A stretch of 64,000 nt of DNA, from contig NZ_JACIBY010000002.1 of NCBI RefSeq assembly GCF_014195535.1, positions 124,001-188,000 of the forward strand, read 5' to 3'. The notes below the pieces were generated by a model. It worked only from the letters and a program-made list of their open reading frames with translations, was not told the origin of the DNA and did no database searches. Numbering within the stretch: position 1 is the first letter of the stretch; each line of letters begins with the position of its first letter. Source of the DNA: Runella defluvii. GTDB taxonomy: Bacteria > Bacteroidota > Bacteroidia > Cytophagales > Spirosomataceae. Shown here one piece after another: positions 1 through 64,000 of this stretch. Made by a program: the position numbers and the translations under genes.

Positions 1-2580
1 AATGCAGGTCCAGCGCAATAACTTTGGAACACAGCACCATAGACTCTTGTTACGCTCAAAACACCTAGTAAGTTACTAATCTCAATCTTCACCTCATCAA
101 AGGCTGCAGTTGTAACAATACCTACCAACTGTTCACCTGTGCCTGTCAACAACGCCGAATTTAACGACAACAACGTCCCTGTGCTCGATGTCTCTTGCAA
201 CGCCCCATCTAAATACGTCTTTATCGTAATCCCTGACAACAAATTCGCCCCAATCAAACCTGGGTTTGAGATATTAAACCCTGCAAATGTTCCTGCTGGA
301 TAATCTGTCAATTGGTCTTTAACCGCCAATGAACCTACACTACCCGCCGACACTGCCATTGTGATAGTCGCATAATCCGCCGTGCTTGCGCTTATCGCAT
401 TGGCCGCATCAGTCACCGAACAACCTAGACAGGCAATACCTGAGATGCCTGTATTAGCTCCACTTATTGAAGTCGGATAAACGGGATTGTTCATCGAAGT
501 TTGAGTATTACAAACCAATGCAGGTCCAGCGCAATAACTTTGGAATACCGCACCATAGACCCTTGTTACGCTCAAAACACCTAGCAAGTTACTAATCTCA
601 ATCTTCACCTCATCAAAGGCTGCTGTTGTAACCATACCTACCAACTGCTCACCTGTGCCTGTCAACAACGCTGAATTTAACGACAACAACGTCCCTGTGC
701 TCGACGTCTCTTGCAATGTCCCACCCAAGTACGTCTTTATCGTAATGCCTGACAACAAATTCGCCCCAATCAAACCTGGGTTTGAGATATTAAACCCTGC
801 AAATGTTCCTGCTGGATAATCTGTCAATTGGTCTTTAACCGCCAATGAACCTACACTACCCGCCGACACCGCCATTGTGATGGTCGCATAATCCGCCGTG
901 CTTGCGCTTATCGCATTGGCAGCATCAGTCACCGAACAACCTAGACACGCCACACCTGAGATACCTGTATTAGCTCCACTTACTGAGGTCGGGAAAACGG
1001 GATTATTCATCGAAGTTTGAGTGTTACAAACCAATGCAGGTCCAGCGCAATAACTTTGGAATACCGCACCATAGACTCTTGTTACGCTCAAAACACCCAA
1101 TAAGTTACTGATTTCAATCTTCACCTCATCAAAGGCTGCTGTTGTAACAATACCTACCAACTGCTCACCTGTGCCTGTCAACAACGCCGAATTTAACGAC
1201 AACAACGTCCCTGTGCTCGACGTCTCTTGCAACGCCCCACCCAAGTACGTCTTTATCGTAATGCCTGATAACAAATTCGCCCCAATCAAACCTGGGTTTG
1301 AAATGTTGAACCCTGCAAATGTTCCTGCTGGATAATCTGTCAACTGGTCTTTAACCGACAATGAACCTACACTACCCGCCGACACCGCCATCGTGATGGT
1401 CGCATAATCCGCCGTGCTTGCGCTTATCGCATTCGAAGCATCCGTTACCGAACAACCTAGACACGCCACACCTGAGATACCCGTATTGGCTCCACTTACT
1501 GAGGTCGGGAAAACGGGATTATTCATCGGGGTTTGAGTGTTACAAACCAATGCAGGACCAGCACAATAACGCTGGAATACCGCACCATAGACTCTTGTTA
1601 CGCTCAAAACACCTAGCAAGTTACTAATCTCAATCTTCACCTCATCAAAGGCTGCAGTTGTAACAATACCTACCAACTGCTCACCTGTGCCTGTCAACAA
1701 CGCCGAATTTAACGACAACAACGTCCCTGTGCTCGACGTCTCTTGCAACGCCCCACCCAAGTACGTCTTTATCGTAATGCCTGACAATAAATTCGCCCCA
1801 ATCAAACCTGGGTTTGAAATGTTGAACCCTGCAAATGTTCCTGCTGGATAATCTGTCAACTGGTCTTTAACCGACAATGAACCCACACTACCCGCTGATA
1901 CCGCCATTGTGATAGTCGCATAATCCGTCGTGCTTGAGCTCACTGCATTGGCAGCGTCAGTTACCGAACAACCTAGACACGCCACACCTGAAATACCTGT
2001 ATTGACACCACTTATAGCCGTAGGAAAGGCAGGTGTATTCATCGAAGTTTGGGTGTTACAATCCAACGCTGCACCTGCACAAAAGTTCTGAAAAACAGCA
2101 TCATACACCCTTGTTACACTTAAAACACCCAATAAGTTACTGATTTCAATCTTCACCTCATCAAAAGGAGCCGTCGTCACCATCCCTACCAGCTGCTGCC
2201 CTGCACCTGTTAATAAGATGGAGTTCAAGGACAACAACGTTCCTGAACCAGACGTCTGTTGCAACGTCCCGTTCAAATATGTCTTTATCGTAATCCCTGA
2301 CAATAAATCCACCCCAATCAAAGCTGGGTTTGAAATGTTAAACCCTGCAAATGTTCCCGCTGGGTAATCTGTCAATTGGTCTTTGACGGCCAATGACCCC
2401 ACACTCCCCGCCGACACCGCCATCGTAATGGTCGCGTAATCTGTCGTGCTTGCACTTATCGCATTCGAAGCATCCGTTACCGAACAACCAACACATGCGA
2501 GACCTGAGATACCCGTATTGGCACCACTTATTGAAGTTGGATGCGTCGGGTTATTCATCGAAGTTTGAGTGTTACAATCC
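1..2580 (-). repeat. 516-bp in-frame tandem repeat, five units
   Basis: The phrase aatgcaggtccagcgcaa or its variants recurs at 1, 517, 1033, 1549, 2065 and 2581, exactly 516 bp apart (172 codons). The units at 1-516, 517-1032 and 1033-1548 are nearly identical at the nucleotide level. The unit at 2065-2580 differs at many positions, and the copy upstream of 2581 is recognisable only at protein level. Divergence therefore grows toward the N-terminus, as expected if the array expanded recently by unequal crossing-over at its 3' side. The array continues past the left edge. Confidence 0.95.
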
Positions 2581-3215
2581 AATGTTGGACCAGCACAAAA
2601 CTTTTGAATAATAACGTTATAAACACTTGCGTTAAACAAAACCCCCAAAAGCGACGTGTACTCAATTCGTACTTCATCAAACGGTTGAGTAGTGACAAAA
2701 CCTAAAATGGCATGGCCATTACCCGTTAATAGACTAGAGTTGATACCTAACACATTGGTAACCGCATTAAATGTCTCACGAAGTGACCCATTGTTATAGG
2801 TATAAATCGTTACTGTAGAAGCGATTGACGCTCCGATAAGCCCTGCCGTACCCACTTCAAACCCTGCAAATGTCCCCGCAGGGTATTCGTCGGCAGCATC
2901 GTTATCTTTAACAATAATCCTACCACCACAACCAATACCCGACAATGCAATAGACGCATTGTCGGTCAAGGTACTGTTCACCACTCTATCCTCATTGCTT
3001 ACAAACGAAACAATCGGCACGCAACCCCCGAAGGTAGTTCCCGTTGCCGCGATGTTTGTAAATGTACCGTTGACCAGCTCTGTTTGGTCATTACAAGGTG
3101 CGTTTGCAATTTGCGCTCGGGTCTCTTGGTAGAGAAATACCAGTGCGACGGCGAGCTTTACCCAAAGCCAAAAAAAATGGCTTCGGCTAGTTGTTCCTAG
3201 CATAAACGTTTTCAT
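1..3215 (-). CDS. Secreted tandem-repeat surface protein, C-terminus beyond left edge
   Basis: The frame is open from an ATG at 3215 to the left edge, about 1071 codons without a stop. The N-terminus (MKTFMLGTTSRSHFFWLWVK, then a hydrophobic stretch ending near TRAQ) looks like a signal peptide. The mature part is a divergent first domain of about 170 residues followed by five in-frame copies of a 172-residue unit. Each unit carries an FCAG...C pair, a CxGC pair (for example CLGCSVTD) and a conserved YPAGTFAGF segment. The composition (Ser, Thr, Gly, Asn, Val) and low charge fit stacked beta-sandwich domains of an exported adhesin or surface-layer filament. I do not recognise a named family. 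The start lies 61 bp downstream of another secreted repeat protein on the same strand, so the two probably form an operon. No catalytic motif is visible; an adhesive or structural role is inference. Confidence 0.85.
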   Translation of the reverse strand, partial: MKTFMLGTTSRSHFFWLWVKLAVALVFLYQETRAQIANAPCNDQTELVNGTFTNIAATGTTFGGCVPIVSFVSNEDRVVNSTLTDNASIALSGIGCGGRIIVKDNDAADEYPAGTFAGFEVGTAGLIGASIASTVTIYTYNNGSLRETFNAVTNVLGINSSLLTGNGHAILGFVTTQPFDEVRIEYTSLLGVLFNASVYNVIIQKFCAGPTLDCNTQTSMNNPTHPTSISGANTGISGLACVGCSVTDASNAISASTTDYATITMAVSAGSVGSLAVKDQLTDYPAGTFAGFNISNPALIGVDLLSGITIKTYLNGTLQQTSGSGTLLSLNSILLTGAGQQLVGMVTTAPFDEVKIEISNLLGVLSVTRVYDAVFQNFCAGAALDCNTQTSMNTPAFPTAISGVNTGISGVACLGCSVTDAANAVSSSTTDYATITMAVSAGSVGSLSVKDQLTDYPAGTFAGFNISNPGLIGANLLSGITIKTYLGGALQETSSTGTLLSLNSALLTGTGEQLVGIVTTAAFDEVKIEISNLLGVLSVTRVYGAVFQRYCAGPALVCNTQTPMNNPVFPTSVSGANTGISGVACLGCSVTDASNAISASTADYATITMAVSAGSVGSLSVKDQLTDYPAGTFAGFNISNPGLIGANLLSGITIKTYLGGALQETSSTGTLLSLNSALLTGTGEQLVGIVTTAAFDEVKIEISNLLGVLSVTRVYGAVFQSYCAGPALVCNTQTSMNNPVFPTSVSGANTGISGVACLGCSVTDAANAISASTADYATITMAVSAGSVGSLAVKDQLTDYPAGTFAGFNISNPGLIGANLLSGITIKTYLGGTLQETSSTGTLLSLNSALLTGTGEQLVGMVTTAAFDEVKIEISNLLGVLSVTRVYGAVFQSYCAGPALVCNTQTSMNNPVYPTSISGANTGISGIACLGCSVTDAANAISASTADYATITMAVSAGSVGSLAVKDQLTDYPAGTFAGFNISNPGLIGANLLSGITIKTYLDGALQETSSTGTLLSLNSALLTGTGEQLVGIVTTAAFDEVKIEISNLLGVLSVTRVYGAVFQSYCAGPA

Positions 3216-3276
3216 AATTAATAAGAGATTTGATAAGGGGATATAATAGAGATTTCAAAACGGGAAAAAGCAAGCC

Positions 3277-5073
3277 TTAAATAGGCTTGCCTGCACTCTT
3301 GGTTTTCTTGACCACCAGCGGTATGCACAAATTCGGTGGACAACAATCAATTGCTTCGATGATGATAGGACAGCACCCTTCCGCAGGGCAGCTTCCTGCA
3401 TCGGCACTGATGCTGTATGCTCCTGCCTCCGATAAATTGATGGAATTTCCAGTACCCACTTGCGTCGTTCCCTTAAACCACCGAACGTTGGTGAAGAAGC
3501 TTGGCACGGTCACCGTAATTTCTTGATTTGAGCAAAGTTTGATTGGGACGCTCACACAAGCATGGGCTATATCGTCTTCGAGTAGTGAGTTATTGTTTGG
3601 CGTCGAATCGGGATCGTCTTGGTCTGAGGCCGTCACTTCCGCCCGGTTAAAATGTACGCCTTCTGCCAAAACTTGCGTATTGATTGTTAGCTCTACGCTG
3701 TCACCTGGCGCGATGCTTGCAATGCTCCACGTCACCACCTGGCCTGCTGGCGTGAGTGCTGGCGAAGAACTAAGCCACTTCAAAGCCACTGGAAGCGAGT
3801 CTGTTACCACAACGTTTGTCGCTGAGTCTGGCCCATCGTTTTTGACAGTTAGTTTAAATATGGCCGTACTACCTACAGTTGCTTGAGCAGCCGAAATACG
3901 TTTTTTGCTCAATGACAAATCCGCAACTTTTCCTGCACAACGCTGCGCAGGGCAAAGCGTTGCTTTCGTATATTCCACTCCTGTGGCCACATCCGTAAGT
4001 GTGTATTGATTGCCGCTAATGTTCACCTCGTTCATCCCTGTTTTAGGGAAATCGGTACTGGTTTGCCAGTTTAAATCAAAACAAGGGTTTGTCAACGCCC
4101 CTTTATAATCCATCGAAATACACGATACGGTCGTCCATGCTTGGGTCACTTGGCGCGCCGTTGGCGTTCCTGTGGGACTATACTTTACATTGAGCGACAC
4201 CACTCCGCTAGTCGCATTTTCGGTACTTCCTGTCAAATTCTGGGCCGTGTAGCGGTTGTCAGATGCGGGAGCAACAGATGAAAAAGCTTCTTGCGAAACA
4301 ATTTGTGGGTTTGTTAAAAGGGTTGCGCTGTAATTGAAGCGGTAATTGGCATCTCCCATCAAGAAAGCACTTTCGGCATCCGCAGCGCGTACTTCCACCC
4401 GCAACACGACCTTCTTGGTTTCACAATCAAAGCTTTTTACCGATAACCGTACGCCGTATTTGGCCTTACTTGCCTGACAAAACTGATCAGCACACACGGT
4501 TAGGTTTTCAAAAACTTTGGCCGAGGCCACATTTTTAGTTGTATAAGCAAAAGGGGTAGCAGAGGTTACAATTACCTCGTTCATACCCGTTCTTGGAAAA
4601 TCTGTATCTTTCTGCCACGCAAGTGTGTAGCAACCCGTTATGGCAAGGACATCAAACGACAAGCAACTCACCGTTGTCCAGTCGGTTGTTACTTGCCTTG
4701 CCCCTGCCCTGCCTGCAAAAATGGTGTTTAGAGAAACTATACCATTGGTAGCCCCCGCCGTACTTCCTTCTAAGTTCTGAGATTGGTAGGCGATTTGGCT
4801 GGCGGGTGCATTTCCTGAGAAATTTTCTTCGCTTACAATCGTGGGGTTGGCCAATTGTTGGGTACTATACCGAAAACGATAATTTGCATCTCCCATTAGG
4901 AATGTACTATCGGCGTTATTGGCCTTAACTTGGACTTGCACTACCATTTTTTTGGTAAGGCAATCAAACGATTTGAGGCTCAAACGCACGGCAAAAGAGC
5001 CTTTTTGGGCATAGGTCGCAACCGACACCAATAGCAAACCAACGGCTGCCAACAGTCGTACAAATTGTTTCAT
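3277..5073 (-). CDS. Secreted protein with duplicated beta domain and DUF11 repeat
   Basis: The product has 598 residues. I chose the ATG at 5073 because it begins a clear signal peptide (MKQFVRLLAAVGLLLVSVATYAQ); an in-frame extension upstream has no such character. Residues about 25-190 and 205-375 are two homologous copies (shared SFDC..TKK, FLMGDANYRF, TVSC, TDFP.TGMNEV). Residues about 395-505 are a DUF11-type domain (ADLSLSKK ... NDGPDSATNVVVTDSLP). A short Ig-like, Cys-rich tail follows, ending CCPPNLCIPLVVKK. DUF11 domains are typical of large extracellular proteins in Bacteroidota and act as structural modules. The tail does not look like a standard type IX secretion signal, so how the protein is retained at the surface is unclear. 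It is followed after 61 bp by the tandem-repeat protein. A structural surface role is inference. Confidence 0.82.
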   Translation of the reverse strand: MKQFVRLLAAVGLLLVSVATYAQKGSFAVRLSLKSFDCLTKKMVVQVQVKANNADSTFLMGDANYRFRYSTQQLANPTIVSEENFSGNAPASQIAYQSQNLEGSTAGATNGIVSLNTIFAGRAGARQVTTDWTTVSCLSFDVLAITGCYTLAWQKDTDFPRTGMNEVIVTSATPFAYTTKNVASAKVFENLTVCADQFCQASKAKYGVRLSVKSFDCETKKVVLRVEVRAADAESAFLMGDANYRFNYSATLLTNPQIVSQEAFSSVAPASDNRYTAQNLTGSTENATSGVVSLNVKYSPTGTPTARQVTQAWTTVSCISMDYKGALTNPCFDLNWQTSTDFPKTGMNEVNISGNQYTLTDVATGVEYTKATLCPAQRCAGKVADLSLSKKRISAAQATVGSTAIFKLTVKNDGPDSATNVVVTDSLPVALKWLSSSPALTPAGQVVTWSIASIAPGDSVELTINTQVLAEGVHFNRAEVTASDQDDPDSTPNNNSLLEDDIAHACVSVPIKLCSNQEITVTVPSFFTNVRWFKGTTQVGTGNSINLSEAGAYSISADAGSCPAEGCCPIIIEAIDCCPPNLCIPLVVKKTKSAGKPI

Positions 5074-5826
5074 CGGAAAAGGGGTATTTTTGATAGAAGA
5101 TATAAACGATAAACAGGTAGTGCTCACACCACGAGCAACCGTTCTGAGGAAGAGTCTAGAAAATAAAACACCTTGTTTCGCAGCTTCCCTGAGCCTTGAA
5201 AATGACGAATAATCGTCTGATAGTGATGATTTTGGGACAAAAAGTTCCCTATCACCATTTTTGCAGTATCTTTGCATGGTGTTAACCTGTTTTTGGGGTT
5301 CAACCAACGAAGGAGGAGAAAGAAGGCTTGATTACTTTGGTCGGTACTAAGGATTCTTTCCCTCCTGTTTTTGATATTTTTATTGTACTTCTCTGCTACA
5401 TTGTCATTTTTTTCTTTGAAAAACCTGCTTGTGAACCTCCAAAAAGGGCCTAGCAAATCAGTGTTATTTTTAGTTATCTAGCATCAATTTTGAGGCCAAG
5501 CAACCTGCAAAAAAAATGCGCTTTTTTTTTACATAGCCAATTCACACTTTGGCATAGGTTAATTCAAAAAATATACTGATGAATTGAACGATACTTTGTA
5601 TATTTTTTTTCTTCACCCTTTCCTACCCAAAAAACTACACGAAATGCCAATATCTAACATACCAATACTCTATTTTGGCATATCAACAATCATTTTAAAT
5701 ACCAATAACTACAAACATATACTAATATCTAGCACGCTTTTTGTTATACAAAAACCAACGGCTTTAATCATCCATTTACTGATTAATGGGCTTGCGTATT
5801 TACATAAATTTACTTTTCCGTTCGTT
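5074..5826. other. AT-rich intergenic region between divergent genes
   Basis: These 753 bp separate a minus-strand surface-protein pair from a plus-strand LytTR regulator, so they should hold both promoters. The half nearest the regulator is strongly AT-rich with several A and T runs. A 110-codon minus-strand frame at 5124-5456 exists, but it overlaps the upstream region of the surface gene, has no signal peptide or recognisable domain, and I do not call it. I see no RNA gene or convincing repeat. Confidence 0.6.
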
Positions 5827-6531
5827 ATGAATAGTCTGACCCCTGTTATTGCAATTGCTGATATAAACCTTGCGGATCAAGTGAGGGAGTTAGTTATGAA
5901 ACTTCCTTTTATGCAACCTCCCATTGTGTGTCAATCAGGCACCCAATTGTTGGGCATTCTAAATACTCAAGATGCCAATATCCTTTTTTGGGGGGCTGAT
6001 TTCACCGACATACCTGGGTTTGATTTGTTTCAACTCCAAACAAACCTTCCCCCCGTTATTGTCGTGAGTCATTCTAAAGAGATGGCCTTAGCAGCCTTTG
6101 ATGTGGGGGCACTCGACTACTTGGTCTCACCGCTGATTCCGCTGCGCTTTCAAAAAGCTTGTTATCGAGCTCTACAAGTAATGAGCCACGCCAGTAATTT
6201 GACGTTAGCGGATAAAATCATGGTAAAAATTGGGCGAAAAATACACGCTATTCTTTTTGATGAAATCTTGTTTATTGAAGCCTATGGCATGTACTCAAAA
6301 ATCTGCAAACCAAACGGCAAAGTACTGGTAATCAACGATGTAATTACCCGCCTTGAGCACCAGCTACCCGCCAAAATTTTCACTCGGGTACACAAATCCT
6401 ACATTGTTAATATTCAGAAGATAACAAGCTTTGATAAGAAAAATCTTTACATCGACGACAAGGCCATTGAGATAGGTGTCACCTACAAACTCCGTCTAAA
6501 CAGTTGGCTTAAGTTATTGGATAAAGAATAA
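5827..6531 (+). CDS. LytTR DNA-binding regulator with degenerate receiver domain
   Basis: The product has 234 residues from the ATG at 5827; the in-frame stretch upstream is hydrophobic and AT-rich and is not expected in this family. Residues about 5-120 fold-match a response-regulator receiver (FDVGALDYL before the last strand). Residues about 133-232 are a LytTR domain (ILFDEILFIEAYGMYSKI ... FTRVHKSYIVNIQKI). The residues needed for phosphotransfer are missing: the phosphoacceptor aspartate position is Gly56 (ILFWGADF), the Asp-Asp pair is reduced to Asp12-Ile13, and the conserved Lys is Ser101 (LVSPL). The protein is probably a phosphorylation-independent regulator. No histidine kinase lies next to it. 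Its divergent neighbours, the repeat-rich surface proteins, are possible targets (inference). Confidence 0.85.
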   Translation: MNSLTPVIAIADINLADQVRELVMKLPFMQPPIVCQSGTQLLGILNTQDANILFWGADFTDIPGFDLFQLQTNLPPVIVVSHSKEMALAAFDVGALDYLVSPLIPLRFQKACYRALQVMSHASNLTLADKIMVKIGRKIHAILFDEILFIEAYGMYSKICKPNGKVLVINDVITRLEHQLPAKIFTRVHKSYIVNIQKITSFDKKNLYIDDKAIEIGVTYKLRLNSWLKLLDKE

Positions 6532-6573
6532 AAAAGCGGCTTCCAACTTACGAGAAAGTAAGCTGGAAGCCGC
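6531..6573 (-). terminator. Rho-independent terminator downstream of crtB
   Basis: The arms gcggcttccaacttac (6536-6551) and gtaagctggaagccgc (6558-6573) pair over 16 bp with one G-U, around a 6-nt loop. On the minus strand the stem is followed by a run of Ts (6531-6535), so it terminates crtB. On the plus strand it lies right after the LytTR gene but lacks a T run. Confidence 0.85.
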
Positions 6574-6600
6574 CATAATGCTTAGAGCAGGGTATTGAAT

Positions 6601-7431
6601 TTAGGAGAGCCTAAATTGGAGGTATGTTTTGGCCAAAAGTGCCATTTTTTGAAAATCTGGCACCCGAATGCGCTCTTCTTGAATGCGAGATGCCGACGTT
6701 TCTTTGATTTTATTGAACAACGTCAAATAATACACATAGGCCAAATAAACCCCCATTCGGGCACTTTTTGGCAGCTGTTGGATGGCAATGTTGGCCGCGT
6801 CAAAATCGGCCTGAATGTCAGCTTCGATTTTTCGTTTGGCTTCTTTGGAAAATAAACGAAAATCAACTTCTGGGAAATATATCCGCCCACGATCGACAAA
6901 ATCGCTTTTCAAATCGCGCAAGAAATTCACTTTCTGAAACGCCGCACCCAATCTCCTTGCTCCTTCTTTGAGGTGGTCAAACATCTTGCTGTCGCCTTCG
7001 CAAAATACCCGCAAACACATCAATCCAACCACTTCTGCCGAGCCATAAATGTATTCGTCGTATAAATTTCTATTGTATTCCAAGGGAGCCAAATCCATTT
7101 CCATGCTGTGCAAAAACGCATCAATCAAATCACGTTCGATTTGGTACTCATTCACCACCAACTGAAACGCGTGAAGCACGGGATTGAGGCTGATACGCTG
7201 CTCGATTGCTTCATACGTGTCATAACGAAATTTGTCCAACAAAAACTTTTTATCGTGGTCATGGAACGTATCCACAATTTCGTCGGCGAAGCGAACAAAA
7301 CCATAAATGGCGTAGATGGGCAAGTGAAATTTTACATCTAATGTCTTGATACCCAGTGTAAAAGAAGTACTGTAGCGCTCCGTGATAAGCTTGCTACATT
7401 CCAAGGCTGTCTGATTAAATAACTGTATCAT
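6601..7431 (-). CDS. crtB: Phytoene/squalene synthase family protein (CrtB-like)
   Basis: The product has 276 residues. It belongs to the trans-isoprenyl diphosphate synthases that condense two geranylgeranyl (or farnesyl) diphosphates head to head, the first committed step of carotenoid synthesis at the membrane. The first aspartate-rich motif is FVRFADEIVDTF and the second is NFLRDLKSDFVDRGRIYFP, both binding Mg-diphosphate. I chose the ATG at 7431 (MIQLFNQ), which begins 19 bp after the crtI stop. An alternative ATG at 7470 would overlap crtI by 20 bp and adds a basic stretch not usual in the family. It lies directly downstream of the desaturase on the same strand, the usual crtI-crtB order in Bacteroidota, and ends before a strong terminator. 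The phytoene rather than squalene assignment rests on that neighbour. Confidence 0.9.
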   Translation of the reverse strand: MIQLFNQTALECSKLITERYSTSFTLGIKTLDVKFHLPIYAIYGFVRFADEIVDTFHDHDKKFLLDKFRYDTYEAIEQRISLNPVLHAFQLVVNEYQIERDLIDAFLHSMEMDLAPLEYNRNLYDEYIYGSAEVVGLMCLRVFCEGDSKMFDHLKEGARRLGAAFQKVNFLRDLKSDFVDRGRIYFPEVDFRLFSKEAKRKIEADIQADFDAANIAIQQLPKSARMGVYLAYVYYLTLFNKIKETSASRIQEERIRVPDFQKMALLAKTYLQFRLS

Positions 7432-7450
7432 GGAGAATGGTTTGGTTTCT

Positions 7451-8914
7451 TTATGCTTTCTCAACTTCATCAGCGACCACTAGACCCGAAATAAGCGACG
7501 GCGGTACGCCTGGCCCAGGCACGGTGAGTTGTCCTGTATAAAACAAATTAGCCACCTTTTTGTTTTTGAGTGTTGGTTTTAAAAATGCCGTTTGCATCAG
7601 TGTATTTGCCAAACCATAGGCATTCCCCTTAAACGCATTGTAATCCGACATAAAATCGCGATGGGCGTAGGTACGTTTATAGACCACGTGCGACCGAATG
7701 TCTTCCCCGACGTATGTCTCCAAGCGTTCCATCACAACATTGAAATACTGTTCGCGAATTTCTTCCGAATCATCCTTTAAATCAGGCGCTACGGGAATCA
7801 ACAAAAACAAATTTTCGCAGCCCTCAGGCGCCACCGACGGGTCGGTTTTGGAGGGTGCCGATGCGTAAAACAACGGCTTACTCGGCCACTGTGGTTTGGT
7901 ATATATTTCGTGGGCGTGTTGCTTGAAATCTTCGTCAAAAAACAAGTTGTGGTGCTGTAGTTTTGGGATACGTTTGTTGACCCCTAAATAGTATAGCAAC
8001 GACGATGGCGCAAGGGTACGTTTATCCCAATACGTATCCGAATAATTGCGGTACTGACCCAGCAGTTTTGTATCAACATGATGATAATCAGCTCCTGCCA
8101 CCACCACGTCGGCGTCGAACGTACCCGTCTCAGTCACGACTTGTTTGGCTACTCCACCCACTACGTCGATGCGGGTCACGTTTTGGTTGAGCAAGATTTT
8201 CACGCCTTTTTCTTCCGCCAACGCCACCATTCCTTTCACAATTTCGTGCATTCCCCCCATCGGATACCACGTCCCCATCGAAATTTCGGCGTAGTTCATC
8301 AGGCTGTACATGGCAGGTGTATTTTCGGGGGTTGCTCCCAAGAATAGAATGGGAAATTCCATCAATTGCAGCAATTTTGGATCCGAAAAATACTTACGGA
8401 TATGCCCAGCAAAAGTCTGAAGCACGTCCATTCGGCCCAAATCATAAAGGAGTTTTAGGCTTACAAACTCCCAAATACTTCGACTTGGCTTCCAAACAAA
8501 TTTGTTCATGCCCACGTCGTATTTGTACGCGGCTTGTTCCAAAAACGCTTCCAAACGTTGCCCGCTGCCAGACTCTATTTGCTCAAAAAGTTGTTTTAGT
8601 TTTTCGATTCCCGCAGGAATATCGACGGCCGAAGTGGCATCAAAAATAACGGCATACGAGGGGTCTAGCCGCACAAGTTGATAGTAATCAGAAGGCTTTT
8701 TGCCAAATTTTCCAAAATACGTTTCAAACACGTCGGGCATCCAGTACCAGCTGGGCCCCATGTCAAACGTAAAACCTTTTTCACGAAAAACCCGTGCCCG
8801 TCCACCAGGCACGGAGTTTTTCTCTAAAATGGTTACCTCAAACCCTTTATTGGCAAGGCTAGTGGCAGCCGAAAGCCCCGCAAAACCTGCTCCTATGACG
8901 ATTACTTTTTTCAA
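7451..8914 (-). CDS. crtI: Phytoene desaturase (CrtI family)
   Basis: The product has 487 residues, the normal length for CrtI. The N-terminus holds the FAD-binding Rossmann motif (VIGAGFAGLSAATSLANKG) followed by LEKNSVPGGRA. The C-terminus holds the family signature around YTGQLTVPGPGVPPSLISG. These enzymes introduce double bonds into phytoene to make zeta-carotene, neurosporene or lycopene, with FAD as cofactor, at the inner membrane. The gene is followed by crtB after 19 bp and is presumably co-transcribed. Which desaturation end product is made cannot be read from sequence alone, and a related carotenoid desaturase or isomerase of the CrtD/CrtH type is a weaker alternative. Confidence 0.92.
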   Translation of the reverse strand: MKKVIVIGAGFAGLSAATSLANKGFEVTILEKNSVPGGRARVFREKGFTFDMGPSWYWMPDVFETYFGKFGKKPSDYYQLVRLDPSYAVIFDATSAVDIPAGIEKLKQLFEQIESGSGQRLEAFLEQAAYKYDVGMNKFVWKPSRSIWEFVSLKLLYDLGRMDVLQTFAGHIRKYFSDPKLLQLMEFPILFLGATPENTPAMYSLMNYAEISMGTWYPMGGMHEIVKGMVALAEEKGVKILLNQNVTRIDVVGGVAKQVVTETGTFDADVVVAGADYHHVDTKLLGQYRNYSDTYWDKRTLAPSSLLYYLGVNKRIPKLQHHNLFFDEDFKQHAHEIYTKPQWPSKPLFYASAPSKTDPSVAPEGCENLFLLIPVAPDLKDDSEEIREQYFNVVMERLETYVGEDIRSHVVYKRTYAHRDFMSDYNAFKGNAYGLANTLMQTAFLKPTLKNKKVANLFYTGQLTVPGPGVPPSLISGLVVADEVEKA

Positions 8915-9003
8915 CGTATAAATTGTTCTTCCGTGATGAATGTAGTAATTAAACTCGCAAACCCCATCAACGGTTTTTGAATATACGCAAAAAAGTTAAA
9001 AAA

Positions 9004-10287
9004 TTACTGTTTCACCACCGCGCCGTCTTTCATCACAAACGTAACATTTTGAAGCGTTTTGATGTTTTGGAGCGGGTTTTCATCGGTCGCAATAATATCG
9101 GCGTATTTTCCTTTGCTAATGCTGCCCATGTTGGCTTCTTCGCCCAAAATCTGCGCGGGTACGATGGTCGCCGACTTGATGGCTTCCATTGGCGGCATTC
9201 CCACTTCGGTCATGTACTCAAATTCTTTGGCGTTTTTTCCGTGCGCAAACACACCCGCATCGGTTCCAAAAGCGATTTTTACGCCTGCTTTATAGGCTTT
9301 TTCAAACGTTTTCTGAATCAATGGCCCGATTTCCAACGCTTTAGCCCGTACAAACGGGTGGAAATACCCAATGATTTTGGCCGAATCGGCCGCCGAACGC
9401 CCCGCAATGATGGTAGGTACGTAATAAGCGCCCGTTTTTTTGAAAATCTCAATGGCCTCATCGTCCATGTACGTTCCGTGTTCGATGGTTGTCACTCCCG
9501 CGCGCAACGCCCGCTTCATCCCTTCGGCACCGTGGGCGTGCGCAGCTACGTGAAAGCCGTAATCTTTGGCCGTAGAAACGATGGCCGATACTTCATCGTC
9601 GGTAAACTGAGGCGCTTTTCCACTCTTGGCAATGCTCAATACCCCACCCGTGGCGGTGATTTTGATGCAATCGGCCCCATCTTTGTAGCGTTGGCGCACG
9701 GCTTTGCGGCCAGCTTCGGGCGAGTCCACGACGCCATCAGTCATTTTTTCGGGAGCGGTAAAGTGGTTGCCTAAACCGTTGGTAGGGTCCCCGTGGCCAC
9801 CTGTAGTTGCGAGAGTTTGGCCTGCCGTAAAAATGCGCGGCCCCACGACCAAGCCTTTGTTGATGGCATTGCGCAGTGAAATATTGACGCCGCTTCCGCC
9901 CAAATCGCGCACGGCGGTAAAGCCCGCCATGAGGTTGATGTAGGCGTACTTTTGGGCTTCAAACGCAATGTCAGCGGGCGTATAGCTGACGCGTTTGGCA
10001 AACTGGTCTCGGCTGGTTTCGCTTTCGATGTGCACGTGCATGTCGGTCAAGCCAGGCAAAACCGTTTTGTTTTTTAGGTCAATCACTTTGTCGGTGCCTT
10101 GGCCTTTGGTATAGCCTTTTTCTACGGCTGTGATTCGGTTTTTCTCCACCACAATCGTCATTTGGTCTTGGGCTGCATCAGCCAAGCCGTCGATGAGTTT
10201 TCCGCAGTGGATGAGGGTACGTTGGGCGTACAATGAAGAGGAAGCAGCGAGGGCCATGGCTCCCGCCAACAGGCAGATTTTTTTCAT
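9004..10287 (-). CDS. Secreted metal-dependent amidohydrolase
   Basis: The product has 427 residues. A signal peptide (MKKICLLAGAMALAASSSLYAQ) sends it to the periplasm. The fold is the amidohydrolase superfamily, imidazolonepropionase/Xaa-Pro dipeptidase-like branch. The first metal motif is DMHVHIE (after VLPGLT), later ligands are in AAHAHGAEG and IEHGTYMD, and the catalytic aspartate is in FGTDAGVF. The C-terminal strand region KGKYADIIATDENPLQNI is typical. Such enzymes hydrolyse cyclic amides or dipeptide-like bonds with one or two zinc ions; the substrate here cannot be told. It is 89 bp upstream of crtI on the same strand with no obvious terminator between, but a functional link is unlikely. 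Confidence 0.88.
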   Translation of the reverse strand: MKKICLLAGAMALAASSSLYAQRTLIHCGKLIDGLADAAQDQMTIVVEKNRITAVEKGYTKGQGTDKVIDLKNKTVLPGLTDMHVHIESETSRDQFAKRVSYTPADIAFEAQKYAYINLMAGFTAVRDLGGSGVNISLRNAINKGLVVGPRIFTAGQTLATTGGHGDPTNGLGNHFTAPEKMTDGVVDSPEAGRKAVRQRYKDGADCIKITATGGVLSIAKSGKAPQFTDDEVSAIVSTAKDYGFHVAAHAHGAEGMKRALRAGVTTIEHGTYMDDEAIEIFKKTGAYYVPTIIAGRSAADSAKIIGYFHPFVRAKALEIGPLIQKTFEKAYKAGVKIAFGTDAGVFAHGKNAKEFEYMTEVGMPPMEAIKSATIVPAQILGEEANMGSISKGKYADIIATDENPLQNIKTLQNVTFVMKDGAVVKQ

Positions 10288-10412
10288 TGGGATTTGGTCT
10301 TTGTTTGAAAAGGCAGCTCAAAGAAAACAAACTATGGCGACATCTCCACAGAAAATTTTGACAAAGTCGCCATCTGTGTTATTTTATTGTTAAGGTGGAT
10401 TGCATCGTCTCG

Positions 10413-10510
10413 CCCGCAGAAGGCCGCTGAAGAATTCCTCCGCAGATTGGCGCTGAAAAAAGCTTACATCAGCGGGCATCTGCGGCTTTCAATCTGCGCC
10501 AATCTGCGGG
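10413..10510. repeat. Imperfect palindrome built from CCGCAGATTGGCGC-like units
   Basis: Three or four versions of the same GC-rich word occur here: cccgcagaaggccgctg from 10413 and ccgcagattggcgctg from 10440 on the plus strand, then gcgggcatctgcgg and gcgccaatctgcggg (ending 10510) as inverted copies. The whole can fold into a long imperfect hairpin. It is much more GC-rich than its surroundings and noncoding, like a REP-type dispersed repeat. No second full copy is present in the window. Confidence 0.6.
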
Positions 10511-10625
10511 TAACACTTTAAACAAACTGAGCTATCACTCCATTAGCCAACCCTATGTTAAGCAGCCCCCCCTAAACTTAATACAACCATAATCGGGGAT
10601 GTTTTTAGCCCACATAAAAGGGGGA

Positions 10626-10633
10626 TAGCTTTG
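10626..10633 (+). promoter_or_regulatory. Putative -7 element TAGCTTTG
   Basis: TAGCTTTG matches the Bacteroidota -7 consensus TAnnTTTG and lies 28 bp upstream of the ATG at 10662. The -33 region has only a T run (10602-10606) instead of a clear TTG, so the call is tentative. Confidence 0.35.
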
Positions 10634-10661
10634 AATCTTTAATTCAAATTTCCTCCTTTAC

Positions 10662-11975
10662 ATGACTACACACTCATTTACTTCAGTCGTAGCTCTTAGT
10701 GGTGCGCTCACGTTGGGCTTACTGCTGGTTTCCTGCAACGATCACCGCTTACCCGTTGTCAATTACCCCGCTTTTGCCGAGGCTAGTTCACCCAAAATCC
10801 TTTCTACGGCAGCTAACGGAACGGTACTCTACAACGGTGGATTTGGTTCCGCGCTAGTTGCCGACCCAAGGGATGCTAACGTTTTCTATTTACTCACCGA
10901 CCGTGGCCCTAATGCCGCTGGAACGGCCGCTAATTCCATCATTTTTGGAAAATCGGACTTTACTCCACAAGTTGGCAAGTTTCGGTTAATTGGGAATCAG
11001 TTGGTGTTGGAAGAGACCATTTTATTGAAAAATGCCGCAGGTCAATTGCTCAACGGACTCCCTAACCCAACGGGTCAAGGAAGTACGGGAGAAACCGCCC
11101 TCGACCTCAATGGCAACCCCATCGCCCCCAGCGCAGATGGACTTGATTCAGAAGGGCTCGCCCTTGCGTCGGACGGTACATTTTGGGTAAGCGACGAATA
11201 CGGCCCTCACCTTGTACACTTTGACAGAATGGGCAAGACCCTCGAACGCATCAATCCCTTCGGTTCGGGAACGGGCGGACGCACACTACCCAAAGTTCTA
11301 GCGCGCCGTCGTCCTAATCGGGGAATGGAAGGGTTGACCATTACACCCGACGGAAAGACGTTGGTAGGTTTAATGCAGTCGCCTTTGTACAACCCTTCTT
11401 CGGCGGCAGTTTCGGGCTCGTTGGTGTTGCGCGTAATGACGTTTGACATTGCCACGGGTTCCACCAAACAGTATGTGTATTTGATGGAAAACGCCAGCCT
11501 AACGGGTTGCAGCGAAATCGTAGCCATCACCAACACAACTTTTCTTGCTTTGGAGCGCGACGGAGATTACGGTGGAAACCCCGCCAAGCCAGCCGCTTTC
11601 AAAAGAATCTACAAGTTTGATTTGGCAGGCGCTACCGATATTTCTGACGGTGCTAATGGCGACGGAGGCAAATTGTACAACGGCTTGACCGTAGAGCAGC
11701 TAAAAGACAAGGCAGGTTTGACTGCTGCGGGCATTGTCCCCGTGACTAAGTCGCTGGTCTTTGATTTATTAACGCAAATATCACCCGTTTACCCTCACGA
11801 TAAAGCCGAAGGTATTGCCATTCTTAGCAACACGCTCATCGCGGTTTCTAACGACGATGATTTTGGGGTGGTGGACAACGGACAAAATAGCTTTACCACA
11901 AAGATTCTGCCTGCTACAGGAAAAGTGGACATGAATCGCATCTATTTTATCAATTTATCAACGCCGTTGAAGTAA
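10662..11975 (+). CDS. Esterase-like/phytase-like lipoprotein
   Basis: The product has 437 residues. The N-terminus is a lipoprotein signal with Cys after LLLVS, so it is probably anchored in a membrane facing the periplasm or surface. The body matches the phytase-like (esterase-like activity of phytase) family, a six-bladed propeller: ADPRDANVFYLLTDRGPNA, then GLDSEGLALASDGTFWVSDEYGPHLVHFD, GMEGLTITPDGKTLVGLMQSP, and FLALERDGDYG. These acidic motifs line the calcium/substrate channel in the family. The real substrate of most members is unknown, and some act on phosphate esters. The gene stands alone, followed by a strong terminator. Confidence 0.85.
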   Translation: MTTHSFTSVVALSGALTLGLLLVSCNDHRLPVVNYPAFAEASSPKILSTAANGTVLYNGGFGSALVADPRDANVFYLLTDRGPNAAGTAANSIIFGKSDFTPQVGKFRLIGNQLVLEETILLKNAAGQLLNGLPNPTGQGSTGETALDLNGNPIAPSADGLDSEGLALASDGTFWVSDEYGPHLVHFDRMGKTLERINPFGSGTGGRTLPKVLARRRPNRGMEGLTITPDGKTLVGLMQSPLYNPSSAAVSGSLVLRVMTFDIATGSTKQYVYLMENASLTGCSEIVAITNTTFLALERDGDYGGNPAKPAAFKRIYKFDLAGATDISDGANGDGGKLYNGLTVEQLKDKAGLTAAGIVPVTKSLVFDLLTQISPVYPHDKAEGIAILSNTLIAVSNDDDFGVVDNGQNSFTTKILPATGKVDMNRIYFINLSTPLK

Positions 11976-11989
11976 GCATAATTCAGCAT

Positions 11990-12030
11990 AAAAAAAGGAG
12001 GCGCTTCGTTAGAAATGCCTCCTTTTTTTA
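11990..12030. terminator. Bidirectional rho-independent terminator
   Basis: An A-run plus ggaggc (11990-12002) pairs with gcctcc plus a T-run (12017-12029) around a 14-nt loop. Flanking A and T runs make it active on both strands. It ends the phytase-like gene. It also sits just past the leftover 3' end of the exonuclease gene at 12041, so it was probably that gene's original terminator before the restriction-modification insert arrived. Confidence 0.85.
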
Positions 12031-12040
12031 TTTAAAGTCA

Positions 12041-12076
12041 TTACTCCGCCCGCACAATATTCTCGGGCTTCACGGT
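12041..12076 (-). pseudogene. Duplicated 3' end of exonuclease gene (left direct repeat)
   Basis: Read on the minus strand these 36 bp encode TVKPENIVRAE and a stop (TAA), the same C-terminus as the intact exonuclease ending at 14030 (stop TGA). The stretch 12043-12076 matches 14032-14065 at 33 of 34 positions, the only difference being g/a within ctc(g/a)ggc. The repeats are in direct orientation, 1989 bp apart, and bracket exactly the restriction endonuclease and methyltransferase genes. This is a footprint of integration into the 3' end of a protein gene. Confidence 0.88.
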
Positions 12077-12094
12077 AAAGCTTTTATCTTATTC

Positions 12095-13021
12095 TTAAAC
12101 CCAAATAAATTCTAATTGTTGTTCTTTTGGTTTCTTTTTCACTCCATGATTATGCTGGTCGATTTGGTCGGTATCAAAATTACAAACTAACGCTTCAACA
12201 ACAGTTCGTCTATTTTCAACACTACCACCATTATGGTAGAAATGGTCTTTAGTAACAATATTAAACTTATTCCAATATTTGTTAATCATTTCGTTTTCTC
12301 GCCAATCATTATGATGCCAAGTAGAGAGAATAAACTTTGCTTTAGTTTCTGACAGCAAGTTAAATAAAAGCTCTTCGTCCTGCTCTTTCCAACCATTGTA
12401 ATAGTCAACATGTCTTCCATAATAGGGTGGATCACAATAAATAATATCGTTTTCATTAGCTAATGGAATTATTTCAGCAAAAGACTTATTATAAAATAAC
12501 CAATTAGGTTCGGGTTGGATAATTTGAGAAACAGTTGCAACCTGATTAGTGATTTTAGTAATATAGGCTTGTGCGAAACGGTCAGGCTTTTTACAAAATG
12601 GAATATTCCAATTACCCTTACTACCAAAACGCATCATTCCATTAAAACCTGCCCTTGATAAAAAAATAAAGTCATAAGGCGAAAACTCTCCCCCATTAAA
12701 ACGAGATCGAACTTTTAAATAGTGCTCATAGCCGTTATTATCGGCCAAGCTCAACAACCTTCCCTCTTCTTCTAAATATTTTTTCATTAAAGGAGCAGAA
12801 ATGCTTTTTTCTTGAACTCCTTTATAAAATCCTATTATGTGAGGATTCGTATCGTTTAAAATTGCGTTTTTATAACCAGCATTAAATGCTACGACTCCAG
12901 TACCTAAGAACGGTTCTATCCATTTCCCCTTTTGATTGGCGATTGTTGCTAAATCCTTAATCCAAGGAACCAATTTAGTCTTAATACCCTGGCTTTTTAT
13001 AGGTGGAATAATTACTTTCAT
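12095..13021 (-). CDS. Adenine-specific DNA methyltransferase, M.EcoRV-like
   Basis: The product has 308 residues from the ATG at 13021 (MKVIIPPIKSQGIKTKLVPW), which leaves 4 bp after the endonuclease stop; an ATG at 13051 would overlap it. It is a Dam/D12-class N6-adenine methyltransferase. Motif I is IEPFLGTGVVAFN (from residue 35), binding S-adenosylmethionine, and motif IV is CDPPYYGRHVDYYNGW with Asp197-Pro-Pro-Tyr200 in the active site. FCKKPDRFAQAYITKI and STWHHNDWREN closely resemble what I recall of M.EcoRV, so methylation of GATATC is predicted to protect the host from the adjacent nuclease. It is AT-rich relative to its neighbours, fitting recent acquisition. Confidence 0.92.
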   Translation of the reverse strand: MKVIIPPIKSQGIKTKLVPWIKDLATIANQKGKWIEPFLGTGVVAFNAGYKNAILNDTNPHIIGFYKGVQEKSISAPLMKKYLEEEGRLLSLADNNGYEHYLKVRSRFNGGEFSPYDFIFLSRAGFNGMMRFGSKGNWNIPFCKKPDRFAQAYITKITNQVATVSQIIQPEPNWLFYNKSFAEIIPLANENDIIYCDPPYYGRHVDYYNGWKEQDEELLFNLLSETKAKFILSTWHHNDWRENEMINKYWNKFNIVTKDHFYHNGGSVENRRTVVEALVCNFDTDQIDQHNHGVKKKPKEQQLEFIWV

Positions 13022-13025
13022 AAGC

Positions 13026-13937
13026 TTACTCTTTTGAATGTCTTGTAACAATTTTATCCCACAAATCCGTCCTACCTTTAAATTCTAGAAAATCTTTGAG
13101 GTTAGTAATTTTAATGGTTTTACCATTTTTCACCATCGTTGCAAAACCAAAATTTATCCAATACTCGTCAAACCACTCTTCTCCAAGTTGGCTAAAGACC
13201 CCATTTTCGTTTCTTAAATCTTCAATGCTTAATGTAGAACCAATATTTGCTGTATTGCCAGAGCCTTGTTTGTCACTTGCTATTTTCCACTTTTCTGCCG
13301 CGAAAAAATCAAAATCTTTGATTACAGATGTTATGGATTTTAAATCTTTAACCGTTGTAACCTCTCTTTCACCAATCTTCTTATTTGGTATTTCGTACTC
13401 TTCTTGCATTTCCTGAACCTGATAAATTTCTGTATCAGAAATAGCGTCACCATCTATATCAGTCCTTGTATAGATAACACCCAAACAGTAATGGCCTAAA
13501 TATTGATTATATGGAAATTGAATATTCTTTTTCTTATCTCTTTCCTTAAAATAACTTCCATGACTACCTAGTGTAAAACTTGAAATTCCACTTTTCTTAC
13601 GATAAGTTGTTTTCAAATCTACCGCAAACTTCACATCTTCATTGTGTTTATTTATAAAAGTAAGGTCAGGATAATAATTTTGGTGTTCAGTTAGCAATAT
13701 TTTATACCCAATTTCGTCAGCAAACTGAAGAATTTGAGGAAAAATGTGTATTTCAAGAATTTTTGAAACAATTTTAGTATCAGACGAAATCGTATAAATG
13801 TTCTTATAAACGTCAATGAAACCTTTTATCGACCAATCACCATTATCAGTTGAAACATAACTTTCTAATTTTTGGGTAAATCTATCGAGTTCTTTTTTGA
13901 AATTGCCCTTATACTTTATCTTATCTGCAGCTGTCAT
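13026..13937 (-). CDS. Type II restriction endonuclease, EcoRV-like
   Basis: The product has 303 residues, longer than EcoRV (about 245) mainly through an insert around residues 160-205. The EcoRV catalytic set is present with identical spacing: Glu62 (KILEIHIFP), Asp91 (QNYYPDLTF), Asp107 and Lys109 (FAVDLKTTY) correspond to Glu45, Asp74, Asp90 and Lys92. The recognition loop GSGNTAN (225-231) matches EcoRV's GSGNTTN with one Thr-to-Ala change, and the Q-loop QN (86-87) is kept. It should cut GATATC as a dimer; exact specificity is inference. It is transcribed ahead of the methyltransferase, an order that raises the question of how the host is protected during transfer. Family similarity was judged from memory of EcoRV. 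Confidence 0.9.
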   Translation of the reverse strand: MTAADKIKYKGNFKKELDRFTQKLESYVSTDNGDWSIKGFIDVYKNIYTISSDTKIVSKILEIHIFPQILQFADEIGYKILLTEHQNYYPDLTFINKHNEDVKFAVDLKTTYRKKSGISSFTLGSHGSYFKERDKKKNIQFPYNQYLGHYCLGVIYTRTDIDGDAISDTEIYQVQEMQEEYEIPNKKIGEREVTTVKDLKSITSVIKDFDFFAAEKWKIASDKQGSGNTANIGSTLSIEDLRNENGVFSQLGEEWFDEYWINFGFATMVKNGKTIKITNLKDFLEFKGRTDLWDKIVTRHSKE

Positions 13938-14029
13938 TGTATCAAAGTTAGTAAAATTTTACTCTATGTTTCTGCCTGCTAAGGTTAATAAGAATGGTGG
14001 AAGCATTCCTCATACACCTAAACAGCCCC

Positions 14030-14758
14030 TCACTCCGCCCGCACAATATTCTCAGGCTTCACGGTCTCAAATTGGTTGAGACGCAGCCACAGTTGAGCGA
14101 GTACGACCACGTCTTCTTTGCAGTAGCGCCGAATGCGGTCGAGGTCTTTTTCAGCATAATACACCCGCGTCACGTCTTCGCCGCTGATGTCTGACTTACT
14201 GCTCGGAATTCCAAACAGCGCTGCCAACAAGTCCAACTGCGCAAAGCTTTTGTAGTCGCCATAACGCCACATGTCGAGCGTATCTTGGTGAAGGATTTCC
14301 CACGGCTTTTTGCCCGAAAGTTGGAGTGATTCGGGAAGTGTAATGCCGTTGACTAGCATCCGTCGGCAGATGTAGGGGAAGTCAAATTCCTTACCGTTAT
14401 GAGCACAAAGAATAAGCTGGTTTTGAGGGTATTTTTCGAGCAACTCTTTAAACTCCAACAACAACGCCCGCTCGTCGTCGCCCGCGAGGGATTTTACTTT
14501 AAAGCGCGGCTGTTCATCGGTGGTATTCCAATAAAGCGCCCCAACTCCGATGCAAATGATTTTTCCAAACTCCGCATAAATTGCCGCCCGACGGTAAAAC
14601 AAGTCGAACGGAGCCACGTGGTCGTCGTTGCGAATATTGGCGGCTTTACGTTCCCACTGCTCCTGCATTCGTTCGTCAAGCTGGTCAAATGAAGCTTTCG
14701 ACGAAACCGTTTCGATGTCGATAAAAAGTACGTTTTTAGCTTTTTTGCGAAGGTCCAT
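14030..14758 (-). CDS. DEDDy-type 3'-5' exonuclease, PolB exonuclease-like
   Basis: The product has 242 residues and belongs to the predicted 3'-5' exonucleases related to the DNA polymerase B proofreading domain (DNA_pol_B_exo2). The DEDDy residues are visible: Asp and Glu in LFIDIETV, Asp in HNGKEFDFPY, and Tyr plus Asp in RRYCKEDVVVL. The reaction is removal of nucleotides from DNA or RNA 3' ends with two metal ions. It is the last gene of a probable ruvX-def-exonuclease operon. Its last 12 codons form the right copy of the 34-bp direct repeat that flanks the restriction-modification insert, so the insert has replaced the original 3' flank without changing the protein end. Confidence 0.87.
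   Translation of the reverse strand: MDLRKKAKNVLFIDIETVSSKASFDQLDERMQEQWERKAANIRNDDHVAPFDLFYRRAAIYAEFGKIICIGVGALYWNTTDEQPRFKVKSLAGDDERALLLEFKELLEKYPQNQLILCAHNGKEFDFPYICRRMLVNGITLPESLQLSGKKPWEILHQDTLDMWRYGDYKSFAQLDLLAALFGIPSSKSDISGEDVTRVYYAEKDLDRIRRYCKEDVVVLAQLWLRLNQFETVKPENIVRAE
14032..14065. repeat. Right copy of 34-bp direct repeat flanking the R-M insert
   Basis: It begins actccgcccgcacaatattc and matches 12043-12076 at 33 of 34 positions in the same orientation. It is contained in the 3' end of the exonuclease gene. Similarity stops sharply on both sides. It behaves like an attachment-site or target duplication; no integrase gene lies between the copies. Confidence 0.88.
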
Positions 14759-14820
14759 GGCGATGCAGTTTAAGGAACGAATAGTAAGAAAAAATCAGAA
14801 GTCACTTGCTTGTGCGCTAC

Positions 14821-14876
14821 GGTCAGGTTGTGAGCAACCTGACCCACCCGTGTGGAGGGTTGCTCATAACCCGACC
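14821..14876. repeat. Two copies of a short GGTTGCTCACAACC hairpin element
   Basis: The sequence ggtcaggttgtgagcaacctgacc (14821-14844) is split here as arms ggtcaggttg and caacctgacc around tgag, a perfect stem of 10 bp. A second, opposite-facing version, gggttgctcataacccgacc, is at 14857-14876. The same word recurs at 19038-19056 and 19540-19558. It lies between the def and exonuclease genes and is probably a REP-like dispersed element. Confidence 0.7.
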
Positions 14877-14891
14877 GATTACAACAAACAA

Positions 14892-15464
14892 TTATTTCGG
14901 GAAGCGCATTCGGTAATCTACCTTCACTGCGCCTTTGGTAATGTCAGCTAAGCGTTTTTTGAGCATTTGGCGCTTGAGCATCGGCAAGTAATCCGTAAAC
15001 AATTTACCCTCTAGGTGGTCGTATTCGTGTTGAATGATACGCGCCGCCATGCCGTCGTATTCTTCGATTTGTTCGTTCCACTCAGAGTCACGGTATTTTA
15101 TTTTGAGTTTTTCGGGACGATATACATCCGCCCGAATGCCTGGAATACTCAAGCATCCTTCTTCAAACGCCCATTCGTCGCCCGTTTCTTCCAAAATTTG
15201 GGGATTGATAAACACTTTTTTGAATCCTTCCAAACTTGGGTCTTTGTCCTCTTCTTCTTCGTCTTCGTTGAGAATAGTACCATCTACGACAAACACACGA
15301 ATACTTTGTCCTACTTGTGGCGCTGCCAACCCAATGCCCGACGATTCGTACATGGTTTCGTACATATTTGCTACAAATTCGGCCAGGTTGATTTCGTCTT
15401 TTTCAATGGGTCGAGCCACTTTACGCAAAACGGGATCGCCGTATGCTACGATGGGAAATATCAT
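14892..15464 (-). CDS. def: Peptide deformylase
   Basis: The product has 190 residues. It removes the formyl group from the N-terminal methionine of nascent proteins, using Fe(II) or another divalent metal. All three signature motifs are present: GIGLAAPQVG (43-52), EEGCLS with Cys104 as metal ligand, and QHEYDHLEG with His146, Glu147 and His150. An acidic insert of about ten residues (EDEEEEDKD, near 67-75) follows the second strand, a common feature in Bacteroidota enzymes. The gene starts 5 bp after the ruvX stop, so the two are very likely co-transcribed, and the exonuclease follows. Confidence 0.97.
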   Translation of the reverse strand: MIFPIVAYGDPVLRKVARPIEKDEINLAEFVANMYETMYESSGIGLAAPQVGQSIRVFVVDGTILNEDEEEEDKDPSLEGFKKVFINPQILEETGDEWAFEEGCLSIPGIRADVYRPEKLKIKYRDSEWNEQIEEYDGMAARIIQHEYDHLEGKLFTDYLPMLKRQMLKKRLADITKGAVKVDYRMRFPK

Positions 15465-15469
15465 GGAAA

Positions 15470-15883
15470 TTATTTTTTCGTGGTTAAATACGATTGTAAA
15501 ATGATGGTCGCGCTCATTTTGTCGATGTTGGATTTATCCTGACGGTCACTTTTTTTAGTTCCCATCGAAATCATCGTTTGGAGTGCCATACTGCTGGTAA
15601 AACGCTCGTCGTGTTCGTAAACGGGTGTTTCGGGAAAAGCTTTTTTGAGTTGTTTGATAAAGCCCTTCACGTGCGGCGTGTTGTTGGTATCGGTATTGTC
15701 CAATTTTCGGGGCATTCCTACCACAAACGACTCCACGGCTTCTGCGGCAGTATAACGCTTCAAAAAGTCGATTAATTCGTGCGAACGAACCGTATCAAGC
15801 GCCGTCGCAATGATTTGCAATGGGTCTGTTACGGCAATACCCGTCCGTTTTGTCCCGTAATCAATCGCAATGATTCGCGCCAT
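15470..15883 (-). CDS. ruvX: Putative Holliday junction resolvase / pre-16S rRNA nuclease
   Basis: The product has 137 residues, the family's usual size. The RNase H-like YqgF fold is recognised from IIAIDYGTKRTGIAVTDP (catalytic Asp8), FVVGMPRKLDN and the second acidic site in VYEHDERFTS. Family members process the 5' end of 16S rRNA and have been proposed to resolve Holliday junctions. It is the first gene of the ruvX-def-exonuclease run on the minus strand. Confidence 0.94.
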   Translation of the reverse strand: MARIIAIDYGTKRTGIAVTDPLQIIATALDTVRSHELIDFLKRYTAAEAVESFVVGMPRKLDNTDTNNTPHVKGFIKQLKKAFPETPVYEHDERFTSSMALQTMISMGTKKSDRQDKSNIDKMSATIILQSYLTTKK

Positions 15884-15904
15884 TTATTCGTTGTTTCATC
15901 GTTT

Positions 15905-15937
15905 AAACCTTATAGGTTTTGAAAACCTACAAGGTTT
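15905..15937. repeat. Palindromic AAACCTTATAGGTTTT element
   Basis: The arms aaaccttataggtttt and gaaaacctacaaggttt pair nearly perfectly, directly upstream of ruvX. Elements of the aaccttgtaggtttt type are, to my knowledge, scattered widely in Cytophagales intergenic regions. On the plus strand no T run follows, so I class it as a repeat and not as a terminator. Confidence 0.6.
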
Positions 15938-16208
15938 ACGTAATTAATTAAGTTGCAAATATAGCAGAAAATTCGTCAGCCTCTTTGGGGAAAAATGTTG
16001 AAAAGCTGCCCCAGCGAAATGACATTTTGGCAGAATTGGAGCGCTCGCATTATTATTTTATAGAAGAAAGTGTTCTCCAAACAATGTCTTGTTAAATATT
16101 GTTAAAAGTTAGAAATTGGGGCACGGAATGCTTTTAAAACGCGTTATCTCGGTACTTTTTTTACAAGCAATCACTCAAAAAAACCATAACCAAAAGCTCA
16201 TAAAAGTC

Positions 16209-17711
16209 ATGAATCAGAATTGGAAATCATTGGCATTGGTTGGACTTATTTCAAGTGCAGCGACCATCGGAGGTTACAAGCTTATTGGAGGTCTTGACGA
16301 TACCAAAGACGTTATTTTCAAAGAAGCCGACAGCCCATTGGCGCGCTTCACCTCGGCTCCTCCTGCGGGTGCAGCCGTTGATTTTACCTATGCGGCCGAA
16401 ATATCAACCCCAGCCGTAGTTCACATCAAAGCATCGGCCATGCGCCAAGCCCAGCAAAGAGGCATGGATTTGTTCGATTTCTTTGGCGAAGATTTCGGTT
16501 TTCGCCGTGGCGGGCCTCAAAAGCAAGAGTCATCAGGCTCGGGGGTCATCGTTAGCGCCGACGGTTTTATTGTCACCAACAACCACGTGGTAGAAGGTGC
16601 CGAAGAACTCGAAGTAGTCATGTCGAACAAACGCACCTACAAAGCCAAAGTAATTGGTACTGACCCTTCTACGGACATTGCGGTGATTCAAATCCCTGCC
16701 AAAGACCTACCTTCGCTCGCGTTTGGGAACTCCGACGCCATCAAAGTGGGAGAATGGGTAGTAGCCGTAGGAAACCCTTTCAACTTAGAATCGACCGTGA
16801 CAGCGGGGATTGTCAGTGCCAAAGGTCGTGGAATTGGCATATTGAACCAACGCCAATCAGCCAACCGTCAAGGTGGCGATACACCGCTTGAATCGTTTAT
16901 TCAAACCGATGCAGTAGTCAACCCTGGTAACTCAGGAGGTGCTTTGGTTAACCTGAAAGGAGAATTGGTAGGTATCAACACGGCGATTGCCAGCCCAACG
17001 GGAAGCTACGCAGGCTATGCGTTTGCCGTACCTGCTAGTTTGGTGAAGAAAGTGTCAAGCGATATTATTAAGTTCGGTGGGGTTCAACGTGGATACATTG
17101 GTATCATCCCAGAAGAACTAGACAGCAAAAAAGCTGACCAGTACGACGTTAGAGTCGCAACGGGGATTTATGTCAAAGGATTTGGTGATGGCAGTAGTGC
17201 CGCCAAAGACGCTGGCTTAAAAGTAGGGGACGTTATCACCAAAGTCGATGGCATTGAGGTGGACTCTGACCCTAAATTCCGCGAACTTGTGGCCCGTAAG
17301 CGCCCAGGCGAAGCCGTCAACTTGACCGTCAACCGCAATGGTTCGGTGAAGGATTATAGTGTGATTCTCCGTAACCGCGAAGGTGGAAAAGAAATCATCA
17401 AAACCGATGAAGCAGATGCAGCCCTTGGTTCGCTTGGTGCCCAGTTTGGGGACCTCAACTCACGCGAAGTACAACGTCTTCAACGTGCCAACATCAGTGG
17501 AGGGGTAAAAGTAACGGCCATGCAAGGCGGAAAGCTTGCCCGAGTAGGTGTAGAAGAAGGTTTTGTGATTACGAAAGTCAACGACAAAGCTGTTCATTCA
17601 GTCAAAGAACTTAAAGCAGCATTGGCAGGAAAAAATGGTGGTCGCGTTCAGATGGAAGGTTTGTACCTCGATTATCCAGAAGACGTTTATTCGTTTGGAT
17701 TCAATTTATAA
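16209..17711 (+). CDS. Do/DegQ-family periplasmic serine protease
   Basis: The product has 500 residues from the ATG at 16209 (MNQNWKSLALVGLISSAATIGG), which begins a hydrophobic export or anchor segment; a start further upstream adds residues unlike a signal peptide. The trypsin-like triad is His126 (TNNHVVEG), Asp156 (STDIAVIQ) and Ser242 (NPGNSGGAL). Two PDZ domains follow (about 280-375, with RGYIGI..., and about 410-495, with GGVKVTAMQGGKLARVGVEEG). HtrA/Do proteases degrade or refold damaged envelope proteins. The gene stands alone with its own terminator. Its regulation is not visible; no classical sigma-E site was recognised. Confidence 0.94.
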   Translation: MNQNWKSLALVGLISSAATIGGYKLIGGLDDTKDVIFKEADSPLARFTSAPPAGAAVDFTYAAEISTPAVVHIKASAMRQAQQRGMDLFDFFGEDFGFRRGGPQKQESSGSGVIVSADGFIVTNNHVVEGAEELEVVMSNKRTYKAKVIGTDPSTDIAVIQIPAKDLPSLAFGNSDAIKVGEWVVAVGNPFNLESTVTAGIVSAKGRGIGILNQRQSANRQGGDTPLESFIQTDAVVNPGNSGGALVNLKGELVGINTAIASPTGSYAGYAFAVPASLVKKVSSDIIKFGGVQRGYIGIIPEELDSKKADQYDVRVATGIYVKGFGDGSSAAKDAGLKVGDVITKVDGIEVDSDPKFRELVARKRPGEAVNLTVNRNGSVKDYSVILRNREGGKEIIKTDEADAALGSLGAQFGDLNSREVQRLQRANISGGVKVTAMQGGKLARVGVEEGFVITKVNDKAVHSVKELKAALAGKNGGRVQMEGLYLDYPEDVYSFGFNL

Positions 17712-17728
17712 TCTTTGATTTATCACTC

Positions 17729-17769
17729 AAAGGGTTAGGGCTGTAAAAGTCCTAACCCTTTGTTTTTTT
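17729..17769 (+). terminator. Rho-independent terminator after the Do protease
   Basis: The arms aaagggttagg (17729-17739) and cctaacccttt (17751-17761) are followed by a T-rich run (17762-17769). Confidence 0.9.
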
Positions 17770-17815
17770 CAGAGGTTTAGTTATTATTGCTTGTTCTCCT
17801 AACCAAATTACACCA

Positions 17816-19000
17816 ATGACAACCGCGATTATCATCACCATTTGTCTTTTAATCTTAGCTGCTTATATATTTGATATTACCTCTTCAAAAACCAAAATAC
17901 CATCCGTTATTTTATTGCTCCTCATGGGATGGGGAGTTCGTCAGCTTTCGATGTCAACGGGGCTTTTTATTCCAAATCTCACACCTGTACTACCCATTTT
18001 AGGGACTATTGGACTAATCCTCATTGTCTTAGAAGGTTCACTGGAATTACAACTCAATGGTTCAAAACTTGGGTCTGTCAAAGAATCGTTCATGGTAGCA
18101 TTGCTTCCTATGGTAGTCTTAGCCATCGGAACGACTGCCGCTTTTGTCTATTGGGGGGGAACATCTTTTAAGGATACCCTATTAAACGTACTTCCGTTGT
18201 GCGTCATCAGTAGCGCCATTGCCATTCCGAGCGTCAAAAATTTACCAAATACCCAAAAAGAATTTGTCATTTATGAAAGTAGTCTTTCTGACATTTTGGG
18301 GGTGGTATTTTTTAATTTTGTGGCCTTCAACGAAGCCTTCGGCTTTAGCTCACTTACCCAATTTGTTGGTCAGTTGCTGGCTATTATTCTCATTTCGTTT
18401 GTGGCTACGGGTGCGCTGTCCTACTTATTGAGCAAAATCGACCACCACATCAAGTTTGCGCCCATTATTCTGCTCATTATTTTGATTTATAATGTGTCGA
18501 AAGTTTATCACCTTCCTGCCCTGATTTTTATTCTTATTTTTGGATTGTTTCTGGGAAATTTAGACGAAATCAAGCGATTTGGCTGGGTAGAGAGGCTTAA
18601 ACCCAATGTCCTTGACCGTGAAGTGGCGAAGTTCAAGGAGATTGTCATCGAAGCGACGTTTGTGATTCGGGTTTTATTCTTTTTATTGTTTGGTTACCTA
18701 ATGGAAAGTGCCGAAATTTTTAACCCCAATACGTTTGTGTGGGCAGTTGGTATCGTTGCGGGGATTTTTGTCGCCCGAGCTGCTGCCCTAAAAATATACG
18801 GCATTCCACTTTCACCTTTGGTGTTTGTCGCGCCACGTGGTTTGATCACCATTCTTCTTTTTTTAAGCATTCCTGCCACTCAAATGATTCCCCTAATCAA
18901 CAAATCTCTGATTATTCAAATCATTATTCTCACTGCCCTCATTATGATGGCAGGCTTGATGTTAAATAAAAAAGGCGAGCCCGAAAAAGACACTCATTGA
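17816..19000 (+). CDS. Cation:proton antiporter (CPA1/NhaP-like)
   Basis: The product has 394 residues, nearly all hydrophobic, with about eleven to twelve membrane segments starting at the N-terminus (TTAIIITICLLILAAYIFD). The region LLLMGWGVRQL and ILGTIGLILIVLEGSLEL resembles the first half of Na+/H+ exchangers, and VFVAPRGLITILLFLSIP resembles the conserved sixth-to-seventh block of NhaP-type carriers. It should exchange Na+ or K+ for protons at the inner membrane. There is no cytoplasmic RCK/TrkA-C domain. The stop codon lies inside a small palindrome (gacactcattgagtgtc, 18989-19005), where a repeat element begins. Confidence 0.87.
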   Translation: MTTAIIITICLLILAAYIFDITSSKTKIPSVILLLLMGWGVRQLSMSTGLFIPNLTPVLPILGTIGLILIVLEGSLELQLNGSKLGSVKESFMVALLPMVVLAIGTTAAFVYWGGTSFKDTLLNVLPLCVISSAIAIPSVKNLPNTQKEFVIYESSLSDILGVVFFNFVAFNEAFGFSSLTQFVGQLLAIILISFVATGALSYLLSKIDHHIKFAPIILLIILIYNVSKVYHLPALIFILIFGLFLGNLDEIKRFGWVERLKPNVLDREVAKFKEIVIEATFVIRVLFFLLFGYLMESAEIFNPNTFVWAVGIVAGIFVARAAALKIYGIPLSPLVFVAPRGLITILLFLSIPATQMIPLINKSLIIQIIILTALIMMAGLMLNKKGEPEKDTH

Positions 19001-19056
19001 GTGTCGAGGGGTGAATGAAGAATGTCGAACGTGCTGAGGGTTGCTCACAACCCGAG
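19000..19056 (+). repeat. Left copy of a 58-bp repeat flanking the higA remnant operon
   Basis: It begins gagtgtcgagg and ends gggttgctcacaacccgag. It aligns with 19501-19558 at about three quarters of positions in the same orientation, and the ends are best conserved. It abuts the point where HigB coding similarity begins, and the right copy starts just after the higA stop. The hairpin word inside it is shared with 14821-14876. Confidence 0.65.
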
Positions 19057-19145
19057 TTTTTATTCTATTGTGGGTAGGAACGCACGCTGCCTATGATAGA
19101 ATTGATGCAAAAAAAATTGAATTTAAACGAAAGTCTCAACCATGA
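19056..19145 (+). pseudogene. higB: C-terminal stub of a HigB-type toxin
   Basis: In the frame ending at the TGA at 19143-19145 the sequence encodes about 29 residues including VGTHAAYDRIDAKKI, the C-terminal signature of HigB mRNA interferases (family consensus like VGTHAEYDKIDA). The stop overlaps the higA start as ATGA, the arrangement of a translationally coupled higBA operon. Everything upstream of about 19056 is repeat sequence, so roughly the first 70 residues, including most of the ribonuclease fold, are gone. The stub has no start codon of its own. The toxin is therefore dead while its antitoxin remains. I judged the family match from memory. Confidence 0.75.
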
Positions 19146-19498
19146 TAAAACCGATAAAGACAGAAGAGCAGTACGAGGAGGCACTTGAGCGTGTTTATCA
19201 TTTACTTCAAACTGAGCCACAACCTCAAACCGAAAAAGGCGACGAATTGGAGTTATTGGTAACTCTTATTGAATCGTACGAAGCTATCCACTACCCTATG
19301 AGTGCTTCGGATCCCGTAGCCTATTTAAAAAATAAGATGGCTCAAAATGGACTCAAACAAATAGATCTGATTCCGTTTATTGGGGATAAAGCTATGGTTT
19401 CTAAGGTATTAAATAAAAAAAGAGAATTAACTCTTTCAATGATTAAGCGTTTGAGTAAAGGACTAAATATCCCTGCTACTCGCTTAATTGGGCATTAA
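19142..19498 (+). CDS. higA: HigA-type antitoxin, XRE-family HTH protein
   Basis: The product has 118 residues. Its N-terminal half (IKTEEQYEEALERVYHLL) and C-terminal helix-turn-helix (LIPFIGDKAMVSKVLNKKRE followed by LTLSMIKRLSKGLNIP) match the HigA subfamily that ends in a Cro/C1-type DNA-binding domain. HigA normally neutralises HigB and represses the operon promoter. Here the toxin gene survives only as a 3' stub that overlaps the higA start by 4 nt. The original promoter has been lost with the toxin, so expression would depend on read-through or on sequence inside the repeat. It may act as an orphan regulator or as an anti-addiction module; both are inference. Confidence 0.88.
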   Translation: MIKPIKTEEQYEEALERVYHLLQTEPQPQTEKGDELELLVTLIESYEAIHYPMSASDPVAYLKNKMAQNGLKQIDLIPFIGDKAMVSKVLNKKRELTLSMIKRLSKGLNIPATRLIGH

Positions 19499-19500
19499 AA

Positions 19501-19558
19501 GAGTGTCGAGTGCAGAGTAGAGAATGTCAAATGTGCAGAGGGGTGCTCACAACCTGAA
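19501..19558 (+). repeat. Right copy of the 58-bp repeat
   Basis: It begins gagtgtcgagtg right after the higA stop and ends gctcacaacctgaa. It is the partner of 19000-19056, with the same order of words (gagtgtcgag, agaatgtc, gctcacaacc). Confidence 0.65.
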
Positions 19559-19584
19559 TTTTGATTCCGCATTTTAGGACTATA

Positions 19585-19608
19585 CGTCGGGGTGTAAGCA
19601 CCCCGACG
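19585..19608 (-). terminator. Perfect hairpin downstream of the isomerase-like gene
   Basis: The arms cgtcggggtg and caccccgacg pair over 10 bp around taag. It lies 41 bp past the stop of the minus-strand gene ending at 19649. No T run follows on either strand, so it may be an RNA-stabilising or REP-type element and not a true terminator. Confidence 0.4.
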
Positions 19609-19648
19609 CACACAAGACAGTCGGGTTTTGAGAAACCCTCCTCACCTT

Positions 19649-20587
19649 CTAAACACTTGCGCCTACACGCTCCAAAAGTTTCTTAGTAGCTTTGATACCG
19701 TCGTATTCTGACGTTACATTTCCTTCGTATTCGATACCTACAATGCCACGGAAACCTGCGTCTTTCACAATTTTGAGAAGTTTGGCGTAATCCATTTTCG
19801 CTTCGTTGCCATTGGCATCAAAATCGTTGGTTTTGGCACTTACCCCTTTGGCAAATGGCATCAACTCTTTTACCCCCAAATAACGGTCGTATTCTTCGGT
19901 GCAGCTTCCACCCCACTCGCCACCCGTACTGCGCTTGATACAGAAATTGCCAAAATCAGGAAGGGTACCTACATTTTTCATGTTTACTTGCTTCATCACT
20001 CCCGACAACCACTTACCATCGGATGAAAAACCTCCGTGGTTTTCTACGATTACGTTGATGCCCACAGGAGCGGCAAATTCACCCAATTTACCCAATCCGT
20101 CAACGGCAGCTTTGGCTACTTCCTCGGCTGTACCGCGACCAAATGAGTTTACCCGAATGGTCTTACAACCCAAGTATTTGGCACATTCTACCCATTTTTT
20201 GTGGTTGTCAACGGCCTTATTACGCGTTGCATCATCCGTTTCGGCTAGGCCACCTTCGCCGTCAATCATAATGAGGTGGTTTTTGATGTCGTTGTCCTTA
20301 CAACGCATCAAAAGCTCGTTGAGGTAAGCCGTGTCTTTGGCTTTGTCTTTAAACATCTGATTGACGTACTCCACAATCCCAATCCCGAACTCTTTACGAG
20401 CGACCACGGGAAAGTCTAAGTTAGTCAGTTTTTTCTCGTTGAAAATAGCTTTGTGCAACGACCACTCGGCCAATGAAATCTCAAACCATAGTTTTTTCTG
20501 GGGCTCAAAGGCCAACACTTCAGGAGCAAGCGCTGCAGCCCCTGCCACAGCCCCTAATTGCTTGATAAACGAGCGACGATTGTTCAT
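19649..20587 (-). CDS. Tat-exported sugar phosphate isomerase/epimerase-like protein
   Basis: The product has 312 residues. The N-terminus [11 protein letters not shown] plus a hydrophobic stretch and [10 protein letters not shown] is a twin-arginine export signal. The body is a xylose-isomerase-like TIM barrel: IDGEGGL, a conserved [11 protein letters not shown] segment, LPDFGNF, and a late IVGIEYEG, which supply the metal-binding Glu, His and Asp residues. Secreted members of this family are abundant in Bacteroidota near sugar-uptake genes, but most have no known substrate. The neighbouring genes give no pathway clue. Export through Tat suggests that it folds with its metal before secretion. 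Confidence 0.88.
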
Positions 20588-20625
20588 GTAGTTAATTAAA
20601 AAGGGTTTGTACTAATTTATACGTA

Positions 20626-20672
20626 CCCATTGAAGTTGACACCAAAATCATCACACTTCAATGGGTTTTTAT
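20626..20672. terminator. Hairpin with T run between two minus-strand genes
   Basis: The arms cccattgaagt (20626-20636) and acttcaatggg (20655-20665) form a perfect 11-bp stem followed on the plus strand by tttttatttt. The flanking genes are both on the minus strand, so as a terminator it points the wrong way. It may stop antisense transcription or serve as a 3' stabilising stem for the peptidase mRNA. Confidence 0.5.
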
Positions 20673-20705
20673 TTTACTCTTCAAAAGGCAATCGTGGAAG
20701 TATTT

Positions 20706-22925
20706 TTACTTCTTCCCAACGTACCGCTCAAAAAACTCATAAATCCGCAACATACGGTCGATACGCTGACGAGGATTTCCGCTGCGGCTCAATTCGTGCG
20801 TTCCGCCTGGCATACGTACATACTCCACCTCTTTCCCCATGATTTTCAATGACTTGTACATCATTTCACTTTGAATCACGCCCGTGCGCAAGTCGTTTTC
20901 GCCGTGTTTAATCAGAAAAGGAGTTTTAATTTTATCCACAAACGTATAAGGCGAATTCGCATCCATCGACGCCTTCGTTTCAGCCTCCCACGGATAGCCA
21001 CCAAAATAATTAGGCACCAAACGCCACGCGTTTCCTTCGCCCATAAAAGTCGTCAAATCATACACACCGCGCTGCGCAAAAGCCGCCTTAAAACGGTGGT
21101 CGTGCGCAATAATCCACGCCGTCAAATAACCCGCATACGACCCGCCCGTAATCACTTGGCGCGACGTGTCAGCCCATGATTCTTTGGCCGCTTCCGAACA
21201 AGCACGCAATACGTCTTCGGCAGGGCCTGTTCCCCAATCACGGTAGTTGGCGCGCATAAACTCTACGCCGTAGCCTCCTGAACCGCGTGGATTGGCATAA
21301 ACAACCCCGTAACCTTGGGCACAGAAATACTGAAACTCATGCCACATAGAGCCTTCGCCTGGCCCCCACATGGCGGTTGGGCCACCGTGCATATTCAGCA
21401 ATAACGGATATTTTTTACCCGCTTCCACCACCGTTGGCTTCATAATCCAGTACTCCACGGTCTGGCCTTTCGAGTTCGTAAACGTGTGTTTGGTAGGAAT
21501 ACTCAAGGCCTTTTTAGCTACCCAATCGTTGTGCGACGACAATTTTTGGGCATTTTTCATCAACACATCGGCCCGATACAACTCGGATGGATTCGTAACT
21601 TCGGTTTTGGCAAAAACTACTTGATTGGGCTGTACATCAAAATCGGTTACTCCTGTGTCATAGTCAGAAAGTTGCTCTACTTTTTCTACCGTTGGCACTG
21701 CGCGGTACAACGGCGCACCTCCGTTTGAAGAAGCTGTAAAGTAAACATACTCGACTTTACCTACTTCTTTTTTGTTTTTGGGAAATGTCAACGTCACCCA
21801 TTTCAAATTACCTGGCGAACGGTCAAAGGGATTAATACTGTAGGTAGCACCCACATTTTTTAAGTTCAAAAAGCCTAAATGCGATTGGTCAAGCGTACCT
21901 GATTTTATGGCTGCTTGCGACGTTGTAAACGCCAACCACTGTCCATCGGGCGAAGGCGTAGGCTGTCCAAAACTACGCGCTTTGTCCGTCAAAACAGTAC
22001 GAACACCGCTTCCGTCGGCATTCATTACACAAATTCGGTTGGCTAGGTCGCGGTCAGGGTGAACGAGCGTATCGGTACGCGTGGCAAACCAAATTTGTTT
22101 TCCATCGCCCGACCATGCACCTGATCCGTAAGAATAAAACCCTTTTGTCAACGGCAATGGCTTTGCTCCTTCTTTTACGTCAATCACCAACAAATGCGAA
22201 AAGCTCAACTCCTGCCCCGCCGAAGCTTCGCCTTGGAAATTGAGACGGTTGATAACTTTCGCTTTTTTATCCTCCACATCCTTGTCAAGGTACGCTCTGA
22301 TTTCCTCAATGGTGCCATCAGGATTAGGTTTGGCGGTATTTTTTTTGAGTTGTTCGTTTTTCAAAAAACCTGCTTTTTCCAAACTCCATGCAGGCCCACC
22401 TTTTGACGGGTTCAAAATCGAATCTGTCATCAAAGTCGCAAAGCTTACCGAGGTCGAGAATAAAATTTTAGAACCGTCGGGCGAAAACTGCGGCCCACCT
22501 GCGCCGTGCTTGTAGTCAGTCAACTGCCACGCTTCCCCTCCGTCCAAAGGCATCATAAAAATTTGAGATTTCCCCTTTACACTACGAGTAAAAGCAATGC
22601 TTTTGCCATCGGGGCTCCAAACAGGCCCCACGGCACTTTCGCTGCCACGCGTGAGGGCACGAGGCGCTGTTTTCCCATCTGCATCCGCCAGCCAAATGTG
22701 CAATTTGTAGTCATAATCGCTGCCATCGGCGTTGGGTTCAATGGTATTTACGTTGTACACGATACGTTTTCCATCGGGCGAAATCGCGACGTTGCCCAGT
22801 TGTTTGATGCGAGTGAGGTCAGAAGCGACCACTTTTTCTTTGGTTTGGGCAATACTGCCAAACGATACGCTTATGACAAGAGCGCAGTGTAGAAAAGCGC
22901 TTGTTAGATTAGTAAAAAAACGCAT
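20706..22925 (-). CDS. S9-family prolyl oligopeptidase-type peptidase
   Basis: The product has 739 residues. A signal peptide (MRFFTNLTSAFLHCALVISVSFGSIAQ) exports it. Residues about 35-440 form a beta-propeller with TolB/WD-like blades (for example PVWSPDGKSIAFTR and GPQFSPDGSKILFST). The C-terminal third is an alpha/beta-hydrolase with the nucleophile in GGSYAGYLTAW, the aspartate in HGENDLRTG and the histidine in GGTHELSR. It is of the acylaminoacyl-peptidase/dipeptidyl-peptidase type, cleaving short peptides in the periplasm. It is a single gene, well conserved in layout, with no oddities. Confidence 0.94.
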   Translation of the reverse strand: MRFFTNLTSAFLHCALVISVSFGSIAQTKEKVVASDLTRIKQLGNVAISPDGKRIVYNVNTIEPNADGSDYDYKLHIWLADADGKTAPRALTRGSESAVGPVWSPDGKSIAFTRSVKGKSQIFMMPLDGGEAWQLTDYKHGAGGPQFSPDGSKILFSTSVSFATLMTDSILNPSKGGPAWSLEKAGFLKNEQLKKNTAKPNPDGTIEEIRAYLDKDVEDKKAKVINRLNFQGEASAGQELSFSHLLVIDVKEGAKPLPLTKGFYSYGSGAWSGDGKQIWFATRTDTLVHPDRDLANRICVMNADGSGVRTVLTDKARSFGQPTPSPDGQWLAFTTSQAAIKSGTLDQSHLGFLNLKNVGATYSINPFDRSPGNLKWVTLTFPKNKKEVGKVEYVYFTASSNGGAPLYRAVPTVEKVEQLSDYDTGVTDFDVQPNQVVFAKTEVTNPSELYRADVLMKNAQKLSSHNDWVAKKALSIPTKHTFTNSKGQTVEYWIMKPTVVEAGKKYPLLLNMHGGPTAMWGPGEGSMWHEFQYFCAQGYGVVYANPRGSGGYGVEFMRANYRDWGTGPAEDVLRACSEAAKESWADTSRQVITGGSYAGYLTAWIIAHDHRFKAAFAQRGVYDLTTFMGEGNAWRLVPNYFGGYPWEAETKASMDANSPYTFVDKIKTPFLIKHGENDLRTGVIQSEMMYKSLKIMGKEVEYVRMPGGTHELSRSGNPRQRIDRMLRIYEFFERYVGKK

Positions 22926-23004
22926 AATGAAGAGTTTGTTGATTTTTGTCCGAAAGTACAGACTTTTGAAGACTTATAAAAAATTGACAAAAATCCGTTT
23001 CAGG

Positions 23005-23034
23005 TTGTAGATACCTAGCTACCCGTTATTTTTG
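23005..23034 (+). promoter_or_regulatory. Bacteroidota-type promoter for the amidase gene
   Basis: TTG (23005-23007) and TATTTTTG (23027-23034) are separated by 19 bp, matching the TTG-N19-TAnnTTTG layout of the primary sigma factor in Bacteroidota. The ATG is at 23055, so the 5' leader would be short. Confidence 0.55.
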
Positions 23035-23054
23035 TGGTCTAAAATCATTTTCAA

Positions 23055-23924
23055 ATGCGAAACGTAAAAGTAGGTTTGGTGCAAATGAGCTGCACCGCCG
23101 ATGTCAACGATAATTTAGCAAAAGCCATCGCCAAAACCCGCGAAGCCGCTGCGCAAGGTGCTCAAATTGTTTGCCTTCAAGAATTGTTTAAGTCGCTCTA
23201 TTTCTGTGACGTAGAAGACCACGCCAATTTTAGCCTTGGCGAAGCTATCCCAGGGCCTACCACCGACGTTCTTAGCGAATTAGCCAAGGAACTCGGTATT
23301 GTCATTATCGCTTCCTTGTTTGAAAAACGCGCCCCAGGCTTGTACCACAACACCACCGCCGTTTTGGACGCCGACGGAAGTTATTTGGGGAAATACCGAA
23401 AAATGCACATTCCCGACGACCCAGGCTACTACGAGAAGTTCTATTTTACCCCAGGGGATTTGGGCTACAAAGTGTTTCAAACCAAATTTGGGAAATTGGG
23501 CGTGCTTATTTGTTGGGACCAATGGTACCCCGAAGCAGCCCGTATCACGAGCTTGATGGGGGCGGAAATTTTGTTTTACCCAACGGCCATTGGCTGGGAT
23601 GTCAACGAACAAGACCCTGCCATTAGCCAAGAACAATACAACGCCTGGCAGACCATTCAGCGAAGCCACTCCGTTGCGAACGGCGTGTATGTGGTGTCGG
23701 TCAATCGCGTAGGGCGCGAAGCCGACCAGCAGTTTTGGGGAGGGTCGTTTGTTTCCAATCCTTTCGGAAGCCTGATGTACTTGGCTTCTCACGACCAAGA
23801 AGAGACGAAGGTAATTGAACTCGATTTGGACAAAACGGAGTATTATCGCACTACGTGGCCTTACCTCCGCGACCGCCGCATCGACAGCTACCAGCCAATC
23901 ACGAAGCGCTTGATTGACGAGTAA
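23055..23924 (+). CDS. aguB: N-carbamoylputrescine amidase
   Basis: The product has 289 residues, the normal size. It is a nitrilase-superfamily enzyme with the triad Glu43 (LQELFKSLYF), Lys116 (YRKMHIPDD) and Cys153 (VLICWDQWYPEAAR). The sequence around YFTPGD and the Cys motif is typical of AguB, which hydrolyses N-carbamoylputrescine to putrescine, CO2 and ammonia in the agmatine route. The partner agmatine deiminase is not adjacent in the window. Another carbon-nitrogen hydrolase activity (for example beta-ureidopropionase) is the main alternative, but the motif context favours AguB. Confidence 0.9.
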   Translation: MRNVKVGLVQMSCTADVNDNLAKAIAKTREAAAQGAQIVCLQELFKSLYFCDVEDHANFSLGEAIPGPTTDVLSELAKELGIVIIASLFEKRAPGLYHNTTAVLDADGSYLGKYRKMHIPDDPGYYEKFYFTPGDLGYKVFQTKFGKLGVLICWDQWYPEAARITSLMGAEILFYPTAIGWDVNEQDPAISQEQYNAWQTIQRSHSVANGVYVVSVNRVGREADQQFWGGSFVSNPFGSLMYLASHDQEETKVIELDLDKTEYYRTTWPYLRDRRIDSYQPITKRLIDE

Positions 23925-23938
23925 TCAGTACATTATTT

Positions 23939-23978
23939 AGAGTAGGCAGTTTTCAGGAACTGCCTACTCTCCCTTTTT
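23939..23978 (+). terminator. Rho-independent terminator after the amidase gene
   Basis: The arms agagtaggcagtt (23939-23951) and aactgcctactct (23958-23970) form a perfect 13-bp stem followed by ccctttttct. Part of the right arm and the T run belong to a duplicated gene tail (see 23964-24030). Confidence 0.85.
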
Positions 23979-24030
23979 CTCAAAACTCACGCCTTCCTAG
24001 ATTTCGGCATCTACTGCGCCTTTTGCTCCT
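23964..24030 (-). pseudogene. Fused remnant of beta-lactamase-like and Uma2 gene tails
   Basis: On the minus strand the fragment reads VDAEI, a stop, then EGVSFEKKGE and a stop. The EGVSFEKKGE half is identical to the C-terminus of the Uma2 gene ending at 31658 (23965-23997 matches 31659-31691 at 32 of 33 bases). The VDAEI half matches the C-terminus of the serine hydrolase ending at 32285 (about 80% identity over 40 bp with 32294-32333). The two halves meet at a shared ccttc/gaagg. It looks like a second, internally deleted copy of the 31.66-32.33 kb locus lying on the other side of the 24.1-31.6 kb gene pair. Confidence 0.7.
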
Positions 24031-24141
24031 AATTCATAAAACAAATACTGATTTTCACAAAACAAACGCTTGGTTTCATAAAATAGGGCTTCTTAATTTC
24101 CAGAAGTTTATTTACATTGAGAGGTGTAAACCTAAGCCCTC

Positions 24142-27100
24142 ATGAAGCCGTTTGTTACTAGCTCTATTTATTATACACTGGTGAGTATTTTATTTATTAC
24201 CTATCTCTCACCAAAGGTATTTTCCCAAAATATTCCCGACCCCAACTTTGCCGCAGCCATCCGAGCCGCCTGCCCTACTTGCATTGATGGAGCTAATAAT
24301 TTATTGCCTCCTGCAAAGACCCTAACAAGCCTTGACGTCTCAAATAAAAATATTTCTGACCTGACAGGGATTGGTGGTTTTACGGTATTAACATATTTTA
24401 ATTGCAATGACAATCAACTAACAAATTTATCTGTACTACCCAATACTATTTCGACTTTGTGGGCTGAGAATAATTCACTCACAAGTATATCGCCTTTACC
24501 AACAAATTTGACGTACTTAATTTGCCGTAATAACAAGCTTACAAGCCTTCCTACTTTACCAACTGGTTTAACGACGTTTGATTGTCAAAACAATTTGTTA
24601 ACAAGCTTACCTAACTTACCAGCCAGTTTGATTTCTTTATGGTGCTCGCAAAATAATTTATCCACTTTACCTAGCCTACCTAATTCTCTAAGTTCACTAT
24701 ACGCTAATTTTAACCAAATAACAGCCATAACTTCCTTTTCCAGTAATTTAATACGAATTCATTTATTTGGGAACGAACTTACAAATTTGCCTACTTTACC
24801 TGCTACTTTAGAAAGGATTGATGTAGGGTCCAACCTTATCACGAGCTTACCTACTTTGCCGAATAATTTAACAGGCTTATTCTGTGGAAGTAATCTTTTT
24901 ACCCAACTGCCTTCATTACCAAATACTTTGACAGAATTAGATTGCTCTTTTAGTCTACTTACGTCATTACCTACTTTACCCGCGACACTATCGAAGCTAT
25001 ATATTGATGAAAAAATTACTTGTTTACCGAATATAATTGTAGGATTAGAAGTATACCGTTATTACAGTCCTATCCCCACTCCCCCTGTTTGTGGTACACC
25101 AACTTGCCCTGCCCCAGTAGCCACGGGAGCGGATATTTGCCTTGGCACTTCTGTGACTCTAACAGCAACTGGATGTAGTGGTAATGGAGCAGTGTTGAAA
25201 TGGTATAAATCAGCAAATGACTCGCTTGCAGTGATGCCAGTCGCGCCCAATACAACCACTAACTACTACGCCAAATGTGAAATAACAACAAATGGCGTAA
25301 CGTGTATATCGCCAGCCAGTAATAGTGTTGCAGTGACGTTATCAACCTCTTCTTTGTTGGAGGTGGCAGCTATTACTACTTCTGTAAATAATCCAGTTCC
25401 AATTGGCAGTACTATAACTTTTAAGACAAAAGCTATGGGGGCAGGACCAATAACCGTAAAATGGCAAAAACGAGGCCCTACAGAAGCTGTTTTTTCTGAT
25501 ATAAATGCAACACTTCAAGCATATACATCCAATACGGACGTAACTTACACTACAGAAGCTTTAATCGTGGCCGACAACGGGGTATCATATCGAGCAGCCT
25601 TTGGTTCAACTTGTGGTAATGTATATTCTACAAGCAGTATTATTGCTCTAAATATTTCTCAGCCAAACACTACAAATGCAGCAACGGTTCAACGAGTTAA
25701 ATATACACCTTCTGGTCAAATTGCTGATATGGATTACAGTGAAAAATATGGTTTGGCAATAGCTGGCGATTTCGACTACTGGGGTATTAATACTGGTTCA
25801 TTAGCTAAGTTTGATAATAGTTTGGATACTCCAGACACAGATTTTCCCCGAATTTATAACATTGTCAATGATGTTGCTGCAGATGGAGCTGGAGGTTGGT
25901 TTGTTTCAGGACTGTCATCAAGAGGGAATTTTGATTCTCGATTTTCAATCAATGAAACAGATGATCCTGATTACAGTAGTGTATATGGCATTGTTCATAT
26001 TTTAGCAGATAAAAGAATAGATAGAATTTTTAAACTCCAAGCCAATGCCAATTACCCTATTGATTGGTCGATGAGTGTGATAAAAAGGATAATATTAAAA
26101 GGTGGGGTTTTATACGCTTACGGCGATTTTAATTCAAGGGGCTTTGGTCCAGTACCGATTACAAATGTTATCGCGATTAATTCTGTTACAGGTCATATTA
26201 TCTCTTTTCCCAAAATCATAGGTTCTGGTGATATGATTGATATTGGTGATAAGTTATTTTTTTCTGCAAGCAGCTTAAATACACTGAAAGATTCAGAAGG
26301 GAAAGGATTCAATGGTTTAGCCGTCATTGATATAAATTCGTTGAAAGTATCTGAATTGAACATAAATTCGAGTGTGCCTAACTTTTTTTCACATGGTCCT
26401 CTTGTAAAATCCAATGATAGATTGGTTGTTCGGTTTCAACATAATCAAACTACACAAGCAAAACTTGCGGTATTTGATAGCATGAGCGTGGCTCCAAAAT
26501 GGGTGATTGACCTCAACAATCAAACGTTCACTGGCCATTTAACAGCAGATAATACCACTGTTTACCTTCTGATTCAGGATACATCTCAGGGCACTCCAGA
26601 CTTTTTAGTTCAAGCCATTGATATAACTACAGGACAGCCAAAAAGTGGATGGAACTTACAAAGTTTTCGCTTTAAATCGACACAGAATTCCACGCAATCT
26701 TATCCTACTTCCATTAGTATAAATAGTAACCGCTTGTTGATTTCAGGTTTATTTGACAAAGTCAATTCACAAACGAGCACTAATGTGGCGATAATTGATT
26801 TGGGAACTAATACCCTTTTAAATTGGAATCCAGAGATTAATGGGGCAGTGAATCGTATAAAAGCTATCAACACAACCACTTTTGCCCTTAGCACAGGTTC
26901 ATTGTTAGTAAAATCAAAGCAACGTAAACAAATCGCGTTTCTAAACCCAATTTCTCAAGAGCTTACTTCTACTCAGTTTAGTTTACCCACTCTTACAAAT
27001 GGTTTAATAGACAAAGCCGCCGCTATCGCCTACAGTGGTGATACACTTTGGGTAGCTGCTTACAGCGGCGGGAGTACCAGAATATATGGGTTTAATCTAA

Positions 27101-28899
27101 TTGCTAAAGAGCTAATCAATTTCCCTTCTATTGTCGTAAATGGTATTGTACGAAAAATCACTGTTAGAGATAACCTTGTGTACGTACAAGGCGATTTTAG
27201 CAACGCGAACGTAGGAGGACAATCTATTGAAAGAAAAGCAATAATGGTTTTTTCTAATACGGGAGCAGTTCAAGCATTTTCTATTAACGTAAACCCCTCT
27301 CTTGTTGCCCACATCAAAATACACGACAATTTAGTTTACCTCAAAGGAAATTTCAATAGTATCAATGGGGTTGTTCGCAATTGGTTTGCCTCCGTAAACC
27401 GTTTCTCTGGGGCTTTAACGGATTGGAATCCTGACGTTGTTTTTCCTTACCAAATAGATTTGACAAAACCCTTTGAAATTATTGGAAACGACATTGTTTT
27501 TAGCGGTATTGTAACTCGGATTGGTTCGTGGAATAACTCGGGGAATAGCACATTTTTCGTTAATCGTGTCACGGGAGCACTCAGTAAAGCTTTACAAAAA
27601 GGATACGGCCAAACAGCTACTACCTTTGAATCGGTCGCCAAAGAAAAATACCTATTTATCAGCTTTCCCAATGAGAGCCCCTGCGCTGGTGCAGGGACAG
27701 GTACTACGTATTGGGATGTAGAAAAACTGCAATACGCCACCAAGTGCCTCTCGACAGGGGTTGACAATTATAATTTCGCGCGTGAATCTACCTTTGCTGT
27801 TAATAAACTATTTGCAAGTTGGTCATGCTCAGGATGTGGTAAGCCTCAATTACTCATGCAGACGACTTTTCCAGAAGGGTTCTTTCAAGGTAAAATTGAT
27901 TATTTTCCGAAAGTTGGAGGGAATGTCGGTATTTCAACGATTCACTTTTATGGATATAGTTTAGGCTACGGCACAAGAATTATTTTGAGTAAGAGTGGTC
28001 AAACCGATTTTGAAATCCCCAATACATCCATCACTTACCCCGAAGCATTTACCGCTAAGGTCAAAATAGACCTGACAGGCTTCACATTAGGTTATTGGAA
28101 TATAAAAGTCATTTATCCGAATGGCTCAATTGATGAAATCAGCAATGGCATAGAAATAGTACCTTTATCGCCTCCCAATATAAAGACAGAGATTATTGGC
28201 CCTTCAGTCATAAGACTTGGACGGGCGCAAACTTATACCATTGAAATTAAAAATAAAGGAGAAGCGGATGCTTATTTAGTACCCGTTTGGGTGACCATTC
28301 CTACAGAAAGTAAATTACAGCCAGATTTTGATATTGTGAAATTAGTAAATAATGAGTTCGTTAACGATACGCTCTTTTATGTTCAAGTTGACTCACTTGA
28401 AGGGGCGGCTTTAAAAAGTAAACTTTATGGATTCTTTATTGGAAAGGTTGGAGGCTCCGAAACCTTTTCAATGAACCTTAAAATAACACCTCTATTACCT
28501 CCTACACCTTCAAACCCTTTCAAAATTACAATTACTGGCAATTACCCTCTTTTCACCCCTTATACTATCGTACAAAATAAATTTGCCTCTACTAACTGGT
28601 TTAATTCTCAAGGCGTTAAATGTGCATCAAATTTAATTTGGGAGGCATTAGACTTGGGAAGTGCAGCCGAAAACTTATCGCAATGCACTACCCAAAAACT
28701 ACAGGAAAATATTACCCCGTATTTCAATAAAATCAAAAACGATGAAACACCAGTACGGATTTTTATTGATTGGCTTTCAATTTTCTCTAAAAAGTTGGGA
28801 GAATGTAAACCCCTAACCAATAAACAAGTAGGAACTTCTATTCTGAATGCGAACGCTTATTATACCAACCTTTTTAATTGTTTAACTATTAATAGGTAG
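24142..28899 (+). CDS. Giant secreted LRR / beta-propeller protein
   Basis: The product has 1585 residues. A signal peptide covers about residues 1-29 (ending KVFSQN). Residues about 55-310 hold roughly a dozen 21-residue leucine-rich repeats of the form LTSLPTLPxxLxxLxCxxN, a short YopM/IpaH-like or internalin-like type. An Ig-like segment follows (CPAPVATGADICLGTSVTL ... WYKSANDS). Residues about 510-1200 contain repeated propeller-like blades with VYVQGDFSN, VYLKGNFNS and WNPD motifs, resembling the DUF5122/delta-60 type. Near 1230-1350 is an IPT/TIG-like domain, then a DUF11/CARDB-like beta domain and a unique C-terminus. No catalytic centre or clear type IX sorting tail is visible. It precedes the hydrolase-like gene by 42 bp and is AT-richer than the housekeeping genes. 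Ligand binding or adhesion is inference. Confidence 0.8.
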   Translation: MKPFVTSSIYYTLVSILFITYLSPKVFSQNIPDPNFAAAIRAACPTCIDGANNLLPPAKTLTSLDVSNKNISDLTGIGGFTVLTYFNCNDNQLTNLSVLPNTISTLWAENNSLTSISPLPTNLTYLICRNNKLTSLPTLPTGLTTFDCQNNLLTSLPNLPASLISLWCSQNNLSTLPSLPNSLSSLYANFNQITAITSFSSNLIRIHLFGNELTNLPTLPATLERIDVGSNLITSLPTLPNNLTGLFCGSNLFTQLPSLPNTLTELDCSFSLLTSLPTLPATLSKLYIDEKITCLPNIIVGLEVYRYYSPIPTPPVCGTPTCPAPVATGADICLGTSVTLTATGCSGNGAVLKWYKSANDSLAVMPVAPNTTTNYYAKCEITTNGVTCISPASNSVAVTLSTSSLLEVAAITTSVNNPVPIGSTITFKTKAMGAGPITVKWQKRGPTEAVFSDINATLQAYTSNTDVTYTTEALIVADNGVSYRAAFGSTCGNVYSTSSIIALNISQPNTTNAATVQRVKYTPSGQIADMDYSEKYGLAIAGDFDYWGINTGSLAKFDNSLDTPDTDFPRIYNIVNDVAADGAGGWFVSGLSSRGNFDSRFSINETDDPDYSSVYGIVHILADKRIDRIFKLQANANYPIDWSMSVIKRIILKGGVLYAYGDFNSRGFGPVPITNVIAINSVTGHIISFPKIIGSGDMIDIGDKLFFSASSLNTLKDSEGKGFNGLAVIDINSLKVSELNINSSVPNFFSHGPLVKSNDRLVVRFQHNQTTQAKLAVFDSMSVAPKWVIDLNNQTFTGHLTADNTTVYLLIQDTSQGTPDFLVQAIDITTGQPKSGWNLQSFRFKSTQNSTQSYPTSISINSNRLLISGLFDKVNSQTSTNVAIIDLGTNTLLNWNPEINGAVNRIKAINTTTFALSTGSLLVKSKQRKQIAFLNPISQELTSTQFSLPTLTNGLIDKAAAIAYSGDTLWVAAYSGGSTRIYGFNLIAKELINFPSIVVNGIVRKITVRDNLVYVQGDFSNANVGGQSIERKAIMVFSNTGAVQAFSINVNPSLVAHIKIHDNLVYLKGNFNSINGVVRNWFASVNRFSGALTDWNPDVVFPYQIDLTKPFEIIGNDIVFSGIVTRIGSWNNSGNSTFFVNRVTGALSKALQKGYGQTATTFESVAKEKYLFISFPNESPCAGAGTGTTYWDVEKLQYATKCLSTGVDNYNFARESTFAVNKLFASWSCSGCGKPQLLMQTTFPEGFFQGKIDYFPKVGGNVGISTIHFYGYSLGYGTRIILSKSGQTDFEIPNTSITYPEAFTAKVKIDLTGFTLGYWNIKVIYPNGSIDEISNGIEIVPLSPPNIKTEIIGPSVIRLGRAQTYTIEIKNKGEADAYLVPVWVTIPTESKLQPDFDIVKLVNNEFVNDTLFYVQVDSLEGAALKSKLYGFFIGKVGGSETFSMNLKITPLLPPTPSNPFKITITGNYPLFTPYTIVQNKFASTNWFNSQGVKCASNLIWEALDLGSAAENLSQCTTQKLQENITPYFNKIKNDETPVRIFIDWLSIFSKKLGECKPLTNKQVGTSILNANAYYTNLFNCLTINR

Positions 28900-28941
28900 G
28901 TATAAGTTTTAAAATTTTTGCCATTCTTAAATCTATTAACC

Positions 28942-31644
28942 ATGAGATTTGTAGCTAAATACCTATTTCCCAAAGCATGGATATTCTTATACTTAGTTGG
29001 TTTAAATTTTGAAATACATGCACAGTTTAATTACGGAACAACCGTACTTGTACATGGACATGTACCCACTATCTATATCCCATCAATCTCAGAGTTTAAG
29101 GAGTATGCCCGATTTATCAGCGATAGACTCGGCGGTAATGCCTCCATATACATAAATAGGGTTGGGCTTTTGGAAGGTGAAGTAGCATTTTATCGAAATT
29201 TTTACTGGGAACGAATTTCAGGAAATGGCAGTGGTGAACAAATATTTATTTATGATTGGACTGTTGATGCAAGTTATGAAAAACCTGGACATTTAGAATC
29301 GGCTGCTGACAGGCTTTTTGGCATGCTAATTAAACCTGTTGCCTATAACCAAAATCATCAAGTAATCAACATTGGACATCCTTTAGAACGAAGATCCCAT
29401 TTTATTGCTCATAGCAGAGGTACCCTCCTCTGTTTAGAAGTTTTTCACAGATTATTGGTTCATTTCCCAAAAGCAATTGAAATTGAACATTTTACAGCCT
29501 TAGACCCTCATCCTAATGCTGCTTGTGGAGACATTAGATCAACAAATTCCTCTCTACCTAATTTACCAGGAGTTGAAGGCTCACTTGAAGATTGTTTTAA
29601 TCTATTGTGTTCGCAGGCAAATAATGTAATAATCAAAGTCCCATCAAATGTCAAATATGCAGAAAGTATATATAGAAAAAATGGAAATTACGAAAAAGCT
29701 CCTATTATTAATTTAGATGGTGTACCTGTATATGGTCATAATACAAGACTCAATGATGCTTTAATTAATCACTCAGATGTTCGCGACTGGTATTTTGGTA
29801 CTGTCAATTTAGATTGGGATATTGATGGAAAAGCAACAGGCTGGTATAATGATATTCTGTCCGGACCGAGGGAGTCTGTAGGCTGGTATAAAAGTCGCTT
29901 GGGAGGTCATTTAAACCTTTTGAAACAACCTTCAAGTCGAAATAACCCAAGGCAATTAGAGGATGCAATTAAACTAAGGCAAGGAAAACCATTATCAATG
30001 ATATTCAACGGAAGTTTTGACCATAGTAGTGTGAGCTGGGGGTACAAAGAAAGTGGTTCCCAAAGCTGGAAAGAGATCACCATTAGCACTTCTAATAATA
30101 ATAAAAGGCTCCTGCTAATGAACGGAACGCTTAGTTATACATCTCGTTTTTACGTACCAGAAGCGAATCGAAAATTTTTAACTTTTAAAATATTTAAAAG
30201 TTCTAATGCTAATGCTAAGTTCTCAAATATTAAATTAAAAATTCAATGGTACGGAGCTGGAAGCGAAAAAACAGGGGATGAAAAACCTGCAGAGCCTTGC
30301 CCTGAGAAAGAACCTAATCAAGATTCTCAATCTTATAAGATTCCAATACCGGATGAACTCATAGGTAAACTCGCCAGTTTTGATATAATAAATGAAACAT
30401 CATCTCCCGAGACTCTTTTCTTTTCAATGGATGATTTTGATATACCTTTTAATGTCCCAGAAAAAAATGAAGGAAGTAAAAGCCAAAAAGAAGATTGTGA
30501 TGATGAACCTGAAGATCCGCCGCAAATCCCTATCCCAAATCCAGATCAGGGAAAAGCAGTAACGCCAAGTGTAATAGCTGCTTTTGACCCTAATGATAAG
30601 TTGGGACCTGTTGGTGTGAATGCACAAAGATATATTACAGGGAATCAACCTGCGGGTTATCAAATTCGTTTTGAAAATTATGCAACGGCCACTGCGGCTG
30701 CTCAATTTGTGAAGGTGATTGATACACTTGATCTCAATTTGTTTGACCCTTCTACTTTTCAGTTTGGGTATTTCAACGTTGCAAACAGTAATTTTTATGC
30801 GCCCCCAGGCAAGAAAAAATATTTGAAGGATCAAGATTTACGTCCAGCTAAAAATTTGATTTTGAGAATGGAAGTAGATTTCAACGATACAACGGGAATA
30901 CTACAAGCCACCTACACGGCCCTTGACCCCGCTACTATGGAACTCACCGAAGACCCTGTACTTGGCTTTTTACCCCCCAACACCAAAGCTCCCGAAGGAG
31001 AAGGCAGTATATTTTTTACAGTTTCTACTTACCCAACTTTGCCCCACGGAACAGAAGTTAGCAATAAAGCCTACATTTATTTTGATTACAATCCCGTTAT
31101 CCCTACTCCTCCGTGGACAAATACGCTGGACAAAATCGAACCTAATAGTCAAGTCCAAAACTTACCTGCGGTCAGCAATGATACTACGTTAGTACTGCAT
31201 TGGGGTGGAAGCGATGTAGGGGCAGGTACCCGCTTGTATGATGTTTACGTCGCGGTCAATAACAATTCGTATAAGTTGTTGGTTAAAAATACCAGTCTCA
31301 CTTCCATCAATTTCAAAGGAAAGCCTGATTCAACCTACAAATTTTATTCGGTAGCAGTAGATAGCGTTGGGAATGAAGAATCAGCCCCCGTCACATTTGA
31401 TACCCAAACAACTATTCAACTCACCACTGTAGGTTTGGTTCAATCAATCCAATCAGGAGACTGGAACAAACCAAGCACGTGGGATTGTAATTGCGTGCCC
31501 TCCGCTACTCAAAATGTAGTTATTAAGAGCGGTCATAAAGTTGCGTTGACTCCTGCAATGGGGCCTCAGTCGTGTAAAAATCTAGTGATAGAACCTGGGG
31601 CTGTATTTGATGCAAAAGGAGTATTTTTATCAGACCCTCGATAG
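28942..31644 (+). CDS. Secreted alpha/beta-hydrolase-like protein with DUF7619-type tail
   Basis: The product has 900 residues from the ATG at 28942, which begins a signal peptide (MRFVAKYLFPKAWIFLYLVG ... IHAQ). Residues about 30-300 look like a lipase/esterase fold: an early TTVLVHGHVP, then the nucleophile elbow FIAHSRGT (Ser in AHSRG, a variant of GxSxG). A charged Glu/Pro/Asp-rich linker follows. The block AAFDPNDKLGP through IYFDYNPVIPTPP is the DPNDK domain common at the C-terminal side of Bacteroidota surface proteins. A fibronectin-III-like segment and a GDWNKPSTW...VVIKSGHKV domain end the protein. The preceding giant LRR protein is probably its operon partner. The enzyme's substrate is unknown and the catalytic Asp and His could not be fixed. 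Confidence 0.8.
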   Translation: MRFVAKYLFPKAWIFLYLVGLNFEIHAQFNYGTTVLVHGHVPTIYIPSISEFKEYARFISDRLGGNASIYINRVGLLEGEVAFYRNFYWERISGNGSGEQIFIYDWTVDASYEKPGHLESAADRLFGMLIKPVAYNQNHQVINIGHPLERRSHFIAHSRGTLLCLEVFHRLLVHFPKAIEIEHFTALDPHPNAACGDIRSTNSSLPNLPGVEGSLEDCFNLLCSQANNVIIKVPSNVKYAESIYRKNGNYEKAPIINLDGVPVYGHNTRLNDALINHSDVRDWYFGTVNLDWDIDGKATGWYNDILSGPRESVGWYKSRLGGHLNLLKQPSSRNNPRQLEDAIKLRQGKPLSMIFNGSFDHSSVSWGYKESGSQSWKEITISTSNNNKRLLLMNGTLSYTSRFYVPEANRKFLTFKIFKSSNANAKFSNIKLKIQWYGAGSEKTGDEKPAEPCPEKEPNQDSQSYKIPIPDELIGKLASFDIINETSSPETLFFSMDDFDIPFNVPEKNEGSKSQKEDCDDEPEDPPQIPIPNPDQGKAVTPSVIAAFDPNDKLGPVGVNAQRYITGNQPAGYQIRFENYATATAAAQFVKVIDTLDLNLFDPSTFQFGYFNVANSNFYAPPGKKKYLKDQDLRPAKNLILRMEVDFNDTTGILQATYTALDPATMELTEDPVLGFLPPNTKAPEGEGSIFFTVSTYPTLPHGTEVSNKAYIYFDYNPVIPTPPWTNTLDKIEPNSQVQNLPAVSNDTTLVLHWGGSDVGAGTRLYDVYVAVNNNSYKLLVKNTSLTSINFKGKPDSTYKFYSVAVDSVGNEESAPVTFDTQTTIQLTTVGLVQSIQSGDWNKPSTWDCNCVPSATQNVVIKSGHKVALTPAMGPQSCKNLVIEPGAVFDAKGVFLSDPR

Positions 31645-31657
31645 CAAAATCAATAGT

Positions 31658-32224
31658 TTACTCTCCCTTTTTCTCAAAACTCACTCCTTCAAAAATATCT
31701 TGTAGGGAGAGTTGGGTATCAAAAAACGGGAGAGAAACGTTTTCGTTTATATCCGTGTAAAAGTCAAATTGCCAACTTTTACCACTGCGGGTATAAATCT
31801 CCACGATAGGTTCGTCTTGATGAATTGTGAGATAGTATTGTAAAGACGATAACCCAAAATACTCCAAGCGTTTTTTATCTCTGTCGATGTCTTCGGTACT
31901 TTCAGAAAGTACTTCTACAATTAATACAGGATCCGTTACGTACTTTTTATGGTCGCCTTTTTGGTGAATTACTACCAAGTCAGGGTAACGGTAGCTCTTT
32001 TTATGAACCATTAGTTTGATGTCATGGTCAAATACCATAAAAGGTGTTTTTTTAAACAAAATACGCAACAATACATAAATATTGCCTGCTATTAGATTGG
32101 CGATGGTTGTTTCTCCTGGCATCTCAATGATTTCTCCGTAATAAAATTCGTGGCGGATTTCGGATTTTTCTTCCAAAGCAAAGTACTCCTCCACGCTAAA
32201 CTTTTTTTCGGCTACCGTTTCCAT
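31658..32224 (-). CDS. Uma2-family putative endonuclease (DUF820)
   Basis: The product has 188 residues, the usual length. Uma2 proteins share the PD-(D/E)XK nuclease fold; the motif here is RYPDLVVIHQ followed by PVLIVEVLSEST, which supplies the acidic residues. The family is highly expanded in Cyanobacteria and some Bacteroidota, and its natural function is not established. The last ten codons are duplicated in the remnant at 23964-24030. It lies convergent to the big hydrolase-like gene with only 13 bp between the stops. Confidence 0.88.
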   Translation of the reverse strand: METVAEKKFSVEEYFALEEKSEIRHEFYYGEIIEMPGETTIANLIAGNIYVLLRILFKKTPFMVFDHDIKLMVHKKSYRYPDLVVIHQKGDHKKYVTDPVLIVEVLSESTEDIDRDKKRLEYFGLSSLQYYLTIHQDEPIVEIYTRSGKSWQFDFYTDINENVSLPFFDTQLSLQDIFEGVSFEKKGE

Positions 32225-32284
32225 TATTCTTATTGCTTTTATCGCGTTGATGGATACAAGTTACTTGTTTTTTTTGAAAGTTAA

Positions 32285-33493
32285 TCAAAACATCCCTTCC
32301 TCGATTTCAGCGTCCACTTCGCCTTTTCCTTCTAAAATCTGCAAAATAGGCTTGATTTGATAGATGCTGCGGTTGTAGCGGTTGCTCAAAAGGATGATGA
32401 CAAATTTGTCTTTGGGACTAAACCACATCAAGGTATTGTAGCCTTTCCACCAACCCGTATGATACACGTACTTGGCTTGTTTGGTGGCTTCGTCCACGTG
32501 CATCCGAAAGCCATAGCCGTAGTTTCTGATGCCTCTTTTCTCAAAACTACGAGGCGTGAAAGCTTCCTTCAGCGTTTCGGGACGCAACACGCAGCCTCCG
32601 CTCAAACCTGCATACCAGCGAAAAATATCATCCATGGTAGAATACACCCCTTTGTCACCCACCACATCGTCAAAATTATCTTTTGGCAAACGGCGATTGT
32701 GCTGATAGCCTGCGGTGCGCAACTGATTCAGGGAATCGTTTTGGGTTGTAATCAGCCACGTATTTTTCATTCCTAGGGGCTTAAAAATCGAATCTTGAAG
32801 AAACGCCTCAAACGTTTTCCCCGATACTCTTTCCACAATCGTGGCCAGCAAAGCGTAATTGGTGTTGCTGTAGCTAAAATACGTATTGGGCGTATTATAA
32901 GGTCTTGGTTTCACGGCGCAGTACCAGCGCACGATGTCATCGTTGGTCGGGTAAGGATTGCGTTTACGTACGCTGTCGGTGAGTACATAAGCATAATTGG
33001 GCAAGCCACTGCGGTGTGAAAGCAAACTTTTGACCTGAATACCCGAGTACGGAAACTGCGGAATAAATTTCTTGACGGAGTCTTCCAAACTAAGCTTACC
33101 TGCTTCATACAGTTTGAGAATAGCTACCGCCGTGAATGTTTTTGAAAGTGACGCCAACTGAAACTTCGAATCAGGACGAAGGGTGTCTTTTTTTTCAACT
33201 TGGGCGTACCCGTTGGAATTTCGGTACAAAACGACGCCCTGTTGTGCAATGAGGACATTGCCATTAAACCGCTCTAATTTGAATTTTCGCTGAAAAAGTG
33301 AATCCAAACGAGCCGCTTTTTCATCGGCCTTGATACGTTTTTTTACTTCGGCAAGTTTTTCAGGAGAAAGCGATTTGTCCGAAACACAATCTACTAATGT
33401 GTGGTGAAGATGAGATGCTTGGTGTTGGTTATCGCTGGTGTTGTTACATGAAAAAACAACCACTAAGGCGAGAAATGCAATGGTTCTAATCAT
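32285..33493 (-). CDS. Beta-lactamase-family serine hydrolase, lipoprotein
   Basis: The product has 402 residues from the ATG at 33493, which begins a lipoprotein signal (MIRTIAFLALVVVFSCNN). An upstream in-frame ATG at 33553 would read through a terminator stem. Class C/penicillin-binding-type motifs are present: SLSK (in QLASLSKTFTA), YSN (FSYSNTNYALL) and HTG (YHTGWWKGYN). Members are D-aminopeptidases, esterases or cell-wall peptidases rather than resistance enzymes. The tail EVDAEIEEGMF is partly duplicated in the remnant at 23964-24030. It is probably exported to the periplasmic side of a membrane. Confidence 0.9.
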   Translation of the reverse strand: MIRTIAFLALVVVFSCNNTSDNQHQASHLHHTLVDCVSDKSLSPEKLAEVKKRIKADEKAARLDSLFQRKFKLERFNGNVLIAQQGVVLYRNSNGYAQVEKKDTLRPDSKFQLASLSKTFTAVAILKLYEAGKLSLEDSVKKFIPQFPYSGIQVKSLLSHRSGLPNYAYVLTDSVRKRNPYPTNDDIVRWYCAVKPRPYNTPNTYFSYSNTNYALLATIVERVSGKTFEAFLQDSIFKPLGMKNTWLITTQNDSLNQLRTAGYQHNRRLPKDNFDDVVGDKGVYSTMDDIFRWYAGLSGGCVLRPETLKEAFTPRSFEKRGIRNYGYGFRMHVDEATKQAKYVYHTGWWKGYNTLMWFSPKDKFVIILLSNRYNRSIYQIKPILQILEGKGEVDAEIEEGMF

Positions 33494-33528
33494 TCTAAAG
33501 TGGGTTAACGAGCGGGGTGAATATAAAT

Positions 33529-33554
33529 AAAAAGGCTTCGGCACCAAAGCCAAA
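33529..33554 (-). terminator. Rho-independent terminator after the DUF1573 gene
   Basis: The arms aaaaaggcttcggc and gccaaagccttttt (ending 33554) pair with one mismatch. On the minus strand the stem is followed by tttttatt. It ends the DUF1573 transcript 51 bp past its stop. Confidence 0.8.
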
Positions 33555-33604
33555 GCCTTTTTAGGAATGAAAGTTTATCGTTTGAAAAACACTTTCAAGG
33601 GCGA

Positions 33605-34009
33605 TTATTTACCACTTTTCGCAGGTGTAGCTGTTTTGTTAGCAATCACTTCACCTTTGAGTGTTAAATAAACGGTTCCGTTTTCAGCGTTGCTTGGTAC
33701 AGTCACGGTCTTGTTGAAAGGTCCCATCACGCCAGCGTTAAACGTAGCTTTTACTGTTCCTTTTTTGTTTGGCATCACTGGCTCACGCGTCCACTCAGGA
33801 GTTGTGCATCCGCAAGAAGCCGCCACATTACCCAATACGATTGGGTCAGTACCTGTGTTTGTGAACTCAAATACGTAAGTTACTGGCTTTCCTTGCTCGA
33901 TTTTACCGAAATCATTTTCGTTCTTAGCGAATTTGATTACTCCTTTTTGAGCGAAGCTAACTGCGCTAAATGCTAAAATTGCTACGAATAGTGAAAAAAC
34001 CTTTTTCAT
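33605..34009 (-). CDS. DUF1573 domain protein, secreted
   Basis: The product has 134 residues. A signal peptide (MKKVFSLFVAILAFSAVSFAQ) is followed by one DUF1573 domain: FAKNENDFGKIEQGKPVTYVF, FTNTGTDPIVL, the conserved SCGCTTPEWT and a final LTLKGEV. The domain is an immunoglobulin-like beta sandwich common in Bacteroidota and Planctomycetes, of unknown function. It is a single-gene unit between a strong terminator and a divergent dehydrogenase gene. Confidence 0.92.
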   Translation of the reverse strand: MKKVFSLFVAILAFSAVSFAQKGVIKFAKNENDFGKIEQGKPVTYVFEFTNTGTDPIVLGNVAASCGCTTPEWTREPVMPNKKGTVKATFNAGVMGPFNKTVTVPSNAENGTVYLTLKGEVIANKTATPAKSGK

Positions 34010-34212
34010 GTTGTGTGTAAAATTAAGTTTTGTGAAAGTTGGTTGCTAATCTAACAAAAATTGTAGGAGCAAAAGTTTTGCCAAATGTTATTTTTGCTCA
34101 AAATTTTAGAACAAAGAAACTCAAAAAAGTTGTATTTTGAAACATCAGTTGTTTTCCTGTATATTTACTTGCCAAAACAACGAAACCTAACAAAAAACAC
34201 TCATCAAGAAAC

Positions 34213-36621
34213 GTGATAGAAAACGAACTCGCCACCGACCTTATTGCGCTAACGCGCCAAAATATTCTGGACGACTATCGTTTGGTATGTGAGAGTCGTC
34301 AAGCAAGCTTGTTGGGAAGAAAAGATGTGATGGGAGGTCGAGCGAAATTCGGAATTTTTGGTGATGGAAAAGAATTGGCCCAAATAGCCATGGCCAAGGC
34401 ATTCCGAAAAGGTGACTTTCGTTCGGGCTATTATCGCGACCAAACCGTCGTGGCAGCCCTTGGAGGACTCACGTGGCAGCAGTTTTTTTCCCAACTTTAT
34501 GGCCATGCCGACGTCGAATTTGAGCCGCACACCGCAGGCCGTTCGATGAATAACCACTACACCACGCGTTATTTGGACGAAAATGGTTTGTGGAAACCCC
34601 AAACAACTACCTATAATCATATCAATGACCTTGCTCCTACGGCTGGACAAATTCCGCGCTCAGTAGGGTTAGCATACGCCTCTAAACTTTACCGTGGCAA
34701 CGAAAACTTGCATGGAATGACGGATTTCTCGCACAATGGCGATGAAATAACATTTGCAACCATCGGTGATGCCTCTACTTCTCAAGGGATGTTTTGGGAA
34801 ACAATGAATGCCGCAGGGGTATTACAAGTGCCCCTTTTAATGTCGGTATGGGACGATGGCTTTGGGATTTCGGTGCCTGTCGAATATCAAACCACGAAAG
34901 CCAGTATTTCCAAAGCACTCGGTGGGCTGCAAAGAGAAGAAGGAACCAACGGTATTGAAATCTTTACGGTCAAAGCTTGGGATTATGTAGGACTGATTGA
35001 AACCTACCAAAAAGCCGCAGAGCTGTGTCGGACCCACCACATTCCAGTATTGGTTCACGTAGAAGAAGTCACTCAGCCGCAAGGCCATTCTACCTCAGGC
35101 TCGCATACCCGTTACAAATCAGCCAAGCGCCTCCAATGGGAACAAGAATGTGACTGCAATCTGAAGTTTAAAGAGTGGATTTTGACCAATGGCTACGCGT
35201 CTCCTGAGGAATTAGAGGAGATTGACGAACATGCCAAAAAACTCATTCGTCAAGAACGAAACAATGCATGGAAAGTATATAGTGAAGCAATCCTCCATGA
35301 ACAAAATGAAGTATTAGCATTGCTACAAACTGCCGCCCACGAAAGTCGATTTACTTCCGATTTGCTCAAAATAAGCGACGAGTTAAAACGAGAAATTGTT
35401 CCTTTGCACCGCTACAATACATCAGCCATACGCAAAGCACTTCGTTTTTTACGCTTTGAACCTTCCGCTACTCGAAACGCCCTGGTAGAATGGTTAGCCA
35501 AAAATGCAGAAGTTAACCACGACCGTTTTAGCTCGCACTTATACAGCGAATCGCCCGAATCTCCCCTGAAAGTAACGCCCGTAGCCGCACAATACCTCCA
35601 AGACGCTCCCCTACTAGATGGCTACCAAATTATTCGCGCCAACTTTGATGCCTTATTTGAACAAGACCCGCGCATCGTTGCGATGGGTGAAGACGTAGGA
35701 AAAATTGGCGACGTGAACCAAGGTTTTGCGGGACTTCAAGAAAAATACGGCGAACTACGCATTACGGATACGGGCATTCGAGAGACAAGCATTATTGGCC
35801 AAGGCATTGGATTGGCCATTCGTGGTCTAAAGCCTATTGTTGAAATCCAGTACTTCGATTATATTTTTTATACGTTAGCAACCCTCACCGACGACCTCGC
35901 TTCGCTGCATTATCGTACCAAAGGGGGGCAAAAAGCACCGCTTATTATTCGTACACGCGGCCACCGCTTAGAAGGCATTTGGCACTCAGGTTCGCCGATG
36001 GGTTCGGTGATTCACAGTTTGCGCGGTCTACACGTTTGCGTACCGCGCGATTTGACACAAGCCGCAGGAATGTACAATACGCTACTGCGCGGCGATGACC
36101 CCGCCCTCGTTGTCGAGCCTCTCAACGGCTATCGCCTCAAAGAATACCTTCCTTCTAATTTAGGGAAGTTTTGCGTACCGCTCGGCGAGCCCGAAGTATT
36201 GCGAGAAGGTACCGACCTCACCATTGTCACCTACGGCTCGATGTGTCGCATTGTACAAGAGGCGGCCGAGCAGCTTTCTCAGCTCGACATAAGCGTAGAA
36301 CTAATTGATATTCAAACACTTTTGCCTTTTGATATTCATCATTCGATTGTGGATTCTATCAAGAAAACCAATCGGGTGATATTTGCCGATGAAGATATGC
36401 CAGGAGGAGCATCCGCTTACATGATGCAACAAGTGTTAGACGGACAAAATGCCTACCAATGGCTTGATTCGGCGCCAAGATGTGTATCGGCCAAACCTCA
36501 CCGACCAGCCTATAGTTCCGACGGTGATTATTACTCAAAACCCAATGTTGAAGACATTGTAGAGGCAGCGTATAGCCTCATTCACGAAGCAAATCCACAG
36601 CAATTTCCAGCGCTGTACTGA
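34213..36621 (+). CDS. Fused alpha-beta E1 of branched-chain 2-oxoacid dehydrogenase
   Basis: The product has 802 residues starting with GTG at 34213. The first half is the E1-alpha subunit: SGYYRDQTV, then the thiamine diphosphate motif GDASTSQGMFWETMNAAGV with DDGFGIS. The second half, from about residue 465, is the transketolase-like E1-beta subunit: VAMGEDVGKIGDVNQGFAGL, ITDTGIRETSIIGQGIGLA and FDYIFYTLATLTDDLA. The enzyme decarboxylates 2-oxo acids of Val, Leu and Ile and passes the acyl group to lipoyl-E2. It thereby supplies isobutyryl- and isovaleryl-CoA, primers for the iso-branched fatty acids typical of this phylum. Alpha-beta fusion is common in Bacteroidota. No E2 or E3 gene is adjacent. 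Confidence 0.92.
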   Translation: MIENELATDLIALTRQNILDDYRLVCESRQASLLGRKDVMGGRAKFGIFGDGKELAQIAMAKAFRKGDFRSGYYRDQTVVAALGGLTWQQFFSQLYGHADVEFEPHTAGRSMNNHYTTRYLDENGLWKPQTTTYNHINDLAPTAGQIPRSVGLAYASKLYRGNENLHGMTDFSHNGDEITFATIGDASTSQGMFWETMNAAGVLQVPLLMSVWDDGFGISVPVEYQTTKASISKALGGLQREEGTNGIEIFTVKAWDYVGLIETYQKAAELCRTHHIPVLVHVEEVTQPQGHSTSGSHTRYKSAKRLQWEQECDCNLKFKEWILTNGYASPEELEEIDEHAKKLIRQERNNAWKVYSEAILHEQNEVLALLQTAAHESRFTSDLLKISDELKREIVPLHRYNTSAIRKALRFLRFEPSATRNALVEWLAKNAEVNHDRFSSHLYSESPESPLKVTPVAAQYLQDAPLLDGYQIIRANFDALFEQDPRIVAMGEDVGKIGDVNQGFAGLQEKYGELRITDTGIRETSIIGQGIGLAIRGLKPIVEIQYFDYIFYTLATLTDDLASLHYRTKGGQKAPLIIRTRGHRLEGIWHSGSPMGSVIHSLRGLHVCVPRDLTQAAGMYNTLLRGDDPALVVEPLNGYRLKEYLPSNLGKFCVPLGEPEVLREGTDLTIVTYGSMCRIVQEAAEQLSQLDISVELIDIQTLLPFDIHHSIVDSIKKTNRVIFADEDMPGGASAYMMQQVLDGQNAYQWLDSAPRCVSAKPHRPAYSSDGDYYSKPNVEDIVEAAYSLIHEANPQQFPALY

Positions 36622-36651
36622 CCTATATTGACTTCCAAACCCCACGCTTTT

Positions 36652-36679
36652 ACCCGCAGAGTATTCTGCGGGTTTTTTG
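36652..36679 (+). terminator. Rho-independent terminator after the E1 gene
   Basis: The arms acccgcaga (36652-36660) and tctgcgggt (36665-36673) around a 4-nt loop are followed by ttttt. Confidence 0.9.
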
Positions 36680-36742
36680 TTAAAGATTGATGAAAGTCAG
36701 GTTATTTTCTTAGGCACTTTAGTAGGTTGTGGTTGGAATCGC

Positions 36743-36750
36743 TAATTTTG
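36743..36750 (+). promoter_or_regulatory. Putative -7 element TAATTTTG
   Basis: TAATTTTG fits TAnnTTTG and lies 35 bp upstream of the ATG at 36786. No TTG is found at the ideal -33 distance, so the call is tentative. Confidence 0.35.
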
Positions 36751-36785
36751 CGGTTTACTTTCAAAGACATACCTAACCAAACGAT

Positions 36786-37577
36786 ATGAATTTCAAACTA
36801 TCGCAAGTCCCCGACCGCACTTCCAAACCACGTCAGTACGGATTAACAATGGTCATGGACAAAGGGTTGAGCATTCGTCAAGTCGAAGATATGCTCGACA
36901 TTTCGGCTCCTCATATTGATATTGTTAAACTCGGATGGGCTACTTCTTTTGTTACGCCCAATCTCAAAGATAAAATCGCCGTCTATAAAAGTGCAGGTAT
37001 TCCCGTTTACTTTGGAGGGACGCTGTTTGAGGCGTTTGTCGTACGAAATCAATTTGAAGACTATCGCCGTCTTATCGACGAATACCAGCTGGAATACGCC
37101 GAAGTATCAGACGGGTCGATTGAAATGCCTGCCGAAATTAAGTGTGATTTTATTCGCGTTTTGGCCGAGCAAGTAAAGGTATTGTCGGAAGTAGGTTCAA
37201 AAGACGAAACCAAGATTATTCCGCCTTACAAGTGGATTCAGCTCATGAAAGCGGAGTTGGAAGCAGGCGCTTGGAAAGTGATTGGAGAAGCGCGCGAATC
37301 GGGCAACGTAGGTCTTTTCCGTTCAAGCGGGGAAGTTCGTCAAGGGTTAGTAGAAGAAATTTTGACCCAAGTCCCCAATAAAGACATCATCTGGGAAGCA
37401 CCGCAGAAAGCCCAACAGGTCTGGTTTGTCAAATTGATAGGTGCAAACGTCAACCTTGGGAACATCGCTCCCAACGAGATTATTCCGCTCGAAACCATTC
37501 GCTTGGGGCTACGTGGGGATACATTTGCTAATTATCTCAACGACAAAACCCGCAAACGTTGGAAGTTGTCGAAATAG
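36786..37577 (+). CDS. Phosphosulfolactate synthase family protein (ComA-like)
   Basis: The product has 263 residues. The ComA family is a TIM barrel adding sulfite to phosphoenolpyruvate to give (2R)-phospho-3-sulfolactate. Recognisable segments are GLTMVMDKGLS, DIVKLGWATSFV, GIPVYFGGTLFE, AEVSDGSIEM, KVIGEARESG and IIWEAPQKAQQVWFV, which hold the Lys, Glu and Arg residues lining the active site. In archaea the product leads to coenzyme M. In Cytophagales sulfolactate could feed cysteate and the sulfonolipid capnine, but that link is inference and no sulfonolipid gene is adjacent. Confidence 0.88.
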   Translation: MNFKLSQVPDRTSKPRQYGLTMVMDKGLSIRQVEDMLDISAPHIDIVKLGWATSFVTPNLKDKIAVYKSAGIPVYFGGTLFEAFVVRNQFEDYRRLIDEYQLEYAEVSDGSIEMPAEIKCDFIRVLAEQVKVLSEVGSKDETKIIPPYKWIQLMKAELEAGAWKVIGEARESGNVGLFRSSGEVRQGLVEEILTQVPNKDIIWEAPQKAQQVWFVKLIGANVNLGNIAPNEIIPLETIRLGLRGDTFANYLNDKTRKRWKLSK

Positions 37578-37674
37578 GTTGATAGTCGATAGTCCATAGT
37601 CCATGGTCGATAGACGACAGATTTTAGTACAGTTCAAAACGATGGACTATCGACTGTGAATTACCAATCAACCA
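37578..37674 (+). repeat. Long hairpin upstream of the four-helix-bundle gene
   Basis: agtcgatagtccat near 37585 pairs exactly with atggactatcgact near 37645-37660, and an outer ggttgat/atcaacc pair extends the stem with bulges. Related words (gtcgatag, tagtccatag) recur in the hairpin on the other side of the gene. The RNA would fold into a long stem 20-100 nt before the start codon. Confidence 0.7.
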
Positions 37675-37692
37675 TAAACAAAAAAAGCTAAA

Positions 37693-38046
37693 ATGGCCTT
37701 TAAGTTTGAGCAGTTAGTAGTATGGCAGAAAGCAATTGAATTAAGTGGAACTGTTCATGAGCTTACGCTTACTTTTCCAAAAGAGGAGGCATTTATTCTC
37801 ACAGCTCAAATAAAACGCGCCGCAGACTCTATATCCCCCAATATCGCAGAAGGTTCAACGGGACAATCTAATGCAGAGTTTGGCCGCTTTTTGGGGTATG
37901 CTATACGTTCAAGTATTGAAGTAGTCTCATGTTTGTATATTGGGAAACGACGAAATATCATTAATGACACTGACTTCAAAAAACTTTATTCGGATGTAGA
38001 ACAAATTATTAAAATGACCCAAGCGCTCCGAAATTCACTTGGGTAG
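37693..38046 (+). CDS. Four-helix-bundle protein, 23S rRNA intervening-sequence type
   Basis: The product has 117 residues. The family signature is clear: FKFEQLVVWQKAIELS, TFPKEEAFILTAQIKRAADS, SPNIAEGSTGQSNAEFGRFL and a long final helix. The family was first seen encoded in intervening sequences of 23S rRNA genes and is related to the Avd accessory protein of diversity-generating retroelements. Function of stand-alone copies is not known; RNA binding is plausible because of the basic surface and its origin. Here the gene is tightly bracketed by two related long hairpins (37578-37674 and 38045-38150), as if the whole were one element. Confidence 0.92.
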   Translation: MAFKFEQLVVWQKAIELSGTVHELTLTFPKEEAFILTAQIKRAADSISPNIAEGSTGQSNAEFGRFLGYAIRSSIEVVSCLYIGKRRNIINDTDFKKLYSDVEQIIKMTQALRNSLG

Positions 38047-38150
38047 TTAGTAGTCCATAGTCGATAGTCCACGGTCGATAGACGATAGTACTATTCAAAA
38101 CCATGGACTACTAACCATCGACTGTGGACTATTGACCATCGACTATAAAA
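38045..38150 (+). repeat. Long hairpin downstream of the four-helix-bundle gene
   Basis: gttagtagtccat pairs exactly with atggactactaac; a second part, gtccacggtcgatag, pairs with ctattgaccatcgac or ctgtggac further on. The words match those in the upstream hairpin. It ends just before the DedA gene at 38175. Confidence 0.7.
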
Positions 38151-38174
38151 AAAATGTAACCAAAAACCATAAAA

Positions 38175-38825
38175 ATGGAATTTCTCGCACAAGTAGTAGA
38201 TTTTTTTCTGCACCTCGACAAGCACCTTGCTGACATTATTACTGAATACGGTACGCTGACGTACTTGATTCTGTTTTTGATCGTATTTACTGAAACTGGT
38301 TTGGTGGTAATGCCCTTGCTCCCAGGCGATTCATTGCTTTTTGCGACGGGGGCGCTAGCAGCTTCTACGGGCGCACTTAATCCTTGGATTGTCATTCCGT
38401 TGTTGATTGTGGCGGCGCTGATGGGCGACAACGTCAATTATTTTGTGGGTAAGTTTTTGGGCTCGACCATTAAAAAACGAGAACGGATTCTGTTTTTTAA
38501 ACGCGAATACTTGGAACAAACCGAAGCTTTTTACCAAAAACACGGAGGCAAAACCGTGATTATGGCGCGTTTTATTCCGATTGTCCGTACGATTGCGCCG
38601 TTTGTGGCAGGAGCAGGAAGCATGACCTACTCACGTTACATTCTTTTCTGCGTGGTAGGGGCGCTTTTGTGGGTACCGACGTTGACAATGCTAGGGTTTT
38701 TCTTTGGTAACCTACCGATAGTAAAGAAAAACTTTGAGTTGGTTATTTTTGGAATCATTGGCCTCTCGGTGTTGCCAATGGTTTGGCAGTTTGTCAAAGC
38801 CAAGTTTATGACACCGAAAGCGTAG
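38175..38825 (+). CDS. DedA-family membrane protein
   Basis: The product has 216 residues with four to five membrane segments. The DedA/VTT signature is seen in ETGLVVMPLLPGDSLLF, the amphipathic loop GDNVNYFVGKFLG and the membrane re-entrant motif ARFIPIVRTIAPFVAGAGSM. Recent work on the family points to flipping of phospholipids or undecaprenyl phosphate across the inner membrane. It stands alone before a bidirectional terminator. Which lipid it moves cannot be told. Confidence 0.93.
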   Translation: MEFLAQVVDFFLHLDKHLADIITEYGTLTYLILFLIVFTETGLVVMPLLPGDSLLFATGALAASTGALNPWIVIPLLIVAALMGDNVNYFVGKFLGSTIKKRERILFFKREYLEQTEAFYQKHGGKTVIMARFIPIVRTIAPFVAGAGSMTYSRYILFCVVGALLWVPTLTMLGFFFGNLPIVKKNFELVIFGIIGLSVLPMVWQFVKAKFMTPKA

Positions 38826-38837
38826 GCAAGCTTACTA

Positions 38838-38887
38838 TTTAAACGAAAAGGCCAGCCAAATTTGTTTTGGCTGGCCTTTTCGTTTAA
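38838..38887. terminator. Bidirectional terminator between convergent genes
   Basis: tttaaacgaaaaggccagcc and its exact complement pair over more than 20 bp around a short tttg loop, with A/T runs on both sides. It serves DedA (plus) and the FG-GAP gene (minus). Confidence 0.93.
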
Positions 38888-38893
38888 ACGCTT

Positions 38894-41800
38894 TTACAAA
38901 GCCTTCCTTCTCTTCCCTTGAAAATCAACTATCTCAACGGAAGCATCCTGAGTCGTTAGTGCCAACTTACGCGCCGACTGCGATAAAAACGAAGCGCCAT
39001 AATAAAGTTCTTGGCGACGTACCGTTCCTTTTTTGTCACGAATAAGCGCGTACGCATCGTGGGGCTGTAATGCTACCCATTTGAGAGAAGCACCGTTTTG
39101 GCCAAAGCTCCGTAGAGTACCACGGTTTTGAGTCGCAATTACGATGCGACGCCCCGCTTTGTTTGTCAACTGCGCCAGTCCTTTGGCATTGCCCGGTACA
39201 TAAAAACCCGTTTGAGTTTGGAGCACTGGCACAAAATCTCCTTTGCCGTTGCCTTTGAGCAACAACCCATTGGAAGCATCATATCGCCCCGAACTGGTCT
39301 CATTTCCAAAATCGTTGGCCACTAGCAAGACATCCAAGAAACCATCGGTATCAAAATCTTCGACAATCATCCCGTTGATTGGGGCAATTTGGGCTAATAT
39401 GGGTAGAGGCTTGGTTTTGAACGTTCCATTTCCTGTATTTTCGATATAGACAGATTGGCAATAGGTAACGTCCAATTGAAGTGCTTTTTTGCGTTCTTCT
39501 TCCGTCAGTATATTATCAAACGTTGCATTAACAAAATCAGCGTATTTCTGAAAACGCATTCTTGTTTGAATAAACTGCTTGATAAGGTCTTCGCGCCCAT
39601 GAAAAGGCACACGGACAAGCTGGTTTTGTGGATTTGGGAAATACACAAATGGAATGGCATCATAGCTGCCATCTTGGTTAAAATCGCCCGCCAATATACT
39701 TAACGGATGGGTGTCAGAGGCTTTGTTGAGGGTATTCAGCCCGAGGTTTCCTGCAATGTAGTCGGTATCGCCATCGTGGTCGAAATCAGCGCCTACTAAG
39801 CTCCCCCAAAAACCTTTTTTAGTGTCGAGTTCGGAGGGCGAAATGTCGAATTTACCTTTTTTGTTCTTGAGCAAAGTCAACGGCATCCATTCTCCCGCAA
39901 TCAACAAATCAAGCCAACCGTCGTTGTCGGCATCGGTCCAAAGTACATCGCAAGCAAGGCCAAGGTTTTGCAGCGCAGGCGCAATTTGGGCCGTAACGTC
40001 GGTAAACTTCACTACCCCTGCTTTGGTATCGTTGCGCAAAATATAACTGCTGGCTGGGGCTGGATACTGATCAGGAATGACCCGCCCCGCCACAAACATA
40101 TCCAAATCACCATCACGGTCATAGTCGGCCGCGCGCACGCACGATTTGCTGGTTAGTAATGCAGGTAGCGCACCTTGCGCAAGCGAAAAATGTCCTTTGC
40201 CGTCGTTGATGTAGAGGCGGTCCTGATACCCCACATCATTGGGGCGTAATTCATTTCCACCACTTGCAATGTACAAATCGTTATCACCGTCGCCATCGGC
40301 ATCAAAAAGCAACGTACCCAAATCTTCCGATGTTTTGTCGGTTCCTTCTTTGTCGGGCAACAGGTCGACCAATGTAAAACTGCCCGAAGGATTTTGTAAG
40401 AAGAAACGTCCTTTGTGCTGGCGTGAGCCTCCCACGAAGAAATCGTCCAGGCCATCCCCGTTAATATCACCTGCCGAAACTGCTGGTGGATACTGAGAAA
40501 GCTTGTGAGGGAGTAGTTTTTGAACGTTATAATCAATGTATTCTACCTCTTCGTGTTTCCAGGCAAGCTGCAAAGAATCGTTTAAATCCGTAAAATAATA
40601 CGCCCGATTCTGGGCAGGCACCACATTGTTTTGAGTTGCGTTTGACTGTGATACAATCAGGGTTTGGTCGGCTTGGAGATTTTTCAGCACTTGTTGTTTT
40701 CCATTAGGCCACACCACCGTCGCAGAATCAATCAATCGGTTTTCTCCCAAACCAAAATGCGCTACTGGCTCTACAGTTGACAAATACCCACGGTAAGGCG
40801 AATGTTCATAGACTTGAGTATGATTTCCGTGGTAATAAAGCGTCATTTTAGCGCCAAGCCCGCTGAGGTTATGCCCCTCCCCTTTAAACACGACCCGCAA
40901 ATAATGGGCTTTTTCGGGCTTAGATTCCACCAAATTATTGCGATAGACAAAAGCAGAATCATTGATATTGTTGCTCACAAGGTCTAAATCACCGTCACGG
41001 TCGAGGTCGGCATAAGCAGCACCGTTACTAAACGATGCTTGGTTGAGTCCCCACGCTTCTGAAACATCTTTAAAGGTAAGATCGCCGTTGTTTTTGAAAG
41101 CGTAATTAGGAATTTTAACGATGGGAATTTCTCCTAATAAGTAGCTTTTCGGAGCAATAGAACTGCTTTCCGCTCTAAACTGACCAAAATCACGGTCAGT
41201 GACATCCCTCGGAAAACCGTTCGTAATAATCAAGTCACGAAAGCCGTCGTGATCAAAATCGGCCAACATAGGCGTCCAACTCCAATCCGTTTCGGCTACG
41301 TTAGAAAGCATACTTATTTCGGCAAAAGCGGGGTCATTGCTATTGGGTTTATTTCCCAAATTAAGTTGAAGTGTATTGCGAACATATTGATGCGTAAAAC
41401 CAAACAGGTCATTGTTGAGGTACGTTTGGTAACTATTAGGCCCCATCAGGCGTTTTTTACGGGCATTGTCTTTGGGCAACATATCCACCGCCACAATGTC
41501 AACGAGGCCGTCATTGTTGATGTCAGCCACGTCATTACCCATGGCTGAGTTGCTGGTATGTTTAAAATAGTCGGCTGCTTTATCGGTAAAAGTACCGTTG
41601 CCGTTATTAATGTAAAGCAAGTCGTCGGTTAGGTAATCGTTTGTAATATAAATATCCTTGAAGCCATCACGGTTAAAATCACAAATGTTGATACCCAGCC
41701 CATATCCTTCGATTTGAATGCCCGCTTCCTTCGATACGTTGGTATAAACAGGGTGGTTGATTCCTTCGCTCCAATCGCAGCGGTAAAGACGGTCGGTAGT

Positions 41801-42439
41801 TGGTGACGAACCATCGCGGCGTTTTTCGTGAAACTGATTGGGATTACTTTCAATCGTATTCGTCAAAACGTACAAATCCAAGTCTCCATCATTGTCATAA
41901 TCAAAGAAAGCGGCGTTCATCGAATGCCCACGGTCGTCGATGCCATATTCATGCGCCATTTCTTTGAATGTAGGCACACCTTCACTGTCGTTTCCTTGGT
42001 TCACAAAGAGCAGATTGGCCCGTTGGTCTTCTACGCCTTTGGTGGTAGCAGTGAGGTAAATATCCATGCGCCCATCGGCATTGATGTCAACCAAACTCGC
42101 TCCCGAACACCAGCGTCCTCGATTTGAAAATGCTGCTTTTTTACTAACATCCTCAAACTTCATATTGCCTTTATTGAGATAAATACGGCTATCGACTTGA
42201 TTTCCCGAAAAAATAATGTCGGGTAAGCTATCACCGTTCATGTCTGCAATCCCGACGCCTCCGCCGTTATAGACATACTCAAAGTCAAGGATATTCAAGG
42301 TATCATTTTCGACGATGCGGTTCGAGAAGTCGATGCCTGTATCGCTGACTTCTAGTCTCGAAAAGAGGGGTTGATCTTTGCAGGAGCTCAATAAAAAGAG
42401 GGCAAACAAACTAATAACAGCAAGGCGTGCGGCAACCAT
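38894..42439 (-). CDS. FG-GAP/VCBS repeat lipoprotein with ASPIC_UnbV domain
   Basis: The product has 1181 residues. A lipoprotein signal ends at LLSSC. Many FG-GAP blades with calcium-type DxDxDG motifs follow (for example ADMNGDSLPDIIFSGN, FDYDNDGDLDLYVL, ADINNDGLVDIVAVD, ADFDHDGDTDYIAGN). In the middle, HFGLGENRLIDSATVVWPNGKQ is an ASPIC/UnbV domain of the CRTAC1 type. These surface lipoproteins are usually next to SusCD pairs in Bacteroidota and are thought to help bind large polysaccharide or protein ligands. It lies 119 bp downstream of susD on the same strand, past a hairpin, so it is probably part of the same uptake locus. Confidence 0.9.
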   Translation of the reverse strand: MVAARLAVISLFALFLLSSCKDQPLFSRLEVSDTGIDFSNRIVENDTLNILDFEYVYNGGGVGIADMNGDSLPDIIFSGNQVDSRIYLNKGNMKFEDVSKKAAFSNRGRWCSGASLVDINADGRMDIYLTATTKGVEDQRANLLFVNQGNDSEGVPTFKEMAHEYGIDDRGHSMNAAFFDYDNDGDLDLYVLTNTIESNPNQFHEKRRDGSSPTTDRLYRCDWSEGINHPVYTNVSKEAGIQIEGYGLGINICDFNRDGFKDIYITNDYLTDDLLYINNGNGTFTDKAADYFKHTSNSAMGNDVADINNDGLVDIVAVDMLPKDNARKKRLMGPNSYQTYLNNDLFGFTHQYVRNTLQLNLGNKPNSNDPAFAEISMLSNVAETDWSWTPMLADFDHDGFRDLIITNGFPRDVTDRDFGQFRAESSSIAPKSYLLGEIPIVKIPNYAFKNNGDLTFKDVSEAWGLNQASFSNGAAYADLDRDGDLDLVSNNINDSAFVYRNNLVESKPEKAHYLRVVFKGEGHNLSGLGAKMTLYYHGNHTQVYEHSPYRGYLSTVEPVAHFGLGENRLIDSATVVWPNGKQQVLKNLQADQTLIVSQSNATQNNVVPAQNRAYYFTDLNDSLQLAWKHEEVEYIDYNVQKLLPHKLSQYPPAVSAGDINGDGLDDFFVGGSRQHKGRFFLQNPSGSFTLVDLLPDKEGTDKTSEDLGTLLFDADGDGDNDLYIASGGNELRPNDVGYQDRLYINDGKGHFSLAQGALPALLTSKSCVRAADYDRDGDLDMFVAGRVIPDQYPAPASSYILRNDTKAGVVKFTDVTAQIAPALQNLGLACDVLWTDADNDGWLDLLIAGEWMPLTLLKNKKGKFDISPSELDTKKGFWGSLVGADFDHDGDTDYIAGNLGLNTLNKASDTHPLSILAGDFNQDGSYDAIPFVYFPNPQNQLVRVPFHGREDLIKQFIQTRMRFQKYADFVNATFDNILTEEERKKALQLDVTYCQSVYIENTGNGTFKTKPLPILAQIAPINGMIVEDFDTDGFLDVLLVANDFGNETSSGRYDASNGLLLKGNGKGDFVPVLQTQTGFYVPGNAKGLAQLTNKAGRRIVIATQNRGTLRSFGQNGASLKWVALQPHDAYALIRDKKGTVRRQELYYGASFLSQSARKLALTTQDASVEIVDFQGKRRKAL

Positions 42440-42503
42440 ACGCTCAAAATTATAGGTGAATGATTGGATAAAAATACAAGATTACGACTGGTTCTATTTA
42501 AAC

Positions 42504-42535
42504 AAAATCGGCAAGTCATTCGACTTGCCGATTTT
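42504..42535 (-). terminator. Rho-independent terminator after susD
   Basis: aaaatcggcaagtc and gacttgccgatttt form a perfect 14-bp stem around attc. On the minus strand tttt ends the stem and gttta follows. It may attenuate transcription between susD and the FG-GAP gene. Confidence 0.75.
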
Positions 42536-42558
42536 GAGTTGCAAGAAATAACCGAGGA

Positions 42559-44295
42559 TTAGTAGCCAGGGTTTTGTTTTAAGATTTGTTCTTTGCTATT
42601 CAACAAGTCCATTTGGCCTTGAGGTATAGGGAACAACGCATATTTAGCTTCATATTTAGCACCACCTAATGCACCAGGCAACAATACCTGATCGTATTGG
42701 AGATACTTGTTGATGGCAGCTACATCCTCGCCCCAACGAACCAAATCATAGAAACGATATCCTTCCATTCCTAATTCAATTCTTCTTTCAAAGCGAACGG
42801 CTGATCTAGCATATTCTTTTGTTGGGAAAGCATCGTACAACGCAATTTTATAATTAGCGGCAGGTTTGCCATCAATCATTACGTAGTCAGACGCGTTCAT
42901 TGCTCTACCTCTTACCATATTGGTATATTCGAGTGCTTTAGCCAACGAACCTACTTCGATTTCTGCTTCTGCTGCCATTAAAAGCACGTCAGCAAAACGG
43001 ATAATAGTAACGTTGTAGGCATTGTAAGTTTGGTGTCCCCAACCTCCTGTTTCAGTTAAACCTGCTGCTTTTTCAGCTTTGGTAAACAAGTATTTTTTAG
43101 GAGAGTACGGACCACCGTTTGGTTGGTTACGAATCATGCTAAAGCCTGTGTGTGGGCCCCAATCCAAGAATGGAATACCTCTACGGCCTACTGTGTGGTC
43201 TAGTCGTGGATCAAGTGGCCCTGCATCTGGCGTGAAAGCCACGTCAGATTTAATACCCATATCCGTTTTAACCGCATTGGCAGGAGCATTGTAAGTACCA
43301 TCCAAAAATGGAAGTCCTTTTGCATCTGTACGGAACGAGTTTACGAATTCAAACGACGGTTGGAAGAATCCACAGCAAGTACCTGGATCAGAGCCTTGGA
43401 TAAAGTTCAATTGCAAATCAGCGTTGGCATTGTTTCCATTTCCTGATTTAACAGTTGCTTGAACTGCAAACACCGACTCAGCATTGTTGTCATTTGCTAC
43501 ACGATAAAGATCTGAATATTTAGGAAGCAACGCATATTTTTTGCCACCTGTTGTTTTACCGTTCGCAATAATCAAATCAAACAACGCTTTGGCTTCTGCA
43601 TATTTCTTTTGATACAAATATACTTTGGCCAAGTAAGAAGCCGCTGCCCATTTGTTAGCACGTCCAACAGCAGATGATGTTTCTGGCAAATCGTTGTAAG
43701 CCGTTTTGAAATCATCCTCAATTTTTGGCCATAGCTCAACATCGTTTTTCACTTTGTCGATTCCGTTTGAAAGATTTTTAGTTTCATCAACATAAGGTAC
43801 TAAGTTGAAGTTTCTTTTCAATTGGAAATAGAAGTGGCCTCTCAAGAAACGTGCTTCCGCAGTGATCAATTTGATATCTTCCGCTTTTACACTTGGCTGT
43901 GCTTCTTTCAACAAAGCCAAAACGGCATTAGCTCTCGAAACACCTTCAAAATAACTTTGATACACGTTGGCGGCTACAGGATCCGTCGAGTTGTATTGGA
44001 ATGTTTGAATAGGGTTCATTTCAGAACCATCCCCTGGGTCAGTACCTTTGTTGGCATCTCCCCCTCTAATACTTCCAATCAGCCAGTTTGAAGGCCCTGA
44101 GTGAGTTTGTCCCAAAGCACTCAATTGAGCGTACGCAGAAATTAAACTTCCGTCCAAACCAGCTTTGCTGGTAAGCTGGGCTTTAGCAAGTGAGCCCGTT
44201 GGAGGTACTTCTAGAAAGCTATCTTTACAGGCATATCCAGCTAACAAAAGAATAATGCTTGTAAGTGAAAAGATTATTTTTTTCATTTTGTTCAT
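42559..44295 (-). CDS. SusD/RagB-family outer-membrane nutrient-binding lipoprotein
   Basis: The product has 578 residues. The signal peptide ends at a Cys (LLAGYACKDSFLEVPP), typical of SusD lipoproteins. The body has the SusD tetratricopeptide-like helices (ANAVLALLKEAQP, ARFLRGHFYFQLKRNF) and the C-terminal SusD region (IIRFADVLLMAAEAEIE; RFERRIELGMEGYRFYDLVRWGE). It sits on the cell surface as a lid on the SusC barrel and binds the nutrient. susC ends only 3 bp upstream, so they are translated together. The ligand cannot be predicted: no glycoside hydrolase gene is in the window. Confidence 0.96.
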   Translation of the reverse strand: MNKMKKIIFSLTSIILLLAGYACKDSFLEVPPTGSLAKAQLTSKAGLDGSLISAYAQLSALGQTHSGPSNWLIGSIRGGDANKGTDPGDGSEMNPIQTFQYNSTDPVAANVYQSYFEGVSRANAVLALLKEAQPSVKAEDIKLITAEARFLRGHFYFQLKRNFNLVPYVDETKNLSNGIDKVKNDVELWPKIEDDFKTAYNDLPETSSAVGRANKWAAASYLAKVYLYQKKYAEAKALFDLIIANGKTTGGKKYALLPKYSDLYRVANDNNAESVFAVQATVKSGNGNNANADLQLNFIQGSDPGTCCGFFQPSFEFVNSFRTDAKGLPFLDGTYNAPANAVKTDMGIKSDVAFTPDAGPLDPRLDHTVGRRGIPFLDWGPHTGFSMIRNQPNGGPYSPKKYLFTKAEKAAGLTETGGWGHQTYNAYNVTIIRFADVLLMAAEAEIEVGSLAKALEYTNMVRGRAMNASDYVMIDGKPAANYKIALYDAFPTKEYARSAVRFERRIELGMEGYRFYDLVRWGEDVAAINKYLQYDQVLLPGALGGAKYEAKYALFPIPQGQMDLLNSKEQILKQNPGY

Positions 44296-44298
44296 ATG

Positions 44299-47200
44299 TT
44301 AAAATCCAACATTTATACCGAAAGTGAATTGACGAGTCATTGGGAAGTTTCCTAAATCCACCCCAAAGTTAGTATCCGCAGCACCAGCTACTTGAGGATC
44401 TAATCCGCCATATTTGGTAATTGTAAATAGGTTGTTGACAGCGGCATGAACACGAAGTCTGCTCAATCTTAATTTATTTGCCAATTCCATTGGGAAGTTA
44501 TAGGCAAACGAAAGGTTCTGGAATCTTAAATAAGAACCGTCTTCTACGTAAAAGTCACTAGATTGAGAACCTGTACTGAAACCATCGTTTGCTTCAAAGA
44601 TTGGAATGGTAGCACCAGTATTCTGTGGAGTCCAAGATTGTTTTACGCGCTCTGAGATGGCAGAACCTGCGAACAACGGATAGAAATCGGTAAATCTTTT
44701 TGAGATATTAAAGATTTTGTTTCCGATTGATGTGTAGAAGTACGACAATACTTCAAAGTTTTTGTAGGTAAGTCGGAAGTTCAAACCACCCGTAAACTTA
44801 GGCACTGGGCTACCCAAATACGTACGGTCGTCTGCGCTTATTTTTCCGTCTCCGTTTACATCAACATATCTGAAACGACCTACGCCAGCTCCATCTTGCG
44901 TTGGAGCATTCTTGATTTCTTCTTGGCTTTGGAAAAGTCCTTGTACTTTATATCCGTAGAAAGAAGAAAGAGAGTAACCCAATTGGTTACGAATAGGGTT
45001 TACACCTCTAAAGCCTGGGTTTACGTCTTGCAAATAAGTAAGACCGCCACCGATTTCGGTAATTTTGTTATCAAGGAAGCTACCCGTAACATCAAATTCG
45101 TAGCCTACTTTTCCTCCAAATTTACCGCGAGTAATCAACTGAATATCAATACCCTTGTTCACCATTGTCCCTACGTTAACCGAAGGAGGTGTAGCCCCAC
45201 CCACTGTCTGCGTAATGGGCAAGCGGTACAACAAATCTTTGGTATCTTTTTGCCACAAATCGAAGATAACATCCAATTTCCCGTTAAGGAATGAACCATC
45301 AATACCCACGTTTTTGGTAATACTTGTTTCCCATCTTGCATCAGGGTTTCCGATGCGTGATTGTCTGAAACCTCCTACTACGCCACCGTTTGTACCGTTG
45401 ATGTCGTACGATGAGTTTTCTACGCTTTGTGCATAAAGGTTGTATTGGTTGGCAGGAGCAACGTTATTTGAGTTACCCATCAAACCATATCCCCCACGAA
45501 TTTTCAAATCAGTAACCCAAGAGAATTGTTTCATGAATGGCTCATCCGAAAGTCTCCATGCGGCAGATACCGCTGGGAATACCCCATATCGGGTGTTGGC
45601 ACCAAATCGAGAAGAACCGTCACGGCGAAGTACCCCTGTAATGATGTATTTATCTTTCAAGTTGTAAATCGCTCTACCAAAATAAGAGTTAAATGTAATC
45701 CCGTTGTCTTTGGTACTGTTTGCTGGGTTCCTGATATCCAACGTAGAGATTGTAATGTAGTTTGGATCACCAGAGAATGGGTTACGGCCATCAGCGCGTA
45801 AATCTTTTCCAAAGCCCGTGTTAAGTGCTTCTTGTCCAACCAACAAATCCAAATTATGGATACCAAATTTCTTCTTGTAAGAAATTGTGTTCGTGAAAGT
45901 CCAGCCTAATCTAAATCCACCACTTTCGTTGTAAGACCAGTTAACACCTTTGTTTTCAAGGGTTTCATAAATTGGACGGCCATATCCCCAGCTATAGAAA
46001 TTAGTAAAGTTTCCACCGATTGATGAGCGCAACGTCAAGTCTTTGATAGGATCAACTTCAATGTAGAAGTTACCAGATGCCAAAGCATTGTAGTTTTTGT
46101 TGAGCTTACCAGCCTGTTGGTTAGCAACAGGGTTTGAACCTTGTCCGAAACCTAGGGCAGTTGTACCCGCATATCCGCCAAATTCGTCATAAACAGGGAT
46201 AATTGTAGGCGATCTGAATGCGCCCAAGATATCGTTTTCATCTTGTGACGACTGCAATCCTTCATTTCCTCCCTGACGACCTAAGATTTGAAGGAAAGTA
46301 AGTTGGATATTTTCACCAATTCGTACATTTTTGAAAACATCAAACTCTGTATTCACACGCATCGCATAACGCTTTGCACGCTGGCTTGGCAAAATACCTT
46401 GTTGGTCTTGCATTGACAAACCTACATAGAAACGAGAAGCATCTCCTCCACCTTCAAAACCTAAGCTATGTCTGCTGATTGTTCCTGTTTGGGTCAATGC
46501 TTTATACCAGTCTGTTCCTGCCTTATTCGCTTTGATAACTTGGTAAAAATCACCGATAGTTGGTCCAGTAATGTTATATTTTAACTTTTCTGCGGCCAAA
46601 TCAACCGTTCCAATTACCCCACTTCTATTACCTACTTTAAGATAATCGGGCAATACTGGCGTTGGGCCTGAACCATACTGAGGGTGAGAAAGAGGCGAAC
46701 CAGAGTTTTTAAGCGCCGTCCAAGTCCAATCTGCTTGGTCTTGTGGGTTCATCATTTTTTGTCCTTTACCTGGGTCAGTAAGACCATACACACCATCGTA
46801 AGTAACGCTCAGTTTTTTAGCTGATTTTTTACCTCTCTTAGTCGTATATACAATCACACCATTGGCCGCTCTTGCTCCATAGATTGACGCTGCCGACGCA
46901 TCTTTCAATACTGTCGTTGATTCAATGTCTTCTGGGTTCAAGAAGTTTACGTTACCTACTGGATATCCGTCAACAATGATAAGCGGTTCGTTACCACCAA
47001 ATGCACCAAAACCGCGAACCCGAATCTGGCTTCCTGATCCTGGTTGGCTGGTAGTTACAACCGTCAAACCTGCTACCCGACCTTGTAATTGTTGCTCAAC
47101 ACTTGAAGATGGCACCGTTGTAAGGTCTTTGGTTTTTACGGTAGAAATAGCCCCCGTTGACTCACGGCGCTTATCTACAGTATAACCAGTTACAACCACT

Positions 47201-47529
47201 TCAGTCAAAGCATTCGCTTCATCCTCAAGCTTGGCATTAATCATTGTTTGGTTTCCAACTGGAACTTCCTGCGATTTGTAACCAATCGCCGAAATAACTA
47301 ATACAGGATTGGCACCTTTGACACTGATAGTAAAAGCGCCGTCGGCATCTGCTGACGTTCCCACGTTACTACCTTTCAACAACACCGTGGCGCCTGGAAT
47401 AGGGCCATCTGAAGCCATTACTTTCCCCGATACTTTACGTTCTTGGGCGTGTGCTGGGTCGGGTGCAAGGAGGAGTAGGAACATCCATGCCACCACACAC
47501 GTCAACAGTGAGTAGAACTTTGTTCTCAT
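44299..47529 (-). CDS. SusC/RagA-family TonB-dependent outer-membrane transporter
   Basis: The product has 1076 residues. A signal peptide (ending APDPAHAQ) is followed by a carboxypeptidase D regulatory-like domain (SGKVMASDGPIPGATVLLKGSN). Then come the TonB box-like region, the plug (EQQLQGRVAGLTVVTTSQPG ... IIVDGYPV) and a 22-strand barrel ending in GINVGF, with the final aromatic typical of outer-membrane proteins. It imports oligosaccharides or peptides bound by SusD using TonB-ExbBD energy. It has no N-terminal STN domain, so it is not a sigma/anti-sigma coupled receptor. It contains GATATC sites at 45733 and 46228. Confidence 0.97.
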   Translation of the reverse strand: MRTKFYSLLTCVVAWMFLLLLAPDPAHAQERKVSGKVMASDGPIPGATVLLKGSNVGTSADADGAFTISVKGANPVLVISAIGYKSQEVPVGNQTMINAKLEDEANALTEVVVTGYTVDKRRESTGAISTVKTKDLTTVPSSSVEQQLQGRVAGLTVVTTSQPGSGSQIRVRGFGAFGGNEPLIIVDGYPVGNVNFLNPEDIESTTVLKDASAASIYGARAANGVIVYTTKRGKKSAKKLSVTYDGVYGLTDPGKGQKMMNPQDQADWTWTALKNSGSPLSHPQYGSGPTPVLPDYLKVGNRSGVIGTVDLAAEKLKYNITGPTIGDFYQVIKANKAGTDWYKALTQTGTISRHSLGFEGGGDASRFYVGLSMQDQQGILPSQRAKRYAMRVNTEFDVFKNVRIGENIQLTFLQILGRQGGNEGLQSSQDENDILGAFRSPTIIPVYDEFGGYAGTTALGFGQGSNPVANQQAGKLNKNYNALASGNFYIEVDPIKDLTLRSSIGGNFTNFYSWGYGRPIYETLENKGVNWSYNESGGFRLGWTFTNTISYKKKFGIHNLDLLVGQEALNTGFGKDLRADGRNPFSGDPNYITISTLDIRNPANSTKDNGITFNSYFGRAIYNLKDKYIITGVLRRDGSSRFGANTRYGVFPAVSAAWRLSDEPFMKQFSWVTDLKIRGGYGLMGNSNNVAPANQYNLYAQSVENSSYDINGTNGGVVGGFRQSRIGNPDARWETSITKNVGIDGSFLNGKLDVIFDLWQKDTKDLLYRLPITQTVGGATPPSVNVGTMVNKGIDIQLITRGKFGGKVGYEFDVTGSFLDNKITEIGGGLTYLQDVNPGFRGVNPIRNQLGYSLSSFYGYKVQGLFQSQEEIKNAPTQDGAGVGRFRYVDVNGDGKISADDRTYLGSPVPKFTGGLNFRLTYKNFEVLSYFYTSIGNKIFNISKRFTDFYPLFAGSAISERVKQSWTPQNTGATIPIFEANDGFSTGSQSSDFYVEDGSYLRFQNLSFAYNFPMELANKLRLSRLRVHAAVNNLFTITKYGGLDPQVAGAADTNFGVDLGNFPMTRQFTFGINVGF

Positions 47530-48126
47530 AAGAAAAAACTGATAGGTTAAAAAGTGAACAAAAAATATAAAAAAAATACAAATTTTCTAGACGCAAAAAA
47601 ACACAAAAATACGCTACATACGTACACAGTTTATGTTTCAAAAATTGACAATAATGCGTGGGAAAGTGTGCAACACCCAAAAGCTACCTTTTGGGTTGCT
47701 TCTAGAAACGTACTCAGTAAATAGATAACGATTGTGTGGAGAAAAGCCTTACGGCTAACTAATAGGTACTAACAAACGAACAATTCTGCTAATCCAACTA
47801 AAAAGAGTTTATAAATGGCTATATACTTACAAAAAAATAAAAATCTTTGTTTTTGGCTAAATCACACACATTTGTACTAAGTATCTTTTTGATAATTAGT
47901 GCCTTTATTTTTCTTAATTTTAGTGATTGATACCCAGAGGAACGTATTTTTTGTTTCTAAAATGGATTATTCTAAGAAAGAAAAATGAGCGTCGTTGTTT
48001 GATTTAGAGTTTTGAAACGTTATTGTAAAGAATTCAGCTTACAGGTATATATCATTATGATACAAACTTATTGGGTTGACGTCGATATTCCAAATTTTTT
48101 CTTTTTTTTGTGCAAAAATTACGCGT
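47530..48126. other. Regulatory intergenic region upstream of susC and the Nudix regulator
   Basis: The 597 bp lie between divergent genes and are AT-rich. A TATTTTTG element is at 47604-47611 on the minus strand, 75 bp ahead of susC. Operators for the Nudix regulator would be expected here, but I could not fix a palindrome with confidence. I see no RNA gene. Confidence 0.55.
47604..47611 (-). promoter_or_regulatory. Putative -7 element of susC promoter
   Basis: On the minus strand TATTTTTG matches TAnnTTTG and is about 75 bp upstream of the susC start. The nearest upstream TTG is 27 bp away, longer than ideal. Confidence 0.3.
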
Positions 48127-48876
48127 ATGCTTCCTAGCGAAAACATAAAAGATTTTTTAGACCAAGGTCCCGAATACCTCCCAAGTGTGTCGGTTGACTG
48201 CGTCATTTTTGGGTTTCACGAACAACAGCTAAAAGTGCTTTTACTCGAATTTAAAAAAACCAAAGCCCATGCCTTACCTGGTGGATTTGTGTTTAAAAAT
48301 GAAAGCACCGCCGAGGCCGCCAAACGAATTTTGTGGGAACGTACAGGGGTAAAAGACATTTATTTGGAGCAATTTTACACGTTTGGTGAGCCCAATCGCG
48401 GCAACTGGGATGTCCACAAAGCGACCATGGCCTCCCACGGATTTGATTTAACGAAAGAGCACTGGTTATTGCAGCGGTTTATTACGATTGGCTATTATGC
48501 CTTGGTGGACTTTTCAAAAGTAAAACCCACCCCCGATATTTTTTCGGACGTGGGCGACTGGTACGATGTACACGATACTCCCCCCTTGATTTTAGACCAT
48601 AATCGTATTGTTGCCAAAGCCCTCGAAACGTTACGACTCACCATCGACCATAAGTTGGTCGGATTCAACTTGCTTTCGGAGACATTTACCATGAACGAGT
48701 TACAGTCGTTGTACGAAACCGTGCTTGATAAGAAGTTGTTGCGGGCAAATTTTCAGCGTAAGATGCTGAACTTGGGAATTTTGGAACGGGTCAAAAAGAA
48801 GTTTACAGGCAAAGCCCATAAACCTCCTTTTGTGTACCGATTCAACGCCGAAGCGCTTGACAAACAAAATTCATAG
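48127..48876 (+). CDS. Nudix-domain transcriptional regulator (NrtR/AraR-like)
   Basis: The product has 249 residues from the ATG at 48127 (MLPSENIKDFL); the upstream in-frame part is Phe-rich and unlikely. An N-terminal Nudix fold (residues about 20-150) begins VSVDCVIFGFHEQQLKVLLLEF. Its box is degraded: after GGFVFKNESTAEAA the canonical REUxEExGU reads KRILWERTGV, losing most catalytic glutamates. The C-terminal part (about 165-245) is the winged helix seen in NrtR-type regulators (LLSETFTMNELQSLYETVL ... RANFQRKMLNLGIL). In Bacteroidota such proteins include the arabinose regulator AraR. Divergent placement next to susC suggests that it senses a sugar derivative and controls that locus (inference). 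Confidence 0.87.
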   Translation: MLPSENIKDFLDQGPEYLPSVSVDCVIFGFHEQQLKVLLLEFKKTKAHALPGGFVFKNESTAEAAKRILWERTGVKDIYLEQFYTFGEPNRGNWDVHKATMASHGFDLTKEHWLLQRFITIGYYALVDFSKVKPTPDIFSDVGDWYDVHDTPPLILDHNRIVAKALETLRLTIDHKLVGFNLLSETFTMNELQSLYETVLDKKLLRANFQRKMLNLGILERVKKKFTGKAHKPPFVYRFNAEALDKQNS

Positions 48877-48906
48877 GTAGCGTGAGAAATGCTTAACGAT
48901 GAGGGG

Positions 48907-51777
48907 TTATTGGTTAGGTATTGCGTTTTGAAATTGAATCATAATGACCGACATCAGCATTTGATGGGGCATTGCGTCAGGATTTTTGAAGACAAAATAC
49001 ACATCTTGAAACCCTTCAGTGGGCTCAATTTTGGCTACAGCCTGTTGAGCACCTCGACGAATCATGGCACTCATATCAAAACCGCCTGCTCCTTGTGCTT
49101 GACGGCGTTGGGCATTGGCTCCACCCGCCGCAGTCGTGGCATTATTGGTGGCGGCAGGTGGTGGCCCCGTCACTGGGTCTTTTACCACAACTGGCGTAGA
49201 TTTTCCAATTAGCTTCCCCGTAGGTGAGCCCAAACGCACTTCTATCGTTCCGCCTACTGCCCCTACGCGGGTGGTTGCTTGGGCCAAAACTTCGATTTGC
49301 TTGATACCCGTCAAATCGAGGTGGTTGTAGGCAATGTACGAATCCGTCCCAATGAGGTTAAACGACTTATTGGGCGTAATTAAAAGTTCAGAACCTTTGG
49401 TTTTGTCGGCCTTGGCAGGGTCGAGCGACGAATTGCGTAAATGAACAATGTCTTCTGACATCAACGGTGAAAGCAGCTTTGTGCCCCTATCGGTGTAAGC
49501 AGCCCGTAATACATAGCTACCACGGCCATTTTCTCCTTTGGGAACGGCTGGTGTGTGCGCTCCTTTGGTCGCAAACGATGGAGCTTGTAGCGGTTTTTCG
49601 CCTAAACTCATGATATAATTCACCATCGTTGTGGCATCATTTGGCGAAATTTGTGGGTGCGCACTCATGGCGTGATCTCCCCATACGCCTCCCCCACCCG
49701 ATATAACTTTCTGGGCCAACTTCTCTACGGCAGCCGCATCGCCTTTGTATTTTTGGGCAATGTCACGGTAGCTTGGCCCCACCGATTTTTTATCCACAAT
49801 ATGGCACGACTTACAATCGCTGGCGTTCATCAGTTTATAACCTGTGTTAAATCGAACCGACGCGTCGGTGGTATGGTAGTTGGCTGCTATTTCCACGGGG
49901 TCAAAAGTGTCTGGCATATAATCCAGATTTACCGCTACTTGATTGGGGGAAATCTTTCCGTTTTCCAAGCTACCATCCTCTTTATCATTAACCTTTACTT
50001 GGTATTCGATGGGTTCGTTGGGAAAGAAAAACGATTTATTGCCTTTTGTTACTTCAAACACCACTTCTGGGGCTTCGTTTCCAGCCTTGATTTCAATCGA
50101 ACGGGTATTTTTTGCTCCTTTGGCATCCGTCACCGTCAAGGTCGCTTTGTACGTACCAGGCTTGTCAAACGTAACGGTAGGATTAGCTTCAGTTAGGGTT
50201 TTCAATACGCCCGCTTTTGAAGTAATTTTCCATTCGTAGTTGAGTTTATCATTGTCGGCATCTTTGGTACCTTCGGATGAGAACGCTACTTTGAATGGTA
50301 CCGCGCCTGCTTTGCGGTCGGCAGCTGCCTGAACAACGGGCGTGCGGTTTCCTGCGTTGTACTGTACTTTTACTAGCCGTGCGTTGTCATTTCCTCTAAA
50401 CCAAGCACTTCCGTATTCGAGTACGTACAAATCTCCGTCGGGGCTAAAGTCCATATCGATGGCGCTGCTGAAGTTTTCGCTGGGCATAAAACGCTCCATT
50501 GATTTATAGTCGCCTTTTTCGTCCATCGTAATCGCCATAATCCAGCCGCGCATGAAGTCAACCGCGAGCCATTTTCCTTCGTAATAATCGGGGAAAGGAC
50601 GGGGCGCATTTTTGAAATCAGCCTTGCGAAATACAGGCCCACCCGTGGCACTTCGTCCCGAGCTACCTACCAGCGGAAATTCGGGCGAGTTGGCATAAGG
50701 ATACCAAATAAATGCTTTTTGGGCAGGTGGCAACTCACGTAAACCCGTGTTGTTGGGCGAGTCGTTGATGGGTTTGGCTGGATCAAATTTTGAATCGGCT
50801 TTCAGTTTATTAGTTTCAAAATCCCAATCACCATATACTTTATTATCTCCAATAAAATAGGGCCAGCCGAAGAATCCTGGCCCTTTGGCTTGGTTGAGTT
50901 CATCGTAACCACGCGGCCCACGTTCCGAGTCTTTGGAGGCATCGGGGCCTACTTCTCCCCAATACAAAAAGCCCGTTTTACTATCGAGCGTTGGACGCCA
51001 AGGGTTGCGGTGTCCCATTGTATAAATCTCGGGACGGGCCTGAGGGGTACCTTTGGGAAACAAATTACCTTCTGGAATCGTATATTTTCCGTCGGCTTGC
51101 GGTTTAATTCTTAGGATTTTTCCGCGAAAATCGTTGGTACTAGCCGCGCCTCGTTGGTCATCCCAAGTACTTTGGTTGGGGCGTTCATCAATGGGCGCAT
51201 AGCCATCAGAATTGCTATTGCTTGTGTTATTTCCTGTCGTTAAGTATAAATTCCCAGCTTTGTCAAACACCATTCCCCCACCCGTATGGCAGCATTCTTC
51301 GCGCTGCGTAGGTACTTCCAACACTATCTTTTTAGACGCCTCCACCAGTTCATTACCTTTCAATTCCCAGCGCGCCAACACGTGTTTTTTCTCACTAGGA
51401 TCAGCATAATACATGTAAATCCAGTTGTTTTTGGCATAATTTGGGTCGGCAATCAGCCCCATTAACCCTTCTTCTGCCTCACGTACTTGTCCTTGTCGAT
51501 TGGTATATTTGGTATTGACAGGAATCGTAGCCAAGACACTCACTTCCTTTGTTTTAGGGTCATACGCTTTTAAATTCCCTTTTCGCTCCACAAACAAAAT
51601 CCGCTTGTCGGGCAGAAACGTTATTTCCATTGGCTCGTCGAGCTTTTCGGTCAGTACGCTTTTGGTGAAACGATTTTCGTCGGGAGGAGTAGGCTGTTGA
51701 GCTTGTGAAGTGATGACAACGGCACTCGCAATCAACCCCACGGCAGAGAGACGGGATAGGTAGGAAAGTTGCTTCAT
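48907..51777 (-). CDS. Glucose/sorbosone dehydrogenase with PKD, cytochrome c and CBM6-like domains
   Basis: The product has 956 residues. A signal peptide (ending ITSQAQ) precedes a GSDH/PQQ-type six-bladed propeller (EPMEITFLPDKRILFVERKG; EECCHTGGGMVFD; TMGHRNPWRP). Then come a PKD domain (VPFKVAFSSEGTKDADNDKL), a cytochrome c domain with haem motif CKSCH and GPSYRDIA, and a CBM6-like domain. The CBM6-like domain is split by a low-complexity insert of about 45 residues rich in Ala, Gly, Asn and Gln. The enzyme likely oxidises a sugar in the periplasm and passes electrons to its own haem. It is convergent with the Nudix regulator gene and near SusCD, suggesting a shared sugar substrate. Confidence 0.9.
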   Translation of the reverse strand: MKQLSYLSRLSAVGLIASAVVITSQAQQPTPPDENRFTKSVLTEKLDEPMEITFLPDKRILFVERKGNLKAYDPKTKEVSVLATIPVNTKYTNRQGQVREAEEGLMGLIADPNYAKNNWIYMYYADPSEKKHVLARWELKGNELVEASKKIVLEVPTQREECCHTGGGMVFDKAGNLYLTTGNNTSNSNSDGYAPIDERPNQSTWDDQRGAASTNDFRGKILRIKPQADGKYTIPEGNLFPKGTPQARPEIYTMGHRNPWRPTLDSKTGFLYWGEVGPDASKDSERGPRGYDELNQAKGPGFFGWPYFIGDNKVYGDWDFETNKLKADSKFDPAKPINDSPNNTGLRELPPAQKAFIWYPYANSPEFPLVGSSGRSATGGPVFRKADFKNAPRPFPDYYEGKWLAVDFMRGWIMAITMDEKGDYKSMERFMPSENFSSAIDMDFSPDGDLYVLEYGSAWFRGNDNARLVKVQYNAGNRTPVVQAAADRKAGAVPFKVAFSSEGTKDADNDKLNYEWKITSKAGVLKTLTEANPTVTFDKPGTYKATLTVTDAKGAKNTRSIEIKAGNEAPEVVFEVTKGNKSFFFPNEPIEYQVKVNDKEDGSLENGKISPNQVAVNLDYMPDTFDPVEIAANYHTTDASVRFNTGYKLMNASDCKSCHIVDKKSVGPSYRDIAQKYKGDAAAVEKLAQKVISGGGGVWGDHAMSAHPQISPNDATTMVNYIMSLGEKPLQAPSFATKGAHTPAVPKGENGRGSYVLRAAYTDRGTKLLSPLMSEDIVHLRNSSLDPAKADKTKGSELLITPNKSFNLIGTDSYIAYNHLDLTGIKQIEVLAQATTRVGAVGGTIEVRLGSPTGKLIGKSTPVVVKDPVTGPPPAATNNATTAAGGANAQRRQAQGAGGFDMSAMIRRGAQQAVAKIEPTEGFQDVYFVFKNPDAMPHQMLMSVIMIQFQNAIPNQ

Positions 51778-51829
51778 TGAAAAAGGTTAGTCTTATAATT
51801 ATTTTTATAGAAAGTTGAACTTATACCAT

Positions 51830-51857
51830 CAAATATACTTTTCATTCTTTGTATCAA
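51830..51857 (-). promoter_or_regulatory. Putative promoter of the sugar dehydrogenase gene
   Basis: On the minus strand TTG (51857-51855) and TATATTTG (51837-51830) are separated by 17 bp, close to the Bacteroidota TTG/TAnnTTTG layout, some 53 bp before the ATG at 51777. Confidence 0.4.
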
Positions 51858-52024
51858 CGGGGTACAATAGATAAAAAACACTAAGTTGCCGACGAGTGGC
51901 GTTTTATTACCGAAGAATACGAATTAAATCCTAGTTAAAATCATTGAGGATATTTCAATAAAAAAATACTTATCTTTAACATTGAGCATCAATCAAGTGA
52001 GTAATTCCACGCAATACATTGTCT

Positions 52025-52711
52025 ATGAAAGTTTTAGTCGTTGAAGATGAGCCTAAGCTCGCAGGGTTTATCAAGAAAGGTCTTGAGGAACAGTCTTGGG
52101 AAGTAGAAGTAGCGTATGATGGACAAGTAGGCAGCAGTTTTGCCTTGTCAAATCATTATGATGTGATTGTGCTCGACGTCAACTTACCCAAAATAAACGG
52201 GTTTGAGCTCGCTGCTTTGTTGCGCAAAGAAAACGTAACGACCCCCATTTTGATGCTCACGGCACTTGGCACGCTCAAAGACAAAATAAGTGGGTTTGAT
52301 TCAGGAGCTGATGATTATTTGGTAAAACCATTTGAATTTCAAGAACTTATTGTTCGGCTGAGGGCACTTCAAAAACGTACCAGCGACCATAAGCAAACGC
52401 AAAATGTACTGCGAATTGCTGATTTGGAATTAGACCTCAATGAGCGAATAGCCCGCCGAGCTGGAAGCCGCATTGAATTGACGGCCAAGGAATTTGGCCT
52501 GTTGGAATACTTGATGCGTAACCGAGGAAGGGTGGTTTCGCGAGTGGACATTGCGGAGAAAGTTTGGGATATTCATTTCGATACGGGCACCAATACAATA
52601 GACGTGTATGTGAATTTCCTCCGCAAAAAAGTAGATAAAAATTTCCCTGCAAAACTTATTCATACCGTGGTAGGAATGGGTTATATCATGAAAGAACCAA
52701 AAGAATCATGA
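52025..52711 (+). CDS. OmpR-family response regulator
   Basis: The product has 228 residues from the ATG at 52025 (MKVLVVEDEPKLAGF); a TTG six bases earlier is less likely. The receiver domain has the acidic pair in VVEDE, phosphoacceptor Asp51 (IVLDVNLPKINGFEL) and the conserved Lys in DYLVKPFEF. The C-terminal winged helix (ARRAGSRIELTAKEFGLLEYL ... IDVYVNFLRKKVD) binds DNA. The stop overlaps the kinase start by four bases (ATGA). Since the next genes in the same direction encode DabA, DabB and SulP, it probably controls inorganic-carbon uptake (inference). Confidence 0.95.
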   Translation: MKVLVVEDEPKLAGFIKKGLEEQSWEVEVAYDGQVGSSFALSNHYDVIVLDVNLPKINGFELAALLRKENVTTPILMLTALGTLKDKISGFDSGADDYLVKPFEFQELIVRLRALQKRTSDHKQTQNVLRIADLELDLNERIARRAGSRIELTAKEFGLLEYLMRNRGRVVSRVDIAEKVWDIHFDTGTNTIDVYVNFLRKKVDKNFPAKLIHTVVGMGYIMKEPKES

Positions 52712-54072
52712 ACATCCGTCTGAGGCTGACCCTTCTTTTTGCCATATTGGTAGCCTCCATTATGCTTGTGTTTTCGTTGTCGGTCTATTATTTGTACGAC
52801 CAATTTCGAGAACAAGAATTTAACAAACGACTCCAAGAAAAAGCAAAAACAACAGTTCGCCTCTTGGAAGATGTCAGTGGAATCACTGAACCTTTGCTCC
52901 ATGCCATCGACCGTAATAACCTTACGGCCATGCACAAAGAAGAGGTGACTATTTACGACGTCCAGAATAAAATTATTTATGACAGCGGCAAAGAGCCCTT
53001 TCCAGTAAGCCCCGCAGTACTGCAAAGCATCCGAGATGGCAAGTCGTTTAGAGAGCAGGAGGGCGAAAAAGAAATCATTGGAATACGCTACATTGACCGA
53101 CGCAAAGAGGTACTCGTCGTTATCGCCTATGCCGTTGATTTATATGGATTTAGCAAACTAGAACGACTCCGAAGTATCCTCGTAACGGGTTGGGCCATCA
53201 GTTTGTTTGTGGTACTATTTTCTGGATGGTTGTTTGCAGGCGATGCCCTTCGGCCCGTTTCCGAAATTATAGAACAAGTAAAAAATATCTCGGCCCGTAA
53301 CATCCATGAGCGGCTTACGATTGGTCGAGAAAAAGATGAGTTGGCACAATTGGCCATTACTTTCAACGAACTCCTAAGCCGCTTAGAAATTGCTTTCACT
53401 TCCCAGCGTAGTTTTGTCTCGCACGCTTCCCACGAATTACGAACCCCTTTGGCAATTATGATGGGACAATTGGGCGTGTCGCTCATGCAGGAACGAACGG
53501 CAGAAGCCTACCGCGAGACCATCAAAGAAACGATTGAAGAAGTAAAAAAAATGCGGGATTTGGTCAACGGTTTGTTAGAACTCGCCCGCCTCAACGACGA
53601 CTCTTCTCAGTTTTTTGTGCATCCCCTGCGGGTGGATGAGCTCCTTTGGCAAGCGCGCGAAATATTACTGACCCACATGCCCAACTACAACGTTCACATT
53701 GAGTTTGACCAGTTTCCCGAAGAAGAAGAAGCCTTAGAAATTGAAGGAGATGCGTCTTTACTGCAAACTGCGTTTATGAATTTGATGGGAAATGGTTGTA
53801 AATATTCCCAAGATAATCGGGTAAACGTAACGCTTTATATTCAAGAAAAAGCAATACGGATTGTCTTTGTTGATCGCGGAGTAGGAATAGCTGAAAAAGA
53901 CCTCCCCCATATTTTTGAGCCCTTTTACCGCGCCGAAGCTACCCAATCCATCAAAGGGCACGGCGTGGGTCTTGCCTTAACAGAGCGCATCATCAAACTA
54001 CACAAAGGCGATATTCGGGTGCGTTCGCAACTGGGTGTCGGCACGCATTTTATTGTTACACTGCCTTTTTAA
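52708..54072 (+). CDS. Sensor histidine kinase
   Basis: The product has 454 residues. Two membrane segments (about 8-28 and 160-178) enclose a periplasmic domain of about 130 residues without a recognised sensor family. A HAMP linker follows (GDALRPVSEIIEQVKNIS), then the dimerisation domain with His242 (SHASHELRTPLAIM) and the ATPase domain with N-box NLMGNGCKYS, G1 DRGVGIAEKDLPHIFEPFYR and G2 GHGVGLAL. It phosphorylates the overlapping OmpR-type regulator. The overall make-up resembles CusS/BaeS-type kinases, which sense metals or envelope stress, so a different signal cannot be excluded. Confidence 0.95.
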   Translation: MNIRLRLTLLFAILVASIMLVFSLSVYYLYDQFREQEFNKRLQEKAKTTVRLLEDVSGITEPLLHAIDRNNLTAMHKEEVTIYDVQNKIIYDSGKEPFPVSPAVLQSIRDGKSFREQEGEKEIIGIRYIDRRKEVLVVIAYAVDLYGFSKLERLRSILVTGWAISLFVVLFSGWLFAGDALRPVSEIIEQVKNISARNIHERLTIGREKDELAQLAITFNELLSRLEIAFTSQRSFVSHASHELRTPLAIMMGQLGVSLMQERTAEAYRETIKETIEEVKKMRDLVNGLLELARLNDDSSQFFVHPLRVDELLWQAREILLTHMPNYNVHIEFDQFPEEEEALEIEGDASLLQTAFMNLMGNGCKYSQDNRVNVTLYIQEKAIRIVFVDRGVGIAEKDLPHIFEPFYRAEATQSIKGHGVGLALTERIIKLHKGDIRVRSQLGVGTHFIVTLPF

Positions 54073-54150
54073 TCTTGTTTTAATAGGCAATTAACCTGCT
54101 TTTAATCGAAGAAAGGGAGCTTTGTGAGACATAAACGCTACCTCCTTTGT

Positions 54151-56655
54151 ATGAAAGCCAAAACGCATCATCCCCTCTTCGATGAGCATGAAGTCCTTCA
54201 CGAACTAAAACACTTTTTGCCAGCCCAAGCTCCGCTCAAAGATTTTATCCACCACAATACACTTCACGCATTTCAGCACCAGAATTTTTATCAAGCATTG
54301 AGAAATGCGTCGGCATTTTTTGGATATAAAGTAACGCTGACGCTGGACGAATACCGTGAACGGTATAGGCAAAATCGCATTAGCGAGGAAGTCCTTGAAC
54401 GGGTTATTGCAGAAAGAAAAGGAAAAGAAGAAGTAGGTGTTTGGAAACGCAAAGCCCTCACAGGCAACTACGACCCCACCATTTCGGGAAGAATTGGACT
54501 TCTCCGCGACAACTGGAAAAAACAGTACCGCATCGACTTAGACTTGCTGGTACACCCGCTTTTCTTTCGGGTGGTTTGTAGTTATTTAGACCAAGGTATT
54601 TCGATTTGGGGGTTTCCAGTGGCACACAAAGGATTCCTTTCGTCGATACGCGAAATGGAACGGAATACGTTCGCCAGTTTTTTTAAAGCAGAACGGGCGA
54701 AAAAATTGCTCTTCAACGAAAACTGTCAAATCAGCGATTTGTTGAAGTTGCTTATCGGTGATGAATCATTGTACAAACAATACCTCTACGACCTACAGTT
54801 TGCCCACCAAGGATGGTCGGGAATCGTGTCGGTCTTGGAAGATCAGCCCCAACTGTTGCTTGACCGCAAAAAAATCAGCCTTAGGGAATTGATTATCTTT
54901 GAGTTACTACTAGAAATAGACGCACTCGACGACAAGTATCAGGGTAACTGGGCACCCTTAGCATCTCGCTTAGAAACTCCCCCAACCCCGATTTTTGCCA
55001 AAGTACCCTACACTGAATTTCACGAAGTGATTGAGATTTGGCAAGAGGCGTTTGAGTGGAGTTTTTACGACCAAGTGCTGGCAGGAATGAAGCAGGGCAC
55101 TTCGCCCACCAACGTTCCTGCGTCTAAGACGTTTCAGGCAATGTTTTGTATGGATGACCGGGAGTGCTCTATTCGCCGTTATGTAGAGCAACACGACCCT
55201 CATTGTCAGACGTTTGGCACCCCTGGCTTTTTTGGCGTTGAGTTTTATTACAAACCCAAACACGCCAATTCGATTACCAAACAGTGCCCCGCGCCAGTTA
55301 CGCCCACTTATTTGATAAAAGAGCTAACCAACGAAAAGGAAAAGCGTGAACGTGACCTCCATTTTACCAAATATTCACATACGCTTTTGCGGGGTTGGCT
55401 GATTTCACAAACGTTGGGTTTTTGGTCGGCACTACGTTTGGCGCTTACGATTTTTAAACCTTCTTTGAGCCCCGCCACCAGTTCTTCGTTCAAGCACATG
55501 GACGAATTTTCGGAGTTAACCATTGAAAACACCAACCCTGACGAAAAAGAAAATGGGTTGCAAATTGGGTTTACGATTGAGGAAATGGCCACTCGGGTCG
55601 AAAACCTGCTGCGTAGCATTGGCTTGGTCGAGCAGTTTGCCCCGCTGGTGTATGCCGTAGGACACGGCTCCACGAGCGTCAACAATACGCACTATGCAGG
55701 ATACGACTGCGGCGCGTGTTCGGGACGGCCAGGGTCGGTCAATGCACGCGTTATTAGCTACATGGCCAACCACCCTAAAGTGCGTTTGTTGCTGCGAGAA
55801 AGGGGCATTGATATTCCCGAAACGACTCAGTTTTTAGGAGCATTGCACGATACCACCCGCGACGAAATTGCTTTTTACGATACCACGTCGCTTTCGGCAA
55901 CCAATGCAGCTTTGCACCAACAAAACGAAGCGAATTTTAACAAAGCCTTGGATTTCAACGCCAAAGAACGCTCGCGTCGTTTTGAGTCGATTGATTCTCA
56001 CTTGCCCGTTGAAAAAGTACACGAAAAAATCCGCCGTCGCTCGGTTTCTTTATTTGAACCACGTCCCGAGCTCAACCACGCCACCAATGCCCTTTGTATT
56101 GTTGGGCGTCGTGATATTTCTAAGCACTTGTTTCTCGACCGTCGTTCGTTTATGAATTCGTTCGACTACCGCGTTGACCCAGAAGGCAATTACCTAACGA
56201 CCATTCTCAACGCGGTGGCTCCCGTAGCAGGAGGTATCAATTTGGAATATTATTTTTCACGGGTTGACAACCAAAAACTAGGTGCAGGAACCAAACTTGC
56301 CCACAACGTAATGGGGCTGTTTGGGGTGGCCAACGGTATCGACGGTGACTTACGCCCAGGACTTCCGAGCCAAATGATTGAAGTCCATGATCCAGTTCGG
56401 CTCATGGTGATTGTGGAGCATTTTCCATCGGTAGTACTGCGCTCTATCCAGAAATCGGCCGCTACCTATGAATGGTTCATGAACCAGTGGATTCATTTAA
56501 TAGTGGTAGAACCTACAACTCAAGCCTTCTATCTTTTCAAGAACGGCGAATTTGTCGAATATCACCCTATCAAACAAGCCATAGAAGTGGTACAAAATGT
56601 CCCCTCCTTGGTCGAAGCCCACGAGGAAAACCTCCCCATTTACCTTCTTCAGTAG
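54151..56655 (+). CDS. dabA: DabA, beta-carbonic-anhydrase-like subunit of inorganic carbon pump
   Basis: The product has 834 residues (DUF2309/UPF0753). I chose the ATG at 54151 (MKAKTHHPLFDEHEVL) over a GTG 27 bp upstream. The zinc site of DabA is present: Cys333 and Asp335 (MFCMDDRECSIRR), His505 (VGHGSTSVNN) and Cys520 (YDCGAC), with the same spacing between the last two ligands (15 residues) as I recall for Halothiobacillus DabA. DabA hydrates CO2 to bicarbonate in a one-way manner, driven by the membrane partner DabB that follows after 19 bp. In a heterotroph the bicarbonate would feed carboxylases and fatty acid or nucleotide synthesis. Confidence 0.93.
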   Translation: MKAKTHHPLFDEHEVLHELKHFLPAQAPLKDFIHHNTLHAFQHQNFYQALRNASAFFGYKVTLTLDEYRERYRQNRISEEVLERVIAERKGKEEVGVWKRKALTGNYDPTISGRIGLLRDNWKKQYRIDLDLLVHPLFFRVVCSYLDQGISIWGFPVAHKGFLSSIREMERNTFASFFKAERAKKLLFNENCQISDLLKLLIGDESLYKQYLYDLQFAHQGWSGIVSVLEDQPQLLLDRKKISLRELIIFELLLEIDALDDKYQGNWAPLASRLETPPTPIFAKVPYTEFHEVIEIWQEAFEWSFYDQVLAGMKQGTSPTNVPASKTFQAMFCMDDRECSIRRYVEQHDPHCQTFGTPGFFGVEFYYKPKHANSITKQCPAPVTPTYLIKELTNEKEKRERDLHFTKYSHTLLRGWLISQTLGFWSALRLALTIFKPSLSPATSSSFKHMDEFSELTIENTNPDEKENGLQIGFTIEEMATRVENLLRSIGLVEQFAPLVYAVGHGSTSVNNTHYAGYDCGACSGRPGSVNARVISYMANHPKVRLLLRERGIDIPETTQFLGALHDTTRDEIAFYDTTSLSATNAALHQQNEANFNKALDFNAKERSRRFESIDSHLPVEKVHEKIRRRSVSLFEPRPELNHATNALCIVGRRDISKHLFLDRRSFMNSFDYRVDPEGNYLTTILNAVAPVAGGINLEYYFSRVDNQKLGAGTKLAHNVMGLFGVANGIDGDLRPGLPSQMIEVHDPVRLMVIVEHFPSVVLRSIQKSAATYEWFMNQWIHLIVVEPTTQAFYLFKNGEFVEYHPIKQAIEVVQNVPSLVEAHEENLPIYLLQ

Positions 56656-56674
56656 TCGATAAACCATTATTTTC

Positions 56675-58543
56675 ATGACATCCATCCTTCATTTTTTCAT
56701 ACTAATTCCGCTTTTAGGCTTTCTAGTTAGTTTGTTATTGCCTCCCAAAAACGAAGTCGTCATTTCGCGTTCGGCTATCTTCACGGTGGGGCTTCAGCTG
56801 CTAACCGCCGTTGTTTTTTGTGCCTACTGGCTCTTTCAACACACCCCAACGATTGAAGTCAAAGACTTTTCGCTCTTTAGTTCGCCAGGCTATGAGTTTT
56901 TTATTACCTTTTATTTTGACGGTATCACCGCCGTTTATCTGTTGGTAGGTGCATTTTTATCATTTTTAGTGACCATTTATAGCCGTGCGTATCTCCACCG
57001 CGAAGCAGGTTACAAACGCTTTTTCAATACCATCCTCTTTTTTTATTTAGGGTACAACGTCGTCATTTTCTCGGGCAACTTCGAGACGCTGTTTGTCGGC
57101 TGGGAAATTTTAGGAATTTCTTCCTTTCTATTAATTGCCTTCTATCGCGACCGTTATCTGCCCGTTAAAAACGCCATTAAAGTGTTTTCTGTCTATCGTA
57201 TTGGCGATTTAGGGCTTATTTTGGCGATGTGGGCAAGTCACCATTTGTGGCACGAGAACATTACATTTCTCAAATTAAGCAACCACGAATTGGTACACGA
57301 ACACCTCCAAAACCACAGTTGGGTAGGCATTTTTATTTCGTTGATGATCTTGTTGGCAGCAGCGGCCAAATCAGCCCAATTGCCCTTTTCGGCTTGGTTG
57401 CCCCGTGCCATGGAAGGCCCCACTCCCTCTAGTGCTATTTTTTACGGTTCGTTGTCGGTACATTTTGGCGCATTTTTGTTGTTACGCACTTTCCCCTTTT
57501 GGGAAGAACAAACTTCCGTTCGGATTTTGATTGCACTTTTGGGAATCATCACCAGTGCCATTGCTACGCCCATTGCTCGGGTACAGTCGTCGGTCAAGAG
57601 CCAAATAGCTTACGCCTCTATTGCCCAGATTGGACTGATTTTCGTTGAAATTGCGGCGGGGCTTGAAGTAATTGCCCTCATTCACTTTGCTGGAAACGCC
57701 TTTTTACGCACCTATCAGCTGTTGGTCTCCCCTTCGGTAGTGAGTTATTTGATTCGCGAACAGTTTTACAATTACGTGCCACGCCAACATACGTTTGAAG
57801 ACTCTCTTCCTAAAAAGTTGGAATATACCGTGTATTTGTTAAGCCTCAAAGAATGGAATCTCGACTCGTTTATGAACCACATTGTGTGGAAACCACTCCG
57901 CCGCGTAGGTCGTAAACTAGACTTTTTGACCCACAATCGTCTGCTTATGCTGTTTGTGCCTACCTTTTTATTGGCACTTATTGCCTATAATTTTCAAGAC
58001 AAACTTTCGGCCCAAAGCCACGTATACTTCCCGATTTTGTTCGCCTCCATTGGGTTGTTGATGGTATTAAAATCTTATTCGGAGCGCAAAAGCCCACAAA
58101 TGAGCTGGTTGTTACTGATTATGAACCACTTTTGGGTAGCCTTAGCGATTTCATTCAATGAGCACTTTACGCTTGAAGAAGTACTTTTCTACCTCAGTGG
58201 TGTCGTGATTGCGGGCGCGGTCGGTTATGCTTGCTTGCGGCGGCTCAAGCTGCTCGAACCCAAGGTGGATTTAAACCAATTTGCGGGGCACGTATATGAG
58301 CATCCCAAGCTGACTTTGGTGTTTTTGCTGGCCGCGATGGGGCTCATGGGTTTTCCTATTACGCCCACGTTTATTGGCGAAGACTTGGTGTTTAGTCACA
58401 TCCACGAAGACCAGATTGTGCTTGCGTTTTTATGTTCCATTGGTTTCGTCTTTGAGGGGATTGCGATTGTACGCATTTACGGGCGTGTCTTCCTTGGCCC
58501 ACACACCAAACATTACCACGAAACAGCCTATCGTTCTTCGTAA
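56675..58543 (+). CDS. dabB: DabB, proton/cation-channel subunit (NuoL-like)
   Basis: The product has 622 residues with about 14 or more membrane segments and belongs to the NuoL/MrpA proton-pumping family. Key family features are the loop around NFETLFVGWEILGISSFLLI with Glu, AAAKSAQLPFSAWLPRAMEGPTP (with Lys and the PFSAWL signature), HFGAFLLLRTFPFW and SQIAYASIAQIGLIFVEI. No other complex I genes are around it; the neighbour is dabA. It should couple cation (H+ or Na+) flow to DabA's CO2 hydration. The end near HYHETAYRSS is shorter than NuoL. Confidence 0.92.
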   Translation: MTSILHFFILIPLLGFLVSLLLPPKNEVVISRSAIFTVGLQLLTAVVFCAYWLFQHTPTIEVKDFSLFSSPGYEFFITFYFDGITAVYLLVGAFLSFLVTIYSRAYLHREAGYKRFFNTILFFYLGYNVVIFSGNFETLFVGWEILGISSFLLIAFYRDRYLPVKNAIKVFSVYRIGDLGLILAMWASHHLWHENITFLKLSNHELVHEHLQNHSWVGIFISLMILLAAAAKSAQLPFSAWLPRAMEGPTPSSAIFYGSLSVHFGAFLLLRTFPFWEEQTSVRILIALLGIITSAIATPIARVQSSVKSQIAYASIAQIGLIFVEIAAGLEVIALIHFAGNAFLRTYQLLVSPSVVSYLIREQFYNYVPRQHTFEDSLPKKLEYTVYLLSLKEWNLDSFMNHIVWKPLRRVGRKLDFLTHNRLLMLFVPTFLLALIAYNFQDKLSAQSHVYFPILFASIGLLMVLKSYSERKSPQMSWLLLIMNHFWVALAISFNEHFTLEEVLFYLSGVVIAGAVGYACLRRLKLLEPKVDLNQFAGHVYEHPKLTLVFLLAAMGLMGFPITPTFIGEDLVFSHIHEDQIVLAFLCSIGFVFEGIAIVRIYGRVFLGPHTKHYHETAYRSS

Positions 58544-58664
58544 AAAACGGTTTTAACGCGTTTTTAATACCGCCTTAACTCCCCTTTAATTCGACTGTAA
58601 GACTTTTGCCAACAGTTAATCGTCTCCTTTTCACTATTATTTCTCAAGTTAATAAACAAGACTT

Positions 58665-60287
58665 ATGAAATCGAAGAATAACATTTTTGACAGTCTTCAA
58701 GCGCATTGGGCAAAAGATTTATTGTCAGGTTTTTTGGTGTCTTTGATTGCCCTACCATTGTGTTTGGGTATCGCAGGTGCCAGTAATTTCCCACCAATCA
58801 TGGGCGTAATGACCGCCATTGTTGGAGGGATTGTGGTGGCGTTTTTTGCGGGTTCAGAATTGACCATCAAAGGCCCCGCCGCAGGTCTGATTGTCATTGT
58901 TGCAGGTGCGGTTGAGGAACTAGGAAAAGGAGACAACGAAGTAGGCTGGAAACTAGCACTGGGTGTAGTGGTTGTAGCAGGGTTAATCCAAATCGTGTTG
59001 GGGTTATTGAAAGTAGCCAAGCTCGCCGATTTTTTCCCTCTTTCGGCCGTCCACGGAATGCTCGCCGCCATTGGTATCATTATCATGTCGAAGCAGTTGC
59101 ACTTGGCCGTAGGCATTGCCCCTTCAGAAATGAAAGGTAAAGAGCCGCTTGAGTTGCTCGAAATGGTCCCTCATAGCCTCATGCACATGGAATACCACAT
59201 CGCCATCATTGGCGGTATCAGCTTGTTGATTTTGTTTGGTTGGCCTTATCTTCAAATCAAGGCTCTCAAAAAAGTCCCACCAGCATTGGTAGTACTGATT
59301 GTAGGGGTATTGTTAGGTCAATATTTTCACTTAACAGAACCTTCTTACAAAAACCTAAAACCGTTGGTAAACCCTGGTGATTTCTCGATTAACCTCAACG
59401 CCGACTTTTCGGTACTTACCAACAGCGAGCTACTTCCTATCTTTTTGAAATACCTTTTGATGTTTGTATTGATTGGTTCATTAGAATCACTTTTGACGGG
59501 CCGTGCCATTGATTTGATTGACCCTGAAAAACGGAAGTCAGATTTAAGCAGAGACCTTACAGCGGTAGGTATCGGTAACACAATATCAGGTCTTTTGGGT
59601 GGTTTGCCTATGATTTCGGAAGTAGCCCGTAGTTCGGCCAATATCAACAACGGCGCCAAAAGTCGCTGGGCCAACTTCTTCCACGGCATTTTCTTGTTGT
59701 TGTTTGTAGTAATGCTCGTTCCCGTAATCAAAATGGTGCCCGTTGCTTCTTTGGCCGCAATGTTGATTTTTGTAGGCTTCCGTTTGGCTTCTCCCAAAGA
59801 GTTTGCGCACGTCTATCACATTGGTAAAGAGCAATTAACCATTTTCTTGATTACCATTATCGCCACCATCGCTACCGACTTGTTAGTGGGTATTGCGGCG
59901 GGTATTTTGACCAAATTTATTATTCAGTTGGCTTTTGGAGTACAGATTAAAGATATAATTAAGTCTCGTTTTGAATTAACAGAGCAAGAGTTAGGCGTGT
60001 ATCACCTTAGCGTCAAAAATGCAGCGGTGTTTGCCAATTATCTCAAACTCAAAGCACAATTAGCGAAAGTACCGCAAGGAAGTTCATTGATTATTGACTT
60101 CTCAAAGGCAGCGTACGTTGACCACACAGTAGCCGACAACCTGAATAATTTTAGAAGAGAGTTTGAGGCCGCAGGAGGAGTGTTGTCGCTCAAAGGATTG
60201 GATTTGCACGAAAGTTTATCGGAGCATCCATTGGCAGCGCGTCGTTTGCCCAAGCATTTGCGCAAAACGCTTGTAGAAATGGCTTAA
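58665..60287 (+). CDS. SulP-family anion transporter with STAS domain
   Basis: The product has 540 residues. About 12-14 membrane segments begin after residue 12 (DLLSGFLVSLIALPLCLGIA, with GASNFPPIMG and TIKGPAAGLIVI, the SulP signature region). A STAS domain spans about 445-535 (GVYHLSVKNAAVFANYL; LIIDFSKAAYVDHTVADNL; GLDLHESLSEHPL). Members carry sulfate, bicarbonate or other anions; BicA is a sodium/bicarbonate symporter of this family. Position directly after dabAB points to bicarbonate here. The STAS motif reads YVDHT in place of the DSSG of phosphorylatable STAS domains, as is usual for this subgroup. Terminator follows at 60333. Confidence 0.9.
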   Translation: MKSKNNIFDSLQAHWAKDLLSGFLVSLIALPLCLGIAGASNFPPIMGVMTAIVGGIVVAFFAGSELTIKGPAAGLIVIVAGAVEELGKGDNEVGWKLALGVVVVAGLIQIVLGLLKVAKLADFFPLSAVHGMLAAIGIIIMSKQLHLAVGIAPSEMKGKEPLELLEMVPHSLMHMEYHIAIIGGISLLILFGWPYLQIKALKKVPPALVVLIVGVLLGQYFHLTEPSYKNLKPLVNPGDFSINLNADFSVLTNSELLPIFLKYLLMFVLIGSLESLLTGRAIDLIDPEKRKSDLSRDLTAVGIGNTISGLLGGLPMISEVARSSANINNGAKSRWANFFHGIFLLLFVVMLVPVIKMVPVASLAAMLIFVGFRLASPKEFAHVYHIGKEQLTIFLITIIATIATDLLVGIAAGILTKFIIQLAFGVQIKDIIKSRFELTEQELGVYHLSVKNAAVFANYLKLKAQLAKVPQGSSLIIDFSKAAYVDHTVADNLNNFRREFEAAGGVLSLKGLDLHESLSEHPLAARRLPKHLRKTLVEMA

Positions 60288-60332
60288 TGTTTAATAAACA
60301 ATAAGTTTAGTTAAGTTAGTATATTTTAGAGT

Positions 60333-60361
60333 GAAAAAGGGAGGTTTTACCTCCCTTTTTC
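60333..60361 (+). terminator. Rho-independent terminator after sulP
   Basis: gaaaaagggaggt and acctccctttttc form a 13-bp stem around a short ttt-rich loop; the T run is inside and right after the stem. Confidence 0.9.
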
Positions 60362-60485
60362 ATTGGTTTACGAGTGCTTGCGCACCGTTATTTGTTATCT
60401 GTTATTTGTTAACCGTGTAGTTAGCTCTAAGTTACTGAGATTTAGCACAATTAACAGCTAACGGTTAGTTAACAATTAACCATGT

Positions 60486-61466
60486 TTAGGCCGAAATCCA
60501 GCTAAAATTATACGCTAACTCAGGTACTTTTGTGCGGTCAGCCACGCGTCGAAGCCGCGCAGGAAGTGCCATGAGGTAGTCGCGCGCGCGTTCGCCAGCA
60601 TCATTAAGATCAGGCACTTTGTCGATTTTCCATTCATCCAAAAGCGATTCCATAATTTCGATGTAATCGTGGGTTGTATAAACACCCAACCGCTGGGCGG
60701 CATCCGAATAATGGCTAAATGTCTCGCTAAGTTTGACCCCCGTTTCACGCAAGAAGTGCGCAGGCATGACAATTTTTTTGCGCATCATGTCTTCAAACGC
60801 CAACATCATTTCTGAAGAATCGACTTCAAAAATGCGGTTTACAAACGACTTGTATGCCTTGGCATGGCGCATCTCGTCGGCGGCAATTACGCCACACATT
60901 TTAGAAAGCAAATGATTACCGCATTGTTTGGCCAACGTAGCCGTGCGTCGGTGCGATATGTTGGTCGCTAGTTCTTGAAACGAAGTATAAATGAAGTTAC
61001 GGTAAGGATCCGTTCCTGTTTCAATATCGAAGCCATCCGAAATCAAATACTGCGTAGAAACTTCCATGGCGCGCATATTGACACGCCCCGACAAGTACAA
61101 ATATTTGTTGAGAAGATCCCCGTGGCGATTTTCTTCGGCGGTCCAGGCCCGTACCCATTTTGTCCAGCTTTGTTCAGGCTCTTGCTGGTTAATTCCTTCA
61201 ACGGTCATCAACCACGACTCATACGTGGGCAATGCCTCTTCGGTGATGGTATCACCTACCAATACAGCAATATAATCGTACGATAATTCGCGAGCAGCCT
61301 CTTGAAGAAGCTTTACTTCGGTAAAAAAGCTCTCTTTGGTCGAATCAGGCAAAAAATCCGCAGGCTGCCACAAAGTCTCGACAGGCTTCAGAAATTCGTC
61401 GTAGATGGAATCAATCTTTTGACCGATAAACTTCATTACCTCTATCCGAGTGGAGGGAAGTTGCAT
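60486..61466 (-). CDS. Acyl-[acyl carrier protein] desaturase (stearoyl-ACP 9-desaturase type)
   Basis: The product has 326 residues from the ATG at 61466 (MQLPSTRIEVMKFIGQ); a longer start at 61517 is less plausible. It is a soluble di-iron desaturase: EENRHGDLLNKYLYLSGRV and ADEMRHAKAYKSF are the two E/D-x-x-H motifs that bind iron. Members insert a cis double bond into acyl-ACP, giving unsaturated fatty acids (usually at position 9). The gene is on its own. PlsC, which uses acyl chains for phospholipid synthesis, is divergent next to it. Confidence 0.9.
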   Translation of the reverse strand: MQLPSTRIEVMKFIGQKIDSIYDEFLKPVETLWQPADFLPDSTKESFFTEVKLLQEAARELSYDYIAVLVGDTITEEALPTYESWLMTVEGINQQEPEQSWTKWVRAWTAEENRHGDLLNKYLYLSGRVNMRAMEVSTQYLISDGFDIETGTDPYRNFIYTSFQELATNISHRRTATLAKQCGNHLLSKMCGVIAADEMRHAKAYKSFVNRIFEVDSSEMMLAFEDMMRKKIVMPAHFLRETGVKLSETFSHYSDAAQRLGVYTTHDYIEIMESLLDEWKIDKVPDLNDAGERARDYLMALPARLRRVADRTKVPELAYNFSWISA

Positions 61467-61553
61467 AAAACTAAGATTATGAAATAAGTGTCTGAGAAAA
61501 TTTCCCGAAGGTAGCAAGAATTTTAGGAAAGTTGGTGAGATGTTGGCCTTGGG

Positions 61554-61586
61554 TTGCTAAAACGGGCAAATGTTTGCGTAATTTTG
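61554..61586 (+). promoter_or_regulatory. Putative promoter of plsC
   Basis: TTG (61554-61556) and TAATTTTG (61579-61586) are separated by 22 bp, a loose match to the Bacteroidota pattern; the ATG is at 61613. Confidence 0.4.
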
Positions 61587-61612
61587 GCGCTCAAAATCCC
61601 CGTTAGCGTGGC

Positions 61613-62350
61613 ATGAAAAAAATAATCGATTACGTTTTAGGTAGCCTTTACCTGTTGTACTTTGGGTTAGTTCTAGTGATTTTCCACCCCATTCAGATGG
61701 TATGTTTTCATTTGTTTGGGCGACGTGTTCATCAAAAATCGGTACACGTACTGAATGGTTTTTTGTTGCATGGGCTTTATATTTTAGGAACGCGTTTGGG
61801 GTTTAAGGCAAAAGCTACGTTACCCACCGACCGCCCCGTTATTTTTATTGCCAATCACCAAAGTATGTTCGACATCGTCGGAATGATTTGGTATTTACGC
61901 CAGAACTTCCCCCTGTTTGTGTCAAAAAAGGAGTTGGCAAAAGGCATCCCTAGTATTTCGTATAACCTTCAGAAAAGCGGCGCAGCCCTCATCGACCGCC
62001 AAGATGGGAAGCAAGCCATTATGGAAATAGCGCGATTGGCTAAGTTGATTGAAGAAACGAAATTTTCGGCGGCTATTTTTCCAGAGGGTACTCGCTCAAG
62101 AACTGGCGTGCTAAAAGCCTTTGCCACAGGAGGCGTAGCTATTCTGGTAAAGAAAGCACCCAACGCACTCGTTGTACCCATCGCCATAAAAAATACGGGA
62201 AAATTGAACCCAAAAGGCATTTTTCCGCTTAGTAGCTTTGAAAGTCTCTCGTGGACGGTGCTTGAGCCCATCGAACCCAAAGGAAAAACAATAGATGAGA
62301 TTGTTGAATTGGCCAAATCAAGTATTGAGAACGAATTAAAAAACGGCTAA
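61613..62350 (+). CDS. plsC: 1-acyl-sn-glycerol-3-phosphate acyltransferase
   Basis: The product has 245 residues. One N-terminal membrane segment (YVLGSLYLLYFGLVLVIFHP) anchors it to the inner membrane. The HxxxxD active site is NHQSMFDIVG and the glycerol-phosphate-binding block is FPEGTRSRTG. It acylates lysophosphatidate to phosphatidate in phospholipid synthesis. A different acyl acceptor (for example in ornithine or sulfonolipid synthesis) is possible within this family. Confidence 0.92.
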   Translation: MKKIIDYVLGSLYLLYFGLVLVIFHPIQMVCFHLFGRRVHQKSVHVLNGFLLHGLYILGTRLGFKAKATLPTDRPVIFIANHQSMFDIVGMIWYLRQNFPLFVSKKELAKGIPSISYNLQKSGAALIDRQDGKQAIMEIARLAKLIEETKFSAAIFPEGTRSRTGVLKAFATGGVAILVKKAPNALVVPIAIKNTGKLNPKGIFPLSSFESLSWTVLEPIEPKGKTIDEIVELAKSSIENELKNG

Positions 62351-62456
62351 ATCGTCCATCAGATACTGCTTTGTGAAGAGCATAATTTGTGAGTATCATT
62401 TTATTTATAATTAAATTAGTATAAATTTCGGGAGTATTCAACCATTCAAAGGCGCT

Positions 62457-62807
62457 GTGAATTACTATAGAACCCTTGTGTTGGCCTTTTTTAGTGTCAT
62501 GATTTGTTTCATGGCAGTGGTCAAACCTTTGGTTAATTCTCCCAAAAAAAATAACCTTACTGAGCAACAAGAACAGCAAGAAACCTCTTGCCCTGAATCA
62601 TCTGACGAAGAAGGCTGTAAAGAAACAGCCAAAGAAAATATTGAAGAAAATGCCGAATGGAACGACGAATTTTGGACTCCTTCCGTCGTAGGCTTTTCCA
62701 TTTCATTACCTTCAAAAGCATCGAGCAGTTTTTTATATTTGGTTCATTTCTCCGAACACGTAGCTGCCATTAGCCTCCCCCCTCCCGAGTTTTTCCCTTC
62801 TGTTTAA
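62457..62807 (+). CDS. Small membrane-anchored acidic protein, unknown function
   Basis: The product has 116 residues starting with GTG at 62457 (an ATG at 62499 is also possible). The N-terminus (YYRTLVLAFFSVMICFMAVV) is a membrane anchor or signal peptide. The middle is highly charged with Gln, Glu and Lys (for example LTEQQEQQETSCPESSDEEG), and the end (WTPSVVGFSISLPSKASSSF ...) is Ser/Pro-rich. I do not recognise a family. It lies 87 bp before the second SulP gene on the same strand, so it may be an accessory of that transporter. The coding call rests on frame length, signal-like start and position. Confidence 0.6.
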   Translation: MNYYRTLVLAFFSVMICFMAVVKPLVNSPKKNNLTEQQEQQETSCPESSDEEGCKETAKENIEENAEWNDEFWTPSVVGFSISLPSKASSSFLYLVHFSEHVAAISLPPPEFFPSV

Positions 62808-62894
62808 TTTTTTTATTTCTTGCTTTCGCTCATGGGGCGAGAAAAAATACTACATGAGCTGTGGGTCAATCAGGTTAAATGTAAGTAAAAGAAA

Positions 62895-64000
62895 ATGAAG
62901 GGTTTATTTAAAGATATAAAGTACGACCTACCTGCGGGTTTGGTGGTATTTTTGGTCGCATTACCGCTGTGCCTTGGGATTGCACTTGCGTCGGGAGCGC
63001 CACTTTTTTCAGGAATTATTACGGGGATTGTAGGAGGCTTGGTCGTGTCGCTGCTCAGTGGTTCGGCACTAAGCGTGAGCGGGCCAGCCGCGGGTTTAAC
63101 CGTTATCGTCCTCAACGCTATCCAGCAAATTGGCTCATTTGAAGCCTTCTTACTAGCAGTTGTGCTTGCTGGAGTAATTCAAATTGTATTGGGGGTAATG
63201 AAAGCGGGCATCATCGGCCATTATTTCCCATCGAGTGTCATTAAAGGAATGCTCGCAGCGATTGGTTTGATTTTGGTTTTCAAACAAATTCCGCACGCAT
63301 TTGGGTATGACAAAGACAGCGAAGGAGATTTCTCATTTGTCCAAGTCGATGGTGAGAATACATTCTCGGAGCTTCTAAACGCCATTAACTTTTTACATCC
63401 AGGCGCAGTGATTATCTCAACCATATCGCTGCTGATTATCATTTTTTGGGACAAGCCTTTTCTAAAAAAGTACGCTATTTTTCGGTTAGTCCCTGCGGCA
63501 CTTGTGGCCGTTATTGCGGGGGTACTTATCAACAGCTATTTTGAGGTATTTTCTCCCTTGCTCGCCCTAAAAAACGACCACTTGGTGAGCCTGCCTGTAT
63601 CGGGTTCAGTGGAAGCGTTTATTGGGCATTTTACCTTCCCCAACTTTCAAGCCATTTCAAATCCACAGGTGATTATTACCGCTTTCACGATTGGGATAGT
63701 GGCAAGTTTGGAATCGTTACTAAGTGTCGAAGCCACCGACAAGCTCGACCCTTTTAAGCGTAATACACCTACGAATCAAGAACTTATTGCCCAAGGAGCA
63801 GGAAATGTGGTCGCAGGTTTATTGGGTGGATTGCCATTGACGGCCGTGATTGTGCGAAGCTCCGCCAATGTCAATGCGGGTGGAAGAACCAAACTTTCGG
63901 CTTTCATACATGGCCTGTTTTTATTGATAAGTGTAGTTGCTTTTGCGGGCTTGTTAAACAAAATCCCATTGGCGTGTTTGGCGGCGGTGTTGTTGGTCGT
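62895..64000 (+). CDS. Second SulP-family anion transporter, C-terminus beyond right edge
   Basis: The frame is open from the ATG at 62895 to the window end, 368 codons. It starts KGLFKDIKYDLPAGLVVFLV and shows the SulP signature (LPLCLGIALASGAPLFSGI; ALSVSGPAAGLTVIVLNAIQ; SLESLLSVEATDKLDP; GGLPLTAVIVRSSANVNAG). It is only distantly similar to the SulP protein at 58665-60287, so it is a paralogue and not a recent duplicate. Members at such loci are often followed by a carbonic anhydrase gene or STAS domain; here that part is outside the window. Bicarbonate or sulfate transport are both possible. Confidence 0.9.
   Translation, partial: MKGLFKDIKYDLPAGLVVFLVALPLCLGIALASGAPLFSGIITGIVGGLVVSLLSGSALSVSGPAAGLTVIVLNAIQQIGSFEAFLLAVVLAGVIQIVLGVMKAGIIGHYFPSSVIKGMLAAIGLILVFKQIPHAFGYDKDSEGDFSFVQVDGENTFSELLNAINFLHPGAVIISTISLLIIIFWDKPFLKKYAIFRLVPAALVAVIAGVLINSYFEVFSPLLALKNDHLVSLPVSGSVEAFIGHFTFPNFQAISNPQVIITAFTIGIVASLESLLSVEATDKLDPFKRNTPTNQELIAQGAGNVVAGLLGGLPLTAVIVRSSANVNAGGRTKLSAFIHGLFLLISVVAFAGLLNKIPLACLAAVLLV

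Follow-up and report, generated by a model that had tools for sequence, protein, structure and literature searches.

A predicted EcoRV-type restriction-modification pair inserted behind an exonuclease gene with a 34-bp target duplication in Runella defluvii

Insertion with long target duplication was reportedly described for restriction-modification (R-M) systems by Nobusato and colleagues in 2000 and by Furuta and colleagues in 2010. Since 2000, when long target duplications came to light, it has been asked how R-M systems enter genomes with neither a transposase nor an integrase. According to passages of later reports, the insertion of some R-M systems is accompanied by long, variable target duplications on the order of 100 bp (PMC3874152), R-M systems of every type are capable of inserting with target duplications that are long and variable (PMC3031569), and such insertions were first described between strains of Helicobacter pylori (PMC1643837). 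Our literature search turned up no report of EcoRV-type pairs having entered a genome in this manner, and none at all for Runella. Here, we describe such a pair in a 64,000-nt stretch of the R. defluvii genome (contig NZ_JACIBY010000002.1, positions 124,001–188,000), referred to as the window; all coordinates below are those of the window unless another locus is named.

The target gene (14030–14758, minus strand) is intact and encodes a predicted 3'-5' exonuclease of 242 aa (PolB-exonuclease-like; PF10108, E = 1.4e-19). Two direct repeats of 34 nt, identical at 33 of 34 positions and with a spacing of 1989, are located on the minus strand at 12043–12076 and 14032–14065. The repeated sequence corresponds to the final 11 codons of the exonuclease gene plus one base, and the sole mismatch between the copies is synonymous (CCC/CCT). 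The right copy serves as the working 3' end of the gene, with TGA as the stop codon. The left copy is the displaced original gene end; it encodes the same residues (TVKPENIVRAE), followed by the stop codon TAA and then by a strong terminator hairpin at 11988–12031. A 71-nt stretch folds here at -26.2 kcal/mol (z = -6.0; equalled by none of 200 shuffles), and a hairpin occupies the same place in the genome of a sister species (G005). This exonuclease terminator now lies 3' of the R-M pair.

The two copies enclose 1955 bp of inserted AT-rich DNA (12077–14031, minus strand), which is missing from the G005 site according to BLAST. The G+C content of the block is 0.29–0.36 in 500-bp windows, as compared with 0.37–0.58, mostly 0.43–0.54, in those lying wholly outside it. 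Among the long ORFs of the insert, matches to known families were obtained for the two R-M genes only; both are co-oriented with the exonuclease gene and sit between this gene and its old terminator. The other ORFs of at least 60 aa overlap the R-M genes or the edge of the insert. The ORF list and family searches of the two long minus-strand ORFs revealed no recombinase, integrase or transposase gene in the insert.

The first gene of the pair (13026–13937, minus strand) encodes an EcoRV-family restriction endonuclease of 303 aa (PF09233, E = 2.1e-102), residues 30–181 and 195–288 of which align to the EcoRV chain 1az0_A (E = 1.6e-32). The alignment includes both PD...DxK, which we take to be the catalytic motif, and GSGNTxNIGS, presumably the recognition-loop stretch of EcoRV. 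With both elements in place, the endonuclease is probably active. The second gene (12095–13021, minus strand) encodes a D12-class N6-adenine methyltransferase of 308 aa (PF02086, E = 6.5e-41; PADLOC MTase_II, E = 2.4e-115), which also matches DNA adenine methylases in the PDB. Based on comparison with the homologue at the related locus L078, its start is likely the ATG at 13021 rather than the TTG at 13051 with which the listed ORF begins. Judged by these matches, the two genes constitute a complete EcoRV-type type II R-M system. Just before the endonuclease start we identified TAACTTTG (13943–13950, minus strand), a putative Bacteroidota-type -7 promoter box of the form TAnnTTTG, which we take to be the Bacteroidota consensus. 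This motif is found no more than 45 bp upstream of the start in 54 of 88 related pairs, as against 38 of 1116 control segments; owing to this enrichment, the R-M pair probably brings its own promoter.

The exonuclease gene is present in 11 of the 12 congeners that we compared, and the protein of the sister species G005 is 99.6% identical. In G005, the gene has a single 3' end, immediately beyond which lie a terminator and what is left of the neighbouring phytase-like gene. Both flanks of the insert (11725–12076 at 87% and 14029–14777 at 94% identity by BLAST) align to one contiguous G005 stretch, on which they overlap by 37 bp, and the alignment is collinear through the junction. G005 thus has the empty site, with one repeat copy running into the terminator. 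The endonuclease is absent from this site in all 12 congeners, so the R-M pair was most likely inserted. Endonuclease matches among these genomes were confined to G011 and G009. The G011 protein is 89% identical and is encoded on contig C12, with the exonuclease gene on C1; the first 200 bp of its gene are common to the locus L019 of Runella sp. MFBS21. The G009 match (47%) is in pieces and lies on a different contig from the exonuclease gene. No second copy of the exonuclease 3' end was found in the 11 congeners that carry the gene (0.9–9 kb downstream examined); the best repeat scores downstream of the gene were 8–12 in these genomes versus 31 in the window.

DNA similarity to related R-M loci ends between the repeats, the outermost positions being 13992 and 12082 among the matches listed, and none of the listed BLAST matches extends into the exonuclease gene. 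The position of these ends is as expected if the repeats represent target sequence lying outside the element. Sequence comparison demonstrates that the DNA was inserted, where its boundaries lie and that an empty site exists, and we regard insertion with target duplication as near certain. The preliminary description of this locus had proposed an EcoRV-like pair in an AT-rich block, bracketed by 34-bp direct repeats made of the last codons of the exonuclease gene, with the left copy running into a terminator, the host gene end restored, and neither integrase nor transposase inside. The matches, base composition, hairpin and intact exonuclease gene described above bear this out. It had also likened the case to insertion with long target duplication and suggested looking for a site with one copy joined to the terminator; such a site was found in G005, and the variable repeats of related pairs, described below, agree with the likeness.

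The phytase-like gene adjoining the insertion (10662–11975) matches G005 in its last 83 codons only. It was not found in the stretches from G002 and G007, in which the exonuclease gene directly precedes an amidohydrolase gene. The window contains further repeats. A 41-bp direct repeat (23965–24005 and 31659–31699, 88% identical) consists of the 3' end of a gene that we take to encode a Uma2-type nuclease (31658–32224), which recurs alone behind a presumably nitrilase-like gene; the solitary copy may be what remains of a lost paralogue, or else a further duplication of a gene end. An interspersed 26-bp repeat around GGGTTGCTCA occurs at 14849–14874, 19030–19055 and 19532–19557, and the first of these copies overlaps an inverted repeat of 20 nt that lies between the genes for the deformylase and the exonuclease. 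At its left edge (1–2888), the window carries tandemly repeated units of about 516 bp, which agree with one another at 76–96% in parts.

The sample of related pairs started from 115 candidates including the window, taken from the best 80 of 201 loci in one scan and from two genome searches (395 and 200 genomes). We dropped 27 of these as truncated, duplicate or without one of the genes and kept 88 usable distinct pairs, some of which are degraded or have flanks shorter than 800 bp. A direct repeat was considered tight at a score of at least 17 within a flank of 200 bp on both sides, thresholds that were chosen after the scores were known. Tight repeats bracket four of the 88 pairs, namely the window, L078, L106 and L038, and the remaining 84, including the close relative L019 from the same genus, have no tight flanking repeat. 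Leaving aside the window, which was picked for its repeat, 3 of 87 pairs compare with 0 of 3257 shifted brackets, placed in 100-bp steps along loci with room, at the same score and flank. At a stricter score of 24, two of the 87 relatives are retained. Taking the brackets as independent, although they overlap, we computed by hand chance probabilities of about 2e-5 for the three relatives and about 7e-4 for the two at score 24. When upstream flanks were paired with the downstream flanks of other pairs across the 88 loci, scores of at least 24 were reached in 1 and scores of at least 17 in 8 of 7656 combinations. These flank comparisons and the shifted brackets confirm that the repeat pair is real and rule out a chance origin. 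With a flank of 800 bp and a score of 17, the counts are 8 of 88 for the real brackets and 21 of 1984 for the shifted ones, the latter derived from four loci. The wider repeats in L098, L041, L044 and L017 were not counted because on one side or both their distance to the gene end exceeds 200 bp, and the repeat scores of L067, L074 and L087 were discarded as artefacts of truncated contigs.

The four tight repeats measure 17, 34, 34 and 69 bp. The L078 repeat (69 bp, 68/69 identical) comprises the 3' end, with the stop codon, of an ABC-F-like gene, and the L106 repeat (34/34) comprises the C-terminal codons of an ORF; both targets are co-oriented with their R-M pair. The L038 repeat is identical at all 17 positions. 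No common core is evident by eye among the four repeats, which differ in sequence as well as length, and the element ends also vary, lying 69–101 bp before the endonuclease and 22–99 bp after the methyltransferase. The lack of an evident core and the variable repeat lengths and element ends count against the work of a site-specific integrase and against a transposon with fixed ends, and the variation fits insertion with long target duplication. The idea, raised in the preliminary description, of a defined minimal self-moving unit of about 2 kb found no support, since the repeats of the relatives differ and show neither a recurring core nor a fixed element end. Two candidates were rejected on similar grounds: an integrative element with a site-specific integrase, for which neither an integrase in the insert nor a recurring core site at the ends was found, and a transposon with terminal inverted repeats, which are absent from the window, the duplication lengths being variable rather than short and fixed.

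An empty site was demonstrated for the window insertion only. For L078, none was demonstrable among 10 genomes and 61 relatives, and eight ABC-F loci (L150, L141–L144 and L161–L163) are without the L078 downstream gene. The L106 locus, located in G020, is identical in the tested stretch to the Rhodothermus marinus DSM 4252 plasmid NC_013502.1. It had no match outside G020 in seven genomes of its family, and a search of plasmid records yielded, besides the R. marinus plasmid, no more than a distantly similar Thermus methyltransferase fragment. At L121 (8011–8547 and about 10540–10630), the EcoRV-type pair of the R. marinus plasmid seems, from motifs read by eye, to lie within an interrupted site-specific-methyltransferase-like gene, so that one R-M system would be nested in what is left of a second. 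At L024, recorded as Cellulophaga sp. BC115SP, 200 bp at the endonuclease start match exactly L127, from a genome (G456) of the window's own family; the name on the L024 record may be wrong.

A site-specific recombinase would be marked by one core, and a transposase by a fixed short duplication with fixed ends; neither was seen, which leaves recombinase-free capture of a fragment. As the best explanation, we propose that this lineage acquired a complete type II R-M pair, which probably brought a promoter along, by insertion behind the exonuclease gene, and that the last 34 bp of this gene were duplicated in the event. Because these 34 bp were copied, the exonuclease keeps its full reading frame. 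No dedicated recombinase would have been used; a foreign DNA fragment would instead have been captured during repair or replication. This would most likely have occurred by template switching, in which the copying strand leaves the target, copies the fragment and resumes 34 bp further back, the near alternative being that the fragment was joined into a break with a long stagger. We consider this explanation as a whole to be probable. Gene-breaking insertions would tend to be lost, so targets at gene ends may reflect selection rather than site choice. Since a cell that loses the pair would suffer restriction of its own DNA, insertions of this kind would be retained, in line with passages of one report on R-M insertions (PMC3031569).

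The junctions bear on the choice between the two repair-type mechanisms. In L078, positions 3463–3479 (17 bp) are an exact copy of positions 480–496 of the target gene, a match reached by 0 of 300 shuffles. The patch is one base from the downstream repeat and, in the target gene, about 1.07 kb before the resumption point. Such a patch is expected if the copying strand switched templates within the gene, and it is a hint of template switching; it could also be the remnant of a longer duplication whose middle was later lost. No templated patch beyond chance was detected at the other seven of eight junctions tested at four loci, including the two of the window, where the best match was reached by 14% and 49% of shuffles. 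With seven plain junctions and one patch, we hold template switching only as the likelier mechanism. Its counterpart, in which a double-strand break takes up a linear fragment and its long staggered ends are filled in afterwards, is a possible but somewhat doubtful reading. It accounts for variable target duplications without a recombinase and for the seven plain junctions, but taken alone it leaves the 17-bp target patch of L078 unexplained. Extending the template-switching reading, we tentatively suggest that long target duplications at R-M insertions could be scars of switching between replication templates, in which the copying strand sometimes pauses briefly at another place in the target gene, as at the L078 junction, before it resumes upstream. 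If so, R-M pairs would need no recombinase to enter chromosomes, and they would be retained at sites where the duplicated end preserves the upstream gene.

Integration in trans by a site-specific recombinase encoded elsewhere in the cell might have brought in a circular R-M element, with 34 bp at the 3' end of the gene as the attachment site, in the manner of islands at tRNA genes. The gene-end target, the restored frame and the near-identical repeats do resemble attL and attR. We nevertheless judge this quite unlikely: the 8.0-Mb genome holds no further copy of the 34-mer beyond these two, with up to three mismatches allowed; the repeats of related pairs differ from one another in sequence and length; the 11 congeners with the gene have no second 3'-end copy in the 0.9–9 kb downstream; and among the matches listed, those to related R-M loci all stop short of the exonuclease gene. 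The preliminary description had compared the insert with integrating elements at tRNA genes and raised the possibility of the same 34-mer flanking other cargo. In this genome it flanks nothing else, and this result, together with the single 3' ends of the congeners, speaks against the comparison.

We also considered a gene cassette placed at a secondary site by an integron integrase, with the repeats being incidental. About 11 of the 88 related pairs have what we take to be cassette-like ends, for example GTTATGCCCAATGCT upstream and AGCACTGGGCATAAC downstream, recognised by eye (L017, L018, L025, L032, L037, L039, L046, L047, L050, L085 and L134), so EcoRV-type pairs may also travel as gene cassettes in Bacteroidota. 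Moreover, a cassette-like start directly follows the upstream 17-bp repeat of L038. The arm scores of the relatives (9–14) are within a cross-pair control with a 99% point of 12 and a maximum of 16, a control that itself mixes cassette-like loci. The window itself is without cassette-like arms, the best complementary arms within 150 bp on each side being 7 nt long, and the resemblance of its leader to cassette starts does not exceed what is expected by chance (167 of 2000 shuffles did as well), for which reason an integron origin was dropped as the main reading. To our knowledge, an integron integrase makes no 34-bp target duplication, which also counts against this explanation, and for the window it is very unlikely. 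Finally, an R-M pair ancestral in the genus and lost elsewhere by recombination between old repeats is hardly credible: precise deletion through 34-bp repeats is possible, but with the endonuclease at this site in 0 of 12 congeners and close relatives of the pair in distant genera, many losses would be needed.

Recombinase-free capture with target duplication can be set against the known systems that the locus resembles. Tyrosine-recombinase islands at gene ends share with it the duplicated gene 3' end and the preserved frame, whereas this insert is without an integrase and a recurring core site was not seen. Integron cassettes with R-M genes are resembled by several relatives of the pair in their cassette-like ends; the window has none that we detected and carries long direct repeats instead. 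The EcoRV system shares the aligned endonuclease motifs (PD...DxK and GSGNTxNIGS), here partnered with a D12-class adenine methyltransferase, although the endonuclease is longer (303 aa versus about 245 aa in EcoRV). With one enzyme family in many genomes, a clean empty site, a shifted-bracket count and one patched junction, the mechanism becomes testable by comparison of junctions. The case belongs to the known insertion-with-long-target-duplication kind, an assignment well supported by comparison: a whole R-M complex, long and variable target repeats, and insertion relative to a sister genome are shared. The duplication is 34 bp here, as compared with the roughly 100 bp given in passages on such R-M insertions (PMC3874152). 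In comparison with the H. pylori strain case, as far as passages of that report describe it (PMC1643837), the present insertions involve EcoRV-type pairs, mostly from Bacteroidota, and the window is matched by an empty site in a sister species.
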